A stretch of DNA of 64,000 nt from an uncultured Pelagibacteraceae bacterium (GTDB taxonomy: Bacteria; Pseudomonadota; Alphaproteobacteria; Pelagibacterales; Pelagibacteraceae). Both the position numbers and the translations under genes were made by a program. The first letter of the stretch is position 1; each line of letters begins with the position of its first letter. The notes beneath the pieces were generated by a model. It was not told the DNA's origin. It did not search any database and saw only the letters and a program-made list of their open reading frames with translations. The stretch is taken from positions 15,001 to 79,000 of the forward strand of contig CACMXJ010000001.1 in assembly GCA_902617625.1 (NCBI GenBank), read 5' to 3'. Below are positions 1 to 64,000 of the stretch, piece after piece.

Positions 1-587
<587 letters not shown>

Positions 588-716
588 ATGCACAGAAAAA
601 AATTCTGTGTTGAATCAAATTTTTAATTGAACATTAGTTAATAACATTACTAATGTTCGGATATAGATATTGATATTAATTATTATTTTATTCACAATTT
701 ATATAGCTAAGTGTTC
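588..716 (-). other. tRNA-Ala/23S internal transcribed spacer with two hairpins
   Basis: This AT-rich spacer separates tRNA-Ala from 23S. It holds two perfect inverted repeats. One is a 7-bp stem with a 5-nt loop (591-597 with 603-609). The other is a 10-bp stem with a 10-nt loop (629-638 with 649-658). In the pre-rRNA these would be hairpins just before the 23S 5' end. They may take part in processing; neither is followed by a U-run, so they are not terminators. No gene is seen here. Confidence 0.6.
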
Positions 717-792
717 TGGTGGAGGATAGCGGGATCGAACCGCTGACCTCCTGAATGCAAATCAGGCGCTCTCCCAGCTGAGCTAATCCCCC
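717..792 (-). tRNA. tRNA-Ala (anticodon TGC)
   Basis: The reverse complement folds into a standard 76-nt cloverleaf with encoded CCA. The acceptor begins GGGGGAT, and the anticodon loop TTTGCAT gives anticodon TGC. The D-loop carries G18 G19 and the T-loop is the canonical TTCGATC. It sits in the 16S-23S spacer 12 nt downstream of tRNA-Ile. Its canonical elbow is a useful internal contrast to the odd tRNA-His, tRNA-Phe and tRNA-Thr genes elsewhere in the window. Confidence 0.97.
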
Positions 793-804
793 ATGATCTT
801 TAAT

Positions 805-881
805 TGGTGGGCCGAGAAAGACTCGAACTTTCGACCCCACCCTTATCAAGGGTGTGCTCTAACCAACTGAGCTACCGGCCC
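805..881 (-). tRNA. tRNA-Ile (anticodon GAT)
   Basis: This is a 77-nt cloverleaf on the minus strand: acceptor GGGCCGG, anticodon loop CTTGATAA with anticodon GAT, T-loop TTCGAGT, and encoded CCA. It lies between 16S and tRNA-Ala as in most proteobacterial rRNA operons. D- and T-loops are canonical. Confidence 0.97.
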
Positions 882-905
882 CCATGCAAGAGAAACACTA
901 AGTTC

Positions 906-926
906 AAGAAGAGAAATGAGGACGGT
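906..926 (-). other. 3' arm of the 16S precursor processing stem
   Basis: These 21 bases, just beyond the 16S 3' end in the direction of transcription, are complementary to 2548-2568 upstream of the 16S 5' end, with two mismatched positions. Pairing continues imperfectly beyond the block. The two arms would enclose the whole 16S in a long stem, the usual RNase III substrate in bacterial pre-rRNA. Confidence 0.75.
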
Positions 927-981
927 CAACATTAACCGTGTATATTATTTAGAATAAAAATTAAATTTTTATTCATCCTTA

Positions 982-2456
<1,475 letters not shown>

Positions 2457-2547
2457 TAAAAACGGCGCACACTAGCTTCTATATAAATTCTAAGAATAAA
2501 ATTTATATAATGATTGAAGTGTGTACGACAAATTTTTGGTAACCTTA

Positions 2548-2568
2548 ACCGTCCACACTTCTCTTCTT
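2548..2568 (-). other. 5' arm of the 16S precursor processing stem
   Basis: This is the partner of 906-926. On the transcript, AAGAAGAGAAG and the following GGACGGU pair with the 3' arm. It lies about 90 nt upstream of the mature 16S 5' end, within the leader of the rRNA operon. Conservation of both arms despite very AT-rich flanks supports a structural role. Confidence 0.75.
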
Positions 2569-2663
2569 AAATTATGTACTTTTTCAATAGCTAATTGAGA
2601 AAAAAGCTCAATAATCCTCCACAAATTATTTACTTTATTAATATTTTGTTGAGAAGTTCGATG

Positions 2664-2691
2664 CTTATAGGCTAAAATTGTGGGAAATCAA
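2664..2691 (-). promoter_or_regulatory. Probable rRNA operon promoter
   Basis: On the minus strand there is a TTGATT (-35, 2686-2691), a 16-bp spacer and TATAAG (-10, 2664-2669). It lies upstream of the 16S leader and the 5' processing arm. It is the best sigma-70-like match in the 339-bp gap between 16S and the next gene. Otherwise the gap (2457-2795) holds only AT-rich leader sequence and the -10 element of the divergent peptidase gene. The start site has not been mapped. Confidence 0.5.
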
Positions 2692-2754
2692 GCATTTAAC
2701 ATCAAAAAAAGCGTCAAAAAAGACAGTATTTTAAAGGGTTTTTTTTGATTTTTC

Positions 2755-2760
2755 TATAAT
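2755..2760 (+). promoter_or_regulatory. -10 element for the M23 peptidase gene
   Basis: A perfect TATAAT lies 35 bp upstream of the peptidase start codon. The -35 position at 17-bp spacing (TAAAGG) is poor, so only the -10 is supported. Confidence 0.4.
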
Positions 2761-2795
2761 GTTAAATTAATAATTGAAATTTCATAATTGTTCTA

Positions 2796-4082
2796 ATGCT
2801 AAGCAAATTTAAATTTAAAATTCAAAATGAGATTATTGCATTATTCGCATTAATTATCATCACAACCATATTAACTCTATACTATAATTATACCAAAAAA
2901 AAAGTTAATGAGGATTATAAACAGATCATTGAAAACGTATATTTTAAGAAAACCATTACTCATTTTTTTAATAAACTTGAACCAAGATTTAAAAAAGTAA
3001 CTCATAATGTCAAAAATGGAGAAACATTTGATAGTATTCTCGAGAATTATTTCATTGAAAAAGAAGAAGTTAAAATTTTAAAAAATAAATTATCAAAAAA
3101 AGTAAATCTTAATAAACTAAGAACTAACCAGAAGATTTATTTAACAATTGATCAGAGTAAAAATACAATAAAGGAATTTATATTTCAGATCTCAAATAAA
3201 GAAAGAATTGTTTTAACTCAAGATTTAGAAAATAAAATTTTCAATCAAAGAGTAATTCTCACTAAGCTGAAAAAGCAAGTAAAATATAATGAAAACATAA
3301 TTTTACAAAGCTTGTATAAAGCTGCTTCAGAAAAAAAAATTCCTGCTAATATCATCATTGAATTCGCAAGGATTTACGGTTTTCAAGTTGACTTTCAAAG
3401 AGATATAAGAAAGAAAGATAAATTTAAAATAATGTATGAAGTTTTCGTAGATGAAAAAAAGAAAGTAATCGAAACTGGAAACATTTTATTTGCTAATCTT
3501 ATTTTAAGCGGTGAAGAAAATTCACTTTATTATTTTGATGGTGAAGGCAGTCTTGGGCATTATGATAAAAATGGAAGAAGTGTTCAAAAAGCATTAATGA
3601 AAACTCCGATTAATGGAGCTAGGCTATCTTCGCCATTTGGAATGAGGAAACATCCGATAGATGGATTTAATAAAATGCACAAAGGAACTGACTTCGCAGC
3701 TCCATTAGGAACACCAATAATGGCTTCAGGATCTGGTGTAATCAAAAAAGCTGGTTGGTGTGGTGGGGGTGGAAATTGTATTGTTATAAAACATAACTCA
3801 ACATATCAAACTATCTATGCGCACATGTCAAAATTTGCAAAAGGTATTAGAGGTGGTGTTCGAGTTAAACAAGGACAAACAATAGGATATGTGGGTTCTA
3901 CTGGAAAATCTACAGGTCCACATCTTCATTATGAAGTTTTAATCAATGGAGAAAGAGTAAATTCACAAACTTTAAAACTTCCTTCAGGAAAAATTTTAAA
4001 AGGAAATGAGAGAAAAATATTTGAAACAAAGAAAATTAAGTTAAATGTTTTGAAATCAGAAAAAATTGTTGGTCTAAATTAG
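2796..4082 (+). CDS. M23 family metallopeptidase (MepM/NlpD-like), membrane anchored
   Basis: This is a 428-residue predicted murein endopeptidase, expected to cut peptidoglycan cross-links in the periplasm. An N-terminal hydrophobic segment (about residues 13-29, IIALFALIIITTILTLYY) would anchor it. A LysM/OapA-like region follows (about 65-120, VKNGETFDSIL). The C-terminal half is a peptidase M23 domain with the zinc ligands in HKGTD (about 295-299) and HLHYE (about 375-379). Length and architecture match MepM-type proteins. It is divergent from the rRNA operon and convergent with the DUF4167 gene. Family assignment is firm; the exact substrate is inferred. Confidence 0.9.
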   Translation: MLSKFKFKIQNEIIALFALIIITTILTLYYNYTKKKVNEDYKQIIENVYFKKTITHFFNKLEPRFKKVTHNVKNGETFDSILENYFIEKEEVKILKNKLSKKVNLNKLRTNQKIYLTIDQSKNTIKEFIFQISNKERIVLTQDLENKIFNQRVILTKLKKQVKYNENIILQSLYKAASEKKIPANIIIEFARIYGFQVDFQRDIRKKDKFKIMYEVFVDEKKKVIETGNILFANLILSGEENSLYYFDGEGSLGHYDKNGRSVQKALMKTPINGARLSSPFGMRKHPIDGFNKMHKGTDFAAPLGTPIMASGSGVIKKAGWCGGGGNCIVIKHNSTYQTIYAHMSKFAKGIRGGVRVKQGQTIGYVGSTGKSTGPHLHYEVLINGERVNSQTLKLPSGKILKGNERKIFETKKIKLNVLKSEKIVGLN

Positions 4083-4097
4083 TATATTTAAAAATCT

Positions 4098-4499
4098 CTA
4101 TTTTATCTGGGTTATTGTTTTGTTTTCATCAGTTTCATTTTGTTTTTTTTCCACATCGACAATTTTTTGTGAAGAGTTAACAACATCATTATTTGTTGAG
4201 TTAAGCTTTTTTTGTGCGTCTTGATCACTTAAAACTCTAGTAAAATGATCTGCATGTTGAAAATAGTTTTCTGATAAAATTTTATCTCCACTAGATAAAG
4301 CCTCCCTTGCGAGATTACTATATTTTTCGATTAGTTTTGATGCGTTATGATTATTTCTACCTGGGGATTTTCTCTGAAAATTTTCACTCTTTGAAAAGTT
4401 AGAGCCATACTTAGGTCTATCTGTATTAGATTTAAAACCTCTATCATTTCTTCTATAGTTATTTCTTCTAACATTATTATTATTTCTAAATGTAACCAT
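4098..4499 (-). CDS. DUF4167 domain protein
   Basis: This is a 133-residue protein of the alphaproteobacterial DUF4167 family. The N-terminus is rich in Asn and Arg. The conserved core, about residues 53-92, reads ASKLIEKYSNLAREALSSGD followed by the AENYFQHADHYxR-like stretch. The tail is low-complexity and acidic. The basic N-terminus suggests nucleic-acid binding, but the family has no function I can name. It is the last gene of the lysC-ispG-prfA-prmC run, and its start lies 5 bp from the end of prmC. The same prmC/DUF4167 neighbourhood is common in alphaproteobacteria. Confidence 0.85.
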   Translation of the reverse strand: MVTFRNNNNVRRNNYRRNDRGFKSNTDRPKYGSNFSKSENFQRKSPGRNNHNASKLIEKYSNLAREALSSGDKILSENYFQHADHFTRVLSDQDAQKKLNSTNNDVVNSSQKIVDVEKKQNETDENKTITQIK

Positions 4500-4504
4500 A
4501 AAAT

Positions 4505-5347
4505 TTATTTTTTCGTGCTAATTATACATCGATCATTTTTTGCCAGATCTTTTATAGTCTTATTAATATAAAAGTTATTTTCATTTAACATTTTTATAAC
4601 TGGTAACTTTTGATCATAACCAATTTCTAAAATAAGCTTTCCATGTGTTTTTACCAATTCAGATGACTTTTTAATTACTTTTCTGATAACTGATAAACCC
4701 TCTAAACCACCATCTAAAGCCAGTTTTGGCTCATAATTAATCACTTCCTTGCTTAGTTTATTCAAATCAAACTTTTTAATGTAAGGAGGATTAGAAATTA
4801 TCAAATCATATTTGCGAAAAATTAAATTGTCAACATTTGATTTAAATAATTTAATTCTGTTATTTACGCCAAGTTTTTTTGCATTATATCTACATATTTC
4901 AATACAATCTTGACTTAAATCTATACCGGTGCCTAAAAAAGTCTTTTTTTCTTTTAATATTGAAAGCGCTATACATCCTGAACCAATTCCAACCTCTAAA
5001 AAATTTAAATTATTTTTGTTTTTATAAATTTTTAAGACTTGCTCAATAATTATTTCTGTGTCCGGTCTTGGAATTAAAACCTTTTCATTTACTTTAAAAT
5101 CATATTTCCAAAATGATTTTATGCCAGTCAAGTATGCTAGAGGTTTCCCTCTTGATCGTTTTAAAATCAGATCTTTAAAACTGTCTTGGGTACTTTCATC
5201 AAGTTCCTTATCAAGGTTTAACAGTATAAACTTTCTATCTTTTTTAATCACTTTAGATAACAAAAGTTCACTATCTAACAAAGCAGAACTAATTTTATTT
5301 TTTTTAAGTTCTTTACAAGCATTTTTTATTGCAATCCCAATATTCAT
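4505..5347 (-). CDS. prmC: Release factor glutamine methyltransferase PrmC (HemK)
   Basis: This 280-residue class I SAM-dependent methyltransferase is expected to methylate the glutamine of the GGQ motif in release factors. It has an N-terminal helical domain, the SAM motif LEVGIGSGC (117-125), and the diagnostic NPPYI (186-190) that binds the target Gln. Its ATG overlaps the stop of prfA by one base (TAATG). The enzyme is therefore translationally coupled to its substrate RF1, the classic prfA-prmC pairing. Length is normal. Confidence 0.96.
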   Translation of the reverse strand: MNIGIAIKNACKELKKNKISSALLDSELLLSKVIKKDRKFILLNLDKELDESTQDSFKDLILKRSRGKPLAYLTGIKSFWKYDFKVNEKVLIPRPDTEIIIEQVLKIYKNKNNLNFLEVGIGSGCIALSILKEKKTFLGTGIDLSQDCIEICRYNAKKLGVNNRIKLFKSNVDNLIFRKYDLIISNPPYIKKFDLNKLSKEVINYEPKLALDGGLEGLSVIRKVIKKSSELVKTHGKLILEIGYDQKLPVIKMLNENNFYINKTIKDLAKNDRCIISTKK

Positions 5348-6420
5348 TAATTCAAAATATTTAAACTCTCTTCTTGTGCTTGGAGAGTTAATGCCTCAAT
5401 CATTTCATCAAATACCTCACCTTCTAAAAATTCATCAAGCTTGTGAAGTGTCAAATTTATTCTATGATCAGTAACTCTTCCTTGTGGAAAATTATAAGTT
5501 CTTATTCTTTCTGATCTATCACCTGAACCAATCTTGCTTTTCCTATCTTTTGATCTCTCATTTTCAATTCTTGACCTTTCGAGCTCATACAATCTAGATC
5601 TTAAAATTTTCATTCCTTTAGCTTTATTTTTGTGTTGAGATTTTTCATCTTGTTGAGAGACAGATATTCCAGTTGGAATATGAGTAATTCTAACAGCACT
5701 ATCAGTTGTATTTACTGATTGACCCCCTGGGCCTCCAGCTCTAAAAACATCAACCCTCAAATCACTTTCATTAATTTTTAAATCAACCTCTTCTGCTTCA
5801 GGCAAGACTGCAACCGTCGCTGCAGATGTATGGACTCTACCCTGTGTTTCAGTATCCGGTACTCGTTGCACTCTATGAACACCACTCTCATATTTTAGAG
5901 TAGAATATATATTATTTCCTTTTATAGAAGCTATTACCTCTTTTAAACCACCAGCCTCACTTCTAGAAATTGAAATTAATTCAAGACTCCATTTTTTTTT
6001 ATTGCTTACTTTTTCATACATTTTAAAAAGATCTGAAGCAAATAAACTAGCTTCTAAACCACCTGTTCCAGCTCTAATTTCAATTATTGCATTTTTTTTA
6101 TCTGCTTCATCTTTAGGTAATAAAAATAACTTCAATTTTTTCTCATTTTTCTCATTTTGATTTTTTAAATCAGCCAATTCTGACTCGGCCATTTTTATCA
6201 TATCTGTGTCAGAGTTTTTATCCTCCAAGATTGTTTGAATTTCTTTTTTATTTTTTTCAAAAGAGATATAGAATTTAGCAATTTTAATTATTTCATTCAG
6301 GTCTGCATATTCTTTAGATTTTTCAGCAAAAGAATTTTTGTCAATTTCTCCTGAGGACAGTTCTTTTTCTAAAAGTGCATGTTTGTTAATTAAATCATTA
6401 ACAGTTTTTAAAGGTATCAT
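5347..6420 (-). CDS. prfA: Peptide chain release factor 1
   Basis: RF1 of 357 residues terminates translation at UAA and UAG. The GGQ tripeptide that triggers peptidyl-tRNA hydrolysis is at 232-234 in [15 protein letters not shown]. The anticodon-like PxT site is PDT (188-190). The absence of RF2-type SPF supports RF1. It overlaps ispG upstream by 4 bp (ATGA) and prmC downstream by 1 bp. Confidence 0.97.
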
Positions 6421-7517
6421 TTCAAATTTTTTAATTCAGACTCTTTTTTTTCAACTTCGCTTACCACTCTATCAATCATGTCATTGGTTAAAACTTTTTC
6501 TGACTGTACCCCAGATAAATAAAGCATATTATTTCCCTTTTTACCTCCAGTTATACCTATATCAGTTTGGGCTGCCTCTCCAGGACCGTTAACCACACAG
6601 CCGATTACAGATAAAGTTATAGGTGTTTTTATATGAGAAAGCTTTTTTTCTAAAATTTTTACAGTTTCAATTACTTCAAAGCCTTGTCTTGCACAAGAAG
6701 GACAGGAAATAATTTTCACTCCCCTTTCTCTTAAACTTAAAGATTTTAGTATTTCATTTCCAATTTTGACTTCCTCAACAGGATTATCTGATAAAGAAAT
6801 TCTAATAGTGTCACCAATACCCTCTAAAAGCAATGTCCCAAGCCCAATTGAAGATTTTATACTTCCTGGAATAAAGCCCCCTGCTTCTGTAATTCCTAAA
6901 TGTAGTGGATAATCTGTAGATTTTGATAATTGTCTGTATGCTTCAATCGACAAAAATACATCTGATGACTTAACGCTTACCTTTAAATTTTGAAAATTTT
7001 CGTCCTCAAGTATTTTGATATTTCTTAAGGCACTTTCAACTAAAGCCTCTGGACAAGGTTCTTTATACTTTTCTAAAATATCTTTCTCTAATGATCCAGC
7101 GTTAACTCCCACTCTAATTGAGCAATTATTATCAACTGCAGCTTTAACAACTTCTTTAATTTTATCTTTATTTCCTATATTCCCAGGATTTATTCTTAGA
7201 CAGCTTGCACCACTTTCAGCAGCCTCAATTGCTCTTTTGTAGTGGAAATGAATATCAGCAACTATAGGTAAATCAACATGTTTAATTATTTCTTTTAATG
7301 CTTTAGATGATGGCTCATCAGGACAAGAAACTCTAACTATATCGGCTCCTTCGGAGCTAATTTCATTTATTTGATTAATTGTAGCTTTTACATCTGTTGT
7401 AAGAGTATTAGTCATTGATTGAACTGATATTGGACTTCCCCCTCCAACTTTCACTTTCCCCACATTAATCTGTTTTGTTTCTCTTCGTTTTATATCTCTA
7501 AAAGGTCTTATACTCAT
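6417..7517 (-). CDS. ispG: 4-hydroxy-3-methylbut-2-enyl diphosphate synthase
   Basis: IspG (GcpE), 366 residues, converts MEcPP to HMBPP in the MEP isoprenoid pathway, using a [4Fe-4S] cluster. Cluster ligands are visible: C272 and C275 in [11 protein letters not shown]307 in [10 protein letters not shown], and E314. The N-terminal TIM-barrel part includes VQSMTNT and [10 protein letters not shown]. Length is that of the short bacterial form. It is coupled by 4-bp overlaps to lysC upstream and prfA downstream. Confidence 0.96.
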
Positions 7518-8734
7518 TTTTTTTGATCTAATTTAAATTCTTTATGTAAGGCAATTAAAGCTTTTTGAGTATTTTTTTTATCAATTAAAACTGAAATTTT
7601 AATCTCAGAAGTAGAAATGACTTTAATATTTATTTTCTTGTTTGCAAGTGTTTGAAACATTCTAAATGTAACTCCTGGAGTAGTTATCATACCTACTCCG
7701 ATCACTGAAATTTTCGATACTCCCTTTTCAAAGAGTAATTTCCTGTAATTAATAATTTTGTTTTGTTGAATAATTTTTTTGGTTTTGCTCAAGTCGTCTG
7801 ATTTAATTGTAAATGTTAAATCTGTTTCTTTCCCATTCGCAGAAATATTTTGTACAACCATATCAACATTTATTAAATTTTTAGATAATGGTTTAAAGAT
7901 CGCTGCAGCAACGCCAGGTTTGTCCTTTACACCTATAAGGGAAACTTTTGAGTCATTTTGAGTTGAGGAAATTCCAGTAACAATTTTATTATTTGCAATC
8001 TTGGATCTTTTGGTAATCAATGTTCCTGATCTTTTTGAAAAAGATGATTTTACTTCGATATCAATCCTATTTAATCTTGCATCTTGTATTGAAACTGGTT
8101 GCATCACTTTTGCACCCAACGATGCCATCTCTAACATTTCCTCATAAGATATTACTTTAATCTTTTTAGCGTTTTTCAATTTGTTAGGATCAGTTGTGTA
8201 CACTCCTTCTACATCAGTATAGATTATACATCTCTCAGCTTTGAAAAACTTAGCAATCATAATTGCACTTGCATCAGATCCACCCCTTCCAATAGTTGTA
8301 ATTCTATTTTCATCATTCAGTCCCTGAAACCCTGTGACTATTGGTATACCACCCTTTTTTAAATATTTTATAATATTGCCTTTATTGATTTGGTTTATTC
8401 TTGAATTTTTATGTTTACCTTTTGTCATAATTGGAATTTGCCAAGATAGCCAAGATCTAGATTCGTACCCCTCATGAATTAATCGTCCAGCTATTAAAGA
8501 ACACGAAATTTGTTCACCTGAAGAAACCAAAACATCATGTTCTGACTCTGAAAAACTATCACTTATTTCAAAAGATTTTTTTATTAATTCATTAGTCACA
8601 CCACTCATGGCTGATGAAACTACGATAACTTTGTGGTTTTTCCTTTTGTAATTAATGATTATTTTAGCAACTTTTTTTATCTTTTTGATAGTACCAACTG
8701 ATGTGCCTCCAAATTTTAATACGACAATTTTCAT
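7514..8734 (-). CDS. lysC: Aspartokinase
   Basis: Aspartate kinase, 406 residues, makes aspartyl phosphate for lysine/DAP, threonine and methionine synthesis. The kinase domain starts with KFGGTSVG (7-14) and contains [11 protein letters not shown] and [11 protein letters not shown]. Two ACT domains follow (about 265-400), as in feedback-regulated enzymes. It is first in the lysC-ispG-prfA-prmC operon and is divergent from ubiG across 68 bp, an arrangement common in alphaproteobacteria. The downstream DAP genes dapD and dapE lie elsewhere in this window. Confidence 0.95.
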
Positions 8735-8802
8735 GATAAAATAATCTTTTAAATTTAAAAAATATTGAATAAATACATGTTGAATATAAAGTCAACTTAC
8801 AA

Positions 8803-9531
8803 ATGAAAAATAACACAATTAACAAAAAAGAAATAGAAAAATTTTCTAAAATTGCTGAAGAATGGTGGAATCCTGAAGGCAAATTTAAACCCTTACATAA
8901 ATTTAACCCTATAAGAATTTCATATATTAAAGAAAATATTATCAAAACTTTCAATTTAGAGAATAAAAAAAACCCATTAAAAAATGTTAAAATTCTAGAT
9001 GTAGGTTGTGGAGGAGGATTACTATCAGAGCCTATGTGCAGGTTAGGCGCAGAGGTTACTGGAATTGATGCGTCTAACAAAAATATTAATGTTGCAAAAA
9101 TCCATTCAAAGAAAAACGATCTTAAAATTAATTATTTTTGTACATCTCCTGAAAATTTCAAAATTAAAGATAAGTTTGACGTAATCTTAAATATGGAGAT
9201 AGTAGAACATGTTGAGGATGTAAGTTTTTTTTTGAAATCATGTAATAATCTTTTAAAGAAAAATGGTATTATGTTTGTTGCAACTTTAAATAAGACTTTA
9301 AAATCTTATATTTTTGCTATCGTAGGTGCAGAGTATATTTTACGTTGGCTTCCAATTGGAACTCATGAGTGGGAAAAATTCTTAAAACCTGAAGAATTAA
9401 TTTCAATTCAAAAAGAGAATGATTTTAAACTGGATCGAATTGATGGAATGAGTTTTAATATTTTAAAAGATAAATGGAGTTTAAGTGATGATAAATCTGT
9501 AAACTACATTACAAAATTTATTAAAAATTAA
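8803..9531 (+). CDS. ubiG: Ubiquinone biosynthesis O-methyltransferase
   Basis: UbiG, 242 residues, is a SAM-dependent methyltransferase expected to carry out both O-methylations of ubiquinone synthesis. It has the family N-terminus (EEWWNPEGKFKPLHKFNP), SAM motif I LDVGCGGGLLSEP, and the conserved GTHEWEKF near the C-terminal third. It is divergent from lysC. Its last 4 bp overlap the stop of the convergent DUF1178 gene. Confidence 0.95.
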   Translation: MKNNTINKKEIEKFSKIAEEWWNPEGKFKPLHKFNPIRISYIKENIIKTFNLENKKNPLKNVKILDVGCGGGLLSEPMCRLGAEVTGIDASNKNINVAKIHSKKNDLKINYFCTSPENFKIKDKFDVILNMEIVEHVEDVSFFLKSCNNLLKKNGIMFVATLNKTLKSYIFAIVGAEYILRWLPIGTHEWEKFLKPEELISIQKENDFKLDRIDGMSFNILKDKWSLSDDKSVNYITKFIKN

Positions 9532-9959
9532 TTATTTTTATTCTCAACCCATGGTATTAAATGGGTGTCAATCCCTTCCTCTTTAAGCTCTTTAATATCT
9601 TGCTTGGATGCTGTTCCATAAATGCCTTTGTCTCTTTTTTTATTATTATAATGAATTGATCTTGCTTCATATGCAAAATTTTCACCAACATAATCAAAAT
9701 TACTTTTTATAAATTTTTGGTATTCATTTATTGTTTTTTTAATATCTTGATACTTGCGAACATTTTTTTTCTCATTTTTAAAATTTATAGTTTTATTGAT
9801 TAGTTTGGGTGCCATTAAATTTTTTTCTACTCTTAATGATCCGCAATTATGACAATTAATTAAACTTTTTTTTTTTAATTTATCAAACTCTTTTGATGAC
9901 GCGAACCAGCTATCAAATATAAAATTACATTTTTTACATTGTAGGTTGTACTTAATCAT
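9528..9959 (-). CDS. DUF1178 zinc-ribbon protein
   Basis: This is a 143-residue member of the DUF1178 family, found mainly in proteobacteria. An N-terminal zinc ribbon has CKKC (8-11) and CHNC (36-39), with the typical start MIKYNLQCKKCNFIFDSWF. The C-terminal part reads YVGENFAYEARSIHYN, a stretch conserved in the family. Function is unknown. It overlaps ubiG tail to tail by 4 bp and lies 40 bp downstream of argJ on the same strand. Confidence 0.88.
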   Translation of the reverse strand: MIKYNLQCKKCNFIFDSWFASSKEFDKLKKKSLINCHNCGSLRVEKNLMAPKLINKTINFKNEKKNVRKYQDIKKTINEYQKFIKSNFDYVGENFAYEARSIHYNNKKRDKGIYGTASKQDIKELKEEGIDTHLIPWVENKNN

Positions 9960-9999
9960 GATGTATATATAGTTATTTTAATATATAAATTCAATATAG

Positions 10000-11301
10000 C
10001 TAGCTCCTGTAATCTGCATTAATATTTATATATTCTTTGGTAAAATCCATAGTATATACGGTAAAGTTTTTTTTTCCGTTTCCAACGTCAACACTAATAT
10101 CAATAGCAGAACTTTTCATATAATTTACAGCTTGTGTTTCATTATATTGATTGTAAATTTTTCCTTTATTAACAATAATTAAATCACCAAATTTTATAGA
10201 TAATTTATTTAAATTAATTTCAACATTTGATTTACCTATTGCCATAATTATCCTTCCCCAATTAGGGTCTTCCCCTGCAATAGCAGTTTTTACTAAAGGG
10301 GAATTAGCAATTGAAAAACCAATTTTTTTTGCGTCTTCCTCAGATTTCGAATTATAAATGTTAATTGTTATAAATTTTGAGGCTCCCTCTCCATCAGCCA
10401 CTACTCGTTTTGCTAAATTTAGCAAAACTTTATTTAGGGACTCATCAAATGATTTAATCTTTTTATCATTAATCGTTTTTATAAAAGAATTTTTTGCTTT
10501 GCCTGTAGAGAAAATTGAAATCATATCATTAGTGCTGGTATCTCCATCACAGGATATAGCGTTAAAAGTATTTTCAATATTTTTTTTGAGTAGTTTCTTT
10601 AATACATCGTTAGAAATATCTGCATCAGTAAAAATATAACCAAGTGTTGTTGCCATATTAGGCTGTATCATTCCCGAGCCTTTAGCTATCCCATAAATCT
10701 TTACAGTTGTATTGCCTATTTTACATTCTTCCATAGCTATCTTGGGCTGCGTATCTGTTGTCATTATTGCTAAAGCTGCCTTCATCCATATATATTTATT
10801 TTGGGTATATTTAATATTTTTTATCAAATCAGGAATTTTTAATTTTATTTTTTCCTCAGGAAATTTTTCTCCAATTGTTCCTGTGCAGCCAAAAATAATA
10901 TTTTTGGATTTAATTATTTTTGGATCATTATCATCCTCTTTTTGTTTTTCAGTTAATTGTTTAGAAACTAATTCTGCAATACTTTGCATACTTTTAAATC
11001 CTTGTTCACCAGTAAATGAATTTGCGTTTCTTGTGCTAACTATAAGCGAATAAATCTTTTGAGTTTTTTGGCTCAAATTCCATTTGATATTTTCAGATAA
11101 AATCTTGGACTGCGTATAAACTGAAGCAAAATTTGCTCCATCGCGAAAATAGAACATGGCTAGATCATCTCTTTTGGTGTCATATAAATTGGCGCTTACT
11201 GAAGAAACCGAGAGGCCATCAAGATGATCAAGATCTTGAAATTGGCCCATTTTTCGATTTTGAGATTTTGATACTAAAAAATTTGTTAAATTAATTCCCA
11301 T
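10000..11301 (-). CDS. argJ: Arginine biosynthesis bifunctional protein ArgJ
   Basis: ArgJ, 433 residues, transfers the acetyl group from N-acetylornithine to glutamate, recycling acetyl in arginine synthesis. It may also act as N-acetylglutamate synthase. The autocatalytic cleavage site that creates the alpha and beta chains is visible as PNMATTLGYI, with the nucleophile at T218. The C-terminal half has EDPNWGRI and ITVDxG-like motifs. argD and argF lie together at 22.2-24.3 kb and argB at 52.8 kb, so the pathway is dispersed. It starts 65 bp from the divergent secA. Confidence 0.94.
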   Translation of the reverse strand: MGINLTNFLVSKSQNRKMGQFQDLDHLDGLSVSSVSANLYDTKRDDLAMFYFRDGANFASVYTQSKILSENIKWNLSQKTQKIYSLIVSTRNANSFTGEQGFKSMQSIAELVSKQLTEKQKEDDNDPKIIKSKNIIFGCTGTIGEKFPEEKIKLKIPDLIKNIKYTQNKYIWMKAALAIMTTDTQPKIAMEECKIGNTTVKIYGIAKGSGMIQPNMATTLGYIFTDADISNDVLKKLLKKNIENTFNAISCDGDTSTNDMISIFSTGKAKNSFIKTINDKKIKSFDESLNKVLLNLAKRVVADGEGASKFITINIYNSKSEEDAKKIGFSIANSPLVKTAIAGEDPNWGRIIMAIGKSNVEINLNKLSIKFGDLIIVNKGKIYNQYNETQAVNYMKSSAIDISVDVGNGKKNFTVYTMDFTKEYININADYRS

Positions 11302-11366
11302 GATGTTTAAAATTTAAATTAAATAACTATATTAAAAGTTGTAACTAAAATGTATATCAGAAACTA

Positions 11367-13910
11367 ATGTTAAATCCTCTAAACTTTATTTCTAAATTTA
11401 TCAAATCTGGCAATCAAAAAGAGCTTGATAGAATTAGTAAAATTGTAAAACAAATCTATCTTTTAGAAGAAAATGTCAAAAAACTTAAAGATGAGGACTT
11501 TCCAAGGGAAACTTTAAGATTAAAACAAAAGATTCGCAACGGTTCATCTCTAAATCAAATTTTACCAGAAGCTTTTGCATTAGTACGAGAAGCCTCTCGT
11601 AGAACTAGAGATGAGAGACATTTCGATGTTCAAATGATTGGTGGAGTAGTTTTGCATGAAAGTAAAATAGCGGAAATGAGAACTGGTGAAGGTAAAACTC
11701 TAACTATAGCTTTGGCTGCATATTTAAATTCACTTGAAGAAAAAGGAGTTCATATTGTAACAGTAAATGACTACCTTGCAAAAAGAGACTCGATTGAGAT
11801 GGGGAAGATTTACAACTTTTTGGGTTTATCTTCTGGTTACATAAATAATGATCAAAATGATGTTGAAAGGAAAAAAAATTATAATTGTGATATTACCTAT
11901 GCAACAAACAGTGAACTAGGTTTTGATTATCTAAGAGACAACATGAAATACTCAAAAGATGAAATGGTCCAAAGACAAAATAATTATGCGATTGTAGATG
12001 AAATAGACTCTTGTTTGATTGATGAAGCTAGAACGCCACTAATAATCTCTGGTGCTGCAGAGGATAAAACTAATCAATATCTTGCTATTGATAAAATTGT
12101 GAAATTATTAAATGAAAAAGATTATGAAATTGACGAAAAAGACAAAAATATTCTTTTAACAAATGAGGGTATTAATCATATTGAAAATTTATTTTCAAAT
12201 GCAGGTATATTGAAAAATAATAATTTCTATGATCCTGAAAATTTGGATTTAGTTCATTTTGTAAATCAAGCTTTAAGAGCAAATCATTTATTTAAAAAAG
12301 ACAAAGATTACCTCATTAAAGATAACAGTGTTAAAATCGTAGATGAATTAACCGGTCGAATTCTTGAGGGCAGAAGGTTTGGGGATGGCCTTCATCAAGC
12401 AATAGAAGCCAAAGAGAAAATCGAGATTCAAGCTGAAAATCAAACTTTAGCTTCTATTACTTACCAGAATTATTTTAAACTTTATAAAAAGATATCAGGA
12501 TGCACAGGTACAGCTGCCACAGAGGCGGAGGAGTTTTTTGAAATCTACAATCTGAATGTAGTTGTAATTCCAACTAATAAAAAGATGATCAGGAAAGATT
12601 TCAATGACCAAATTTTTCGAACTGAATTAGAAAAAAATAATGCAATAATAAAAAAAATTAAAGATTGTCACGAAAACAGTCAGCCTCTTTTAGTCTTCAC
12701 ATCAAGTGTGAGTAAATCTGAGATATTTTCAAAATTACTTACGCAGGAAAAAATTAAGCACATTGTACTAAATGCTAAGAATCATGAAAATGAAGCAGAG
12801 ATTATAGCTAATGCTGGTAAAGCCAAATCAGTAATAATTACGACGAGTATTTCTGGTAGAGGTGTAGATATCCAATTAGGAGGAAAAAAAGGATCAATAG
12901 AGGACGATCAACTCAAAAAAAATAAAGATTATATTAAATCTATAGGAGGTTTATTTGTAATTGGAACTGAAAGAATGGAGTCTAGAAGAGTAGACAATCA
13001 AGCAAGAGGAAGATCGGGCAGACAAGGAGATGAGGGAAGCTCTATTTTTTATGTAAGTTTAGAGGATGACCTTATGAGAATTTTTGGATCCGAATCTATG
13101 AACAATATTCTTCAAAAACTTGGCCTCAAAGACGGTGAAAGTATAGATCATCCTTGGATAAATAAAGCCCTAGAGAGAGCACAACAAAAAGTTGAGGCAC
13201 GAAATTTTGATATTAGAAAAACTCTTATAAAGTTTGACAATGTTTTAAATGATCAAAGACAAGTAGTATTTTCTCAAAGAAAAGATGCTATGGATAGTGA
13301 AAAAATTTTTGATTATTCAGATAATTTTTTATCGGAAATAGTGGACAACTTAATAAGCCTAAAAATTCAAAAATTATCAAATCCGAAAAATAATGAGTTT
13401 AAAAATAAATTAAAGGCTATTTTTGGAAAAAGTCTTAACGATAATGAATATGAAGAATTAATTTCTTTAAATGACACAAAATTAAGAGAGAAAATTTTTG
13501 AAAAATTCAAATTTGCTAGAGAAGAGAGATCTAAAATTCTTGGGGAAAAACAATCAAAAGACCTAGAAAAAAGAATTCTTTTACAATCAATTGATTTTAA
13601 TTGGAAATCACACATCCAATACTTAGAGCAATTAAGACAAGTTGTGGGTCTTAGATCATATGGACAAAGAGATCCTCTCATAGAATATAAAAAAGAAGCT
13701 TTTGATTTATTTTCAAATTTACTGGATAAATTAAAACTTGATTATGTAAAAATATTGATGAATCTCAAAGTTTATAATGAACCGACTGAAAAAATAAACC
13801 AAAGCCTATTAAAAGAAAAATTTAAAAACCTTGGTAAAAAAATAAGTAGAAATGATCCTTGTCCGTGTGGATCTGGTAAAAAATTCAAGAAATGTTGTGG
13901 AGCTCTATAG
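11367..13910 (+). CDS. secA: Preprotein translocase ATPase SecA
   Basis: SecA, 847 residues, is the motor of the Sec export pathway. Visible motifs are the Walker A-type MRTGEGKTL (about 103-111), the DEAD-box-like VDEIDSCLIDEARTPL, the helicase motif near GRGVDIQLGG, and QARGRSGRQGD. The C-terminal zinc-binding SecB-interacting motif is present as DPCPCGSGKKFKKCC. Length is slightly short for the family because linker regions are trimmed. Its last 6 bp overlap the convergent accA. Confidence 0.97.
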   Translation: MLNPLNFISKFIKSGNQKELDRISKIVKQIYLLEENVKKLKDEDFPRETLRLKQKIRNGSSLNQILPEAFALVREASRRTRDERHFDVQMIGGVVLHESKIAEMRTGEGKTLTIALAAYLNSLEEKGVHIVTVNDYLAKRDSIEMGKIYNFLGLSSGYINNDQNDVERKKNYNCDITYATNSELGFDYLRDNMKYSKDEMVQRQNNYAIVDEIDSCLIDEARTPLIISGAAEDKTNQYLAIDKIVKLLNEKDYEIDEKDKNILLTNEGINHIENLFSNAGILKNNNFYDPENLDLVHFVNQALRANHLFKKDKDYLIKDNSVKIVDELTGRILEGRRFGDGLHQAIEAKEKIEIQAENQTLASITYQNYFKLYKKISGCTGTAATEAEEFFEIYNLNVVVIPTNKKMIRKDFNDQIFRTELEKNNAIIKKIKDCHENSQPLLVFTSSVSKSEIFSKLLTQEKIKHIVLNAKNHENEAEIIANAGKAKSVIITTSISGRGVDIQLGGKKGSIEDDQLKKNKDYIKSIGGLFVIGTERMESRRVDNQARGRSGRQGDEGSSIFYVSLEDDLMRIFGSESMNNILQKLGLKDGESIDHPWINKALERAQQKVEARNFDIRKTLIKFDNVLNDQRQVVFSQRKDAMDSEKIFDYSDNFLSEIVDNLISLKIQKLSNPKNNEFKNKLKAIFGKSLNDNEYEELISLNDTKLREKIFEKFKFAREERSKILGEKQSKDLEKRILLQSIDFNWKSHIQYLEQLRQVVGLRSYGQRDPLIEYKKEAFDLFSNLLDKLKLDYVKILMNLKVYNEPTEKINQSLLKEKFKNLGKKISRNDPCPCGSGKKFKKCCGAL

Positions 13911-15002
13911 AATTAATAAAGTCAGTGCAGCTATCGTAACTAAAGTTGCTACTGCAATTGCAATATTTTTTTTAGATTTAATAATTTCTTTAAAATCTAA
14001 TCCAGAGGTTTGAATAGCGCTTAGACTTTCAGGACTAGATATAAATCCTTTGCTTCTTCCAATTTTTAAGAACTTATCTTTTCTATGATTGAGAATTTCT
14101 TCAGCAGTTAAAGTTTTGAAAAAATCTAAATTTTGAGAAATAGAATTCCTTATATTCTCTAAGATCATATCTCTATCTCTATGAGCACCACCTAAAGGTT
14201 CTGGAATTATTTCATCAATAATATTTAGCTCTAATAAGTCTTTAGCAGACAGTTTCATTGCTTTTGCAGCATCGAGCATTTTTTTTGGATCTCTCCACAA
14301 TATTGTTGCACATCCCTCGGGAGATATTACTGAATAAATCGCATTCTCAAGCATTAAAACTTTATTTGAAGATGCAAGAGCTATCGCTCCGCCTGAGCCA
14401 CCTTCACCTATTACTATAGCTAAAGTTGGGACCTTAAGTTTCATACAACACTCGATTGACTTGGCGATTGCCTCTGCTTGTCCTCTCTCCTCTGCACCTA
14501 CTCCTGGATAAGCACCTGGTGTATCTATAAAAGATATAATAGGAATATTAAACTTATCTGCTAGCTCCATTAACCTAATAGTTTTTCTGTAACCCTCTGG
14601 TCTCATCATGCCAAAGTTTCTCTCAATTCTAGTTTCTAAGTTTTCACCTTTTTCTTGACCAATTACCAATACTGATCGACCATTAAATTTTGCAAAACCT
14701 GTAATAACCGATTTGTCTTCTCCATAATATCTATCACCTTCTAATGAGATAAAGTCCTCAAACAAGTTATCAATAAAAAACTTTGATTTGGGTCTATCTT
14801 CGTGTCTTGCAACTAGTGTAATTTGCCAGGGATCTAAATTCTCATAAATATTTTTAAGCTTCTCATCGATTTCTTCCTGAGTTTTAGAAATTTTTTTTGT
14901 ATCGACTTCTGATAAACCCTCTTGATTAAAAGGATCTTTTAATTTCTCTAATTCATTTTCAAGATTTTTAATATCTGTTTCAAAGTTTAAATAATTCTTC
15001 AT
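13905..15002 (-). CDS. accA: Acetyl-CoA carboxylase carboxyltransferase alpha subunit with C-terminal membrane tail
   Basis: AccA forms the carboxyltransferase with AccD (35.6 kb) and supplies malonyl-CoA. I prefer the internal ATG at 15002 (protein begins MKNYLNFETDI), giving 365 residues; an upstream ATG at 15038 is possible but adds sequence unlike the family. Conserved blocks are EGDRYYGEDK, GYRKTIRLM, DTPGAYPG and GEGGSGGAIALA. The family usually ends near the FLKIG equivalent. Here about 45 more residues follow, finishing in a hydrophobic stretch (NIAIAVATLVTIAALTLLIL) at the very C-terminus, which looks like a tail anchor. The stop overlaps secA. Confidence 0.95.
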   Translation of the reverse strand: MKNYLNFETDIKNLENELEKLKDPFNQEGLSEVDTKKISKTQEEIDEKLKNIYENLDPWQITLVARHEDRPKSKFFIDNLFEDFISLEGDRYYGEDKSVITGFAKFNGRSVLVIGQEKGENLETRIERNFGMMRPEGYRKTIRLMELADKFNIPIISFIDTPGAYPGVGAEERGQAEAIAKSIECCMKLKVPTLAIVIGEGGSGGAIALASSNKVLMLENAIYSVISPEGCATILWRDPKKMLDAAKAMKLSAKDLLELNIIDEIIPEPLGGAHRDRDMILENIRNSISQNLDFFKTLTAEEILNHRKDKFLKIGRSKGFISSPESLSAIQTSGLDFKEIIKSKKNIAIAVATLVTIAALTLLIL

Positions 15003-15100
15003 TTTTATATGATTATACTTATTTAAGAAAAATGACAATAAAATGTCTATGATACTATTATGTAATTGACTTAAATAAGTTAGAGTTTAAATATCCCTCC

Positions 15101-17257
15101 ATGACTTCAAAATATCATTCTATGAATAATCTTAAAGTATCAGAGGAATTATTACTTTTTGTAAATAATGAGTTATTTGATGGTACTGATATTTCTCCTG
15201 AAAAATTTTGGAAAGATTTTGACAAAGCAGTTCATGAACTAGCTCCTAAAAATAAAGAACTAATTAATTTTAGAGAAACACTGCAAAAAAAAATTGATAA
15301 ATGGCACATTGAAAACAAAGGAAAAGATATTCAAATCAAAGAATACAAAAATTTTTTAAAAGAAATTGATTACTTAAAAGATGAAGGTCCAGATTTTAAA
15401 ATTGAAACAAGTGATATTGATGAGGAGATCGCATCAATAGCAGGACCTCAATTAGTTGTTCCAATTATGAATGCTCGTTACGCTTTAAACGCTGCAAATG
15501 CAAGATGGATGAGTTTGTACGATAGTTTGTATGGAACTGATGTGATCGAAACATCTGAAGATAGTGCTTCAGAAAGATATGATCCAGAACGAGGAGAGCT
15601 TGTAATTAAGTATGGTAGAGAATTTTTAGATAAATATTTCACTTTAAAAGATTTTAGCTGGAGAAAAATAACTGGAATTGCAATTCAAAATAAAGAATTA
15701 AAAGTGTTAAAAGGTGTTGATGTAACAACTCTAAAAGATGAAAATAAATTTATTGGTCATCGAGGTGAAGCAGATAACCCGTCTGCAATAATATTAAAAA
15801 ATAACAATCTACATATTGAAATATTAAAAAATCCAAGAGCTTTTAGTGCTCAACAGGATCATGCAGGCATAAGTGACATAATACTAGAATCTGCAGTATC
15901 TACAATATGTGATAATGAAGACAGTGTTGCTGCAGTAGATGCTCAAGATAAAGTGATTTGTTACAGAAATTGGCTTGGGTTAATGAAAGGAGATCTTGTA
16001 ACAAGATTTGAGAAAGAGGGAAAAACCTTGGAGAGAAAACTTAATCCAAACAGAAGTTATATTTCAAAAGAGGGAAAAGGATTAAAATTGCACGGTAGAA
16101 GTCTTTTATTAATCAGGAATGTTGGTCATTTGATGACTAATCCCTCAATAATATTGAAAGATGGAAGGGAAATTCCAGAGGGGTTGATGGATGCTTTTAT
16201 AACAACTGCAGCAGCTCTTCATGATATGAAAAAAAAAGGAAATTCAAGAACAGGTTCAATATATATTGTAAAACCAAAGATGCATGGTCCAGACGAAACA
16301 GCGTTTACCAATGAAATTTTTACTAAAGTTGAAGAAGTATTAAAATTAAAAAAATACACTTGCAAAATTGGAATTATGGATGAGGAGAGAAGAACTTCAT
16401 CAAATCTCAAAGAATGTATTAGAACCTTAAAGCATAGAGTTTTCTTCATAAATACAGGTTTCCTTGATCGTACAGGTGATGAAATGCATACATCAATGGA
16501 AGCTGGACCAATGATTAAAAAGGGTGATATGAAATCCTCGAAATGGATTGGGGCTTATGAGAATAACAATGTTGATATAGGTTTGGCCTGTGGATTTTCA
16601 GGTAAAGCTCAAATCGGTAAGGGAATGTGGGCTATGCCTGATAAAATGAGAGACATGCTAGATCAAAAAACTGGTCATCTTAAAGCTGGAGCGAATTGTG
16701 CATGGGTTCCATCTCCAACCGCAGCAGCTTTACATGCTTTACACTATCATGAGATAAATATTTTTGATGTTCAAAAAAAATTGTCTAAAAGAGATAAGGC
16801 TAAAATTGATGATTTACTTACTATTCCTATAGCAGATAGACCAAATTGGTCAGTTGATGAAATCAATAAAGAAATTTCAAATTCTGCCCAGACATTGCTT
16901 GGTTATGTTGTAAGATGGATTGATCAAGGTGTGGGTTGCTCCAAAGTGCCAGATATAAATGATGTCGGGTTAATGGAAGACAGGGCAACTTTGAGAATTT
17001 CTTCGCAACATATTGCAAACTGGGTACATCACGGTGTTACAACTAAAATGCAAGTTATTGAAATTATGAAAGAAATGGCAAAGATTGTGGATAAACAAAA
17101 TGAGAATGATCAAAATTATGTTAAAATGAGCTCTGATTATGATAGGTCCATAGCATTTCAAACTGCATGTGAACTTATTTTTAAGGGGAAAGAACAACCT
17201 TCCGGATATACAGAGCCTTTATTACATTTAAATCGATTAAAAAAAAAATCAGCTTGA
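15101..17257 (+). CDS. glcB: Malate synthase G
   Basis: Malate synthase G, 718 residues, condenses glyoxylate with acetyl-CoA in the glyoxylate/glycolate route. The family pattern is clear: VPIMNARYALNAANARW, GRSLLLIRNVGHLMTNP, MDEERRTSSNLKECI, EAGPMIKKGDMK and CAWVPSPTAAALHALHYH. Length is normal. An alternative ATG lies at residue 8. Only about 60-100 bp separate it from the divergent accA. No glycine-riboswitch core is visible there, although SAR11 glcB genes are known for one. A weak TTGACT/AAATAT pair is at 15066-15094. The 3' end overlaps convergent recR by 9 bp. Confidence 0.96.
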   Translation: MTSKYHSMNNLKVSEELLLFVNNELFDGTDISPEKFWKDFDKAVHELAPKNKELINFRETLQKKIDKWHIENKGKDIQIKEYKNFLKEIDYLKDEGPDFKIETSDIDEEIASIAGPQLVVPIMNARYALNAANARWMSLYDSLYGTDVIETSEDSASERYDPERGELVIKYGREFLDKYFTLKDFSWRKITGIAIQNKELKVLKGVDVTTLKDENKFIGHRGEADNPSAIILKNNNLHIEILKNPRAFSAQQDHAGISDIILESAVSTICDNEDSVAAVDAQDKVICYRNWLGLMKGDLVTRFEKEGKTLERKLNPNRSYISKEGKGLKLHGRSLLLIRNVGHLMTNPSIILKDGREIPEGLMDAFITTAAALHDMKKKGNSRTGSIYIVKPKMHGPDETAFTNEIFTKVEEVLKLKKYTCKIGIMDEERRTSSNLKECIRTLKHRVFFINTGFLDRTGDEMHTSMEAGPMIKKGDMKSSKWIGAYENNNVDIGLACGFSGKAQIGKGMWAMPDKMRDMLDQKTGHLKAGANCAWVPSPTAAALHALHYHEINIFDVQKKLSKRDKAKIDDLLTIPIADRPNWSVDEINKEISNSAQTLLGYVVRWIDQGVGCSKVPDINDVGLMEDRATLRISSQHIANWVHHGVTTKMQVIEIMKEMAKIVDKQNENDQNYVKMSSDYDRSIAFQTACELIFKGKEQPSGYTEPLLHLNRLKKKSA

Positions 17258-17866
17258 ATTAGAATTTATTTTAGATCTATTTTTAAATGCAGAAAGAAGT
17301 GTGCCATCATCAAGATTTTCAATTTCTCCACCAACAGGCAACCCTTGAGCTAATTTTGTGATCTTTACATCTATATTTGATAAACTGTCCTGAATATAAA
17401 AAGCTGTCGTTTGGCCCTCAACTGTTGCACTAGTAGCTAAAATTATTTCCTCAATTTTATCCTTTTTTACCCTTTCAATTAAAGAGTTAATTAATAAATC
17501 CTCTTTTTTGTGACCAACAGAGGAGATAGTACCTCCTAGAATATGAAAATATCCTTTGAAAATATTTGAATTTTCAATTGACCACTGATCAGCTATGTTT
17601 TCAACAACACAAATTTGATTATACTTTCTCTGTATAACCTTACAGTTATCATAAGAACACTCAACAGCTGATGATTTTAAGACACCACAAATTTTACATC
17701 TAGAAATATTTTTATAAACTTCTGCTAAAGTTTTTGCTAAAGGCTTTACAAGTTCATCCCTATTATTAATTAGTTTTAAAACTATTCTTTTAGCTGATTT
17801 AGGGCCCAAACCAGGCAACTTTGATATTAATTTAACAAGTTCTTCAATCTCAGAAGTATTTTGCAT
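17249..17866 (-). CDS. recR: Recombination protein RecR
   Basis: RecR, 205 residues, works with RecO and RecF to load RecA at gaps. It has the helix-hairpin-helix start (ISKLPGLGPKSAKRIVL), a C4 zinc finger (CKICGVLKSSAVECSYDNC), and a Toprim domain including LGGTISS and ILATSATVEGQ. It is last in the SRP RNA-dnaX-ybaB-recR cluster, an order also seen in Bacillus. It starts 3 bp after ybaB. Confidence 0.95.
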   Translation of the reverse strand: MQNTSEIEELVKLISKLPGLGPKSAKRIVLKLINNRDELVKPLAKTLAEVYKNISRCKICGVLKSSAVECSYDNCKVIQRKYNQICVVENIADQWSIENSNIFKGYFHILGGTISSVGHKKEDLLINSLIERVKKDKIEEIILATSATVEGQTTAFYIQDSLSNIDVKITKLAQGLPVGGEIENLDDGTLLSAFKNRSKINSNSS

Positions 17867-17869
17867 TTA

Positions 17870-18187
17870 CTATAATGGCCATTTAAATCCAGGTATTCCT
17901 AGTCCACCTGTTGCTTTTGAAATTTCTTCAGCGGTTTTTGTTTTGAGTTGTGACTTAGCGCTATTATGAGCAGCAACAATTAAGTCTTCAATTATAGTTT
18001 TATCTTCCCTCATAATTTCCTCTGATAATTTGATTGATTGCATTTCTCCCTCCCCATCAAGTACTACTGTAACTGAGTTCGATCCTGAAATACCCTCAAC
18101 TTTTATTTCTTTTATTTTTTTCTGACTTTCTTTCATTTTTGACTCAAGTTCTTTTGCTTTATCTAAAATTTTTGTAAAATCAGTCAT
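17870..18187 (-). CDS. YbaB/EbfC family nucleoid-associated protein
   Basis: This small DNA-binding protein of the YbaB/EbfC family has about 105 residues when started at the ATG at 18187 (MTDFTKILDKAKELESKMK). Two further in-frame ATGs at 18199 and 18196 overlap dnaX more deeply and are less likely. The family core is visible in VVLDGEGEMQSIKLSEE and the C-terminal GLGIPGFKWP. Location between dnaX and recR is the conserved one. The chosen start overlaps the dnaX stop by 8 bp. Confidence 0.93.
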   Translation of the reverse strand: MTDFTKILDKAKELESKMKESQKKIKEIKVEGISGSNSVTVVLDGEGEMQSIKLSEEIMREDKTIIEDLIVAAHNSAKSQLKTKTAEEISKATGGLGIPGFKWPL

Positions 18188-19823
18188 TAGGTTCATCATC
18201 TCCTTTCAAATTAATATCAGTTAACTCAGCATCAGGAAAATTTTTTATTACATCTTTATAAATTTTTGAATTTTTTGCTTCATTCATTAAAGATCTCTTT
18301 ATTTTTTGTTTTTTCTCCCTCATTGAAACATCGCCTTTTAATTGACTAAATGAAATAATCCATCTTTCACCTGTCCAATCAAAAAGTTTTGAGGAAAGAT
18401 CTTTAACGAAATTTTTATCTAAATTTTCATTAAAAGATATCTCAATCATATTTTTTTCGAACTTTACTAGATTTACATTTTTTTCTAGCTCATATTTTAG
18501 TTTAATTTCTTTTTTATCGAGACAGGTCTCGATTAATTTTTCTAAACTATTAATAAATATTTTTTTTTCTGATTTAACTTCTTTATGAATTTCTGGTTTA
18601 CTTTTTTCCTCTTGATAAATATTTTTGATTTGATCTATTGGTTTTGATTGATCATTAATTTCTTTATCTATAACTGGATTTTTACTTACAGAATTTATAT
18701 CAGTATTTTTCTGTAATTTTATCGAACTTAAATGCATCAGCCTTAACAAAAACATTTCCATTGATAAATGTTGATTAGAAACTATAGCAAGTTCATCAAG
18801 AGTCGAAATTGTAAATTGCCAAAATAAAATCAATACGCTTGGATCAAGATTTTTTTTTAAATCTTTGATCTTTTGAAATTCTTGATCATTTAATGAAAAA
18901 TTTGTACTTTCTAAGGTTAATGACTCAATATTTTTAAAGTAATAAATTAATTCTAAGAAATCATTAATAAAGATTTTTGGTTCAACACCTTGGTCATAAA
19001 TTTTTCTATAAATCTCAATAACTTTAATCTCATCTCCTTTAAGAATAAATTCAAATAAATCGATTAATTGTGATTTATCAAAAAAACCAAAAATTTTCTG
19101 TGCTGATTTTAAATCTAGTTCAGTTTTTGGATTTAAAGTTAATAATGCTCTGTCTAATAAGGATAGTGCATCTCTTACTGACCCTTCAGAAATTTTCACT
19201 ATTAATTTTAATGCTTCATCAGTAATTTTACCTCCCTCCTTATCCTTAATTTTTTTAATGTAATTAAATAATTCAGATGATCTAATTCTTGATAAATCAA
19301 ATCTTTGACATCTTGATATAACTGTAATTGGAATCTTTTTAATTTCAGTTGTTGCAAAAATAAATTTTAGATATTCTGGAGGTTCCTCAAGAGTTTTCAA
19401 TAAAGCATTAAATGCTTGTTTACTTAACATGTGAACTTCATCGATAATAAAGATCTTGTACTTTGACGATGTTGGTCCATATCTAGAAAACTCAATTAAT
19501 TCTCTAACATCGTCAACACCAGTTCTGCTTGCAGCATCCATTTCTAAAACATCGATGTGATTTGAATTAGTTATAGCATCGCAATTATCACATTTAACTT
19601 TACACTTATTTTCAATTCCATTTGAACAATTAAGTGCCTTAGCAACTATTCTTGCTATAGTGGTTTTTCCAACTCCTCTTATTCCAGTGAATAAATATGC
19701 ATTAGGAACTTTACTAGCTTTTATTGAATTAGTTATAGTTTCTACAACTACATCTTGACCAATAAGATCATCAAAATTTTGTGGTCTATATTTAAGTGCT
19801 AATACTTTTGAATCATTGTTCAT
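18180..19823 (-). CDS. dnaX: DNA polymerase III subunit gamma/tau
   Basis: DnaX, 547 residues, is the clamp-loader ATPase. The AAA+ part has Walker A GIRGVGKTT (47-55), a zinc module with C66, C74, C78 and C81, DEVHMLSKQAFNALLKTLEEPP-type Walker B and sensor sequence, and the SRC motif ISRCQRF. The C-terminal third is Lys-rich and divergent, as in tau-type tails. I saw no convincing programmed frameshift signal. The SRP RNA gene lies immediately upstream on the same strand. Confidence 0.96.
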   Translation of the reverse strand: MNNDSKVLALKYRPQNFDDLIGQDVVVETITNSIKASKVPNAYLFTGIRGVGKTTIARIVAKALNCSNGIENKCKVKCDNCDAITNSNHIDVLEMDAASRTGVDDVRELIEFSRYGPTSSKYKIFIIDEVHMLSKQAFNALLKTLEEPPEYLKFIFATTEIKKIPITVISRCQRFDLSRIRSSELFNYIKKIKDKEGGKITDEALKLIVKISEGSVRDALSLLDRALLTLNPKTELDLKSAQKIFGFFDKSQLIDLFEFILKGDEIKVIEIYRKIYDQGVEPKIFINDFLELIYYFKNIESLTLESTNFSLNDQEFQKIKDLKKNLDPSVLILFWQFTISTLDELAIVSNQHLSMEMFLLRLMHLSSIKLQKNTDINSVSKNPVIDKEINDQSKPIDQIKNIYQEEKSKPEIHKEVKSEKKIFINSLEKLIETCLDKKEIKLKYELEKNVNLVKFEKNMIEISFNENLDKNFVKDLSSKLFDWTGERWIISFSQLKGDVSMREKKQKIKRSLMNEAKNSKIYKDVIKNFPDAELTDINLKGDDEPND

Positions 19824-19830
19824 ATTTACG

Positions 19831-19915
19831 AGGAGACTAGAACCTGAAAAACTGTCTTTACGACTGCTTCCGTTAAGATCTGGTCGGGTTCAAGCAGTAT
19901 TCACCTCTAGCCTCC
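19831..19915 (-). ncRNA. ffs: Signal recognition particle RNA (4.5S type)
   Basis: The minus strand gives an 85-nt RNA whose ends pair (GGAGGCTAGA with TCTAGTCTCC). The conserved apical domain reads GACCAGATC, the loop TTAACG, then GGAAGCAGTC, matching the SRP helix 8 with its internal loop and the GGAAGCAG strand. The loop is TTAACG instead of the common CGGAAG (GGAA tetraloop). Its position directly upstream of dnaX-ybaB-recR matches the Bacillus scr-dnaX arrangement. A promoter predicts a start at about 19915. Confidence 0.88.
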
Positions 19916-19921
19916 AAAACT

Positions 19922-19951
19922 ATTATAACAGTAATAATTTCTTATCTACAA
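19922..19951 (-). promoter_or_regulatory. Promoter of the SRP RNA gene
   Basis: On the minus strand TTGTAG (-35, 19946-19951), an 18-bp spacer and a perfect TATAAT (-10, 19922-19927) lie so that initiation about 7 nt downstream falls at 19915. That is exactly the predicted 5' end of the SRP RNA. The independent agreement of promoter and RNA end supports both. Confidence 0.65.
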
Positions 19952-19957
19952 GAAAAG

Positions 19958-20794
19958 TTATTTATTTATTTCTCTTTGTTTGTCAGCTTCAAAAACACCT
20001 AGGACGTGAAAATCTTGACAATGCAATCCTAGATCTTCTAGTGATTTTTGTACTCTTGGTTCTTCAATATGACCATCTAAATCGCATAAAAAGAAAAAAG
20101 AGTCGAAAGAATTTTTTTCGGGATAACTTTGCAACTTTGTTAGATTTACTCCATTAATAGCGAAGCCTCCTAAAGATTGATATAAAGCTGCCGGTTTACT
20201 TTTTAACTTAAATAAAAAAGAAGTAATATATTTTTTTCCACTAAATTCTGGTTGTGATATATTTTTACCCATAACAAGAAATCTTGTTAAGTTTCCTTTT
20301 TCATTTTCTATATTATTTTTTACAATTTCTAAATTATATGTTTTAGCACTTAATGATGAAGCTATTGCAGCTTTAGTTTTGTCTTTACTTTTTGAAACCA
20401 TTTCTGCGGATCCAGCTGTGTCAGCTCTTACATGTTCAGTAAGTCTATTTGATTTTATAAATTTTGAACATTGTGATAGTGCTTGGGCATGAGAATAAAC
20501 ATCCTTGATTTCTGAAACTTTTGTCCCGGGTAAACCCAGTAAATTATGTTCTATTTTTTGAAAATACTCAGCATAAATATTTAACCTATATTCGAAAATT
20601 AAATATTCAATTCCTATGTTACCAGTTATTCTATTTGACTCTGGAATAATAATTTTTGAATTTGTATCTTTTGAAGCTTGAACAAAACAATCATCAAAAG
20701 TTTTACAGGGGACTACTTCAGCATTAGAGTCTATGGATAAAGCAGCTAAGTGAGAATACGCTCCGAAAGTTCCTTGAAAATAAATTTTACTCAT
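19958..20794 (-). CDS. pheA: Prephenate dehydratase
   Basis: This monofunctional prephenate dehydratase of 278 residues makes phenylpyruvate for phenylalanine. The N-terminus has YFQGTFGAYSHLAAL, and the catalytic-domain end has TRFLVMGK. A C-terminal ACT domain (about 190-270; SKPAALYQSLGGFAINGVNL) probably senses Phe. There is no chorismate mutase domain. Its ATG overlaps the kdsB stop by one base (TAATG), so the two genes are coupled. Confidence 0.94.
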   Translation of the reverse strand: MSKIYFQGTFGAYSHLAALSIDSNAEVVPCKTFDDCFVQASKDTNSKIIIPESNRITGNIGIEYLIFEYRLNIYAEYFQKIEHNLLGLPGTKVSEIKDVYSHAQALSQCSKFIKSNRLTEHVRADTAGSAEMVSKSKDKTKAAIASSLSAKTYNLEIVKNNIENEKGNLTRFLVMGKNISQPEFSGKKYITSFLFKLKSKPAALYQSLGGFAINGVNLTKLQSYPEKNSFDSFFFLCDLDGHIEEPRVQKSLEDLGLHCQDFHVLGVFEADKQREINK

Positions 20795-21528
20795 TATGAC
20801 TTATATTCCATTATTTTTTTTATAGCCATAAAATCTTCCTTAGTATCTACTCCAATCGGTGATGATTTTGCAAGAGCTACATTGACATTAATTTTATTAT
20901 CTAATGCTCTTAACTGTTCCAATCTATTTTCAATTTCATTTTGAGACTGTTTTAAAGAAATAAATCTTTTTAATATTTCTACATTATAACAATAAATTCC
21001 TAAATGATGATAAGCCTGATTATTTTCTTTATCTAATTTTCTCATAAAATTTATTGCTCGAGGAAATTTTGTGTCATCTAAACTTTCTTCTGTTATTACC
21101 TTAACAATATCGTGATTTTCAAAAACCTTTTTGTTGTTAATTTTTGCTGCTAAAGTTCCTAAATCACGCTTGGTCTGGATCATATGCTTATTTAATTTTT
21201 GAATATCCTCAACATTCATCAGTGGTTCATCTCCCTGTAGGTTCATGATTAAATCTATATCTGTTCTACCTAGCTTTACAAAAGCTTCGTAAATTCTATC
21301 TGTTCCTGTTTTGTGATTATTGTTTGTCAAAATTGCTTCTCCACCATTTTTTTTCACATCTTGGATAATTTCTTGATCTTCTGCAGCAACAAATACCTCT
21401 CCAATATTAGCTTCTTGAGCTTTTTTATAAACATGAGAAATGATTGATAATCCCTTAATTTTAAGCAAGGGTTTACCTGGTAATCTTGATGCTGATAATC
21501 TGGAGGGAATTATAACTAATGTCTTCAT
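20794..21528 (-). CDS. kdsB: 3-deoxy-manno-octulosonate cytidylyltransferase
   Basis: KdsB, 244 residues, activates Kdo as CMP-Kdo for lipopolysaccharide core synthesis. The nucleotidyltransferase start IIPSRLSASRLPGKPL, then LMNLQGDEPLM and HLGIYCYN are characteristic. With kdsD and the lpt genes it indicates a Kdo-containing outer membrane. The kdsB-pheA order is common in alphaproteobacteria. Confidence 0.95.
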   Translation of the reverse strand: MKTLVIIPSRLSASRLPGKPLLKIKGLSIISHVYKKAQEANIGEVFVAAEDQEIIQDVKKNGGEAILTNNNHKTGTDRIYEAFVKLGRTDIDLIMNLQGDEPLMNVEDIQKLNKHMIQTKRDLGTLAAKINNKKVFENHDIVKVITEESLDDTKFPRAINFMRKLDKENNQAYHHLGIYCYNVEILKRFISLKQSQNEIENRLEQLRALDNKINVNVALAKSSPIGVDTKEDFMAIKKIMEYKS

Positions 21529-21634
21529 TTTTCTTTTAATTTTTCATTACAATATAAATAGAGGCAAAAATGTACATTAAAAATATAAGCAATTTTATAC
21601 TTATAGTGCTATATGTTCGAAATAATTTTAATAA

Positions 21635-22177
21635 ATGGATTCTTTCGAGCTAAATAAAATAATTGCTGCAATATTAATGGTAGCACTTCTAATAATAGGT
21701 ATTGGAAAGCTTTCAAATGTTATTTTTCATGTTGAAAAGCCTGAAACCCCTGGTTACTCAGTAGAAGTAGAGCAAGCTACTGTTGTTAACTCACAAACAA
21801 GCTCACAACCGACTGAAGACAAAGTTGATATCGCTGCATTAATTGCTATGGGAGATATTGCTACAGGAGAAAAGGTTTTTAAAAAGTGTGCTGCATGTCA
21901 TTCTATAGTTAAAGGTGGAAAGAATAATATTGGTCCAGCATTATATAATGTTGTTGGGAGAGATGTAGGCGCAGTAGGTGATTATAAATATTCTAAAGCT
22001 CTTGCTTCCTATGGAAAAGCATGGACTTTTGAGGAGCTTAATGGGTACCTATTAAAACCAGCTAAATGGATTAAAGGAACAAAAATGGCTTTTGCGGGAT
22101 TGAGAAAAGAAAAAGATAGAGCTTCTGTTATATTGTACTTAAATCAGAATTCAGATAATCCATTGCCATTACCTTAA
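21635..22177 (+). CDS. Membrane-anchored c-type cytochrome (class I, c2-like)
   Basis: This is a 180-residue protein. Residues about 10-24 (AAILMVALLIIGIGK) form a single N-terminal membrane anchor or uncleaved signal, followed by a Pro/Thr/Gln-rich linker and one class I cytochrome c domain. The haem site is CAACH (87-91), and the likely Met ligand lies in GTKMAFAGL. It resembles CycM-type cytochromes that pass electrons from the bc1 complex to a terminal oxidase. That role is inferred from the family. The 3' end overlaps convergent argF by 9 bp. Confidence 0.9.
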   Translation: MDSFELNKIIAAILMVALLIIGIGKLSNVIFHVEKPETPGYSVEVEQATVVNSQTSSQPTEDKVDIAALIAMGDIATGEKVFKKCAACHSIVKGGKNNIGPALYNVVGRDVGAVGDYKYSKALASYGKAWTFEELNGYLLKPAKWIKGTKMAFAGLRKEKDRASVILYLNQNSDNPLPLP

Positions 22178-23095
22178 TTTTCCAAAACAATAAAGTAATA
22201 TAGATTTTTGAACATGTACTCTATTAAGTGCCTGCTGCCAAACTTTAGATTGTTTGCTCTTAAAAACATTTTCATCAACTTCACTTCCTCTTGGAAGACA
22301 GTGTAAAAATATAGCTCTTGGACATTTTTTCATAAGATTTTTACTAATCTTAAAATTTTTGAAATCTCTTAATTTTCTTTTTTTATTAACTTTATCATTC
22401 ATTGATATTACTTTGTCTGAAAAAATTACATCAGCTCCTTCAACTGCTTTTTTTGGATCATTATAAATCGTAATTTTATTTTTATTTTTTTTAATGTAAT
22501 TCATCATACTTTTATTAGGTTGATATTTTTTTGGGCAACCAACTTTTAATTTAAAAGAGAACTTAATTGAGGCAGCAATCAAAGAATTTAAAACATTATT
22601 TGAGTCTCCAATCCAGGTAATATTTAATTTAGATATTGGTTTTTTTTTAATTTCCTCAACTGTAAATACATCTGATAAGATTTGTGTTGGATGAGAAGAT
22701 GGGCTTAATCCATTAATAATTGGAATTGTTAAATGCTTTTTAAATTCCTCCAACTTTTCGTCATTATCAGTTCTTAACATAAAAGCATCACCAAAATTTG
22801 ACAAAATCTTAGCAGTATCTTCAATGCTTTCACCTCCTTTAGATAAATGCAGTTCATCAGGTCTCAATGTCAAAGTTCTTCCTGAGAGTTGAGAGATAGC
22901 TAAAAAAAAGGACAAGCGAGTTCTTAAACTCGATTTTTCAAACATTTGAATCAATAATTTTCCTTTTAAAGGTGTTCCTTTATCGGGATCAAGATTATTA
23001 AGATTCTTTCTTACATTTTTTCTTTTTTTTGCGTCAATTAAAATTCTTCTTAGATCTTTTGCTGGAATATCTTTAAGGTTAATAAAATGTTTCAT
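22169..23095 (-). CDS. argF: Ornithine carbamoyltransferase
   Basis: ArgF, 308 residues, makes citrulline from ornithine and carbamoyl phosphate. The phosphate-binding loop reads EKSSLRTRLSF, with Leu replacing the usual Thr of STRTR. The ornithine-binding HCLPRG is present near the C-terminus. It follows argD with a 1-bp gap, the usual alphaproteobacterial argD-argF operon. Confidence 0.95.
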   Translation of the reverse strand: MKHFINLKDIPAKDLRRILIDAKKRKNVRKNLNNLDPDKGTPLKGKLLIQMFEKSSLRTRLSFFLAISQLSGRTLTLRPDELHLSKGGESIEDTAKILSNFGDAFMLRTDNDEKLEEFKKHLTIPIINGLSPSSHPTQILSDVFTVEEIKKKPISKLNITWIGDSNNVLNSLIAASIKFSFKLKVGCPKKYQPNKSMMNYIKKNKNKITIYNDPKKAVEGADVIFSDKVISMNDKVNKKRKLRDFKNFKISKNLMKKCPRAIFLHCLPRGSEVDENVFKSKQSKVWQQALNRVHVQKSILLYCFGKLR

Positions 23096-23096
23096 T

Positions 23097-24263
23097 TTAT
23101 TTAAGTTCTGCGCAAACTTTGTTGATAATCTTAAGTGCTTGATCTATTTCTTTTTTTTTTACATTGAGTGGAGGTAAAACACGAACAACCTGGTCAGCTG
23201 CTCTTATAGTTAATAATTTATTATACATCAATTTTTTGATAAAATTGGATTGACCTTTATAAAGTTGAATTCCGATTAATAATCCTCTTCCTCTTATTTC
23301 TTTAATAATTTTGGGGTATTTTTCTTTAAGCTTATTTAAATTGGAGAGAAAATATTTAGAGGATTTTTTTACATTATTTAGAAATTGCTTTGTAGAAACT
23401 ATATCCATTACAGTGTTTCCAACTGCCATTGCCAAAGGGTTTCCTCCAAAAGTGGAGCCGTGCGTACCTGGTGTCATACCAGCAGCAACTTTTTTATTCA
23501 TAAGAACCGCTCCAATTGGAAATCCACCACCAATTCCTTTAGCAATTGGGACTATATCAGGTTTAATTTTGGACTTCTCAAATGAAAAAAAGCTGCCCGT
23601 TCTTGAAATACCACACTGTACTTCATCTAAAATAAGTAATATTTTTTTCTTGTTACATAATTTTCTTAACTCTTTTAAACACCACTCTGGTATTACTTTA
23701 ATACCCCCTTCACCCATTATTGGTTCAATCATTATAGCTGCTGTTTTTTTTGTTATCTTTTTTTCAAGAGATTTATGATCTCCAAATCTAAAATGGTCAA
23801 ATCCTGCTATTTTTGGGCCAAATCCCTCAGTCATTTTTTTTGATCCACTTGCGTAAATTGCGGCTAATGTTCTGCCATGAAATGAGTTTTTTATGCATAA
23901 AATTCTATTTTTGTTAGGTTTTCCAATAAAATAAAAATATCTTCTAGCTACTTTTATTGCTGCCTCTGTAGCCTCTGCTCCACTATTTTGAAACATAACA
24001 TAATCTGCAAATGTTTTTTGGCATATTTTTTTAGCCAATTTTTCTCCCTCTGGAATTTGAAAGGAATTTGAAACATGCCAAAGTTTTTTTGACTGATTAT
24101 TTATTGCTTTTACTAATTTTGGATGAGCGTGTCCTAGAGAATTAACTGCTATACCTTGAACAAAATCTAAATACTTTTTATTATCTTTTGAGTATAAGAA
24201 ACTTCCCTTTCCATACTTAAAAGAAATTTTTTTTCTATTATAATTTTTTGCTAAATAGCTCAT
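23097..24263 (-). CDS. argD: Acetylornithine aminotransferase
   Basis: This PLP-dependent class III aminotransferase of 388 residues acts in arginine synthesis and perhaps also as DAP aminotransferase. It has NSGAEATEAAIKVAR, FHGRTLAA, LDEVQCGISRTG and the PLP-lysine region PIAKGIGGGFPIGA. It is first of argD-argF. A perfect 7-1-7 inverted repeat lies at 24287-24301, 23 bp before its start codon. Confidence 0.95.
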   Translation of the reverse strand: MSYLAKNYNRKKISFKYGKGSFLYSKDNKKYLDFVQGIAVNSLGHAHPKLVKAINNQSKKLWHVSNSFQIPEGEKLAKKICQKTFADYVMFQNSGAEATEAAIKVARRYFYFIGKPNKNRILCIKNSFHGRTLAAIYASGSKKMTEGFGPKIAGFDHFRFGDHKSLEKKITKKTAAIMIEPIMGEGGIKVIPEWCLKELRKLCNKKKILLILDEVQCGISRTGSFFSFEKSKIKPDIVPIAKGIGGGFPIGAVLMNKKVAAGMTPGTHGSTFGGNPLAMAVGNTVMDIVSTKQFLNNVKKSSKYFLSNLNKLKEKYPKIIKEIRGRGLLIGIQLYKGQSNFIKKLMYNKLLTIRAADQVVRVLPPLNVKKKEIDQALKIINKVCAELK

Positions 24264-24286
24264 AAAAAGTTTTATAATACTCTTCT

Positions 24287-24301
24287 ATATTCTAAGAATA
24301 T
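24287..24301. promoter_or_regulatory. Inverted repeat in the argD-gcrA divergent region
   Basis: The 15-base sequence ATATTCTAAGAATAT is a perfect 7-1-7 palindrome, 24 bases upstream of argD. It could be an operator, but its arms do not match the arg-box pattern I know, and AT-rich DNA produces such repeats by chance. No factor is assigned. Confidence 0.3.
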
Positions 24302-24363
24302 GTTGATACAAGTATCGATTGAAAATTATAAGAAAATTTTTGTGAATAACTTAAATTAATTCC

Positions 24364-24393
24364 TTGTTATTAATCAAAAGATAACACTATATA
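24364..24393 (+). promoter_or_regulatory. Possible gcrA promoter
   Basis: TTGTTA (24364-24369), an 18-bp spacer and TATATA (24388-24393) lie 40 bp before the gcrA ATG. A second TATAAT-like run (about 24410) is also present, so the true start is uncertain. Confidence 0.4.
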
Positions 24394-24432
24394 GTATTTA
24401 TTATATTTTATAATACATTATATGGTTAATTC

Positions 24433-24927
24433 ATGAGTTGGAATGACGAAAAAGTTGCTAAACTTAAAGAATTGTGGGGCAAAGGAAATACAGCAAGTCA
24501 AATTGCTGAAATAATTGGTGGAATTAGTCGTAATGCTGTTATTGGTAAAGCTCATAGATTAAATCTTTCCGCAAAAATAAAAACTAGAGCAGCATCAGCA
24601 AATCAAAACTTTAAATCTAATAACGAGGATACGCAAATAAAGTCAAGGAAAGGCAAGAGAAGTAAATTTAAATCTCTGATAATCGAAAAAGACTTTGAGC
24701 CAGAAAATCCTAAACAACTAGAGCAATTAGATGATAATTCTTGTAAGTGGCCAATTGGTCACCCTAATGAAAAATCTTTTTACTTTTGCGGAAGAACATC
24801 ATTAAAAGACTTTTCTTATTGTAAGCTGCATTTATTATATGCATACCAGCCTAAAGGTAAAAAAGAAGATGCAGGTGAGAAAGATGACGTTCAAAATTAT
24901 ATTAGTAAAAAAGTCCAAACGGGCTAG
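24433..24927 (+). CDS. gcrA: Cell-cycle regulator GcrA
   Basis: GcrA, 164 residues, is a sigma-70-associated transcription factor of alphaproteobacteria that in Caulobacter responds to GANTC methylation. The conserved N-terminal helix-turn-helix is MSWNDEKVAKLKELWGKG and SRNAVIGKAHRLNL. The C-terminal RNA polymerase-binding part keeps CKWPIGHP and the Cys/His pattern FCGRTSLKDFSYCKLHL. The central linker is basic. Whether CcrM is encoded in this genome cannot be seen here. Confidence 0.95.
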   Translation: MSWNDEKVAKLKELWGKGNTASQIAEIIGGISRNAVIGKAHRLNLSAKIKTRAASANQNFKSNNEDTQIKSRKGKRSKFKSLIIEKDFEPENPKQLEQLDDNSCKWPIGHPNEKSFYFCGRTSLKDFSYCKLHLLYAYQPKGKKEDAGEKDDVQNYISKKVQTG

Positions 24928-24941
24928 TAATATTTTTAATT

Positions 24942-25916
24942 TTATTTTTTAAAACCCTCTGATTTATATCTATTTGTCGAAAACTGACCCCCATCTCTCC
25001 ACATAAAAGAATATTTTTCAACTTCATCTTTAAAAAATAATTTACTTGGGACCCCAATTTCAAAATTTGTCTTATATTTACCAGATGAAATATTATCATA
25101 TTTTAATAATCTAAGCTGGTCTTCTGTGAGTAAAGGTTTGGGCATTAACTGCAAAAATTTTGCAGTTAATTTTGCGATAGGTGTTGGAAAAGGTAATAAA
25201 AATCTTTTTTTATTGATTAAGCCTAAAAGAATCTGCAAAATTTCTTTAAAAGTCAATACCTCTGGTCCAACACACTCTATTACTTGTGTTTCAACTTTAT
25301 TTGTTAAAATAAAATAAATGATTTCTGTTAGATCAGTACAATGTATTGGCATAAATTTAGTTTTTCCGGAGTAATATAGTGGGAAAATAGGTAATCTATT
25401 TAATAGTGTCATAAACTGGGTACTGAAATTATCAGAATTTGAAAAAACTATAGAAGGTCTTAGTATTGTGCTTTTAGGGAAATTATTTAATATATTATTT
25501 TCTCCTTCAAGTTTTGAGATCGCATACTTAGAGTCTGTAGCTTCGTTTATACCAAGAGCTGAAACATGAATAAAATGTTTAAGATTATATTTCTTGCACA
25601 GTTTTGCTAAAATAGTTGGAAAAACTGTGTGAATATTTCTAAATGTGTTTCCTTTTTTTTTTTCATATAAAATTCCAATTAAATTAATGCAAAAATCAGC
25701 ATCTTTAAAAAGTGTTTCAATTTTTTTTTCTTCAAAAATATTTGCTTCTTTAATATCTATATATCCAGCATTCCCTTGAGTTTTTATTTTCAAACCTTTT
25801 TGATGAACATTCCTTGTTACAACAGTAACTTTAATGTTATTTTTTGTAAGTTTTCTAATTAAGAAACTTCCAATTTGGCCACTTCCGCCAAAAATTAGAC
25901 AATTTTTTGCTTTCAT
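24942..25916 (-). CDS. NDUFA9-like atypical short-chain dehydrogenase/reductase
   Basis: This is a 324-residue NAD(P)-binding Rossmann protein. The nucleotide loop is GGSGQIGSFL (about 10-19), and the middle has FIHVSALGI and YAISKLEGE, where the SDR Tyr-x3-Lys is replaced by an NDUFA9-like variant. It resembles the complex I accessory subunit NDUFA9 and its alphaproteobacterial homologues, which bind NADPH without clear catalysis. A role in respiratory complex I assembly or stability is inferred. It is convergent with gcrA and divergent from rnd. Confidence 0.85.
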   Translation of the reverse strand: MKAKNCLIFGGSGQIGSFLIRKLTKNNIKVTVVTRNVHQKGLKIKTQGNAGYIDIKEANIFEEKKIETLFKDADFCINLIGILYEKKKGNTFRNIHTVFPTILAKLCKKYNLKHFIHVSALGINEATDSKYAISKLEGENNILNNFPKSTILRPSIVFSNSDNFSTQFMTLLNRLPIFPLYYSGKTKFMPIHCTDLTEIIYFILTNKVETQVIECVGPEVLTFKEILQILLGLINKKRFLLPFPTPIAKLTAKFLQLMPKPLLTEDQLRLLKYDNISSGKYKTNFEIGVPSKLFFKDEVEKYSFMWRDGGQFSTNRYKSEGFKK

Positions 25917-25939
25917 ATATAAACACTTATTAAAAAATT

Positions 25940-26545
25940 ATGAATATCAAACTTCACAAAAGTGATTTACCAGATGATTTAGATTTAGGCAATTTAATAG
26001 CTGTTGACGGAGAATTTATGGGTTTAAATATAAGACGTGATCCATTATGTTTAATCCAAATATCTACCGGAAACTCTGATGCACATATTATTCAACTTAA
26101 TAGAAACGATTATAAAGCCCCTAATTTAGTAAGATTATTAAATGATGAGAAAGTTGCAAAAATTTTTCATTATGGGAGAGCAGATTTGGCTTTCATAAAA
26201 TACTATTTAAAAACTGACACAAACAATATTTTGGATACAAAGATTGCATCAAAACTTTCGAGATCTTATTCAGATAATCATTCTTTAAAAACTTTGATTA
26301 AAGAGTTCATTAATGTTGATATAAGTAAACAATTTCAAAGTTCAGATTTTGGAGGAGAGCTTACACCAGCACAACTAAAATACTGTGCAAATGATGTTAT
26401 ATATTTACATAAAATTCATGATGAATTAAATAAGATCCTTGTTAGAGAGAAAAGAATTGATTTATATAAACAATGTTTAAAATTTTTAAAAACAAGAGTT
26501 GATTTAGATCTTGCACTTTTTAAGGATGATATTTGGGCTCATTAG
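25940..26545 (+). CDS. rnd: Ribonuclease D, short form
   Basis: This DEDD-family 3'-5' exoribonuclease has 201 residues. Exo motifs I-III are VDGEFMGL, FHYGRADLAF and LKYCANDVIYLHKI. It is about half the size of E. coli RNase D because the HRDC domains are missing, which is usual for the alphaproteobacterial short form. A role in tRNA or small-RNA 3' trimming is inferred from the family. Its stop shares one base with the GTG start of kdsD. Confidence 0.9.
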   Translation: MNIKLHKSDLPDDLDLGNLIAVDGEFMGLNIRRDPLCLIQISTGNSDAHIIQLNRNDYKAPNLVRLLNDEKVAKIFHYGRADLAFIKYYLKTDTNNILDTKIASKLSRSYSDNHSLKTLIKEFINVDISKQFQSSDFGGELTPAQLKYCANDVIYLHKIHDELNKILVREKRIDLYKQCLKFLKTRVDLDLALFKDDIWAH

Positions 26546-27516
26546 TGAAAAAAGTAAATTATAAAGATATTGCTAAAAATGTAATTAATTTAGAAATTAA
26601 AGCTCTACAAAAATTAAAAAAATCTCTTAATCAAAATTTTAATAAAGCTGTTGAAGCGATAGTTAATTGTCAATCTAAAGTAATATTATGTGGTGTTGGA
26701 AAAAGTGGAATCATAGCAAATAAGATATCAGCAACCTTATCATCTATTGGAACGCCCTCTTTTTCATTGTCTGCAAACGATTGCTCGCATGGTGATATGG
26801 GAAGTATAACGAGAAAAGATATTCTGATTTTAATAAGTTATTCAGGAAACTCTTTAGAACTAAAAAATATAATTAATTATGCTAATAGAAATAAAGTTTT
26901 ATTGATCGGTATTACATCGAAAATTAATTCTGAACTTTATAAAAATAGCGATATTGGTTTGATAACCCCCGAGGTAAAAGAGGCCGGCCTTGATATGATA
27001 CCCACATCTAGCACTATTAATCAACTAAGTATTGGTGATGCATTAGCTGTATCAACATTAAAAAAGAAAAAGATAAACAACTTAGATTTCAAAAAATTTC
27101 ATCCATCTGGAAGTCTTGGAGAAAAATTAAAAACTGTTGAAGATCTAATGCTTACAAAAAATAAAATACCTTTTATAAATGAAAATACCCTTATGACTAA
27201 GGCTTTAAAAATTATGACAGATAAAAAGTTAGGTACATTAATTGCTAGAAATAAAAAAAAAAACACTACGGGTATAATCACAGATGGTCAAATTAGGAAA
27301 CTTAATTCAAAAAACATATATTTTGATTCACTACAAGTAAAAGATGTAATGACAAAAAATCCGATTAAAATTGAAAAGAATACTTTAGCGACTAAAGCTT
27401 TATCAATTATGAATGAAAAGAAAATTACAAGTTTATGTGTTTTTAATAAAAAAAAAAAATCAGTAACAATTGGTATCATTCACGTACATAATATTTTGAA
27501 TAAAAAGATATACTAA
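26545..27516 (+). CDS. kdsD: Arabinose-5-phosphate isomerase (KdsD/KpsF)
   Basis: This isomerase converts ribulose 5-phosphate to arabinose 5-phosphate, the first step to Kdo. I choose the GTG at 26545, which overlaps the rnd stop as TAGTG; a TTG at 26533 in frame is less likely. The protein is about 323 residues with a SIS domain (VILCGVGKSGIIANKI, ISYSGNSLELKNI, HPSGSLGEKL) and two C-terminal CBS domains (about 210-320). It heads the rnd-kdsD-lptC-lptB run, typical of alphaproteobacteria. Confidence 0.93.
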   Translation: MKKVNYKDIAKNVINLEIKALQKLKKSLNQNFNKAVEAIVNCQSKVILCGVGKSGIIANKISATLSSIGTPSFSLSANDCSHGDMGSITRKDILILISYSGNSLELKNIINYANRNKVLLIGITSKINSELYKNSDIGLITPEVKEAGLDMIPTSSTINQLSIGDALAVSTLKKKKINNLDFKKFHPSGSLGEKLKTVEDLMLTKNKIPFINENTLMTKALKIMTDKKLGTLIARNKKKNTTGIITDGQIRKLNSKNIYFDSLQVKDVMTKNPIKIEKNTLATKALSIMNEKKITSLCVFNKKKKSVTIGIIHVHNILNKKIY

Positions 27517-27521
27517 ATTTA

Positions 27522-28121
27522 ATGATAACGAAAAGTATTATTCAATATTCATTAGTAATATTACTAATAATTTTAAGTATTTTTTTTTATAAAGAATATA
27601 TTAGTTCAGAGAAAAGATTAAGTGAGAAACCCTCAGAAATTGATAAAAATATTGAAAATTCTGTTAAATTAGACGATAAAAAAGTATCAAATACTATTGA
27701 AAATTTAAAATACGTTTCCAAAGATTTGTTAGGAAATACCTATATCATTAATGCAAAATCAGCTGAGGTACAGGAAGATAAATCAGACCAGGTCCAACTT
27801 GAAGAAGTGCTTGCAAAAATTATTCAGCAAAATGATGAGATAATTTATATAAATTCAAAATTTGCTGATTATAATAGAGAAAATAATAATACCATATTCA
27901 AAGAAAATGTAAGTGTACAATATGGTAATCAAATAATTAATTCAAATATTATAAATCTTAATTTTTCAAAAAATTTAATAGAAATACAAGAGAATGTTTA
28001 TTATAAAAACAAAGATGCTAATATTAAAGCTGATAAAATTGAAATAAATTTTGAAAGTAAAAAATTAAAAATTTCAATGGATAAACAAGAGGATAAAGTA
28101 GAAATTTTTGGAAAATATTAA
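27522..28121 (+). CDS. lptC: LPS export protein LptC
   Basis: This is a 199-residue protein with one N-terminal membrane helix (about 6-23, IIQYSLVILLIILSIFFY) and a periplasmic part with alternating beta-strand pattern, including YINSKFADYNRENNN and KADKIEINFESKKL, as in LptC/LptA jellyroll domains. Position between kdsD and lptB supports LptC. Usually a separate lptA lies between lptC and lptB; here the gap to lptB is 2 bp. Sequence conservation is weak, so the call rests mainly on context and fold pattern. Confidence 0.8.
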   Translation: MITKSIIQYSLVILLIILSIFFYKEYISSEKRLSEKPSEIDKNIENSVKLDDKKVSNTIENLKYVSKDLLGNTYIINAKSAEVQEDKSDQVQLEEVLAKIIQQNDEIIYINSKFADYNRENNNTIFKENVSVQYGNQIINSNIINLNFSKNLIEIQENVYYKNKDANIKADKIEINFESKKLKISMDKQEDKVEIFGKY

Positions 28122-28123
28122 TT

Positions 28124-28900
28124 ATGTCAGTCATAAAAAAATTTCGAATTAAAAATTTTAAACAAAAAAAAGAACTTTTAAGACTTGAAAGGATATCTTT
28201 GCATTTTGGAAAAAGAAAAATCTTAGAAGATCTGACTTTCAGTTTAAATCAGGGTGAAATTTTAGGATTATTAGGACCTAACGGAGTTGGAAAATCAACT
28301 ATTTTTAATGTTATAATCGGTTTACTAAAACCAACTTATGGTTCTATTCATATTGAGGGTAAAAATGTAATAAATGAACCAATATTTAGTAGAACTAAAA
28401 GATACAAAATAGGCTATGTGCCTCAGTATGGTGGCTATTTTCATGACCTTACTTTAAGAGAAAATTTAAATGCAATAAGTGAGGTGGTTATTGAAAATAA
28501 AAAATTAAGAGATGAAAAAGTAAATTTATTAATTTCTAAATTCGAACTAGAAGCATTACAGAATATTAAAGCAGAGTTTTTATCAGGAGGTCAAAAAAAA
28601 CGTTTAGTTATTTCTCTAGCTTTGTTAAGCAATCCAAAAATATTACTACTTGATGAACCTTTTGCTGCTTTAGATATAATGACGATTAAGAATCTTCAAC
28701 AAATTATTGTTGATTTACAAACTCATAATAACATTTCTATCATTCTATGTGATCACCAAGCTAGAGATTTATTATCATGTGTTGACTTAGCTATAGTGCT
28801 TTCAAATGGAAAAGTTATTGCAAAAGATACTCCTAATAATTTAATAAGAAATATTGATGCTCAAAATGCGTATTTTGGAGATTCTTTCAAAATTAACTAA
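28124..28900 (+). CDS. lptB: LPS export ABC transporter ATPase LptB
   Basis: This is a 258-residue ABC ATPase that powers LPS extraction from the inner membrane with LptF, LptG and LptC. It has Walker A GPNGVGKST, the Q-loop in GYVPQYGGYFHDLTLREN, the signature LSGGQKKR, Walker B ILLLDEPFAALD, and the H-switch in DHQARD. The N-terminus carries about 20 extra basic residues. In many relatives rpoN follows; here aroA follows after 10 bp. Confidence 0.95.
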   Translation: MSVIKKFRIKNFKQKKELLRLERISLHFGKRKILEDLTFSLNQGEILGLLGPNGVGKSTIFNVIIGLLKPTYGSIHIEGKNVINEPIFSRTKRYKIGYVPQYGGYFHDLTLRENLNAISEVVIENKKLRDEKVNLLISKFELEALQNIKAEFLSGGQKKRLVISLALLSNPKILLLDEPFAALDIMTIKNLQQIIVDLQTHNNISIILCDHQARDLLSCVDLAIVLSNGKVIAKDTPNNLIRNIDAQNAYFGDSFKIN

Positions 28901-28910
28901 GAGTTGAAAA

Positions 28911-30233
28911 ATGCGTGTTATAAAAATTAAGAATAAAATTAAGAAATTTAATAAAGTTTTATCAATCGAAGGAGATAAAAGCTTGTCTATAAGATGGGCA
29001 CTTATCGCTTCTCAATCAGAGTATAAATCTAAATCAATTAACTTATTACTTTCACAGGATGTAATAAATACTTTAAAATGTCTAAGAAAACTTGGTGTTA
29101 AAATAAAGATAAGAAAAAATTTTTGTGAAATAAATGGCGTGGGATTAAATGGGTTTAAATATAAGAAAAACTTGATTTTAGACGCTGGAAACTCAGGTAC
29201 TCTAGGTAGGCTTATCTTGGGTCTTTTAACTCATTCAAATAAAACAATTAAATTAAAAGGTGACCAAAGTTTATCAAAGAGAGACTTTTTAAGGATTATT
29301 AAACCTTTAAAGAAGTTTGGAGCAGAATTTAAAAGTAATTTTGGAAAACTTCCAATCACAATAAAAGGGACAAGTGATCCTCATCCAATAGTCTTTAATG
29401 AGACAAGAGGATCTGCTCAAGTCAAAAGCTCTGTGATGCTAGCAGCATTGAATACAAATGGTGAAACAATAATTAAATCAAAAAAATCAAGAAATCATAG
29501 TGAACTTCTTTTCAAACATTTAAAATTACCAATTAAAGTTTTAAAAAAAAGAGATTATGATCTTATAAAAATTAAGGGTAAAAAAAAAATACCTGCATTA
29601 AACTACAAAATACCATCTGACATAAGCTCATGTGCTTTTTTTATAGTGCTTACTATCTTATCGAAAAATTCTAAATTAATAATTAGAAATGTTAATATAA
29701 ATCCATCAAGAGTAGGTATTTTGTACATTCTTAGTATGATGGGAGCTAAAATACAAAAAATAAATTTAAGAAACTACAAGGGTGAAAAAATAGCGGATTT
29801 AATTATTAAAAGTACAAATAGAATTAAACCTATAAATTGTCCCTCTAAACTTAATAGTTCTGCGATAGATGAATTTTTACTAATATTTCTTGTAGCAGCA
29901 AAAGCAAAAGGAATTTCTTATTTTAAGAATTTATCTGAATTAAATGAAAAAGAGAGTCCTAGATTGAAATGGGGCTCTAAAATTCTTAATAAAATGGGAG
30001 TAAAAAATGTTTTGACTGATAAAAGTATTAAGATCTATGGAAATCCTAATTTAGAAATTAAAAATAAAATAGTTATTAAAAATTTTCTTAAGGATCATAG
30101 AGTTTTTATGACCTCTACTATAGCGGCATTGATTTTTGGAGGTAACTGGTCTATAGCCAATAAAGACGCTATAAATACGTCTTTTCCGACTTTTTTAAAA
30201 AAAATTAAGTATTTAGGAGGTAAAATACACTAA
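28911..30233 (+). CDS. aroA: 3-phosphoshikimate 1-carboxyvinyltransferase (EPSP synthase)
   Basis: AroA, 440 residues, makes EPSP in the shikimate pathway. Visible motifs are GDKSLSIRWALIAS near the N-terminus, LDAGNSGTLGRLILG and ETRGSAQVKSSVMLAALN. The C-terminal KDHRVFMTSTIAALIF takes the place of the usual KES(D)R.A block. With aroK-aroB at 62 kb the pathway is well represented. It precedes rpsA, but the intervening cmk gene found in many bacteria is absent. Confidence 0.92.
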   Translation: MRVIKIKNKIKKFNKVLSIEGDKSLSIRWALIASQSEYKSKSINLLLSQDVINTLKCLRKLGVKIKIRKNFCEINGVGLNGFKYKKNLILDAGNSGTLGRLILGLLTHSNKTIKLKGDQSLSKRDFLRIIKPLKKFGAEFKSNFGKLPITIKGTSDPHPIVFNETRGSAQVKSSVMLAALNTNGETIIKSKKSRNHSELLFKHLKLPIKVLKKRDYDLIKIKGKKKIPALNYKIPSDISSCAFFIVLTILSKNSKLIIRNVNINPSRVGILYILSMMGAKIQKINLRNYKGEKIADLIIKSTNRIKPINCPSKLNSSAIDEFLLIFLVAAKAKGISYFKNLSELNEKESPRLKWGSKILNKMGVKNVLTDKSIKIYGNPNLEIKNKIVIKNFLKDHRVFMTSTIAALIFGGNWSIANKDAINTSFPTFLKKIKYLGGKIH

Positions 30234-30313
30234 ATTCTCTGTTGATCTTATCTTTAAATTTATCTAAAAGGTCAAAGTTTTTAAAACTATAAAAACAGAA
30301 ACGAACAAAATTA

Positions 30314-32035
30314 ATGGAAGTATATAAAGATCTATCAAACCCAGCATCTAAAGAGTTTGAAAATTTATTAAATAATCAACTTTCGAAAATCACTATCGAA
30401 GAAGGTAAAATTATTGAGGGTAAAGTGAATAAAATCACTGAAAAGTATATTTTTCTATACATACCAAACTTAAAATCTGAACCAGTTTTAGACATTAATG
30501 AATTAAAAACAATGGGATTAAGTGATAAAATTAAAATTGGTGAGACAATACCAGTATTATTAGAAAAGATAGAAGACAAAAATGGGGATGTGGTTGTATC
30601 TGCTAGCAAAGCTCAAAAAATTAAAGGTTGGGATAAATTAGTCGAGGCCTATGAAAAAAAAGAACCCATTATGGGAAAAATTGTATCCAAATGTAAAGGT
30701 GGATGTATAGTTGAGCATTTGGAAACAGGGTCGCTAATGTTTTTACCAGGATCACAAATAAGTGACAAACCTTTAAAAGATATAAGTCATTTGATGAACG
30801 AACCACAAAAATTTGCTTTGATTAAATTAGACAAAATAAGAGGTAATGCTTGTGTTTCTCGAAAAGAAATAATTTCATCTTTCAAAAAAGAGGATAAAGC
30901 AAAGATTGTAGAAAAATATAAAATTGGTGATGTGATTAAGGATGCTGAGGTGAAAGGTTATAGTTCATTTGGCTGTTTTTTTAATGTCAATAATGAATTA
31001 GATGTATTGGTACATCTACAAGAAATATCTTATAGCAGAGTAAATCATCCTGAAGAAGTTTTTAATATTGGTGAAAAACATGATCTTAAAGTTATAAGCA
31101 TTGATAAAGAAAAATTACAAATTGGTTGTTCAATTAAACAACTGTCTCCTGATCCTTTTGAGCATGTTGAGAATTATGAATTGAATAAAGTTTATAAAGC
31201 AAAGGTCGTAAAGATCATAGACTTTGGAGCATTTTGTGAACTAGAGCCAGGTTTGACAACTTTATTGCACTCAAGTGAATTGAGTTGGACCAAAAAAAAT
31301 GCTTCTGCAAAGAAAATGTTTAAAGTTGGAGATGAAATAGATTGTGTTATCACTGAGATTGATAAAGACAAAAGAAGGATCGCAATTTCATTTAAACAAG
31401 CAAAAGAAAATCCTTTTATTACTTTCGAAAAAAAATATCCAGTTGGAACAATAATTGAGGCGGAGGTAGTTAATAAAAATGAATATTCTTTATTTGTGAG
31501 TGTAAAAGATTTAGATGTTGATGCTTTTTTACATTGTAATGATTTAACTTATCTAAATAATGGAGAAGAAGAATTAAAAAAATATGATATCAAAGATAAA
31601 ATTAAAGTTAAGGTTTTAGAAATTAAAACTGAAGATCAAAAAATTAGGGTAGGATTAAGACAAACTCAACCGGATCCATTAGATTGGTTTAAGGATAAAA
31701 AATTAAACCAAATTATTACAGTGAAAATCATCTCTACTGATAACAAAGGTCTTATTGTAAGGCCAGAGGGATGTGAGATGGACTTTAATATTAAGAAAAA
31801 TCAAATTGCAATTAGTGCTGCTGATGCCCGACCTTCAAGATTCACTGGTGGTGAAAGAATTGATTGTGCAATTGCAGATTTAGATTTGGAAAAAAGAAAA
31901 GTTACTCTAAGTATTAAACTATTAGAGGAAATTCAGAAAAAAGAGGCTTTAGATAAGTATGGAGCTGAGGGATCTGGAAAGAATTTACCTTTTTCATCAT
32001 TGTCAGATGATTTAGATAAAAAGAAAGAAAAATAA
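30314..32035 (+). CDS. rpsA: 30S ribosomal protein S1
   Basis: S1, 573 residues, binds mRNA on the 30S subunit. It shows six S1-type OB repeats, for example GKVNKITEKYIFLYIP, KGYSSFGCFFNVNNELDVLVH, KAKVVKIIDFGAFCELEPGL and VRPEGCEMDFNIKKNQI, each ending in the hallmark of helix-binding residues. The length is right for a six-repeat S1. The 80-bp upstream gap contains only AT-rich sequence. ihfB follows after 14 bp. Confidence 0.95.
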   Translation: MEVYKDLSNPASKEFENLLNNQLSKITIEEGKIIEGKVNKITEKYIFLYIPNLKSEPVLDINELKTMGLSDKIKIGETIPVLLEKIEDKNGDVVVSASKAQKIKGWDKLVEAYEKKEPIMGKIVSKCKGGCIVEHLETGSLMFLPGSQISDKPLKDISHLMNEPQKFALIKLDKIRGNACVSRKEIISSFKKEDKAKIVEKYKIGDVIKDAEVKGYSSFGCFFNVNNELDVLVHLQEISYSRVNHPEEVFNIGEKHDLKVISIDKEKLQIGCSIKQLSPDPFEHVENYELNKVYKAKVVKIIDFGAFCELEPGLTTLLHSSELSWTKKNASAKKMFKVGDEIDCVITEIDKDKRRIAISFKQAKENPFITFEKKYPVGTIIEAEVVNKNEYSLFVSVKDLDVDAFLHCNDLTYLNNGEEELKKYDIKDKIKVKVLEIKTEDQKIRVGLRQTQPDPLDWFKDKKLNQIITVKIISTDNKGLIVRPEGCEMDFNIKKNQIAISAADARPSRFTGGERIDCAIADLDLEKRKVTLSIKLLEEIQKKEALDKYGAEGSGKNLPFSSLSDDLDKKKEK

Positions 32036-32049
32036 TATAAGTATTTAAA

Positions 32050-32343
32050 TTGGCTATTGTAAAATCAAAGCTTTTAAAACAACTTTCAGAAAACTATCCA
32101 AATTTTTTAAAAAAAGATTTAGAAAAATTCACAAATATTATTTTTGATGAAATAAAAAGAACTTTAAAAAGAGGAGAGAGAATAGAGCTTAGAGGGTTCG
32201 GAGTATTTTCAACAAATATTCAAAAATCTCGGATATCTAGGAATCCTAAAACTGGAGAAAAAGTAAATACACCAGAAAAAAAAACAATTCACTTCAAAAT
32301 GTCAAAAGATTTGTTTAAAATTTTAAATGATGAAAAAAAATAA
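32050..32343 (+). CDS. ihfB: Integration host factor beta subunit
   Basis: This 97-residue DNA-bending HU/IHF protein has the family signature GFGVFSTNIQKSRISRNPKTG and RGERIELRGFG. The start codon is TTG (MAIVKSKLLKQL). Linkage to rpsA identifies it as the beta subunit. The 3' end overlaps the start of pyrF. Confidence 0.93.
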   Translation: MAIVKSKLLKQLSENYPNFLKKDLEKFTNIIFDEIKRTLKRGERIELRGFGVFSTNIQKSRISRNPKTGEKVNTPEKKTIHFKMSKDLFKILNDEKK

Positions 32344-33004
32344 AGTATTTGTTGCTTGTGACAGCGCTAATATTTTAAAAATAAAAAAAATCATTAAAGA
32401 AACACAAAATAAAAAATTAAGAATTGGATATAAATTTGGATTAGAATTTTTAAATTCAAAATATGGGAGAAACTTTTTATCTAAGATAAAAAATAAGATA
32501 ATATTCGCAGATCTTAAAATCCACGATATTCCGAATACTTGTTTATCAACTATTAAAGCGATGAAAGATTTAAATATAAATTACTTAACTATTCATATTA
32601 GTTCTGGATTAGAGGCTTTAAAAGCCTGTAAAAAAATATCAGGAAAAACAAAATTAATAGGTGTCACAACATTAACTTCTTTAAATAATAAATCTTTAAA
32701 AGAAATTGGTTACAGCAAAAATATTAATCAACTTGTATCTCATCAAGTAAAATTGGCAAAAAAGGCTAACTTAGATGCTGTTGTGTGTAGTGCGCATGAA
32801 GTAAAGATTGTTAAAAAATTCTTCAAAAAAGAAATCATTACCCCAGGAATAAGATTTAATAATAAAGCAGATGATCAAAAAAGAGTTCTTACTCCAAAAC
32901 AGGCATACAAAAATGGCAGTGATTGGCTTGTAATAGGAAGGCCTATAACAAAAGGTAACATAAAAAAGAATATCCAATCATTAGTTGATCATTTAAGCAA
33001 ATGA
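32330..33004 (+). CDS. pyrF: Orotidine 5'-phosphate decarboxylase
   Basis: PyrF, about 224 residues, makes UMP from OMP. The catalytic Asp-Lys tetrad is visible as FADLKIHDIPNT, with TPGIRF and a C-terminal WLVIGRPIT phosphate site. I choose the second of two adjacent ATGs at 32330, which overlaps ihfB by 14 bp; the first is at 32327. The stop overlaps trpF by 4 bp. Confidence 0.93.
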   Translation: MKKNKVFVACDSANILKIKKIIKETQNKKLRIGYKFGLEFLNSKYGRNFLSKIKNKIIFADLKIHDIPNTCLSTIKAMKDLNINYLTIHISSGLEALKACKKISGKTKLIGVTTLTSLNNKSLKEIGYSKNINQLVSHQVKLAKKANLDAVVCSAHEVKIVKKFFKKEIITPGIRFNNKADDQKRVLTPKQAYKNGSDWLVIGRPITKGNIKKNIQSLVDHLSK

Positions 33005-33618
33005 TCAGAGATTTAAAAATTTGTGGGATCTCAGATCCTAAGACTTTGAATTATATTTTAAATCATCCACATCCACCAAAATTTATTGGTTTCATCACAA
33101 ATTACACAGAGAGTAAAAGATATGTTAAATACGAAAATTTAAAAAATTTGGTAAACGTTAATAAGAAACAGTCTAATTTTGTCTCAGTGCTTGTAAGTCC
33201 AACGAATGAATTACTAGAGAAAATTAAAGATCTTAATTTTGATTATTACCAACTTTATGATGTTGACCCTGTCAGAACTTTTGAAATCAAAACAAAATAC
33301 AAAATTAAGATAATTTCAGCACTTACGATTTCAAATAAAGAGGATGTAGATAAATATAAAGATTATCTAAAAATCTCAGATATAATTCTTTTTGACTCAA
33401 AAGGTTACCATAAGTCTGAGAGCTTTGATCATAATCTATTAGAACAGGTGCCTAATGAAGTAAATAAAATGATTGCAGGAAATATTCAAATAGATGATAT
33501 TCCTAATTTTAAAGATAAAGACTTCATAATTGATTTATCTGGATCAATTGAAAGTAATGAAGGAAAAAAAGATATTAATAAAATTGATAGATTATTGAGA
33601 TTATTTGCAAAACCATGA
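33001..33618 (+). CDS. trpF: Phosphoribosylanthranilate isomerase
   Basis: TrpF, 205 residues, is an isomerase of tryptophan synthesis. The N-terminal LKICGISDPKTL and C-terminal IDLSGSIESNEGKKD match the KICG and SGVE-x-G-x-KD motifs of the family. The middle is divergent. Position directly before trpB-trpA, coupled by 4-bp overlaps on both sides, supports the call. Confidence 0.92.
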   Translation: MIRDLKICGISDPKTLNYILNHPHPPKFIGFITNYTESKRYVKYENLKNLVNVNKKQSNFVSVLVSPTNELLEKIKDLNFDYYQLYDVDPVRTFEIKTKYKIKIISALTISNKEDVDKYKDYLKISDIILFDSKGYHKSESFDHNLLEQVPNEVNKMIAGNIQIDDIPNFKDKDFIIDLSGSIESNEGKKDINKIDRLLRLFAKP

Positions 33619-34850
33619 AACTTAAAAAAGGAATACCAGTTATAGATCAAGGCGATAGACTTGGATTTTGGGGTGGTAAATTTGGAGGAAATTTTGTCCC
33701 TGAAACATTGAAAAAACCTATAGAAGATTTAGAAATACTTTTTAATAAACTCAAAAAAGATAGAAATTTTATTAACGAGAGGGATAAATATTTTAAAAAT
33801 TGGGTTGGTAGTCCTACTCGTTTTATCAAATTAGAAAATTTAACAGAGTATGTGGGTGGGGCTCAAATTTGGTCTAAAGTTGTATCTGATGCAAACGGAG
33901 GCGCACACAAAATTTATAATGCAACTGTCCACTGTTTACTTGCAAAACGTTCTGGAAAAAAAGTAATTTGTGGAGACACTGGTGCTGGGTATGCAGGTAA
34001 AATGTTAAGTATGGCAGCCAAAAAATTTGGATTAAAATGTAAAATTTTCATGGGTGCAAAAGATATTCAAAGGCAACAACCCAATGTAAGAGCGATGAAA
34101 AAAAATGGGGCGGAGGTTATTCCTGTATACTCTGGAAGTCAAACTCTCGTAGATGCAGTGTCTGAGTGCATGCGTTATTGGGTTGCAAATTGTGATAAAG
34201 TGGCAATGTGTGTTGGTAGCACTGTTGGCCCAGCAGTTTTCGTTCGTATCTGTGGATGGAGTACAAGTCAAATATCAAGAGAATTAAAAACTCAATTAGT
34301 TAATGAGTTTGGGTCAGTTCCAAAGAAACTCAAACTTTATAATTGTGTTGGAGGGGGAAGTTCTAGTTTTGGTTTTTGGAATGAGTTTATGGATTATGAT
34401 AAAAAACAGTGTGAATTTATTGGTGTAGAAGCCGGTGGACCAGCAAAAAGTAAAAAACATGCAGCTCCACTAACATATGGATCTAAAATAGGAATTCTTC
34501 ATGGTGCAGCACAATATGTAAATCAAAATACTGATGGTCAAATAGAAGAAACAGAGTCAATTTCTGCTGGACTAGATTATCCAGGTATTTCTCCACTTCA
34601 TTGTTTTCTTAAAGACACAAAAAGAGCAAGATACACTGCGGCGAGTGATGAAGAAGCTTTAAGAGCATACAAACTGGTAACAAAGTTTGAAAAATTAAGA
34701 CCTTCCTTGGAACCAAGTCATGCTTTCTCAGTTGCAATAGCAGAGGCAAAAAGATTTAGTGAGGATACAATTGTTGTAGTAAATAGTTGTGGGGATGCTT
34801 ACAAAGATCGAGCAATAATAGAGAGAAGATTGGGAAAAAAATATGTCTAA
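33615..34850 (+). CDS. trpB: Tryptophan synthase beta subunit
   Basis: TrpB, 411 residues, joins indole and serine using PLP. The PLP-binding lysine is in GGAHKIYNATVHC, and the phosphate-binding loop is CVGGGSSSFGFW. The family GAGYAGKML and GLDYPGISPLH blocks are also present. The start overlaps the stop of trpF, and its last 8 bp overlap trpA. Confidence 0.96.
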   Translation: MKLKKGIPVIDQGDRLGFWGGKFGGNFVPETLKKPIEDLEILFNKLKKDRNFINERDKYFKNWVGSPTRFIKLENLTEYVGGAQIWSKVVSDANGGAHKIYNATVHCLLAKRSGKKVICGDTGAGYAGKMLSMAAKKFGLKCKIFMGAKDIQRQQPNVRAMKKNGAEVIPVYSGSQTLVDAVSECMRYWVANCDKVAMCVGSTVGPAVFVRICGWSTSQISRELKTQLVNEFGSVPKKLKLYNCVGGGSSSFGFWNEFMDYDKKQCEFIGVEAGGPAKSKKHAAPLTYGSKIGILHGAAQYVNQNTDGQIEETESISAGLDYPGISPLHCFLKDTKRARYTAASDEEALRAYKLVTKFEKLRPSLEPSHAFSVAIAEAKRFSEDTIVVVNSCGDAYKDRAIIERRLGKKYV

Positions 34851-35643
34851 TCCAATAAGTTATGCATTTAAAAAAGCTAAAAGTGAAAAAAGGCCTGCTC
34901 TGTTAACTTATACCGTAGCTGGAGATGATTCAAAAAAACAATCCTTGGAAATATTAAAATCAATCTCCAAAAAGGTTGATATATTGGAAATTGGTGTACC
35001 TCACAACACTCCAGTTGCTGATGGAAGTCAAATTCAAACAAGCTCATATAGAGCAATCAAAAATGGAATTAAGGTAAATGATATTTTTAAAATTGTAAAA
35101 GATTTTAAAAAATTTGATAAGTATAAACCAGTTATATTGATGGGGTACTATAATATGATCTTTCAATATGGTGAAAATGAATTTTTAAAAAAATGTCAAA
35201 TTTCAGGAGTAAATGGATTAATAGTTGTAGATTTGCCTTGGCCTGAAAATAAGAAATTTGCAAGTAAATGTAAAAAAAAATCAATATTTTTTATTCAACT
35301 ACTATCACCGACTACTACTAAAAATAGGTTAAAAAAAATAATTAAAAACTCACATGAAATGATTTATTTCATATCTATGCTTTCTACTACTGGAGGAAAG
35401 CTTAAAGTTTCCTCTAAAGAAATATTGTCTAACTATGATAAAATAAAAAAAATCAACCCGAAAAAAAATGTTGTTATTGGTTTCGGTATCACTGAAAAAA
35501 CTATAAAATCGCTTAAAAAAGCTGATGGTTTAGTTGTTGGCAGTGCTATTTGTAGGGAAATAACGAATTCTATAAAAAAAAGACAAAATCCGGTCACAAA
35601 TGTTTATAATGTCGTAAATAGACTGAAAAATAAAATTAAATGA
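34843..35643 (+). CDS. trpA: Tryptophan synthase alpha subunit
   Basis: TrpA, 266 residues, cleaves indole-3-glycerol phosphate. It has the TIM-barrel pattern LEIGVPHNTPVADGSQIQ with the catalytic Glu, VDLPWPE with the catalytic Asp region, and VGFGITEK. The first loop has GVPHNTPVADG in place of the usual GVPFSDPMADG. Coupled to trpB and accD by short overlaps. Confidence 0.95.
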   Translation: MSNPISYAFKKAKSEKRPALLTYTVAGDDSKKQSLEILKSISKKVDILEIGVPHNTPVADGSQIQTSSYRAIKNGIKVNDIFKIVKDFKKFDKYKPVILMGYYNMIFQYGENEFLKKCQISGVNGLIVVDLPWPENKKFASKCKKKSIFFIQLLSPTTTKNRLKKIIKNSHEMIYFISMLSTTGGKLKVSSKEILSNYDKIKKINPKKNVVIGFGITEKTIKSLKKADGLVVGSAICREITNSIKKRQNPVTNVYNVVNRLKNKIK

Positions 35644-36572
35644 ATTGGATAACAAAAATAATTAAAGCTGGTGAAAAAATTAAAACAGCTATACATAAAA
35701 GAGCAACAAAAGAAGAAATTGCAAAAAGTGATTGGACTAGTTGCTGTAAAGGACCAATTTTAAAAAAAGACTTAGAGGAAAATCTTTGGGTGTGTCCTGA
35801 TTGCAATAAACACCACAGAATAAATCCAAAACAACGATTTGATATTTTTTTTGGAAAAAATAATTATGAAATTTTTAAAACACCAATACCAAAAGATGAT
35901 CCACTTGATTGGACAGATTCTAAATCTTACAAAGATAGATTAAAAAGTGCGAGAAAAAAGACAGGACTAGATTGTGGTATGATGGTTGTTTCTGGTTCAA
36001 TTAATAATATTAAAGTTACCGCAGTTGCATCAGACTTTGAATTTTTAGGTGCTTCAATGGCAGCTGCAGAGGGTGAGGCGTTTCTATATGGTATTCAACA
36101 TGCCATCGAAAACAAAAATCCTTTTATTTGTTTTAGTTCTGGGGGAGGAATGAGAATGATGGAAAGTTTGATTTCATTATCTCAAATGACAAGAACAACG
36201 ATGGCTATTAATGAATTAAAAAAAAATAATCTTCCTTATCTGGTTTGTTTAACGGATCCGACTGCTGGTGGAATTACAGCCTCTTACGCGATGTTGGGGG
36301 ACTTACACATTGCAGAGTCAGATCACGCTTTAATTGCTTTTGCTGGAGCTCGAGTTATCGAAGGAACGGTAAAAGAAAGTTTGCCAGAAAATTTTCAAAG
36401 AAGCTCTTATGTTCAGAAAACTGGGTTTGTGGACTTAATTCTCGATAGAAAAGATCTTCAAGAAAAAATTGGGATTTTAATTTCAATTCTATTAAATAAG
36501 AAACCTGTTATAAGCACTGAAGAAAATGAAACTTCAGAAGATAGTCAGTCACTTACAAAAGCTGCATCCTAA
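35640..36572 (+). CDS. accD: Acetyl-CoA carboxylase carboxyltransferase beta subunit
   Basis: AccD, 310 residues, partners AccA (13.9 kb). The carboxyltransferase core is clear: FEFLGASMAAAEGEA, FSSGGGMRMMESLISL and DPTAGGITASYAMLGD. The N-terminal zinc ribbon is altered. The second Cys pair is normal (VCPDC), but the first pair, usually CxxC, is adjacent (WTSCCKG). The C-terminus overlaps folC by 47 bp. The trpFBA-accD-folC order is conserved in alphaproteobacteria. Confidence 0.95.
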   Translation: MNWITKIIKAGEKIKTAIHKRATKEEIAKSDWTSCCKGPILKKDLEENLWVCPDCNKHHRINPKQRFDIFFGKNNYEIFKTPIPKDDPLDWTDSKSYKDRLKSARKKTGLDCGMMVVSGSINNIKVTAVASDFEFLGASMAAAEGEAFLYGIQHAIENKNPFICFSSGGGMRMMESLISLSQMTRTTMAINELKKNNLPYLVCLTDPTAGGITASYAMLGDLHIAESDHALIAFAGARVIEGTVKESLPENFQRSSYVQKTGFVDLILDRKDLQEKIGILISILLNKKPVISTEENETSEDSQSLTKAAS

Positions 36573-37791
36573 AGAAATAGATTTAAGTTTAGATCGTATA
36601 AAAATTCTTTGTGAAAAATTAGGCAATCCTCAAGAAAAAATAAAAGCAATATCAGTGGTAGGAACAAATGGTAAGCAATCTACCATTAATGCAATTTTTT
36701 CGATTCTCAAAGAAGCAAAAGTAAAATGCAATGTTTATACGAGCCCTCACATTCAAAAAATCAATGAGAGGTTTGTTTTTAATAATAATATGCTTCATGA
36801 TGATGAATTAATTGATCTTTTTGAAGAAGTTGAAAAAATAAATGATCAAAATCCCTTAACTTTTTTTGAGGCTTTGTCTGCTTGTTATTTCTATAAGGCT
36901 GCTCAATATCCCGATAATATTAATTTAATAGAGGCAGGTTTGTTTCATAGGTTTGACGCAACTAATATTCTAAAAAATAATTTAGCAAGTATTGTATGCT
37001 CTATTAGTAAAGATCATCTTGATTGGTTACCAAAGGATCAACAAACTATTAAAAAAATTGTATTTGAAAAAACATCTTCTCTTTTAAATTCTAATATAAT
37101 TGTATCTAAACAAAGCTCGGTTAAAACAACTGAAAGTATCAAAAAATCAATTTCACAAAACTTATCTAATAAATTGTTTTTTAATGAAGATTATAGTTAT
37201 TCTAACGGAGAAAATGGTTTTTTTTATTATGAAGATAAATTTGGTGGCTTAAAACTACCGTTACCAAATATTCTTGGACAATTTCAGTTAGAAAATATTT
37301 CAACAGCAATAGCAACAATAAGACAGTTAAATTTAGAAGTTAAAGATGATGATATAAAAAATGCTATTACTAAAATTGAGAGTATTGGCAGATTACAAGA
37401 AATAAAGTCTGGAAAAATTAAAAATCTAATCAAAAATAACCGATTATTGTTAGATGGAAGTCATAATGAAGATGGCGCAAGAGTTTTAAATGAATATCTC
37501 CAAACCTTAGATTGTAATAAGCATTTTATTATAGGAATGATGTCTAATAAAAATCATGAAGAATATATTAGCCACTTTAAAGATATTTCGTCTCTAACCA
37601 CTGTTGATATCCCTAATCAGCAAAATGCTATCAGTGGTAAAAAATTAAAAGAAAAATTTCAAAATGTTTTTAATGCTAAATACGAGAACAATATTGAGAA
37701 AGCAATTAAGTCCTTAACACTTAAAGAAAATGATATATTAATAATTACAGGATCTTTGTATTTAGCTGGCGAAATATTAAACTTAAATTAG
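36526..37791 (+). CDS. folC: Dihydrofolate/folylpolyglutamate synthase
   Basis: FolC, 421 residues, makes dihydrofolate and adds glutamates. The start at 36526 is needed to include the family N-terminus LQKLHPKEIDLSLDRIK and LGNPQ, so the 47-bp overlap with accD is real. The P-loop reads VVGTNGKQST, where most members have GKGST. SPHIQKINERF and DGSHNEDGARVL are also present. Convergent overlap of 4 bp with trxA. Confidence 0.93.
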   Translation: MKLQKIVSHLQKLHPKEIDLSLDRIKILCEKLGNPQEKIKAISVVGTNGKQSTINAIFSILKEAKVKCNVYTSPHIQKINERFVFNNNMLHDDELIDLFEEVEKINDQNPLTFFEALSACYFYKAAQYPDNINLIEAGLFHRFDATNILKNNLASIVCSISKDHLDWLPKDQQTIKKIVFEKTSSLLNSNIIVSKQSSVKTTESIKKSISQNLSNKLFFNEDYSYSNGENGFFYYEDKFGGLKLPLPNILGQFQLENISTAIATIRQLNLEVKDDDIKNAITKIESIGRLQEIKSGKIKNLIKNNRLLLDGSHNEDGARVLNEYLQTLDCNKHFIIGMMSNKNHEEYISHFKDISSLTTVDIPNQQNAISGKKLKEKFQNVFNAKYENNIEKAIKSLTLKENDILIITGSLYLAGEILNLN

Positions 37792-38105
37792 ATATTTTTT
37801 TCTAAAAACTCTTTCATATGACTTTCTGGTACGCCACCAACTTTTCTATCAACCTCAACACCTTTTTTATAGATTATCACTGTTGGAACACCTCTTATTC
37901 CCGCAGCACTTCCAGTATTAATACCACCATCTTCTATATCAGCATAATAAAAACCAGCCTTGTCTTTATACTCAACCGCAAGCTTATCCATAATTGGTTT
38001 TAAAGACTTACAAGGGCCACACCAAGCAGCACTAAATTGAATTACTGAAACATCTTCACTTTTAATTTTGTTTTCAAAATCTTCATCTTTAAAATCTATA
38101 AGCAT
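37788..38105 (-). CDS. trxA: Thioredoxin
   Basis: This 105-residue thioredoxin has the redox motif WCGPCK (about 28-33) and the cis-Pro region GVPTVIIYKKG. It has no signal peptide, so it is cytoplasmic. The folC-trxA arrangement is widespread in alphaproteobacteria, although there it is usually codirectional after addA; here trxA is convergent with folC and no addAB is seen. Confidence 0.94.
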   Translation of the reverse strand: MLIDFKDEDFENKIKSEDVSVIQFSAAWCGPCKSLKPIMDKLAVEYKDKAGFYYADIEDGGINTGSAAGIRGVPTVIIYKKGVEVDRKVGGVPESHMKEFLEKNI

Positions 38106-38139
38106 AAATCCTTTCTATTAATTTGTTTATTAAAGTCAA

Positions 38140-39576
38140 CTAGGCAATTTCATATTTCTTTTCAATAGACATGATAAAATCATTTATTTCCTCTAGTTTA
38201 TTTAATTCATTTTTATCATCCCTTTTATCTGCTTGATCTCTCAAATAGTCGATTTCATTATATGCCATATTTACCGTTTGCCACTTCTCCTTGTTCTTAC
38301 TTAGTATACGTCTAGCAATTTCACTCTTAATATTTTTAAATAAATCAGGTGGTAAAATTTGCGGCGCTTCCTGATAAATAATTTTTTGTCCAAACCAACT
38401 ACATCTTTTGTCTGTAAATTTATCTAGTAATCTCAACTTATCTTCCCAAGTTGAATTATGCCAGGTTTTAAAAAGAGCAGTATCTTTATTAGGAATAAAT
38501 TTTTCATACAAAGTTTCTTCAGGTAACAAATCTTCCTGGGTTTTAGTTTGCTCTTTTTCCTCTGCTGCCTCTCTATTTATAATTTGTATATTTTTACAAA
38601 AATTTTCATTATTTCTAACCATTTCCGCTCTTCTTTTTATTGTCTCTAAATCTAGGTCTGAATAAGGTTTTTGTTTTAAGGCAAACTCTTTGTCCAAAAT
38701 TACTGGGGCTTTATTAGTTTTTAAAACTCTTAAGGGTTTTGGACTATATTTTTTAAAAATATCTCTTAATTGATTTACTGTTAAGTTTAATAGTGGTTCA
38801 GGATCTCTTCTTAAATCCCAAACATATCCCCACGATGCGTAAGATGGATGAAAACAGTGATTAGGATGTAGTGTGCTAGTGAGATACATCATATTTCTAC
38901 CCTTCACATTTTCAAAAATAGAATATATGCCTTCATTTTTTAAAAACGTTTCTACGCTTGTTTTAGTTGATGTTTTTAAAAATGTTTCCCAATTTTCTTT
39001 ATGTTTATCTTTAATAATTCGAAGTACTTTTAATGAATTTTGAGCATCAACGTAGGCAGTGTGGCTTGCTGAAGTGTCAAAACCTTGCATTCTTGATAAA
39101 GATTCTAATGCAAGGCTAGGGTTACCTGCTTCCGTTAATTCTGTTTTTAAAGTTTCAGAATTTAGTGTTTGAGCTGCCCTAGCTATGTGTAAACCATCAT
39201 GTTCACTATTAGGCGATGAGTGAGTAGCGTAAGGATAGCGATTGCCCTTAAAAAAATTGAAATGAAACATTCTCCGGTCAAAATTTAGATTTGACCAACC
39301 CATAAACATTGCTGGAGCACATTTAGAGAAAAAGTTTTCAACAGCGCCTAAAAAGTCATAATGTGAATAATTGCCTTTAGTTAATAAATCAATGCTAGTT
39401 GAATTAACAAGTAAAGCCTTTGCACTTGGCACCTCACCTTCTGGCATTCGCCCTCTAATATTTAGTTTTCCAATTTCTCTTAAATTTTTATCAACTACAA
39501 CAGCTCCAACTTCTATTATGGATCCCCATATTGTTGAATTTGTTGTTTCTGTATCGTAAATTACAATCTTATCCAT
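38140..39576 (-). CDS. sbcB: Exonuclease I-like DEDDh 3'-5' exonuclease (SbcB family)
   Basis: This is a 478-residue protein with an N-terminal DnaQ-like exonuclease: DTETTN (7-12) for Exo I, SNLNFDRRMF for Exo II and SHTAYVDAQ for Exo III. This is followed by an ExoI-type SH3-like and helical region (YVWDLRRDPEPLL, LRVLKTNKAPVIL). The C-terminal part is Lys/Glu-rich. It is expected to degrade single-stranded DNA from the 3' end. It is last in a minus-strand trio with a PD-(D/E)XK exonuclease (6 bp upstream) and rmuC, which suggests joint action on DNA ends. Confidence 0.87.
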   Translation of the reverse strand: MDKIVIYDTETTNSTIWGSIIEVGAVVVDKNLREIGKLNIRGRMPEGEVPSAKALLVNSTSIDLLTKGNYSHYDFLGAVENFFSKCAPAMFMGWSNLNFDRRMFHFNFFKGNRYPYATHSSPNSEHDGLHIARAAQTLNSETLKTELTEAGNPSLALESLSRMQGFDTSASHTAYVDAQNSLKVLRIIKDKHKENWETFLKTSTKTSVETFLKNEGIYSIFENVKGRNMMYLTSTLHPNHCFHPSYASWGYVWDLRRDPEPLLNLTVNQLRDIFKKYSPKPLRVLKTNKAPVILDKEFALKQKPYSDLDLETIKRRAEMVRNNENFCKNIQIINREAAEEKEQTKTQEDLLPEETLYEKFIPNKDTALFKTWHNSTWEDKLRLLDKFTDKRCSWFGQKIIYQEAPQILPPDLFKNIKSEIARRILSKNKEKWQTVNMAYNEIDYLRDQADKRDDKNELNKLEEINDFIMSIEKKYEIA

Positions 39577-39582
39577 TTTTTA

Positions 39583-40269
39583 TTAAACTAAATTATTCAT
39601 TTCATTAAATTTTTTTAATCTTCCTAAAAACAAGTTTTGATATGTTATTAGTTCAGTCCCTTGAATTTTAAACTCTTGAAATAAATTATCCACTGTACAA
39701 ACTAGAATAACACATGCATTGATATTTGAATTGTAAACAACATTATGTGCTAAAGAATAAGCAGCAGTTTGTAAAAACCAAGAGTCTATGTACTCAGCTT
39801 TTTTTGGTTTGTTAGACTGTTTAAAATCAATTATTGTTTCCTTTCCCTCATAAACACCCACACAGTCTGCTGTGCCCGCATATCTTTCAGGATAATGCAT
39901 AGTACACTCCACACCAAATATTTCTTCTAATCTGTTTGCTAGGCCTTTATCAATGATTTCTTTTGCCATTTTTTTATATTGCTCATCGTCCTCAAAGAAA
40001 CTTAAATTTTCTCTCCCCAAAAGAAAAGACTCTAAATAGCTATGCATTTGGGAACCTCTGCTACTTGCTGCCTTTGTTATAGCTTCAGCTTCTTTGTGAC
40101 CAGTTCTCTCTCTCCAATTAGCTAAAGCTGCTTTATCTTCCTCGGATTTTGTTGCATCAAGTATTGAGGTTACACTCGGTAACTTTGCTTCTCCTAATAC
40201 ATATCTTCTTATTCCATCTTCTGTAGCTCTTGAACTTGTAGGATAGTCATATTTTTTGTTCCAACGCAT
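39583..40269 (-). CDS. PD-(D/E)XK exonuclease, phage-like
   Basis: I start this protein at the ATG at 40269 (MRWNKKYDYPTSSRATEDGI), giving 228 residues; an upstream in-frame start at 40347 would overlap rmuC and adds unconserved sequence. The core has the PD-(D/E)XK pattern: Asp in YAGTADCVGVYEG and the D-x-K of TIIDFKQSNK, followed by SWFLQTAAYSLAH, the RecB/Cas4-type helix. The N-terminal LPSVTSILDATK and GSQMHSYLE resemble nucleases encoded by marine phages. A role as a 5'-3' exonuclease in recombination is inferred. Confidence 0.82.
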   Translation of the reverse strand: MRWNKKYDYPTSSRATEDGIRRYVLGEAKLPSVTSILDATKSEEDKAALANWRERTGHKEAEAITKAASSRGSQMHSYLESFLLGRENLSFFEDDEQYKKMAKEIIDKGLANRLEEIFGVECTMHYPERYAGTADCVGVYEGKETIIDFKQSNKPKKAEYIDSWFLQTAAYSLAHNVVYNSNINACVILVCTVDNLFQEFKIQGTELITYQNLFLGRLKKFNEMNNLV

Positions 40270-40306
40270 GTGATTTCTTATAGTCGGTATTATCTGAAAA
40301 AAGAAA

Positions 40307-41398
40307 TTATTTTTTGACTTGTTTATTCCTTTCAACAAAACTCTCAACGTTCTCTGTTAGAACAGCTTTTTCAACTTGCTCGGGATCTTTTATATTTTCT
40401 AAAGTTCTAGTAATTGATCTTGCATCTTTTCCAAAACTATCAACAACTGTCATGGCCTCTTCAAGTTTTTTTCTTAATTTATAAATATTATCAAAATGAC
40501 TAGAAAATCTCGTACTTATAGTTTTTAAATGATCATAAATCTCAGTTGCGTGTTTTGAAATTTTAAGAGACTGAAAGCCCATGTGTAAAGACTGTAAATA
40601 AGCTGAAAGAGTATTTGGTCCACAAATTACTATTTTATATTTTTTCATTAATTCTTGAGTTAATAGCTCTTTAGTGCTTGGGTCTTGATACTCAGTTAGT
40701 TCTTTATAAAGACTTTCTGTAGGAGCGTACACTATTGCAAAATTTGAAGTTTTAGGTGGAACAATATATTTTTCCATGACACTTTTTGCTTTAGCCTTAA
40801 ATGCGCTTGCTAATTTTGTTCTAGCATCAGCAACTGCCTTCTTATCATCTGCCTCGTGCGCATCTGTAATTGCCTTAAATTTTTCTACTGGAAAATGAGA
40901 GTCCACCGGAACCAAAACATCTCCTTGAAGCTTGATTGCAAATTCCACGTTTTCACTCGTATCTTCTTTCATTTTGACATTTGTCATATATTGAGACGCA
41001 GGTAATAAATCTTTAATTAGAGCATCCAAAGAATACTCAGCTAGAGTTCCATATTTTTTGACCCCTGCTAAAATTTTAGTAATTCCCTCTTGACTTTGAT
41101 TTAAGAGCTTTACTTGCTCATTAAAATTACCAACCTTCTCATCAACTTTAGTAAGTGCCTCGGTCATATCCTTTGTAACCCCAGTTGACAAAGAGTTAAA
41201 TGAGGTAGACATCGAACTTAGAGATGTATTGATTGTAGAGTTTAAGCTATCTTTTAATCTAATAATTTCCGCATTCAAATTTGCTATTTCATTAGTCTCA
41301 TCAGCTCTGTTCTCTTTCTTGGACTTTATATTTAAATACAAAATAGCCAAGATTGCTCCAAACATTAAAATCAAAATTAGTAATAAAATTGTGTCCAT
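40307..41398 (-). CDS. rmuC: DNA recombination protein RmuC
   Basis: This is a 363-residue RmuC family protein. It has an N-terminal membrane helix (about 4-24, ILLLILILMFGAILAILYL), a coiled-coil region to about 110, and the RmuC nuclease-like core (GDVLVPVDSHFPVEKF, FAIVYAPTESLY, KIVICGPNTLSAYLQSL). RmuC restrains inversions at short inverted repeats in E. coli, and a PD-(D/E)XK-like fold has been proposed. It is first of the three-gene nuclease cluster. Confidence 0.92.
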   Translation of the reverse strand: MDTILLLILILMFGAILAILYLNIKSKKENRADETNEIANLNAEIIRLKDSLNSTINTSLSSMSTSFNSLSTGVTKDMTEALTKVDEKVGNFNEQVKLLNQSQEGITKILAGVKKYGTLAEYSLDALIKDLLPASQYMTNVKMKEDTSENVEFAIKLQGDVLVPVDSHFPVEKFKAITDAHEADDKKAVADARTKLASAFKAKAKSVMEKYIVPPKTSNFAIVYAPTESLYKELTEYQDPSTKELLTQELMKKYKIVICGPNTLSAYLQSLHMGFQSLKISKHATEIYDHLKTISTRFSSHFDNIYKLRKKLEEAMTVVDSFGKDARSITRTLENIKDPEQVEKAVLTENVESFVERNKQVKK

Positions 41399-41429
41399 GA
41401 TTCGTAACTTGTATTATAAGGGATTTTTA

Positions 41430-41561
41430 TGGAATTATATCTTATTTTGAAAATTATTTTTGGAATAGGGGTTCTAATAGCTACTTATGCAATAATAAGA
41501 AATTTAGATATCATCAAAATTATTCTCAAATACTTTAAAGACAAATTACTTGGAAAGTAAT
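41430..41561 (+). CDS. Putative 43-residue membrane protein
   Basis: A short plus-strand ORF encodes 43 residues, beginning MELYLILKIIFGIGVLIATY. A hydrophobic helix spans residues about 3-22, followed by a basic amphipathic tail ending KDKLLGK. A Shine-Dalgarno-like AAGGGA lies 7 bp before the ATG, which is unusually good for this genome. The ORF is divergent from rmuC and its end overlaps hisG by 16 bp. Coding status is inferred from RBS and composition only; no family is recognised. Confidence 0.5.
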
Positions 41562-42232
41562 TTAACAAAATTTTTTAAACCCTTTTTTTTACTATTTTTT
41601 TTTGAAATAAAAATACAAGCTTGAGATTTTAAGATTTCTCCATCTTTCAATATACGTAGGTTATTCGCTCTAAGAGTCTCACCTGTAGATGTTATATCTG
41701 TTATTAATTCAGCTGAACCAGTAGAAGGGTACGCTTCGGTTGCTCCTAAACTATCAACCAATTTAAATTGGGTGACACCTTTGGAAAATAAAAAATCTCT
41801 GGTTAAGTTAGGATACTTAGTTGCAACTCTTAATCTTTTTTTCTTTTTATCTCTAAATTCAAATGCAATTTCCTCTAGATCGGCTATGGTTTGAACATCG
41901 ATCCAAGGACCCGGTATAGCTATAACCAAATTAGCTTTTCCAAAATTTAGTTTTTCAATAACATTTATTTTATTTTGGGTATTTATCTCACTTTCTTTTA
42001 ATAAATCAAAACCTGAAAAGCCAATATCTAAAGAACCATCTCCCAATCTCTCAATAATTTCTCTAGCGTGCAAATATAAAATTTTTACATTTGATTTATT
42101 TTTTATTGAACCTATCAAATCTCTTTCCCCTCGCTCAGAAATAAGCTTTAATTTTCTTTTAGTAAAAATTTTTAAAACATCTTTTCTTAACCGACCCTTA
42201 CTAGGTATTCCTATATTAATTAAATTTTTCAT
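41546..42232 (-). CDS. hisG: ATP phosphoribosyltransferase, short form
   Basis: HisG of 228 residues catalyses the first step of histidine synthesis. It is the short form, without the C-terminal regulatory domain, and needs HisZ. Motifs include IGIPSKGRLRKDV, GDGSLDIGFSGFDLL, ATKYPNLTRDF and DSLGATEAYPSTGSAELI. The start overlaps hisZ by 4 bp, consistent with a HisG-HisZ complex. Confidence 0.95.
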   Translation of the reverse strand: MKNLINIGIPSKGRLRKDVLKIFTKRKLKLISERGERDLIGSIKNKSNVKILYLHAREIIERLGDGSLDIGFSGFDLLKESEINTQNKINVIEKLNFGKANLVIAIPGPWIDVQTIADLEEIAFEFRDKKKKRLRVATKYPNLTRDFLFSKGVTQFKLVDSLGATEAYPSTGSAELITDITSTGETLRANNLRILKDGEILKSQACIFISKKNSKKKGLKNFVKLLSK

Positions 42233-43287
42233 AATTGATAATTTAAGTTAAGAGCAGCACCAACAGCTGGTATCTGCTTTTTTGAGCCAAGATCAGAAAT
42301 TAATTTGTCATAACGACCACCATTGCAACAATTAATAATTTTCGACTTTGATTTGATGTCTATTTTAAAAACTATGCCAGTGTAATACTCTAATTGTCTA
42401 CCAAAGGCAGTTGAGAAAACTACATTTAATTTAGATATTTTGTTTTTTGAGATAGGAAAATATTTCTGATCAACAAAAAGATTTATTTTATGTTTTTTAA
42501 AAAATTTATTTAACTCCTCTGCAGCTTTATTTATTGGACATTTAATTTTCAAAAAATCTTTAATGATTTTCGATGTATTACTTCCCTTACTTGCTTTTCT
42601 TGGATCCTTAATCTTTTTATCAAATCTTTCTAAAATTTCTTTTAATGTTCTACCTGCAACAATAGATGATTGATCATCCTTTAACATTTTTAAATATCTT
42701 CTTTTATCAACCTCAACAATAGTTGGATCTACATCAGAATTTGTCTCTAATCTTTTTAATAAATCACTGAAATAGTCTTCTCGCCAAAAATGTCTTGTAA
42801 GTCTTAATTTCCATCTTTTTGGTATATCTAATTTAGATATTAAAAGATTAAAAATTTCCACATTGCCAATAGTAAGAGTACCTGAAGAATATTTTAGATC
42901 TTTAAGTGATTTAAGTGACGTATCTATTATTTCTTTGTCATCTTTTTTTTCATCTTTTGATCCTATAATCTCAAAACCAACCTGATTTCGAATTATAGAG
43001 TCCTTTTTATTTTGAGATTTTCTATAAGCCTGTCCGCTATAAAAAATTTTTTCTTTACCCTTTAAATTGTTTTCTAAATATCGAAGACAGGACACAATGG
43101 TAAGGTCAGGTCTCAAACATAATTCATTACCTTTCTGATCTGTGAATGAAAAAATAAATTTTCTAAAACTTTCACCAGATCTTTGAACTATATGATTAGT
43201 CTCAATAACTGATGGTAATTCAATATATTTAAATCCTTTAGACTGAACTGATCTAAGGATTTTGTTAGATAAATTTTTTGATTTCAT
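42229..43287 (-). CDS. hisZ: ATP phosphoribosyltransferase regulatory subunit HisZ
   Basis: This is a 352-residue paralogue of histidyl-tRNA synthetase. It keeps a motif-2-like stretch (FYSGQAYRKSQN) and a degenerate C-terminal catalytic core (YYTGIVFKID, CNGGRYDKLI), but lacks the anticodon-binding domain. Placement between hisS and hisG and dependence of short HisG on HisZ fix its role as the histidine-sensing subunit. Overlaps hisS by 23 bp. Confidence 0.93.
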   Translation of the reverse strand: MKSKNLSNKILRSVQSKGFKYIELPSVIETNHIVQRSGESFRKFIFSFTDQKGNELCLRPDLTIVSCLRYLENNLKGKEKIFYSGQAYRKSQNKKDSIIRNQVGFEIIGSKDEKKDDKEIIDTSLKSLKDLKYSSGTLTIGNVEIFNLLISKLDIPKRWKLRLTRHFWREDYFSDLLKRLETNSDVDPTIVEVDKRRYLKMLKDDQSSIVAGRTLKEILERFDKKIKDPRKASKGSNTSKIIKDFLKIKCPINKAAEELNKFFKKHKINLFVDQKYFPISKNKISKLNVVFSTAFGRQLEYYTGIVFKIDIKSKSKIINCCNGGRYDKLISDLGSKKQIPAVGAALNLNYQL

Positions 43288-44662
43288 TTATTAAATTTTC
43301 TTTTGGAAATGTAATTTGATTATTCTCTCCTTTAGCCCCAAGTAGATTTTTTAATATTATTTTATTATCTTTAAATTCATTTTCACCGCAGATAACTGCG
43401 ACTGGACATTCTCTTTTGTTAGCATAAGTAAGTTGCTTACCTAGATTTTTTTTACTATCCAAAAATATTTCAGAATTAATATTATTTTTTCTTAAATTGT
43501 CTAAAATTTCGTAATAATTTTTTAAATATTTTTCATCCATTACACAAACAATAACTGGATTTTGTGTGTCAACTTCTACTAGATTTAATTGCATCATTGC
43601 AAATAGCAATCTATCAACACCAATGCTTACACCTGTCCCTGGAATATCTACACCCTTAAATCTTGAAATTAATTTATTATACTGTCCACCTGAGCAGATA
43701 CTTCCAATATCAACTTCCTTGCCTTTAATATTTTTTGCTTTAAAATTCAGATTGGTCTCAACACAAAACCCATCATAATAATCTAGGCCTCTAACTATCG
43801 TAAAATTAGTTTTTACTTGATCAAAGTAATTTCCAAATTTTAAAACTTCAAATAATTCCTCTAATTCTTTAATGCCCTCTTGGGTAATAGGATTTTTAAA
43901 ATTTTCTTTAAGTTCCTTCAAATCCTTAATCTTTAAAAAATTTAAGATTTTAGAAACTTGATCATCACTTAGGTTTGCTCCTTTTGTTATAGCTCCGCTT
44001 TTATCTTTTCTTTCTTTTTTTAATAATTCTTCAACACCCTTTAAACCAAACCCAGGTTTATCGAGTTTGTCTATAGCTCTCATTACTTTGATTTGTTTAC
44101 CTTTTTCAATTTTTAAATCTTCAATTAAACCTTGAACGATTTTTCTATTACTGACATTGATAGTAAACTGATCATTTTTTAAACCACAATCTATCAATGT
44201 ATTTGAGATCAAATTACACAACTCGGCATTAGCTTGGGCTGAATTAACGTTTCCAACTATATCACAATCTGCTTGAGTAAATTCCCTATACCTAGCATTT
44301 CCAGATTTTTCATTTCTGAATACATTTTGAATTGCGTATCTTTTATATATTGAAGGAAGCTCTTGATTATTCTGTGCAACAAATCTAGCAAGTGGACTTG
44401 ATAAATCATATCTTAAAGTAATATTCTTTTCACCATCATCAAATGTAAACACATCAGACATAGGATTATTCTTGTCCTCTGCAAGAAAGGAGCCTATATT
44501 TTCACTAATTTCAAACGATGGTGTTTCTAATGGATCAAATCCATATTTAGTAAAATTTTTCTCAATAACCCTTAATAGTTTTTTTTTGAGAAGTAATTTT
44601 TTATTCCATCTATCTTCAAAACCTGAGGGTAATCCAGGAATTAATTTGTTTTCTTTATTCAT
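43265..44662 (-). CDS. hisS: Histidyl-tRNA synthetase
   Basis: HisRS is taken as 465 residues from the ATG at 44662 (MNKENKLIPGLPSGFEDRW), which matches the alphaproteobacterial N-terminus. An upstream in-frame ATG at 44710 lies inside the tRNA-His gene and is rejected. Motif 2 is RNEKSGNARYREFTQAD, the HisA motif is GLDYYDGFCVE, and a C-terminal anticodon domain follows. The start codon is only 4 nt after the CCA end of tRNA-His, so its ribosome-binding region must lie inside the tRNA sequence unless the transcript is processed or initiated differently. Confidence 0.95.
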   Translation of the reverse strand: MNKENKLIPGLPSGFEDRWNKKLLLKKKLLRVIEKNFTKYGFDPLETPSFEISENIGSFLAEDKNNPMSDVFTFDDGEKNITLRYDLSSPLARFVAQNNQELPSIYKRYAIQNVFRNEKSGNARYREFTQADCDIVGNVNSAQANAELCNLISNTLIDCGLKNDQFTINVSNRKIVQGLIEDLKIEKGKQIKVMRAIDKLDKPGFGLKGVEELLKKERKDKSGAITKGANLSDDQVSKILNFLKIKDLKELKENFKNPITQEGIKELEELFEVLKFGNYFDQVKTNFTIVRGLDYYDGFCVETNLNFKAKNIKGKEVDIGSICSGGQYNKLISRFKGVDIPGTGVSIGVDRLLFAMMQLNLVEVDTQNPVIVCVMDEKYLKNYYEILDNLRKNNINSEIFLDSKKNLGKQLTYANKRECPVAVICGENEFKDNKIILKNLLGAKGENNQITFPKENLINEIKKFI

Positions 44663-44666
44663 TTTT

Positions 44667-44740
44667 TGGTACCTTGAGTAGGTTACGCTCCTACGACTTC
44701 GGATCCACAAACCGACGTGATACTATTTCACCATCAAGGC
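44667..44740 (-). tRNA. tRNA-His (anticodon GTG) with non-canonical elbow
   Basis: The minus strand folds into a 74-nt cloverleaf with correct arm lengths: acceptor GCCTTGA with TCAAGGT, D stem GTGA/TCAC, anticodon loop TTGTGGA (anticodon GTG), T stem GTAGG/CCTAC, A73 and encoded CCA. The D-loop is AATAGTA (A18 G19, not G18 G19) and the T-loop is AGCGTAA (not TTCRANN). The encoded -1 base is T, not G, and the discriminator is A. This is the alphaproteobacterial type lacking G-1. The anticodon stem has a T-T mismatch at 31-39. It directly precedes hisS. Confidence 0.8.
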
Positions 44741-44809
44741 ATATCCTTTTTTGTTTTATCTTATTTTGTTGATATTTAAAATTATAATATATGAGATTAT
44801 TCGCTAGCT

Positions 44810-44911
44810 TTAGCCAGCATGGAAATGAGCGTGCACACCTCTATTAGTTCCTCTAAAAGTAGGTCTTAGAGTACCCGAGCTTATTCTGTAATTAATTTCT
44901 TTTTTATTCAT
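44810..44911 (-). CDS. Putative 33-codon leader ORF with a His-rich end
   Basis: A minus-strand ORF of 33 codons starts MNKKEINYRISSG and ends HAHFHAG. Three His codons thus occur in five positions just before the stop. The stop codon lies in the loop of a 6-bp hairpin (44803-44818). It follows the csp terminator and precedes tRNA-His-hisS-hisZ-hisG. The segment is visibly richer in G and C than its flanks. There is no clear Shine-Dalgarno sequence, and the hairpin has no U-run, so a histidine leader peptide is a hypothesis. It could also be part of a structured RNA. Confidence 0.35.
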   Translation of the reverse strand: MNKKEINYRISSGTLRPTFRGTNRGVHAHFHAG

Positions 44912-44948
44912 GGACGGCGTTTTAGACAAAAATAGAAATTATTCAACC

Positions 44949-44992
44949 CTAAAAAGAAAAGGACGATTTCTTATTTCTAAGAAAACGCCCTT
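44949..44992 (-). terminator. Rho-independent terminator after csp
   Basis: On the minus strand AAGGGCG and CGTCCTT close a long stem that continues with TTTCTTA pairing to TAAGAAA around a GAAA loop. It is followed by a U-rich run (TTTTCTTTTT). It lies just after the csp stop codon. It is the clearest intrinsic terminator in the window. Confidence 0.8.
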
Positions 44993-45006
44993 GTAAAATA
45001 TTTTTA

Positions 45007-45219
45007 TTAATCTAATTTTTTTAAATTTACTGCGGAAGGACCTTTTGGACCATCTTCTAATGTAAATTCTAGTTTGTCTCCTTCATTTAGAAATCTCATT
45101 CCAGCAGCTTTTACAGCGCTAGCATGAACAAAAGCGTCTTTTTCCTTATCGTCTCTTTCTATGAAACCATAGCCTTTTTTACCATTAAACCATTTAACTT
45201 TTCCTTGAATTGTACTCAT
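45007..45219 (-). CDS. Cold-shock family RNA-binding protein
   Basis: This 70-residue CspA-type OB-fold protein contains RNP1-like GYGFIERDD and RNP2-like DAFVHASAV. It binds single-stranded RNA/DNA and may act as an RNA chaperone. An AAAGGACG Shine-Dalgarno-like run precedes the start, and a strong terminator follows. It is a single-gene unit between tRNA-Phe and the tRNA-His region. Confidence 0.95.
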
Positions 45220-45294
45220 CTTTTTACTCGTCCTTTTGTTATTTATTTAAAATAGAAGTTAATTTCTTTGTATATTAATTTCAAGATGTTTTGA

Positions 45295-45369
45295 TGGTGC
45301 CTCGGGAAGGATTCGCACCTCCGACACAAGCCTTTTCAGGGCTCTGCTCTACTCCTGAGCTACCGAGGC
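45295..45369 (-). tRNA. tRNA-Phe (anticodon GAA) with non-canonical elbow
   Basis: This 75-nt cloverleaf is on the minus strand: acceptor GCCTCGG/CCGAGGC, A73, encoded CCA, and anticodon loop CTGAAAA (anticodon GAA). The D-loop is AGGAGTA, which aligns best as A14 G15 G16 A18 G19 T20 A21. The T-loop is TGCGAAT, with G55 instead of T55. The A18/G55 combination is the same as in tRNA-His. It starts 6 nt after the infA stop and is probably transcribed with infA. Confidence 0.92.
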
Positions 45370-45375
45370 AATAAA

Positions 45376-45591
45376 TTAACCCCTAAAGATTATTCTGCCT
45401 TTAGTAAGGTCATAAGGTGTCATTTCTACAGTCACACTATCACCTTGCAATACTCGAATTCTGTTTTTTCTTAATTTGCCTGCCGTGTGTGCAGTTACTA
45501 CATGACCATTCTCAAGTTGAACTCTAAACATGGCATTAGGCAATAAGTCAGTCACTTTACCTTTAAATTCAAGTAAGTCTTGTTTTGACAA
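45376..45591 (-). CDS. infA: Translation initiation factor IF-1
   Basis: IF-1, 71 residues, is a single S1/OB-fold protein. It has [34 protein letters not shown] and the C-terminal [10 protein letters not shown], all typical. It lies 2 bp after hisD and is followed by tRNA-Phe. The murA-DUF2948-hisD-infA order is an alphaproteobacterial arrangement. Confidence 0.97.
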
Positions 45592-45593
45592 AT

Positions 45594-46877
45594 TTATTTT
45601 CTCCTAATTCTTTTTTTTACAGATTGAGCATGTCCTGCTAACCCCTCATAATTTGCAAGAGTTATAACTGATGGCCCAAGACTTTCAATACCCTTTTTTG
45701 ATAAGTTTATGTAAGAAATTCTTTTATAAAATTCATTAACACTTATTCCACTTGAATATTTTGCAGACCCATTGGTTGGTAATATATGATTTGATCCAAT
45801 GTTATAATCTGTCATAGCCATAACAGCGTATTTACCTAAACATATAGAACCAGAATTTTTAATTTTTGGTATAAAAGATTTATAGTTTTTAACATTTAAT
45901 TCCAAATGCTCAGGTGCAATTTTATTTACAATATTAATTATTTTACTTTCTTTGGCTACATACATTAAAATTCCATTTCTCTTTAAACTTTTTTTTGCTA
46001 CAGACTTTCTTGGAATACTTTTTAATTGTTTTGAAATTTCTATTTGAACTCTATGAATTAAGTTTTTGTCTTTTGAAATCAGTATACATTGTGCATGAGG
46101 ATCATGTTCTGCTTGACCAATTAGATCACTAGCAGCCCACTCAGGATTTGAAAATTTATCACAAACAATCGTTATTTCAGAAGGTCCAGCAGTCATACCC
46201 TCTATACCAACATCTCCAAAAACTTCTTTTTTTGCAGCTGTCACATATGAATTACCAGGTCCAACTATTTTATCAACTTTTTTTATCTTTTTAGTTCCAT
46301 AAGAAACTGCTGCAACAGCTGAGGGACCACCAATGGAATAAATCTCTTTAATTTTACATTTCCGTGCTGCATATAAAACAGCAGGATTTTGATTTCCTTT
46401 TAAACCAGGGTTAATCATTACAATTCTTTTAACTCCCGCAACAATTGCTGGTATAGCATTCATAAGTACACTCGATGGATAAGATATTAGTGAACCAGGA
46501 ACATAGATCGCAACAGACTCTAAAGGCAAATATCTATACTCAAGTTTATTTTTGAATTTATCCGTATAAGAAATATTCTTAAAATTTTGCAAAGAATGGA
46601 ATTTATAAATTCGTTTATAAGCTATGTCGATTGCTTTCTTAACTTTGGGATTTAAAGATTTAATTAATTTAGAAATTTTTTTGGAACTTGGGATAATATT
46701 AGTATTTTGATTAAATCTTTTCTCATATTTAATTAGTGCTTTATCGCCATTCTTTTTAACATCATTAATAATATTAGTTACTGAAACTTTGTCAGATTTT
46801 ATGCTTTTTCTTCTCCTAAGAAGTAAATAATCCAAATTTTTATCAAAATTTTTACTTTTACTATTTAATATTTTCAT
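45594..46877 (-). CDS. hisD: Histidinol dehydrogenase
   Basis: HisD, 427 residues, performs the last two oxidation steps of histidine synthesis with NAD and Zn. It has [51 protein letters not shown] and the EHLEL motif. It is separated from the hisG/hisZ/hisS cluster. Coupled to the DUF2948 gene by a 2-bp gap. Confidence 0.96.
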
Positions 46878-46879
46878 AA

Positions 46880-47272
46880 TTATCTAATTTCATTTTGATC
46901 TTCAAGTCTCGCTTCTATGGTTTCTGTTGTCAAAGCAATATGAGCATTATTATTAAAAATAAGATTTATTTCATAATCGTCATTATTTTTCAAATAATCA
47001 ATTCCAATTAATTGTAAAACTAAATCTTTGTTCGATTGATTTATGTTTTTTGATCTTACTTTATCAACAAAGTCAAATCGGCAAATACTATTGATTTTCT
47101 TATCATCTTGATCAGTTTCAATTTTAGTTCTTTCAATTGATAATAAAAAAACTTTACTAGACTCGAGGAATTTAATATCTGTAACTTTAACTTTTGCACC
47201 TGAACTACATGCAGAAATCATTTGTAATCCCTCCTGATCATTTGCAATTATTTTTGCTAGGTATTTACTCAT
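46880..47272 (-). CDS. DUF2948 family protein
   Basis: This 130-residue protein of the alphaproteobacterial DUF2948 family shows the pattern LAKIIANDQEGLQMISACSS, with a second conserved stretch near ALTTETIEARLED at the C-terminus. Function is unknown. Its start overlaps the murA stop by one base, and it is followed by hisD, the conserved family context. Confidence 0.88.
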   Translation of the reverse strand: MSKYLAKIIANDQEGLQMISACSSGAKVKVTDIKFLESSKVFLLSIERTKIETDQDDKKINSICRFDFVDKVRSKNINQSNKDLVLQLIGIDYLKNNDDYEINLIFNNNAHIALTTETIEARLEDQNEIR

Positions 47273-48531
47273 TATTTTAATCTCTTAATTTTAACACCAA
47301 TTTTTTTTAATTTATTTTCAATATTTTCGTATCCTCTTTCTAAATGATAGACCCGTCCAACTACACTTTTACCATTTGCCACTATTGCTGCTAACACTAA
47401 AGCAACACTTGCTCTAAGGTCGCTAGACATTAGTTCAGCACCAATAAATTTGGTATTACCCTCAATAAATGCTTTGTTATTTTTAATATTTATTTTAGCA
47501 CCTAATCTTTGCAACTCTGCAACGTGCATAAATCTATTCTCAAAAATACTTTCAGTTATAGAACTTTTCCCAATGCTCTTACACATTAATACCATTAATT
47601 GAGCTTGAAGATCTGTTGGGATACCTGGAAACTCTTTAGTTTTTATATTTTTAATAGATTTGATTTTATCAGGTCCTTTTATAAAAATTTTGTTATTAGT
47701 AATCTTTATTTTTGAACCAGCTTTTTTTAATAATTCTAATTCAGTATTAATTATCTTTGGTTCTAAATTTTTTATTTGTAAATTGCCTTTAGCAAGTGTT
47801 GCTGCTACACAAAATGTTCCTGCCTCTATTCTGTCAGCCATGACCGTGTGGGTAGTTTGATTGAGAGAATTGACTCCTATAATTGTACAAGTTCTTCCTG
47901 ACCATTTTATATTTGCACCAGCTTTATTTAAAAATTGAGTTAAGTCTTTAATTTCAGGTTCAACTGCGCAATTCCTTAAGATCGTTTTACCTTTAGCCAA
48001 ACATGCAGCAATTATTGAATTTTCTGTTGCACCAACACTTATTTTGGGAAACTTAATTGTTTTACCCTGTAGTCTTCCATTTGATTTCGCTAAGATATAT
48101 CCATCCCTAATTTTATATTGCATTCCCAATTTTTTTAATGCACTTAAGTGATAATTCACAGGTCTTGCTCCTATTAAACATCCACCAGGTAAAGACGTTT
48201 TAGATTTATGAAATTTTGAAATTAATGGACCTAAAACCAGTATTGAACCTCTCATCGTTTTAACTAGTGAATAACTTGCAAAAGTTTTCATATTCTTTTT
48301 ATTAATTATTTTTGCAGTTTTTCTATCTTTAGATAAAATTATTTTGGAGCCAAGAGATTTTAATAAATTTAACATGGTATTTATATCTCGTACTCTTGGT
48401 AAGTTTTTTATTGTTACTGGTTTAGTGAATAATAAGCTTGCTGCAAGAATTGGAAGAGAAGCATTTTTAGAACCTGAAATTGAAACTTTACCCTTGATTC
48501 TACAGGGACCATTAATCAGAAATTTATCCAT
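47272..48531 (-). CDS. murA: UDP-N-acetylglucosamine 1-carboxyvinyltransferase
   Basis: MurA, 419 residues, commits UDP-GlcNAc to peptidoglycan. The N-terminal KNASLPILAASLL and the catalytic Cys loop PGGCLIGARPVNYHL are present, so the enzyme should be fosfomycin-type sensitive (Cys not replaced by Asp). The end motif RGYENIENKLKKIG is typical. It follows dcd by 3 bp. Confidence 0.96.
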   Translation of the reverse strand: MDKFLINGPCRIKGKVSISGSKNASLPILAASLLFTKPVTIKNLPRVRDINTMLNLLKSLGSKIILSKDRKTAKIINKKNMKTFASYSLVKTMRGSILVLGPLISKFHKSKTSLPGGCLIGARPVNYHLSALKKLGMQYKIRDGYILAKSNGRLQGKTIKFPKISVGATENSIIAACLAKGKTILRNCAVEPEIKDLTQFLNKAGANIKWSGRTCTIIGVNSLNQTTHTVMADRIEAGTFCVAATLAKGNLQIKNLEPKIINTELELLKKAGSKIKITNNKIFIKGPDKIKSIKNIKTKEFPGIPTDLQAQLMVLMCKSIGKSSITESIFENRFMHVAELQRLGAKINIKNNKAFIEGNTKFIGAELMSSDLRASVALVLAAIVANGKSVVGRVYHLERGYENIENKLKKIGVKIKRLK

Positions 48532-48534
48532 AAA

Positions 48535-49095
48535 TTACTTTTTTATTTTAGCAACCTGTATGGTGGTTTGTCCCTGATATTTTCCGTTTTTTGATTTATA
48601 AGTTGATTCTGGTTGAGTATCTGATTTAAAAAATAAAAATTGAGCAATACCTTCATTTGAATAAATTTTTGCAGGGTTAGGAGTTGTGTTGCTTAATTCA
48701 ATAACAATATTTCCTTCAAACTCATTTTCAATTGGAGTTACATTACAAATAATTCCTGTTCTTGCGTAAGTGCTTTTTCCAACACAGATGCAAAGAACAT
48801 CTTTTGGTATTCTAAAATATTCAATGGTTTTAGCTAGAACAAATGAATTTGGTGGAATTATACAGTACGGCCCCTTTCGCTCAATAAAGTTATCATCAGA
48901 GAAGTTTTTTGGATCCACCAATGAACTATTCACGTTTGTAAATATTCGATACTCATCAGAAATTCTGACATCATAGCCCATACTACTTAGGCCATAAGAT
49001 ATCTTTCCCTCAGATATTTGATGATCTAAAAATGGTTCGATCATATTATGCTCTTTGCACATTTTTTTTATCCAAGAATCTGGTTGGATAGACAT
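48535..49095 (-). CDS. dcd: dCTP deaminase
   Basis: Dcd, 186 residues, makes dUTP from dCTP. Motifs are [11 protein letters not shown], the [12 protein letters not shown] active-site region, [15 protein letters not shown]-like catalytic Glu, and GIAQFLF. The start codon overlaps the stop of a 33-residue gene upstream (TAATG), so translation is probably coupled. Confidence 0.95.
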
Positions 49096-49196
49096 TATTT
49101 ATTTTTCTTTTTATTTTTTTTTTGAAATATTTTTCTTTTTTTTAAATTTTTTTTAAGAGCTAAACTTAGTCGCTCATTTTTGTCTTTTACAGTCAT
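49095..49196 (-). CDS. Small basic protein (33 residues)
   Basis: This short ORF encodes 33 residues, starting [20 protein letters not shown] and then almost only Lys, Asn, Arg and Gln. It overlaps the upstream 66-residue gene by 4 bp (ATGA) and dcd by 1 bp (TAATG). The two tight junctions argue that it is translated. Similar short Arg/Lys-rich proteins with a KxxRLxxALRANLxRRK-like pattern occur in other alphaproteobacteria. Function is unknown. Confidence 0.7.
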
Positions 49197-49393
49197 TCTT
49201 TATTTGGGTTTGTAAGAAAATCTAAGGTAATTGGTTTAGATGCATCTAATGCTTTATCTTTATTTTCATCTTTCTTTGGACCCTCTTTAGCTAAGCGTTT
49301 TGCTTTTTTTTCAGCAAGTTTTTTCTCTCTTTTAGCTTGCTTCTCCATAAGCTTAGCACTTTTTGTAGATTTATAATCGTAATGAATGCCCAT
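49193..49393 (-). CDS. Small Lys-rich protein (66 residues)
   Basis: This is a 66-residue basic protein with start MGIHYDYKSTKSAKLMEKQA, then a charged helical Lys/Glu/Ala stretch, and a C-terminal segment [15 protein letters not shown]. No family is recognised, though small proteins starting similarly are known to me from alphaproteobacteria. It heads the run leading to dcd and murA. The 5' flank has an AGGAG-like ribosome site (TCAGGAGATATT on the minus strand). Confidence 0.75.
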   Translation of the reverse strand: MGIHYDYKSTKSAKLMEKQAKREKKLAEKKAKRLAKEGPKKDENKDKALDASKPITLDFLTNPNKE

Positions 49394-49492
49394 AATATCT
49401 CCTGACTAGATATAAATCATATTTCGCTAAAAATTAAGGCAATATTTTGAAAAAAATGCTTTATTATTAATAAAATACAATTTGTGATTATT

Positions 49493-49566
49493 GCTCCTGT
49501 AGTTAAATGGCATAACAAGTCCTTGGTAAGGACTAGTTCCCTGGTCAGTACAGGGTGGGAGCACCA
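49493..49566 (+). tRNA. tRNA-Thr (anticodon GGT) with unusual T-loop
   Basis: This 74-nt cloverleaf is on the plus strand: acceptor GCTCCTG/TGGGAGC, D stem GTTA/TAAC, anticodon loop TTGGTAA (anticodon GGT), T stem CCCTG/CAGGG, A73 and encoded CCA. The D-loop AATGGCA keeps G18 G19. The T-loop is GTCAGTA, so the T54-A58 pair is replaced by G54 and G58 while T55 and C56 remain. It ends exactly where the stop codon of the convergent VTT-domain gene begins. Confidence 0.93.
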
Positions 49567-50289
49567 TTATTTTCTATAAAATAATTTTCTTAATAGAATC
49601 GTAATTGAAACTAATACTAAGAAAGCCAAGATGGGAATATATATGTCAGGTGAAAATATAATATCAGTAATTTCAGGAACCTTAGTATTTTCCTCTATAA
49701 CTTTTTCTAATCCCTCTCCAATTGAAACAGCTAAAAAAATTTGAGGAATTATTCCTATAAATGTAGCAAAGAAAAAATTTATTTTTTTAACATTAAATAA
49801 TGTTGGTAGAAGACAGCTTAACTGCCAAGGAATACCACCAATAAATCTATAAATTAGTAAATAGATAAATTCTGATTTTTTGAATTTTATTTCAAGTGAT
49901 CTAAATCTGTTTAAAAATTTTTCTCTTATAATATCTTTTAAAAAGTAGTTTCCAAAAATATATAAAAAAGTTGCACCAACGCTTAAACCTAAAACCACAA
50001 TTAAAGTACCTATCCATTTACCTAAGATGAAACCACCTATAATTGCTACTGGGGATCCAAATCCTAATAATGGAAATACCCAGATAATTGTAAAAATTAA
50101 AAAAATTATTGACAGTGAAAACAAATTGGAATTTTTAAGCTCATTAAAATAAAGTCTATTATTTTTTATAAAATCATAAGATAATATTTCTTGAAGACTA
50201 AATTTAGAAAAAAATAAAAATAAAAAAACAATTATCAAAATTATGTAGGATAAACCTATGAATAATTTAATTTTTTTAGTTTTTTCCAT
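49567..50289 (-). CDS. TVP38/TMEM64 (VTT/DedA-like) membrane protein
   Basis: This is a 240-residue multi-pass membrane protein of the VTT (SNARE-associated/DedA-like) superfamily. Helices are visible at about 8-27, 55-75, 78-98, 150-175 and 215-235. The diagnostic motif is FGSPVAIIGGFILGKWIGT with the later YRFIGGIPWQLSCLLP. Family members are linked to lipid scrambling or flipping; the substrate here is unknown. It is convergent with tRNA-Thr and divergent from rpmH. Confidence 0.87.
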   Translation of the reverse strand: MEKTKKIKLFIGLSYIILIIVFLFLFFSKFSLQEILSYDFIKNNRLYFNELKNSNLFSLSIIFLIFTIIWVFPLLGFGSPVAIIGGFILGKWIGTLIVVLGLSVGATFLYIFGNYFLKDIIREKFLNRFRSLEIKFKKSEFIYLLIYRFIGGIPWQLSCLLPTLFNVKKINFFFATFIGIIPQIFLAVSIGEGLEKVIEENTKVPEITDIIFSPDIYIPILAFLVLVSITILLRKLFYRK

Positions 50290-50380
50290 TATTAAGTATC
50301 GTATTATAAAATGTTATATTTGCTATTTATATATTTAGTTATTATAAAGGTCGAAATTTTAATAAATTTAAATCATTAAT

Positions 50381-50521
50381 ATGAAGAGAACTTATCAACC
50401 TTCTAAAATTAAAAGAGCTAGAAAACATGGCTTTAGATCTAAAATGAAGACTAAAGGAGGCAAAAAACTTTTAGCTCGAAGAAGGGCTAGAGGTAGAAAA
50501 TCTTTAACAGTCTCTGGTTAA
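50381..50521 (+). CDS. rpmH: 50S ribosomal protein L34
   Basis: L34, 46 residues, begins [20 protein letters not shown] and continues with the [14 protein letters not shown] end, an unmistakable family match. It precedes rnpA by 3 bp, the universally conserved rpmH-rnpA pair. It heads a long plus-strand run to the SET gene at 57.8 kb. Confidence 0.98.
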
Positions 50522-50524
50522 TCA

Positions 50525-50866
50525 ATGAGAAGCAGACTTCTTGCTATTTCAAAAAATGAAGAGTTTCGTGAATTACTCAAAAGAAGAAAAAAATCCAACA
50601 AATACGTTGTAATATTTTTTGGTCATTTAGAAAATAAAACCAAGAGTAAATTAAATATTTCATTTGTAACAAAGAAAAAAATTGGAAATGCTGTAAAGAG
50701 AAATAAAATAAAAAGACGATTGAGAAACATTATGAATGAAGCCTTAAAAAAAGTATCAATAAATTTAAAATATTCATATCTTGTTATTGCTAAGCCAACT
50801 ATGTTAAACAATGAATTTAAAATAATAAGAGAAACCTTGTTTCAGGATTTTGAAAAAATAAAATAA
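50525..50866 (+). CDS. rnpA: Ribonuclease P protein component
   Basis: RnpA, 113 residues, is the protein cofactor for 5' maturation of tRNAs. The RNR motif is visible in [19 protein letters not shown]. The rest is basic. Flanked by rpmH and yidD; its stop overlaps the yidD start (TAATG). Confidence 0.95.
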
Positions 50867-51105
50867 TGAACATAATAACTTTTGTATTAATAAAGCTTAT
50901 TAGAATTTATAAATATTTAGTTAGTCCTCTAACTGGTCATTCATGCAGATATTTGCCAACTTGTTCAGAGTACAGTATTGAGGCCCTAGAAAGGTTTGGT
51001 CTTTTAAAAGGTATTTTATTAATTTTTAAAAGAATTTTTTCTTGTCATCCTTGGAGTGCTGGTGGATTTGATCCTGTGAAAAAAGAAATGAAAGTGAAAA
51101 AATAA
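50866..51105 (+). CDS. yidD: Membrane protein insertion efficiency factor YidD
   Basis: YidD, 79 residues, has the family pattern [31 protein letters not shown] and the [12 protein letters not shown] end. It assists YidC-dependent insertion. Coupled to yidC by TAATG. Confidence 0.95.
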
Positions 51106-52784
51106 TGGACTCAAAAAATACGATTGCAGCAATAGCCTTATCATCTGCAGTAATAGTTCTATACTCTCTATTCTTTGTTCCAGAAAAACCAGTTACAAGT
51201 CAAAATCTCACTGAAAAAAAGAAAATTGAACAAAGCTCTGACACTCCTAGTTTAGAGCAAGAAAAAAATATTATCCAACTTTCTAGAGAAGACGCTTTAA
51301 ATGAGAGTGATAGGATTGAATTTGAAAATGCTAATGTAATTGGTACTATATCTTTAAAGGGTGCAGCAATAGATGATTTAACTTTTAAAAATTATAATGT
51401 TGAACTTGAGGGTGATGAAAAAATAATACTATTAGGACCTAGAAATATTAAAGAAGGTTATTTAATTGAAAGTGGATTCGTAACCTCTGATAAAAATATA
51501 GATATTCCTACATCTGAGACCATCTGGTCTATTAAAGGAAATAAAAAATTAACTGAAAATTCTCCAATTAAATTATCTTGGACCAATGATCAAGGAATTA
51601 CCTTTGAAAAAGAAATTTCTTTAGATGATAAATATTTATTTTCAATTAAACAAAGAGTAATTAACAACACAAATGGAAAATATGACTTTTATTCTTATGG
51701 TCAAATTATAAGAAATGAGATCCCAGACATAATAGACTTTTTAATTCTTCATGAAGGATTAATTGCAACTTTAGATGATGAATTAATTGAGGAAGATTAT
51801 GACGATATTCAAGAGAAAAAGTTTACAAAAACTGCTCAAAAAGGTTGGTTGGGTATAAGTGATAAATATTGGATTACTTCAGTAATACCTCCACAGAATA
51901 AAGAGTTTAAAACAACATTTGATTATAAAGATAAATTTAGAGCGAATTTTATTGCAACTGAACCACTTGAATTGGGTCCAAATAATTCTATTGAAGAAAA
52001 TTTACAAATAATAGTTGCTGCCAAAAGAGTGGATGTCATTGATGGATATGCAAAAAGTTTAGCTATCGATAAATTTGATCTAGTTATTGATTGGGGTTTC
52101 TTATATTTCATAACAAAACCCTTGTTTTTTGGTATTGATTATTTTTTCAAACTACTTGGTAACTATGGATTAGCTATCATAGCTATAACAATTTGTATTC
52201 GTCTTGTTTTTTTTCCTTTGGCAAATTTTTCTTTTAGAAGCATGGCAAAAATGAAAGCCCTCACTCCAGAAATGGTAAGATTAAAGGAGCTTCATAAAAA
52301 TGATAAAATGAAATTACAACAAGAAATGATGGCTCTTTATAAAAAAGAAAAAGTCAACCCAATGTCCGGATGTCTTCCAATTCTCGTTCAAATACCGGTA
52401 TTTTTCGCTTTGTATAAAGTTTTATTCGTTACTATAGAAATGAGACATATGCCTTTTTATGGTTGGATACATGACTTAAGTGAACGTGATCCAACAAGTA
52501 TATTCAATTTATTTGGGCTGCTACCTTATGATGTGCCATCTTTTTTAATAATTGGTGCTTGGCCCGTTGCGATGGGAGTTTCTATGTGGGTACAACAAAA
52601 ATTAAATCCTGCTCCCACTGATCCTATGCAAGCTAAAATATTTATGTTCTTTCCACTCTTTTTAACCGTAATATTAGCACCCTTTCCAAGTGGCCTAGTA
52701 ATTTATTGGACTGTGAATAATATTTTAACTATGGCCCAACAAGTATTTATTATGAAAAGGACTACGGTTAAAACTGTCACTTAA
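51105..52784 (+). CDS. yidC: Membrane protein insertase YidC
   Basis: YidC, 559 residues, inserts inner-membrane proteins with or without SecYEG. It has an N-terminal TM (about 5-25), a large periplasmic beta domain (to about 330) and the conserved 5-TM insertase core: LGNYGLAIIAITICIR, MKALTPEMVRLKELH, CLPILVQIPVFFALYKVL and WTVNNILTMAQQ. In many relatives engB (yihA) follows before argB, but here argB is next. Confidence 0.96.
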   Translation: MDSKNTIAAIALSSAVIVLYSLFFVPEKPVTSQNLTEKKKIEQSSDTPSLEQEKNIIQLSREDALNESDRIEFENANVIGTISLKGAAIDDLTFKNYNVELEGDEKIILLGPRNIKEGYLIESGFVTSDKNIDIPTSETIWSIKGNKKLTENSPIKLSWTNDQGITFEKEISLDDKYLFSIKQRVINNTNGKYDFYSYGQIIRNEIPDIIDFLILHEGLIATLDDELIEEDYDDIQEKKFTKTAQKGWLGISDKYWITSVIPPQNKEFKTTFDYKDKFRANFIATEPLELGPNNSIEENLQIIVAAKRVDVIDGYAKSLAIDKFDLVIDWGFLYFITKPLFFGIDYFFKLLGNYGLAIIAITICIRLVFFPLANFSFRSMAKMKALTPEMVRLKELHKNDKMKLQQEMMALYKKEKVNPMSGCLPILVQIPVFFALYKVLFVTIEMRHMPFYGWIHDLSERDPTSIFNLFGLLPYDVPSFLIIGAWPVAMGVSMWVQQKLNPAPTDPMQAKIFMFFPLFLTVILAPFPSGLVIYWTVNNILTMAQQVFIMKRTTVKTVT

Positions 52785-52810
52785 AAAATTAATTATTACA
52801 CAATAATAAA

Positions 52811-53659
52811 ATGGATTTAAAAAAAATACTTCCAAAAAATGGACCACCAATTGATGAAGTGTCTAAATACATAGAAAAATATAAAAATGACCTCATAGTA
52901 ATAAAATACGGAGGAAATGTTTTTATAGATAGAAATATCTTTGACAATTTTATAACAGATATAAATATACTCAGTAAGTTAGGTATTTCATTTATAGTCG
53001 TTCATGGAGGAGGTCCAAGAATTAAAAGAGAACTAGATAAATCAAATATTCAATCAAAATTTATTAGAGGTTTAAGAGTAACAGATAGAAAGATAATAAA
53101 CATTGTTGAGTCAGTGTTGATTGATTTTAATAACGATATTGTCGATTCTTTAAAAAGATTTGGTACTGATGCAATCTCAATTCATACGAAAAAAAACAAT
53201 ATAATTGAGGTGACACCAGAAGCAAAAGAACTAGGTTTTGTAGGAATTCCTAAGAAAATTAATAATGATCTTATAGAAAAAATTCTTAATAAAAAACAAG
53301 TTCCAATAATTTCACCATTAGGTTTGGGAAATGATAATCATCCATATAATATTAATGGTGACACAGCTGCTGGTGCGATCGCAAAGTCATTAAAATCCAG
53401 AAGATTGCTATTAATGACCAATGTTGAAGGAGTTCTAGATAAAGACAAAAAACTAATTAATGAAATTAATTCAACAGAAGTTTTAAAAATGGTTGAAAAT
53501 AATATTATTACAGAGGGAATGATACCTAAAATAAATACTTGTTTAGATGCAGTTAAAAATGGGGTTACAGCAGTCGGAATAATTGATGGAAGAAAGCAAC
53601 ACTCTATATTGTTTGAAATTTTTTCTGACAAGGGTTCTGGGACCTTGATAAGAAAATGA
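52811..53659 (+). CDS. argB: Acetylglutamate kinase
   Basis: ArgB, 282 residues, phosphorylates N-acetylglutamate. It contains VIKYGGNVF, VVHGGGPRI, YNINGDTAAGAIA and TEGMIPKI. The yidC-argB linkage is typical of alphaproteobacteria. Overlaps the HAD gene by 4 bp. Confidence 0.96.
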   Translation: MDLKKILPKNGPPIDEVSKYIEKYKNDLIVIKYGGNVFIDRNIFDNFITDINILSKLGISFIVVHGGGPRIKRELDKSNIQSKFIRGLRVTDRKIINIVESVLIDFNNDIVDSLKRFGTDAISIHTKKNNIIEVTPEAKELGFVGIPKKINNDLIEKILNKKQVPIISPLGLGNDNHPYNINGDTAAGAIAKSLKSRRLLLMTNVEGVLDKDKKLINEINSTEVLKMVENNIITEGMIPKINTCLDAVKNGVTAVGIIDGRKQHSILFEIFSDKGSGTLIRK

Positions 53660-54348
53660 AAAATTTTAAAGAAATGAAGTACCTTCTCTTGGATCTTGAT
53701 GGGGTTTGTTATGGAAAACATAACAACTATTCCCTTGAAAGAGTATTTGGTCAAGTTTCCAAAAGAATGACAATGTTTATATCTGAGAAACTAAAAATAA
53801 ATATGGAGGAAGCAAAAAAATTACAGACAAATTATTTCTACAAATATAACACTAGCTTAAATGGTTTAATGATACATCATGATATACCACCAGAAGAATT
53901 TTTAAAATATGTCCACACAATAGATCTTTCATTTATGAAAGAGGACAAAATAATGAGGAATGAACTTGAAAAATTAGACATGGAAAAGTTTATTTTTACT
54001 AATGGGAGCGCCGAGCATGCTAAAAATATTTTAACTCATTTAGGTGTTTATGATCTTTTTGGAAGAGATAAAGTTTTTGATATTAAAGATGCCGGGTATG
54101 TGCCAAAACCTGAGGCTCAAACTTTTGATTTAATGGTTAAAAAATTTGGATTGAATCCAAAAGAAACCATTTATATAGAAGATATCGCAAAAAACCTGAG
54201 TATTGGTTATGAGCGAGGCTGTGCAACTGTTTGGTTAATTAATGATGAACATTTTGGCAAGATAGATTCTGATAAAGATTATATCTCACATAAAATTGAA
54301 AATCTGTCTTTATTTCTCAAGGAAATAAGGTTATTAAAAAGTGAATAA
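53656..54348 (+). CDS. HAD-superfamily pyrimidine 5'-nucleotidase-like hydrolase
   Basis: This is a 230-residue HAD hydrolase. Motif I is LLLDLDGVCYG (catalytic Asp pair), motif II FTNGSAEHA, and motif III/IV VPKPEAQTF and YIEDIAKNL. Cap type and context (argB-HAD-dapD) match the pyrimidine 5'-nucleotidase family, whose motif I is usually DLDNTLY; here it is DLDGVCY. Substrate is inferred. Confidence 0.85.
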   Translation: MKNFKEMKYLLLDLDGVCYGKHNNYSLERVFGQVSKRMTMFISEKLKINMEEAKKLQTNYFYKYNTSLNGLMIHHDIPPEEFLKYVHTIDLSFMKEDKIMRNELEKLDMEKFIFTNGSAEHAKNILTHLGVYDLFGRDKVFDIKDAGYVPKPEAQTFDLMVKKFGLNPKETIYIEDIAKNLSIGYERGCATVWLINDEHFGKIDSDKDYISHKIENLSLFLKEIRLLKSE

Positions 54349-54351
54349 ATT

Positions 54352-55179
54352 ATGTCTATAGAAAAAATTATAAATGATGCTTGGGAGATTAAAGATCAAA
54401 TAAACCAAAATTCAGACCAAAAAATTAAAGATGCAATAAACCAGGTTATTAATGATTTGGACAGTGGAAAATCAAGAGTTGCTGAAAAAATAAATGGTGA
54501 ATGGGTTACACACCAACATTTAAAGAAAGCAATTATGTTAAGCTTTAGAATTTATCCGATGGAAAACTTAAATGGCCCTTACAGTAGTTGGTACGATAAA
54601 TCTCACTTGTTAAAAGGTAAAACTGCAGGTTGGTCAAAAGAAGATCATGAAAGAGCTGGCTTTAGAATGGTTCCTAATTCTCCAGTAAGAAAAGGATCAT
54701 TTGTTGGAAAAAATGCTGTTTTGATGCCATGCTATGTAAATATCGGAGCTTATATCGATGAGGGAACAATGATAGATACATTTGCAAGAGCAGGTAGCTG
54801 TTGTCAAATTGGAAAAAATTGTCATATCTCAGCAGGATCAGGAGTTGGTGGAGTTTTAGAACCTGCACAAGCTTTACCTACGATAATCGAAGACAATGTT
54901 TTCCTTGGAGCTATGTCAGAAGTTGTTGAGGGGGTGATTGTTGGGGAAGGTTCAGTTTTAAGTATGGGTATGTATATAGGTCAATCAACTAAAATAGTCG
55001 ATCGAAAGACAGGTAATATCACTTTCGGTAAAATTCCGCCGTACTCAGTTGTTGTCCCAGGTTCATTGCCAGACAGAAATAATTCGGCTGCACCATCGTT
55101 GTATTGTGCTGTAATAATTAAGCAGGTTGATGAAAAAACAAGGTCAAAAACTTCTATAAACGACCTTTTACGAGACTAA
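54352..55179 (+). CDS. dapD: Tetrahydrodipicolinate N-succinyltransferase
   Basis: DapD, 275 residues, is the succinylase-branch enzyme of DAP/lysine synthesis. The left-handed beta-helix region includes GAYIDEGTMIDTFARAGSC, HISAGSGVGGVLEP and EDNVFLGAMSEVVEGV. Length is full. It lies directly before dapE, its pathway partner. Confidence 0.96.
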   Translation: MSIEKIINDAWEIKDQINQNSDQKIKDAINQVINDLDSGKSRVAEKINGEWVTHQHLKKAIMLSFRIYPMENLNGPYSSWYDKSHLLKGKTAGWSKEDHERAGFRMVPNSPVRKGSFVGKNAVLMPCYVNIGAYIDEGTMIDTFARAGSCCQIGKNCHISAGSGVGGVLEPAQALPTIIEDNVFLGAMSEVVEGVIVGEGSVLSMGMYIGQSTKIVDRKTGNITFGKIPPYSVVVPGSLPDRNNSAAPSLYCAVIIKQVDEKTRSKTSINDLLRD

Positions 55180-55180
55180 A

Positions 55181-56338
55181 ATGAAAACTTTAAATCAGTT
55201 ACAATTAGCTAAAGAGCTAATTAGATTTCCTTCAATAACTCCTGTAGATGCTGGTATAATGAAATTTTTAGAAAAAAAATTGAAAAGACTTGGTTTCAAA
55301 ACAAAAACACTCGAATTTAAAGAAAGGGGCTTTAAGCCTGTTAAAAATTTATATGCAAGATTTGGAAATAAAAGTCCAAACTTCTGTTATGCAGGTCACC
55401 TAGATGTTGTACCTCCAGGAAATATAAAAGATTGGACAACTAATCCATTCAAACCATCTATTAAAAAGGGTCACTTAATTGGAAGAGGTGCAAATGATAT
55501 GAAAGGTTCTATTGCAGCTTTCATTTCAGCTGCAAGCACGGTTTTGTCGAAAAATAAAAAATTTAATGGATCAATTAGTCTGTTAATAACAGGTGATGAG
55601 GAAGGTGATGCAGTTAATGGCACAAAAAAAGTTGTAGAGTTTTTAAGAAAAAAAAGAGAAAAGATTAATTTTTGCTTAGTGGGTGAACCAACTAACCCAA
55701 ATGTTTTAGGTGAAATGATAAAAATTGGTCGTAGAGGCAGTTTAACTGGTAAATTAATTATATTCGGTTTACAAGGTCACGTTGCATATCCTTCTAGAGC
55801 AAATAATCCTTCAACCACAATTGTTAATATTTTAAAAGAATTAAAGGAAATTGAGTTTGATAAAGGAACCAGAGATTTTCAACCTACAAACTTGGAAGTT
55901 ACCAGGATAAATATAAATAATACTGCAGATAATGTTATTCCGGCGACAGCTGAAGCAACATTCAACATAAGATTTAATAATAAACATTCCTCAAATTCTC
56001 TTAAAAAAAAACTTAACAAAATTTTTAAAAAAATGACAAAAAAACATAAATCAAAATTTAAAATTGAATACAGAGTTTCTGGTGAAGCTTTTTTGACAAA
56101 ACCTAACAAAACAACATTTATGATACAAAATATTATTAAAAAGATAACTAAATTAAAACCAAAATTATCTACAACAGGCGGAACTTCAGATTTAAGATTT
56201 ATAAGAACCATATGTCCTGGTCTTGAATTTGGTTTAGTTGGAAAAACTATGCATAAAGTTGATGAGGCAGTATCTCTAAAAGATCTTAAAAGACTAACAA
56301 AAATTTATGAAAATATTTTAAAAAATTATTTCAAATGA
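55181..56338 (+). CDS. dapE: Succinyl-diaminopimelate desuccinylase
   Basis: DapE, 385 residues, is a dinuclear zinc M20 hydrolase. Metal-site motifs are YAGHLDVVPPG, GANDMKGSI, TGDEEGDA and VGEPT; the last ligand region is near GKTMHKVDE. It gives LL-DAP after DapD and DapC. Overlaps the deacetylase gene by 4 bp. Confidence 0.95.
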   Translation: MKTLNQLQLAKELIRFPSITPVDAGIMKFLEKKLKRLGFKTKTLEFKERGFKPVKNLYARFGNKSPNFCYAGHLDVVPPGNIKDWTTNPFKPSIKKGHLIGRGANDMKGSIAAFISAASTVLSKNKKFNGSISLLITGDEEGDAVNGTKKVVEFLRKKREKINFCLVGEPTNPNVLGEMIKIGRRGSLTGKLIIFGLQGHVAYPSRANNPSTTIVNILKELKEIEFDKGTRDFQPTNLEVTRININNTADNVIPATAEATFNIRFNNKHSSNSLKKKLNKIFKKMTKKHKSKFKIEYRVSGEAFLTKPNKTTFMIQNIIKKITKLKPKLSTTGGTSDLRFIRTICPGLEFGLVGKTMHKVDEAVSLKDLKRLTKIYENILKNYFK

Positions 56339-57258
56339 ATACGGCAATTATAAATTCAGACTCTTATGAAAAACATGACACTGGTAACGGTCATCCTGAA
56401 CAGCCTAAAAGAGTAATTGCTATAAAAGAAAAATTAAAAAAAAGAAGTGATCTGATTTGGAAAAAACCAGGTAATGTGCCAGATGATATATTGGCAATGA
56501 CACATTCAAAAGAATATATTGATAATTTAAATAATTCATTCCCTCAAAAAGGTTTAAAATTTTTAGATGGAGATACTGTAATATCACCGGACAGTAAAAA
56601 AGCAATATTTGATGCAGCTGGCTCGACAATTAGGGCCATTGATGGAATAGAAAATAAAGAATTTAAGAACGCGTTTTGTTTAGCAAGACCTCCTGGACAT
56701 CATGCGGAAAAGGATAAGGCAATGGGATTTTGTTGTATATCAAACGCTGGGATAGCCACTAATTACTTAATCAAAAATTACAAATATAAGAGGGTTGCAT
56801 GTGTAGATTTTGATGTGCACTGGGGTAATGGAAATTATGATGTTATGCGAAATAACAAAAATTCATTATATATTTCAACACATCAATATCCTTTTTATCC
56901 TGGAGGAGGTACAGATAAAGATAAGGGTGATTTTAATAACTCTTTAAATATACCTTTACCAGCAGGCACAAACTCGGAGGAATATTTTAATGCATTCAAT
57001 AGAGTTTTAGATAGGTTAGTTAATTATAAACCTGATTTTCTTATATTCTCAGCAGGCTTTGATGCTCATAAAGATGATCCTTTAGCTCAATTTAAACTTA
57101 AATCAAAAGACTTCTACGAAATTACTAAAAGAACTTTAGCTGCTACCAACGAATTCACTCAAGGGAAAGTTATCTCTATTCTTGAGGGTGGTTATGATTT
57201 AAATGCATTGTCTGAAAGTGCCAATGAACATGTTAACGCACTTGTAGAATTTAATTGA
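56335..57258 (+). CDS. Histone deacetylase-like amidohydrolase (class II/AcuC type)
   Basis: This is a 307-residue arginase/deacetylase-fold zinc enzyme. The active-site HH is in RPPGHHAEKDKAMGFC, Zn ligands are in VDFDVHWGNG and FSAGFDAHKDDPL, and the C-terminal EGGYDLNAL is present. It is expected to remove acyl groups from an acyl-lysine or acylpolyamine; substrate unknown. It overlaps dapE by 4 bp and precedes a SET-domain gene by 30 bp. Confidence 0.92.
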   Translation: MNTAIINSDSYEKHDTGNGHPEQPKRVIAIKEKLKKRSDLIWKKPGNVPDDILAMTHSKEYIDNLNNSFPQKGLKFLDGDTVISPDSKKAIFDAAGSTIRAIDGIENKEFKNAFCLARPPGHHAEKDKAMGFCCISNAGIATNYLIKNYKYKRVACVDFDVHWGNGNYDVMRNNKNSLYISTHQYPFYPGGGTDKDKGDFNNSLNIPLPAGTNSEEYFNAFNRVLDRLVNYKPDFLIFSAGFDAHKDDPLAQFKLKSKDFYEITKRTLAATNEFTQGKVISILEGGYDLNALSESANEHVNALVEFN

Positions 57259-57288
57259 TTCAAATTTAATTAATAATACTTCACTCAA

Positions 57289-57780
57289 ATGAAACTTTAT
57301 AAAATTAAAAGATCTAAAATTGATAAGAAAGGAAGAGGTCTTTATGCTACACGTGATATTAAAGAAGGAACAAAAATAATAAATTATGTCGGCAAAATTA
57401 TTACAAATAAAGAGGTGGATGAGTCAATTAAGTTTGATAATAAAAAACCCATTTATTTATTCACATTAAATAAAAAATATACCCTCGATGGGGATTTTTC
57501 ATGGAATATTGCAGGTCTAGTAAACCATAGTTGCAATAATAACTGCGATTATAATGGCAAAGGTTTAAAAGTATGGATTACTGCAATTCGTGATATTAAA
57601 AAAGGAGAGGAGTTTACGTGTGATTATGGGTTTAGTTATGATGAAGACTATAAACAATTTCCTTGTAAATGTGGTTCAAAAAATTGTTGTGGTTATATTG
57701 TTAGAGAAGAGTCAAGGTGGAGAATTAATAAAAAGTTTGCAATGAGTAACAAAAAAAAATTAATAAATAACTCTTGTTAA
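57289..57780 (+). CDS. SET-domain protein (putative lysine methyltransferase)
   Basis: This is a 163-residue stand-alone SET protein. It has KGRGLYATRDIKEGTKI, the SAM and pseudoknot motif NHSCNNNC, GEEFTCDYGFSYDED with the catalytic Tyr region, and a post-SET zinc motif CKCGSKNCCG. Such proteins methylate lysines in eukaryotes; bacterial targets are largely unknown. It directly follows the deacetylase-like gene and is convergent with truA (21-bp overlap). Confidence 0.9.
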   Translation: MKLYKIKRSKIDKKGRGLYATRDIKEGTKIINYVGKIITNKEVDESIKFDNKKPIYLFTLNKKYTLDGDFSWNIAGLVNHSCNNNCDYNGKGLKVWITAIRDIKKGEEFTCDYGFSYDEDYKQFPCKCGSKNCCGYIVREESRWRINKKFAMSNKKKLINNSC

Positions 57781-58500
57781 ATAAAGTCCCTCAGGTGGTG
57801 CTGGTGGTGCACATAAAATCCGTTTTTTTGAATTCATAATAAAATTGAATTTTTTTAAAGACCATTTTTTTTCACCTACATATTTTAAACAACCGACCAT
57901 TGAACGGACCTGTTGTTGTAGAAAAGATTGAGATTGAAATTCTATTTCAATTTTATTATTTCTAGATTTTATTTTAACAGATCTCATAGTTTTAATTGGA
58001 CTTTTGGCTCTACAGCTTGAAGCTCTAAAGGTAGAAAAATCTTTAGTACCAACTAATTTTTTTGCAGCTTTTTTCATTACTTTTAAATCAAGTTTATTAA
58101 TAATGTGCCATCCTCTATTTTCATCTATTACTGGTCTGCTATGGCGATTAATGATTATATACTTATATATTCTCATTCTTGCAGAAAATCTTGCGTGAAA
58201 ATCATTACTTCTTTTCTTAATTTTAATGATTGAAATCATTTCCTTATTTAAAAAATGATTTAAAGATTTGACAAATTTACTCGAATTTTCAATTTTTTTT
58301 TTACACTCAAAATGAGCAGATTGTTCAAGAGCATGTACTCCTTTATCTAATCTACCAGCACCAAACAAAATAATTTTTTCCTTTAATAATTTAGAAATTC
58401 TCTCTTGGATATAACCTTGTATAGTTTTGCCTTTTGTTTGAATTTGCCAACCTCTAAAATTGGTGCCTACATACTCTATCAATATTTGATACCTAAGCAT
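57760..58500 (-). CDS. truA: tRNA pseudouridine(38-40) synthase TruA
   Basis: TruA modifies the anticodon arm. I start at the ATG at 58500 (MLRYQILIEYVGTNFRGWQ), giving 246 residues; an in-frame ATG at 58614 lies within fmt and adds unrelated sequence. The catalytic Asp is in GAGRLDKGVHALEQ (usually GRTDAGVHA), and LQQQVRSMVGCL is the family C-terminal motif. The start overlaps the fmt stop by 8 bp. Confidence 0.94.
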   Translation of the reverse strand: MLRYQILIEYVGTNFRGWQIQTKGKTIQGYIQERISKLLKEKIILFGAGRLDKGVHALEQSAHFECKKKIENSSKFVKSLNHFLNKEMISIIKIKKRSNDFHARFSARMRIYKYIIINRHSRPVIDENRGWHIINKLDLKVMKKAAKKLVGTKDFSTFRASSCRAKSPIKTMRSVKIKSRNNKIEIEFQSQSFLQQQVRSMVGCLKYVGEKKWSLKKFNFIMNSKKRILCAPPAPPEGLYLTRVIY

Positions 58501-59425
58501 TAGATATAATTGAGCCTTTTCTGATTTGAGATCCAAGCATAAACTCCCCAATTTTTTGAACCTTTTTCCCCTCTCTCTGAATTTCAACAACTTTAATAGA
58601 TTTTTCACCTTCACACGCTATTTCAAGATCGTCTGATATAACCTCACCATTTTTACCAATTCCATTTCCAATTTCTGCTTTTAAAATTTTATATCTTTGT
58701 CCGTTAAAATTGAAAAAAGCTCCCGGGGAGGGATACAAGCCATTAATTTTTCCAATTATTTTTAAAGCATCACTTTCCCAGTTTATTTGCCCTTCATTTT
58801 TAGTAATTTTTTTTGCATAAGTGGCTTTAGAATTATCCTGATCAACAAAATTTGATTTACCCTCAAAAATTTCATCTACAACATCTAAAATTTTATCTGC
58901 TGCTATTAAAGCGAGTTTTTCTGAGACCTCTTTTGCATTAAGACTTTGATTAAGTTTTATTTTATAAGTGTTACTTACAGGTCCGCTATCCAATTCTTCA
59001 TTGATTTTCATTATACTGATCCCTGTTTCTGTGTCTAAATTCATTATCGCTCTCTGAATAGGTGCAGCACCTCTCCATTTTGGGAGTATAGATGCATGAA
59101 TATTTATAAAACCTTTTTTTGTTAAATTTAAAAATTCTTTTGGAATTATTTGTCCATAAGCTACAACAATTGCAAGATCAGCCTCCATTTTTTTTAAAAA
59201 CTCATATTCCTCAGTGTTGTTTTTCAAGTTCTGTGGAGATCTGAATTCTATATTTAAAGTTTCCGATATACCTTGGACTGGTGATTTATTTATCTTCTGA
59301 CCTCGGTGAGATTTTTGGGGTGGTTGTGTATAAACCAAATTTATTGGAAAACCATTTTGATAGAGTGATTTCAATATTGGAACTGCAAACATGGGTGTAC
59401 CCATAAAAATGATTTTTTTAGGCAT
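58493..59425 (-). CDS. fmt: Methionyl-tRNA formyltransferase
   Basis: Fmt, 310 residues, formylates initiator Met-tRNA. Signature blocks are IFMGTPMFAVPIL, VVAYGQIIPKEFL, NIHASILPKWRGAAPIQRAI and GISIMKI. The def-fmt-truA order is the usual one; def lies 2 bp upstream. Confidence 0.96.
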   Translation of the reverse strand: MPKKIIFMGTPMFAVPILKSLYQNGFPINLVYTQPPQKSHRGQKINKSPVQGISETLNIEFRSPQNLKNNTEEYEFLKKMEADLAIVVAYGQIIPKEFLNLTKKGFINIHASILPKWRGAAPIQRAIMNLDTETGISIMKINEELDSGPVSNTYKIKLNQSLNAKEVSEKLALIAADKILDVVDEIFEGKSNFVDQDNSKATYAKKITKNEGQINWESDALKIIGKINGLYPSPGAFFNFNGQRYKILKAEIGNGIGKNGEVISDDLEIACEGEKSIKVVEIQREGKKVQKIGEFMLGSQIRKGSIISNA

Positions 59426-59427
59426 TT

Positions 59428-59952
59428 CTAAACTAATATTCTGTCAGGATTTTTTTTTGTTTTTGAAATTTTTTTGATAATGATATCTCTTTTTAACTTT
59501 GATAAATGGTCAATTATCAATTTTCCATCTAAATGATTAATTTCGTGCTGTAAACAAGTTGATAAAAGACCGTCACATTTTAAATTTTTTTCTTCTCCAT
59601 TAATATCAATATATTCCACTTCACAAATTTTTGGCCTTTCAATTTCTATGAATGTATCTGGAATTGATAAACAACCCTCCTCATAAATTGAGGTTTCATC
59701 ACTAACTTTTTTAATAACAGGATTTATGAAACTTAAAGGCTCCTTCTTTTCATCTTTAGTAGAAACATCAATTACTAAAATTCTTTTTAGGATACCTATT
59801 TGTACTGCAGCTAATCCAATACCTTTCGAAGCGTACATTGTATCAAATAAATCATTAATAAGTTTTTTTTCATTAGTGCTGACTTTTTCTAATGGTTCAG
59901 AGATTTTTTTTAAAGTTTCGTCAGGAACTGTAATTATATCTTTAATGCTCAT
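59428..59952 (-). CDS. def: Peptide deformylase
   Basis: Def, 174 residues, removes the N-formyl group. Motif 1 is GIGLAAVQIG, motif 2 is EEGCLSIP with the metal Cys, and motif 3 is LQHEINHLDG with both His ligands and the catalytic Glu. It starts the def-fmt-truA unit. Confidence 0.95.
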   Translation of the reverse strand: MSIKDIITVPDETLKKISEPLEKVSTNEKKLINDLFDTMYASKGIGLAAVQIGILKRILVIDVSTKDEKKEPLSFINPVIKKVSDETSIYEEGCLSIPDTFIEIERPKICEVEYIDINGEEKNLKCDGLLSTCLQHEINHLDGKLIIDHLSKLKRDIIIKKISKTKKNPDRILV

Positions 59953-59975
59953 TAGATAAATAGATAAACTAATTT

Positions 59976-61748
59976 TTAAACTTTTAAAGGAAGAACTTTT
60001 AATAGAATTTTATTACGTATAGAGTCGATGTTTAATTGATTAAGTGCACTTATAATAAAAAATAGGGTATCCTCGTCTAAAGCACTCAATTCATCTTGAC
60101 CAATAACCTCTATAATTCTGAGAATTGTTGAAGCAGACTCATTATTATTTACCATGACTTGAATATCTGTTGGCATTTCAGAGTCTAGAATTTTATATAA
60201 ATTGTCATATTTCTTGTCAATTTTTATGCCGTCTGACTTCAATGACTCGATTAAAATAATATCTTTTTTTGAGATAGAATACTTTTTATCCTTTTTTATT
60301 TTTTTGAGAAAATTATTGAGATCTTTTTCTATTTTTGTTTGATTATATTCTCCAATAAAATATTTAATAAGTTTTGATTGATGTAAAAGATCATCATTAT
60401 ACTTAATTTTAGTTTGTTTTTTTTCATCAGTATTAATATTTTCTAAATAAAAACTAGTATGCTTTGAGGAAATTTGATCTAATTCAATATCTTGCAGCAG
60501 GTCTTTTAGTTTCTCCTCAAAAGCATTACCAATTTTATCCTTGATGAATGCTTCTTTTAGTAGTTTCATTAATTCTATTTTTTTATTTGTGTCAGACTCT
60601 AACAATACACTTTGATATAAAAGAGCCCTACTCTCAATATTAGGTAAAGATTTAAATACTGTTTTGACATTCAAAAATTGATCAATCGTAAACTGAAACC
60701 TCTTGTAAATTTGAAATAAATCATCTTCAAGATAATTCTTATTGTGTGTGGCATATTCAATTAATTCTATTTTTTCTAATTCATCCAAGTCGATTTCATT
60801 TGTTTGATATAATAAATTTGAAGCAGCTAAATATTTCCATATTAATGGATTAGTGCTTTCCTTTGGTTCAAAAGAAAATTCTGGGTTTGTTTTATGGGCT
60901 AAATGAAACTCTAGAATACTTTTTTCGGAAACAGCTTCATCAATTTTATTTGTATATCCAAAAAGATAATTTAGTTTATTTTCAAAATATTGATCGTTAA
61001 AGCCTAATTCTTTTTTTAAGTCAAAAATTAATTGTGCTTCATCTTTTTTTCCATTGTTTATCAAACAATAGATATTAAATTTTGACAAATAATTATTTTT
61101 TATTGGTTCTGAATTATTTAAAAAAATTTTGCAAGCTTTATCGAGCTCAGACTTGGATAAATATTTATCGACTAAATATTTACTAAGTTTAGGGTGTAAG
61201 TTTAAAATATCGTTTTTTATGAGATATTCCTCTATCAGCTCTAAGTTATTATGTTTTATCAACCAATCTGATTTAATTTTTAAAAAATCCTTTTCACTAA
61301 TATTTTTTTTAGGATAATAAGCATTGGTTAATAAAACAATGTTCATAAGTTCTGAAGCATCACGTGATAAGTTTATTTTAGCTAAATTAGAAAAAAGGTA
61401 TTTTAATTGATCACCATTAGAATTCGACCACATATCAATTTTTAATCCAAAATCTTCAGGATCGTAGAGACCTATAATTTTAATTTCTTTGGAATTTAAA
61501 GTTTCATCAACTTCAATTGAATCTGATCTATCTTCCGTTTGCATATTGAAAACATCAATTTTTTCAGTTGCAAGCTCACTCTCGGTAGTTGAAATTAGTT
61601 CCTTATTTTGAGAATTTTCTTGTAATTGTTCTTTATCAATATTCCATATATCTACAGGTTCATTTTCTGAAAAAGAATTCACCGTCGAAAAGAAAAGAAT
61701 AATTAGAATTGATAAATAAGTTTTATTTAACAATTTTAAAATTTTCAT
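59976..61748 (-). CDS. Secreted protein of unknown function (590 residues)
   Basis: The protein starts with a signal peptide (MKILKLLNKTYLSILIILFF, then STVNSFSEN, cleavage after about residue 27). A charged low-complexity linker follows, then a long largely alpha-helical body of irregular Leu-rich helices (about 100-590) that could be TPR-like. No catalytic motif is seen. Similar unassigned proteins sit beside aroK in other alphaproteobacteria. It overlaps a 59-residue membrane gene by 26 bp. The role may be periplasmic scaffolding; this is inference. Confidence 0.75.
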   Translation of the reverse strand: MKILKLLNKTYLSILIILFFSTVNSFSENEPVDIWNIDKEQLQENSQNKELISTTESELATEKIDVFNMQTEDRSDSIEVDETLNSKEIKIIGLYDPEDFGLKIDMWSNSNGDQLKYLFSNLAKINLSRDASELMNIVLLTNAYYPKKNISEKDFLKIKSDWLIKHNNLELIEEYLIKNDILNLHPKLSKYLVDKYLSKSELDKACKIFLNNSEPIKNNYLSKFNIYCLINNGKKDEAQLIFDLKKELGFNDQYFENKLNYLFGYTNKIDEAVSEKSILEFHLAHKTNPEFSFEPKESTNPLIWKYLAASNLLYQTNEIDLDELEKIELIEYATHNKNYLEDDLFQIYKRFQFTIDQFLNVKTVFKSLPNIESRALLYQSVLLESDTNKKIELMKLLKEAFIKDKIGNAFEEKLKDLLQDIELDQISSKHTSFYLENINTDEKKQTKIKYNDDLLHQSKLIKYFIGEYNQTKIEKDLNNFLKKIKKDKKYSISKKDIILIESLKSDGIKIDKKYDNLYKILDSEMPTDIQVMVNNNESASTILRIIEVIGQDELSALDEDTLFFIISALNQLNIDSIRNKILLKVLPLKV

Positions 61749-61902
61749 TAGGTATTATTTTTTCAATTGTTTTTTTTGGTGCTGGGAAATCTAATTTATT
61801 TAAAAGAAAAATTATTCCAATAAATACAATTGCAATTGAAAATAACTTTATTAATAATCCAATTATACTTTTGCTATAACTTGTTTTTCTCGTAAATTGC
61901 AT
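61723..61902 (-). CDS. Small single-pass membrane protein (59 residues)
   Basis: A 59-residue ORF starts MQFTRKTSYSKSIIGLLIKL and continues FSIAIVFIGIIFLL, which is one clear membrane helix (about 14-34). A short basic tail ends PNENFKIVK. It is directly upstream of and overlaps the 590-residue secreted protein gene by 26 bp, so the two are probably cotranscribed. It is divergent from aroK. No family recognised. Confidence 0.65.
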   Translation of the reverse strand: MQFTRKTSYSKSIIGLLIKLFSIAIVFIGIIFLLNKLDFPAPKKTIEKIIPNENFKIVK

Positions 61903-61959
61903 ATAGATTTAATTAATTTCAAATTAAGACATATTTGTGTTTTTTCAATAAAGAAACTT

Positions 61960-62472
61960 ATGAAATCAAAGGAAAATTTAGTTTTTATCGGAATGATGGG
62001 CTCTGGAAAGAGCTCGATTGGCTCTATGGTATCAAAAAAATTAAACCTTAACTTTTTTGATATTGATCAATTAATTGAAAATGATCAAAAAATGAAAATA
62101 TCAAAAATCTTCGAAACAAAAGGAGAAAATTTCTTTAGAGATATTGAAAAAAAGATAGCTCTTAATATTTTAAAAAGTAAAAAAGGTGTTATCGCACTTG
62201 GTGGAGGTGCGTTCATAAATCGAGCTATTAAAAATGAGGTTCTAGAAAATCACCTATCATTTTGGCTTAATTGGAATATCGATACATTAATTAATAGGAT
62301 TAAAAACAGCAAAAAAAGACCTTTGGCAGTAAATTCTAGTAAAAATGAACTTACAGAAATCATAAAAAAACGTTCAATTATTTACTCTAAAGCACTATAT
62401 AAAATAGATTGTGAAAATTTTACAAAACAACAAATTGCAAAAAAAATCATAGATATTTATGAAGCCAATTAA
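61960..62472 (+). CDS. aroK: Shikimate kinase
   Basis: AroK, about 170 residues from the ATG at 61960 (MKSKENLVFIGMMGSGKSS). The in-frame ATG at 61897 would add 21 residues unlike the family and overlap the divergent small gene. The P-loop is GMMGSGKSS, the shikimate site FDIDQLIE, and a glycine-rich ALGGGAF follows. It overlaps aroB by 14 bp. Confidence 0.94.
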   Translation: MKSKENLVFIGMMGSGKSSIGSMVSKKLNLNFFDIDQLIENDQKMKISKIFETKGENFFRDIEKKIALNILKSKKGVIALGGGAFINRAIKNEVLENHLSFWLNWNIDTLINRIKNSKKRPLAVNSSKNELTEIIKKRSIIYSKALYKIDCENFTKQQIAKKIIDIYEAN

Positions 62473-63565
62473 ACTGATAGTTAAAACTAATTCAGAAAAA
62501 TATCCTATTATAATTGGAAGAAATTTGATTTCTAATTTATCACGGATATTTAAAACAAATTCTATCAACTTTAAAAAATGTTTATTAGTTTTAGATAAAA
62601 ATATTCCAAATAAATATGTCAAACAAATTTCAAGATCCTTGAAAAGATATAAAGTTTACAAATTTATTTACAATGCAAATGAGAAAAATAAAAATCAGAA
62701 AAATGTTAATAAAATTTTAGATCTTTTACTTCAAAAGAATTTTTCTAGAGATGACTGTTTAATATCTATTGGAGGAGGCATTACTGGTGATGTGGCAGGT
62801 TTTGCAGCAAGTTTATTCAAAAGAGGTCTAAAATTTGTAAATATTCCAACAACATTGTTATCACAAGTTGATTCATCTGTTGGTGGTAAAACAGGTATTA
62901 ACACATCTCAAGGTAAGAATTTAATTGGAAGTTTTTATCAACCTAAAATTGTTATCAGTGATGTAGAAATTTTGAAAAGCCTACCATATAGAGAAGTGGT
63001 TTGCGGTTACGCAGAAATAGTAAAACATGCATTAATTGCAAATAAAAAGTTTTATAATTTTTTGAATAGGAATATTAATGAAGTATTAAATCTAAAATCT
63101 CCAACTATTGAAAAATCTATTTACGAAAGTTGTAAAGTAAAAAAATCTATAGTTGAAAAAGACGAAAAAGAAAAAAATTTGAGAAAAATTTTAAATTTCG
63201 GACATACTTTTGCTCATGCTTATGAGGCAAGTTTAAATTTTTCAAAAAAATTAAATCATGGAGAAGCAGTAATTCTTGGTATGAAATCTGCATTTGAATT
63301 TAGTCATAATAGAAAATTAATTACCACTAAAGAATTTGATACTGCAATTAAACATCTCAATAATTCTCATTTTCCAATTTCTATTAAAAATTATTTTAAA
63401 ATAAATAAAATTAATCAGATCATATCCTTTATGATGCGAGACAAAAAAAATAACTCTAAGAATATTAAGCTTATGTTAATTAAAAAAATTGGAGGTCCGA
63501 TAATTGAAAAAGAATTTTCGGACCTTGCTGTCAAATCTTTTTTAAAAAAGAGATTAATTAATTAA
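62459..63565 (+). CDS. aroB: 3-dehydroquinate synthase
   Basis: AroB, 368 residues, is a NAD- and Zn-dependent enzyme that forms the carbocycle of the shikimate pathway. Motifs: SIGGGITGDVAGFAASLFKRG, PTTLLSQVDSSVGGKTGIN, GYAEIVKHAL and LNFGHTFAHAYE. It is coupled to aroK by overlap and convergent with the BolA gene. Confidence 0.96.
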   Translation: MKPIKLIVKTNSEKYPIIIGRNLISNLSRIFKTNSINFKKCLLVLDKNIPNKYVKQISRSLKRYKVYKFIYNANEKNKNQKNVNKILDLLLQKNFSRDDCLISIGGGITGDVAGFAASLFKRGLKFVNIPTTLLSQVDSSVGGKTGINTSQGKNLIGSFYQPKIVISDVEILKSLPYREVVCGYAEIVKHALIANKKFYNFLNRNINEVLNLKSPTIEKSIYESCKVKKSIVEKDEKEKNLRKILNFGHTFAHAYEASLNFSKKLNHGEAVILGMKSAFEFSHNRKLITTKEFDTAIKHLNNSHFPISIKNYFKINKINQIISFMMRDKKNNSKNIKLMLIKKIGGPIIEKEFSDLAVKSFLKKRLIN

Positions 63566-63814
63566 AATTTGTAAAGAGTGAACGTTATTTTTTAATTCCT
63601 CATCTAATATCTTGTAAATTTTTTTATTACTTTCTATTTTATTTAATTTCTTTAGCTCTTCAGACTCTATTGTTATTTTTAGATGAAATTTATTAATTTC
63701 GTGTCCTGAATGATTTTTATGTAAAAATGTTTTGTCTTCTATTAAAATATTTTCAATATTAATATTTTTTTTTATTTTTTTTTTTACGTTTGCGATTAAT
63801 TCATCTATATTCAT
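63554..63814 (-). CDS. BolA family protein
   Basis: This 86-residue BolA-like protein has HKNHSGHEINKFHLKITIES, including the conserved GHE...K segment of the class II KH-like fold and the HSLQI C-terminal motif. It probably works with a monothiol glutaredoxin in Fe-S traffic. It overlaps aroB by 12 bp and is divergent from the J-domain-type gene. Confidence 0.9.
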   Translation of the reverse strand: MNIDELIANVKKKIKKNINIENILIEDKTFLHKNHSGHEINKFHLKITIESEELKKLNKIESNKKIYKILDEELKNNVHSLQILIN

Positions 63815-63830
63815 CTAAAATAACTATATC

Positions 63831-64000
63831 ATGAAAAATATCTGTGACTGGAATAATTGCAGCGAAATAGGTGAATATAAAGCACCAGTTGAAAAAGATA
63901 ATAGCAAAAAATTTCGATTATTATGTTTAAATCATGTTAAAGAATTCAATAAGAATTGGAATTATTTTTCAGGTATGAATGATGATCAAGTAATCGACTT
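63831..64000 (+). CDS. J-domain (DnaJ-like) protein, N-terminal part (cut by window edge)
   Basis: The first 56 residues start MKNICDWNNCSEIGEYKAP, then LLCLNHVKEFNKNWNYFSGM. This Cys/His-containing N-terminus is typical of an alphaproteobacterial J-domain protein encoded next to bolA. The J domain itself would lie beyond the window. Divergent start 17 bp from the BolA gene. Confidence 0.75.
   Translation, partial: MKNICDWNNCSEIGEYKAPVEKDNSKKFRLLCLNHVKEFNKNWNYFSGMNDDQVID

Follow-up and report, generated by a model that had tools for sequence, protein, structure and literature searches.

The genes for tRNA-His and tRNA-Phe in the DNA analysed here, a stretch of 64,000 nucleotides (the window) from an uncultured Pelagibacteraceae bacterium, carry A18 and G55, with G19 and C56 retained, according to both the Rfam alignment and a structural parser. 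The 18-55 contact is customarily presented as universal among tRNAs. Read across gene sequences, positions 18 and 55 change as a unit, repeatedly and in several isotypes, in bacteria, DPANN archaea and viral contigs, with C56 and the stems staying as they are. The best overall explanation, which we consider likely, is that these are working tRNAs whose elbow would be held by A18/G55 instead of by G18 with U or pseudouridine-55. That the joint change at the two positions reflects compensation is, from the pattern of sequences, very probable. The features in the window are:

44667..44740, minus strand: tRNA-His (anticodon GTG) with encoded CCA; Rfam 50.6 bits, structural parser, sequence
44721..44727, minus strand: D-loop AATAGTA of tRNA-His; A18 at 44724, G19 at 44723
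44683..44689, minus strand: T-loop AGCGTAA of tRNA-His; A54 at 44689, G55 at 44688, C56 at 44687, U58 at 44685
45295..45369, minus strand: tRNA-Phe (anticodon GAA) with encoded CCA; ARAGORN, Rfam 62.6 bits, structural parser
45350..45356, minus strand: D-loop AGGAGTA of tRNA-Phe; A18 at 45353, G19 at 45352
45311..45317, minus strand: T-loop TGCGAAT of tRNA-Phe; G55 at 45316, C56 at 45315
43265..44662, minus strand: hisS, histidine-tRNA ligase; TIGR00442, 351.3 bits, above cut-off
45007..45219, minus strand: cold-shock domain gene between tRNA-Phe and tRNA-His; CspE/CspA models, all under curated cut-offs
45376..45591, minus strand: infA, IF-1; TIGR00008, 111.3 bits; anchor for fetching the locus elsewhere
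717..881, minus strand: tRNA-Ala (717-792) and tRNA-Ile (805-881) of the rRNA operon; canonical G18/T55 controls
49493..49566, plus strand: tRNA-Thr(GGT) with T-loop GTCAGTA; G18/T55 kept, G54/G58 replacing T54/A58

The minus-strand order is infA, tRNA-Phe, cold-shock gene, tRNA-His, hisS; hisS starts 4 bases past the tRNA-His CCA and provided a locus anchor for comparison across genomes. Rfam model RF00005 spans 44740-44670 (-) for tRNA-His and 45369-45298 (-) for tRNA-Phe, the encoded CCA coming next in both genes. Both fold as cloverleaves with 7/4/5/5 pairs, a 7-base anticodon loop and CCA, tRNA-His with one U-U mismatch at 31-39. T54/A58 is kept in tRNA-Phe, where G55-C56-G57-A58 is a GNRA sequence; tRNA-His has A54/U58 instead. 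tRNA-His also has A73 and a T at -1, hence no encoded G-1, as is typical of alphaproteobacterial (RRCH-type) tRNA-His. ARAGORN missed this gene, although it is the sole tRNA-His found in the genome; for strains like this one, automatic annotation may list tRNA-His as lacking. The tRNA-Thr(GGT) gene at 49493-49566 (+) is a case of a purine-purine 54-58 pair occurring in nature.

The genome is a 1.03-Mb assembly, 92.6% complete, with 26 tRNAs by Rfam, all 26 of which were parsed. Three of these (His, Phe and Val(GAC)) are A18/G55 and the other 23 are G18/T55. Both loops of tRNA-Val(GAC), which lies outside the window, are identical to those of tRNA-His, including A54/U58. Compared with bacterial elongator tRNAs in general, G19-C56 is present, and G18 with T/pseudouridine-55 is missing from His, Phe and Val(GAC); T54-A58 is present in Phe and missing from His and Val. 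Of the two things that make a TruB substrate, U55 and a TruB in the cell, neither was found for these three tRNAs.

Our parser demands C56, T33, seven-base T- and anticodon loops and near-full stems, leaving other tRNAs uncounted, and position 18 was scored by which D-loop readings are possible. Rfam tRNAs went unparsed in G009 (2/33), G015 (1/32) and G038 (4/28, with 4 of 64 planned regions left out), and inspection by eye removed a false tRNA from each of G001, G015 and L584.

The initial annotation of the window had assigned A18/G55 with G19/C56 to tRNA-His and tRNA-Phe, with the loops listed above, and had called the tRNA-Ala and tRNA-Ile of the rRNA operon normal. The Rfam alignment and the parser bear out the first reading, and both rRNA-operon genes are G18/T55. 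It had added that TruB could make pseudouridine-55 in neither tRNA, which agrees with G55; moreover, our search of the genome revealed no TruB at all. Its "two independent tRNAs" was too modest, as the change affects three isotypes here and takes several forms across the order. It had also weighed the possibility of extra canonical tRNA-His and tRNA-Phe genes, and no second gene for either was found among the 26 tRNAs of this 92.6% complete genome.

We examined the same loci across Pelagibacterales. The infA anchor was present in 134 of the 147 genomes of the order, and 70 of those places were fetched; a BLAST search with tRNA-His had matches in 27 of the 147 genomes and led to 9 further loci, for a total of 79. 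At these loci tRNA-His was A18/G55 (A/G) in 16 cases and G18/T55 (G/T) in 52 (n=68), and tRNA-Phe was A/G in 44 and G/T in 30 (n=74), with none mixed for either isotype. A tree of the 79 loci was built on IF-1, cold-shock and HisS N-terminal sequence, three short genes with over a dozen rows having less than half of the columns. This tree requires at least 10 state changes at His and 7 at Phe, and a single-base change never occurred. Among independent pairs at well-supported branches, 18 and 55 shifted in the same direction in 5/5 for His (sign test p 0.06) and 6/6 for Phe (sign test p 0.03). The two positions thus changed jointly and repeatedly on the tree, as expected of a compensatory tertiary pair.

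Close relatives differ in having an A/G or a canonical tRNA-His, and several strains share identical A/G genes. Because identical A/G tRNA-His genes sit amid canonical close relatives, some state changes at the His locus probably reflect allele exchange between strains rather than fresh mutation. The tRNA-Val(GAC) genes of our genome, G005 and G015 are identical, and those of G001 (with TruB) and G038 (without) are canonical; in G015, 30/31 parsed tRNAs are G18/T55. Beside infA, very different canonical tRNAs (GGGACTG... and GGGCCTT...) replace tRNA-Phe in L072 (same gene as in L042) and L093, apparently as foreign genes.

Covariation of 18 with 55 across SAR11 loci had been proposed as a check by the initial annotation, and it was found: among the distinct tRNAs that we read in the order, which are related sequences, G55 came with A18 in 19/19 and T55 with G18 in 149/149, with 0 mixed. 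Canonical genes at these loci in other SAR11 genomes had been held to speak against compensation. Such relatives exist, yet they leave compensation standing because they are canonical at both 18 and 55. The preference for compensation over decay was likewise upheld on three counts: the His, Phe and Val genes examined across the order all have 18 and 55 jointly canonical or jointly changed, our search of the genome turned up no further tRNA for His or Phe, and compensatory changes are present in the stems. In ten A/G tRNA-Phe sequences, 210/210 stem cells are paired (100%), and 13/21 pairs have both partners altered in one or more of the sequences. Among six A/G tRNA-His sequences, compensation is seen at 3 acceptor pairs, and one U-U mismatch is constant.

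An in-place double change is seen in the tRNA-His of G001 (L111), which has loops AGTTAGTTA/TGCAACT and is A/G. Outside the loops it is 0.81-0.86 identical to canonical tRNA-His of TruB-bearing genera (AGTTGGTTA, TTC loops). G001 is rated 100% complete, and this A/G gene is its sole tRNA-His among 32 tRNAs. Identity outside the loops to the nearest canonical SAR11 tRNA of the same isotype is at most 0.85 for the His of L050, 0.75-0.85 for Phe and 0.75 for the window's His. By sequence the A/G His genes fall into four forms (the AGCGTAA/GGCAGAA clade, L050, L111 and L109) and the Phe genes into one or two, whereas Val has a single form. The A18/G55 tRNA-His of L109 (AATAGTA/AGCATAA) stands apart, with a best identity of 0.58 among 1023 compared tRNAs and no near relative.

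Positions 54, 58 and 60 appear from the sequences to form a second linked set, commoner with G55. T54/A58 is missing from 41 of 242 distinct G55 tRNAs (A54/U58 in 16, G54/G58 in 15, others in 10) and from 16 of 727 T55 tRNAs. We regard the three positions as linked because A60 goes with the 54/58 alternatives in G55 and T55 tRNAs alike: it occurs with them in 34/41 G55 and 12/16 T55 tRNAs, and with T54/A58 in 9/201 G55 and 11/711 T55 tRNAs (related sequences counted). Thus A54/U58 and G54/G58 mostly come with A60, and T54/A58 mostly with a non-A at 60.

Presence of TruB was scored with model TIGR00431 in the 147 genomes of the order. It was found in 49, comprising 7/7 genomes of g2-g4 and 42/53 of family f2, many of these incomplete; this model found it in 0/87 genomes of g1 (the genus of our genome), g5 and g6. 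There are 76 genomes in g1, among them seven of one contig rated 99-100%. In a sample of the class, 56 of 57 alphaproteobacteria had TruB, the sole exception being our genome. Synteny was read at three rpsO loci, out of seven fetched, including this one:

L565, C1 near 143111-143347: truB-less rbfA/rpsO junction of our genome; companion loci L563 and L564

G001 has rbfA-truB-rpsO, and our genome and G026 have rbfA followed directly by rpsO; the profiles name RbfA and TruB in G001, and RbfA and S15 in our genome. truB has been cleanly lost between rbfA and rpsO in our genome and G026.

Among His and Phe genes, 59/121 were A/G in genera without TruB and 1/21 in TruB genera, counts that are not independent. 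Outside SAR11, 25 of 50 genomes with A/G tRNAs had a TruB match, 21 of them above cut-off. TruB loss as the entire cause was therefore rejected: A/G occurs with TruB (in G001 and in these 25 genomes), and most tRNAs are canonical in its absence. TruB loss is neither necessary nor sufficient for A18/G55. Because half of the outside A/G genomes have a TruB match, it favours the swap at most, and we are evenly divided over whether it acted as a permissive factor. Loss of m5U54 through TrmFO was tried as a co-factor and rejected. None of the 147 genomes of the order reached the TrmFO cut-off, and 135 weak matches, nearly all at profile positions ∼277–387 in frames of ∼626 residues, were taken for MnmG. 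Since the failure to reach the cut-off is common to genera with and without TruB, TrmFO cannot separate them.

The state is found well beyond SAR11. A two-arm A18/G55 motif was present in 96 stretches of IMG/VR; the same motif written as G18/G55 matched 1 stretch, as A18/T55 13 stretches and in canonical form at least 120. Of the 13 A18/T55 stretches, 7 are G18-G19 in a longer D-loop, 1 is clear (L345, Pro) and 5 are of doubtful register (L338, L341, L343, L346 and L347). In GTDB genomes a stricter A18/G55 motif matched at least 112 stretches. The 80 loci listed among these include Omnitrophota (Phe), Patescibacteria (Phe, Thr) and Mycoplasmataceae (Phe), Micrarchaeota and other DPANN archaea (mostly Ala), and tRNA arrays in Verrucomicrobia and Planctomycetota bins.

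These viral and cellular sets were collected by the motif itself, and counts without the motif-fitting tRNAs were made separately. Distinct viral G55 tRNAs, including those of three phage arrays, were readable as A18-G19 in 129/129 cases and alternatively as G18-G19 in 12/129; for cellular ones, among the matches listed, the counts were 112/116 and 5/116. T55 tRNAs had G18-G19 in 189/190 viral cases and, among the matches listed, 81/86 cellular cases. With motif-fitting tRNAs excluded, G55 was readable with A18 in 77/77 viral and 37/40 cellular tRNAs (again among the matches listed). Viral loci found with the canonical motif had G55 in 4/422 tRNAs, all 4 reading A18. Third states outside the order are the G18/G55 Asn of L225 and the C18/G55 Lys of L226, and G55 without A18 is further seen in the Ala of L236 (CAACGGA) and the Leu of L231 (AATGCAG).

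Three uncultured phage contigs in IMG/VR (L582, L583 and L584) have 34, 32 and 31 tRNAs, and A18/G55 was found in 29/29, 24/26 and 24/29 of the tRNAs parsed (77/84 in sum). Unparsed Rfam tRNAs in these stretches numbered 5/34, 5/31 and 2/31, one of the second phage's 32 falling outside the parsed stretch. The recoded tRNAs cover nearly all isotypes and keep the traits proper to each (Pro, Leu with its long arm, His, Glu); with a shifted register, 12 of the 77 are alternatively readable as G18-G19. Seven tRNAs depart from the pattern, namely four Met, two Leu(TAA) and one Asn; in L583 and L584, genes for Met and Leu(TAA) retain G18/T55. A scan of 20 mechanically picked reading frames beside the arrays revealed no nuclease and no enzyme that reads the elbow; 14 of the frames were without a PHROG family and the others fell in replication, nucleotidase, HNH and RNA-binding families. 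Near the tRNA array of L584, at 6223-7893 and 12308-12961, are a frame of "RNA-binding protein" family phrog_850 and HNH endonucleases. Among cultured phages none with a recoded set was found, 49/49 parsed tRNAs being T55 in stretches of six named phages. One gene within the phage tRNA array of L589 (Bacteriophage DSS3_MAL1), at 1806-1879, is annotated as tRNA-Pyl.

How might such an elbow hold? In one account, pseudouridine-55 is termed universally conserved and forms a single-bond pair with G18; the T-loop adopts a U-turn, and residue 18 slots in between its fourth and fifth bases (PMC4810234). We propose that A18 would stack between 57 and 58 where G18 normally does, facing the Watson-Crick edge of G55. 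Apart from U, a turn of the U-turn kind can be started by G, as in GNRA loops, and G55 would turn the T-loop sharply, like the first G of such a loop; G55-C56-R57-A58 is GNRA whenever 58 is A. Among 1114 tRNAs (C56 being required by the parser), position 55 was C in 3 and A in 0, and G at 55, hardly ever A or C, would be expected because G55 would turn as in a GNRA loop. A purine at 55 would suit A over G at position 18. This geometry for an A18-G55 pair might hold or fail with about equal chance. The elbow so formed would work without pseudouridine. With truB deleted in the Pelagibacter lineage, pseudouridine-55 would be gone and the advantage of U55 lost, so that the swap would be nearly free and hence frequent in that lineage; it also seems to move between strains as an allele.

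The ARAGORN miss and the low Rfam score (50.6 bits) of tRNA-His might suggest decay, the His and Phe genes being defective or surplus and their loop changes noise. However, no second tRNA for His or Phe was found among the 26 of a 92.6% complete genome, G001, rated 100% complete, has no tRNA-His besides its A/G gene, the stems are paired with compensatory changes, and 18 and 55 are never out of step in the order. Decay is very improbable on this sequence record and may be considered excluded for practical purposes. A wrong register or an assembly error, with a misread D-loop and ordinary bases at the real 18 and 55, is scarcely conceivable. D-loops are indeed ambiguous in some tRNAs, as in the 12 viral G55 cases noted above, but none of the 19 SAR11 G55 tRNAs is readable as G18-G19, the change from T55 to G55 is independent of any register, and the same genes recur in many separate assemblies, including the single-contig G003 and G005.

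Acquisition of the SAR11 A/G genes from phages, some of which have this elbow, is suggested by shared loops, since in addition to the 96 viral stretches with the motif, viral tRNA-Val(TAC) genes (L129, L196 and L205) have AATAGTA/AGCGTAA and variable loop GGGTA, like SAR11 tRNA-Val(GAC). A viral tRNA-Phe (L417) is also slightly nearer outside the loops than canonical SAR11 Phe to our own tRNA-Phe (0.83 versus 0.81) and to that of L071 (0.81 versus 0.76), but it is itself canonical G18/T55. The His forms (except L109) and the other Phe forms are nearest to canonical SAR11 tRNAs of the same isotype (0.71-0.86, with one viral tie). Searches of named phages returned nothing for Val and nothing for His at E 0.001; 18 matched Phe, and in the two fetched 10/10 parsed tRNAs were canonical, the matched gene being parsed in one. 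Identity outside the loops and the named-phage searches thus largely rule out a phage origin, except for Val (best identity 0.71, to a Lys) and the L109 His (0.58), and as a general account we find it quite improbable. Somewhat less improbable, though still unlikely, is selection: a nuclease, modification enzyme or decay pathway would read G18-pseudouridine-55 and A18/G55 would escape it, phages being the main case and SAR11 a by-case. The three phage arrays, recoded across isotypes, fit this, as does the rarity of the state elsewhere in viral contigs (the 4/422 above). Against it, the 20 frames scanned beside the arrays yielded no nuclease or elbow reader, 12 of the 77 recoded tRNAs have the alternative reading, and duplication from one ancestral tRNA could equally spread the state. 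Working tRNAs with a compensated A18/G55 elbow remain our preferred reading. As a tentative extension, which we would not expect to hold in full, A18-G55 could be a second, general elbow solution without pseudouridine-55; the tRNA sets of some large phages, nearly all recoded, would form a parallel pool beyond enzymes and nucleases that read G18-pseudouridine-55, and TruB loss in Pelagibacter would be the cellular counterpart.

Two tRNAs that are indispensable to this bacterium appear to keep their bend with an A-G pair where a G-U pair was long considered universal. As the same two-base swap is seen in other microbes and in almost complete tRNA sets of some viruses, the fold seems to be achievable in a second way. 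A repeated natural double swap offers a clean test of the duties of the 18-55 contact, which, to go by the title of a 2006 study by Pan et al. (cited in PMC4810234), has reportedly been tied to ribosomal translocation, of the purpose of pseudouridine-55, and of the reason for which some phages bring their own tRNAs. Pelagibacter is very abundant in surface ocean water, and with truB deleted in it, the relation of modification loss to elbow identity becomes testable in nature. Design of orthogonal tRNAs could gain a second elbow. The tRNA-His missed by ARAGORN illustrates that a real tRNA can escape a tRNA finder.

We found no naming of A18/G55 in tRNA among the open-access papers listed in our literature searches; within that scope, we consider it a new natural variant. 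These tRNAs share with the canonical elbow (G18-pseudouridine-55, G19-C56, T54-A58) the cloverleaf, G19/C56, G53-C61, R57, CCA and the position and spacing of the loops, and differ in that 18-55 is A-G. Zagryadskaya, Doyon and Steinberg reportedly selected, in 2003, T-loops with G54-A58 or G54-G58 in suppressor tRNAs, work that is said to have concerned the 54-58 pair. Natural counterparts with G54/G58 are the window's tRNA-Thr(GGT) and the tRNA-His of L042 and L043. U55-G18 is described as conserved in an article whose main text has no "G55" (PMC7912444). The absence of G-1 and the A73 described for alphaproteobacterial tRNA-His are both traits of the window's tRNA-His, and the elbow change is separate from them, the main text of that source having neither "T-loop" nor "D-loop" (PMC3937112). 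The 15-48 and A54-A58 pairs of eukaryotic tRNA-Ala are likewise natural tertiary variants near the elbow recognized by gene comparison, but at other positions and in eukaryotes only, in a main text without "A18" or "18-55" (PMC7566577). tRNA-Pyl and metazoan mitochondrial tRNAs, as far as the source text describes them, also depart from G18/pseudouridine-55 (PMC7609411); in those, G19/C56 and the loops are lost or shortened, whereas here only 18-55, and in some tRNAs 54-58, is swapped.
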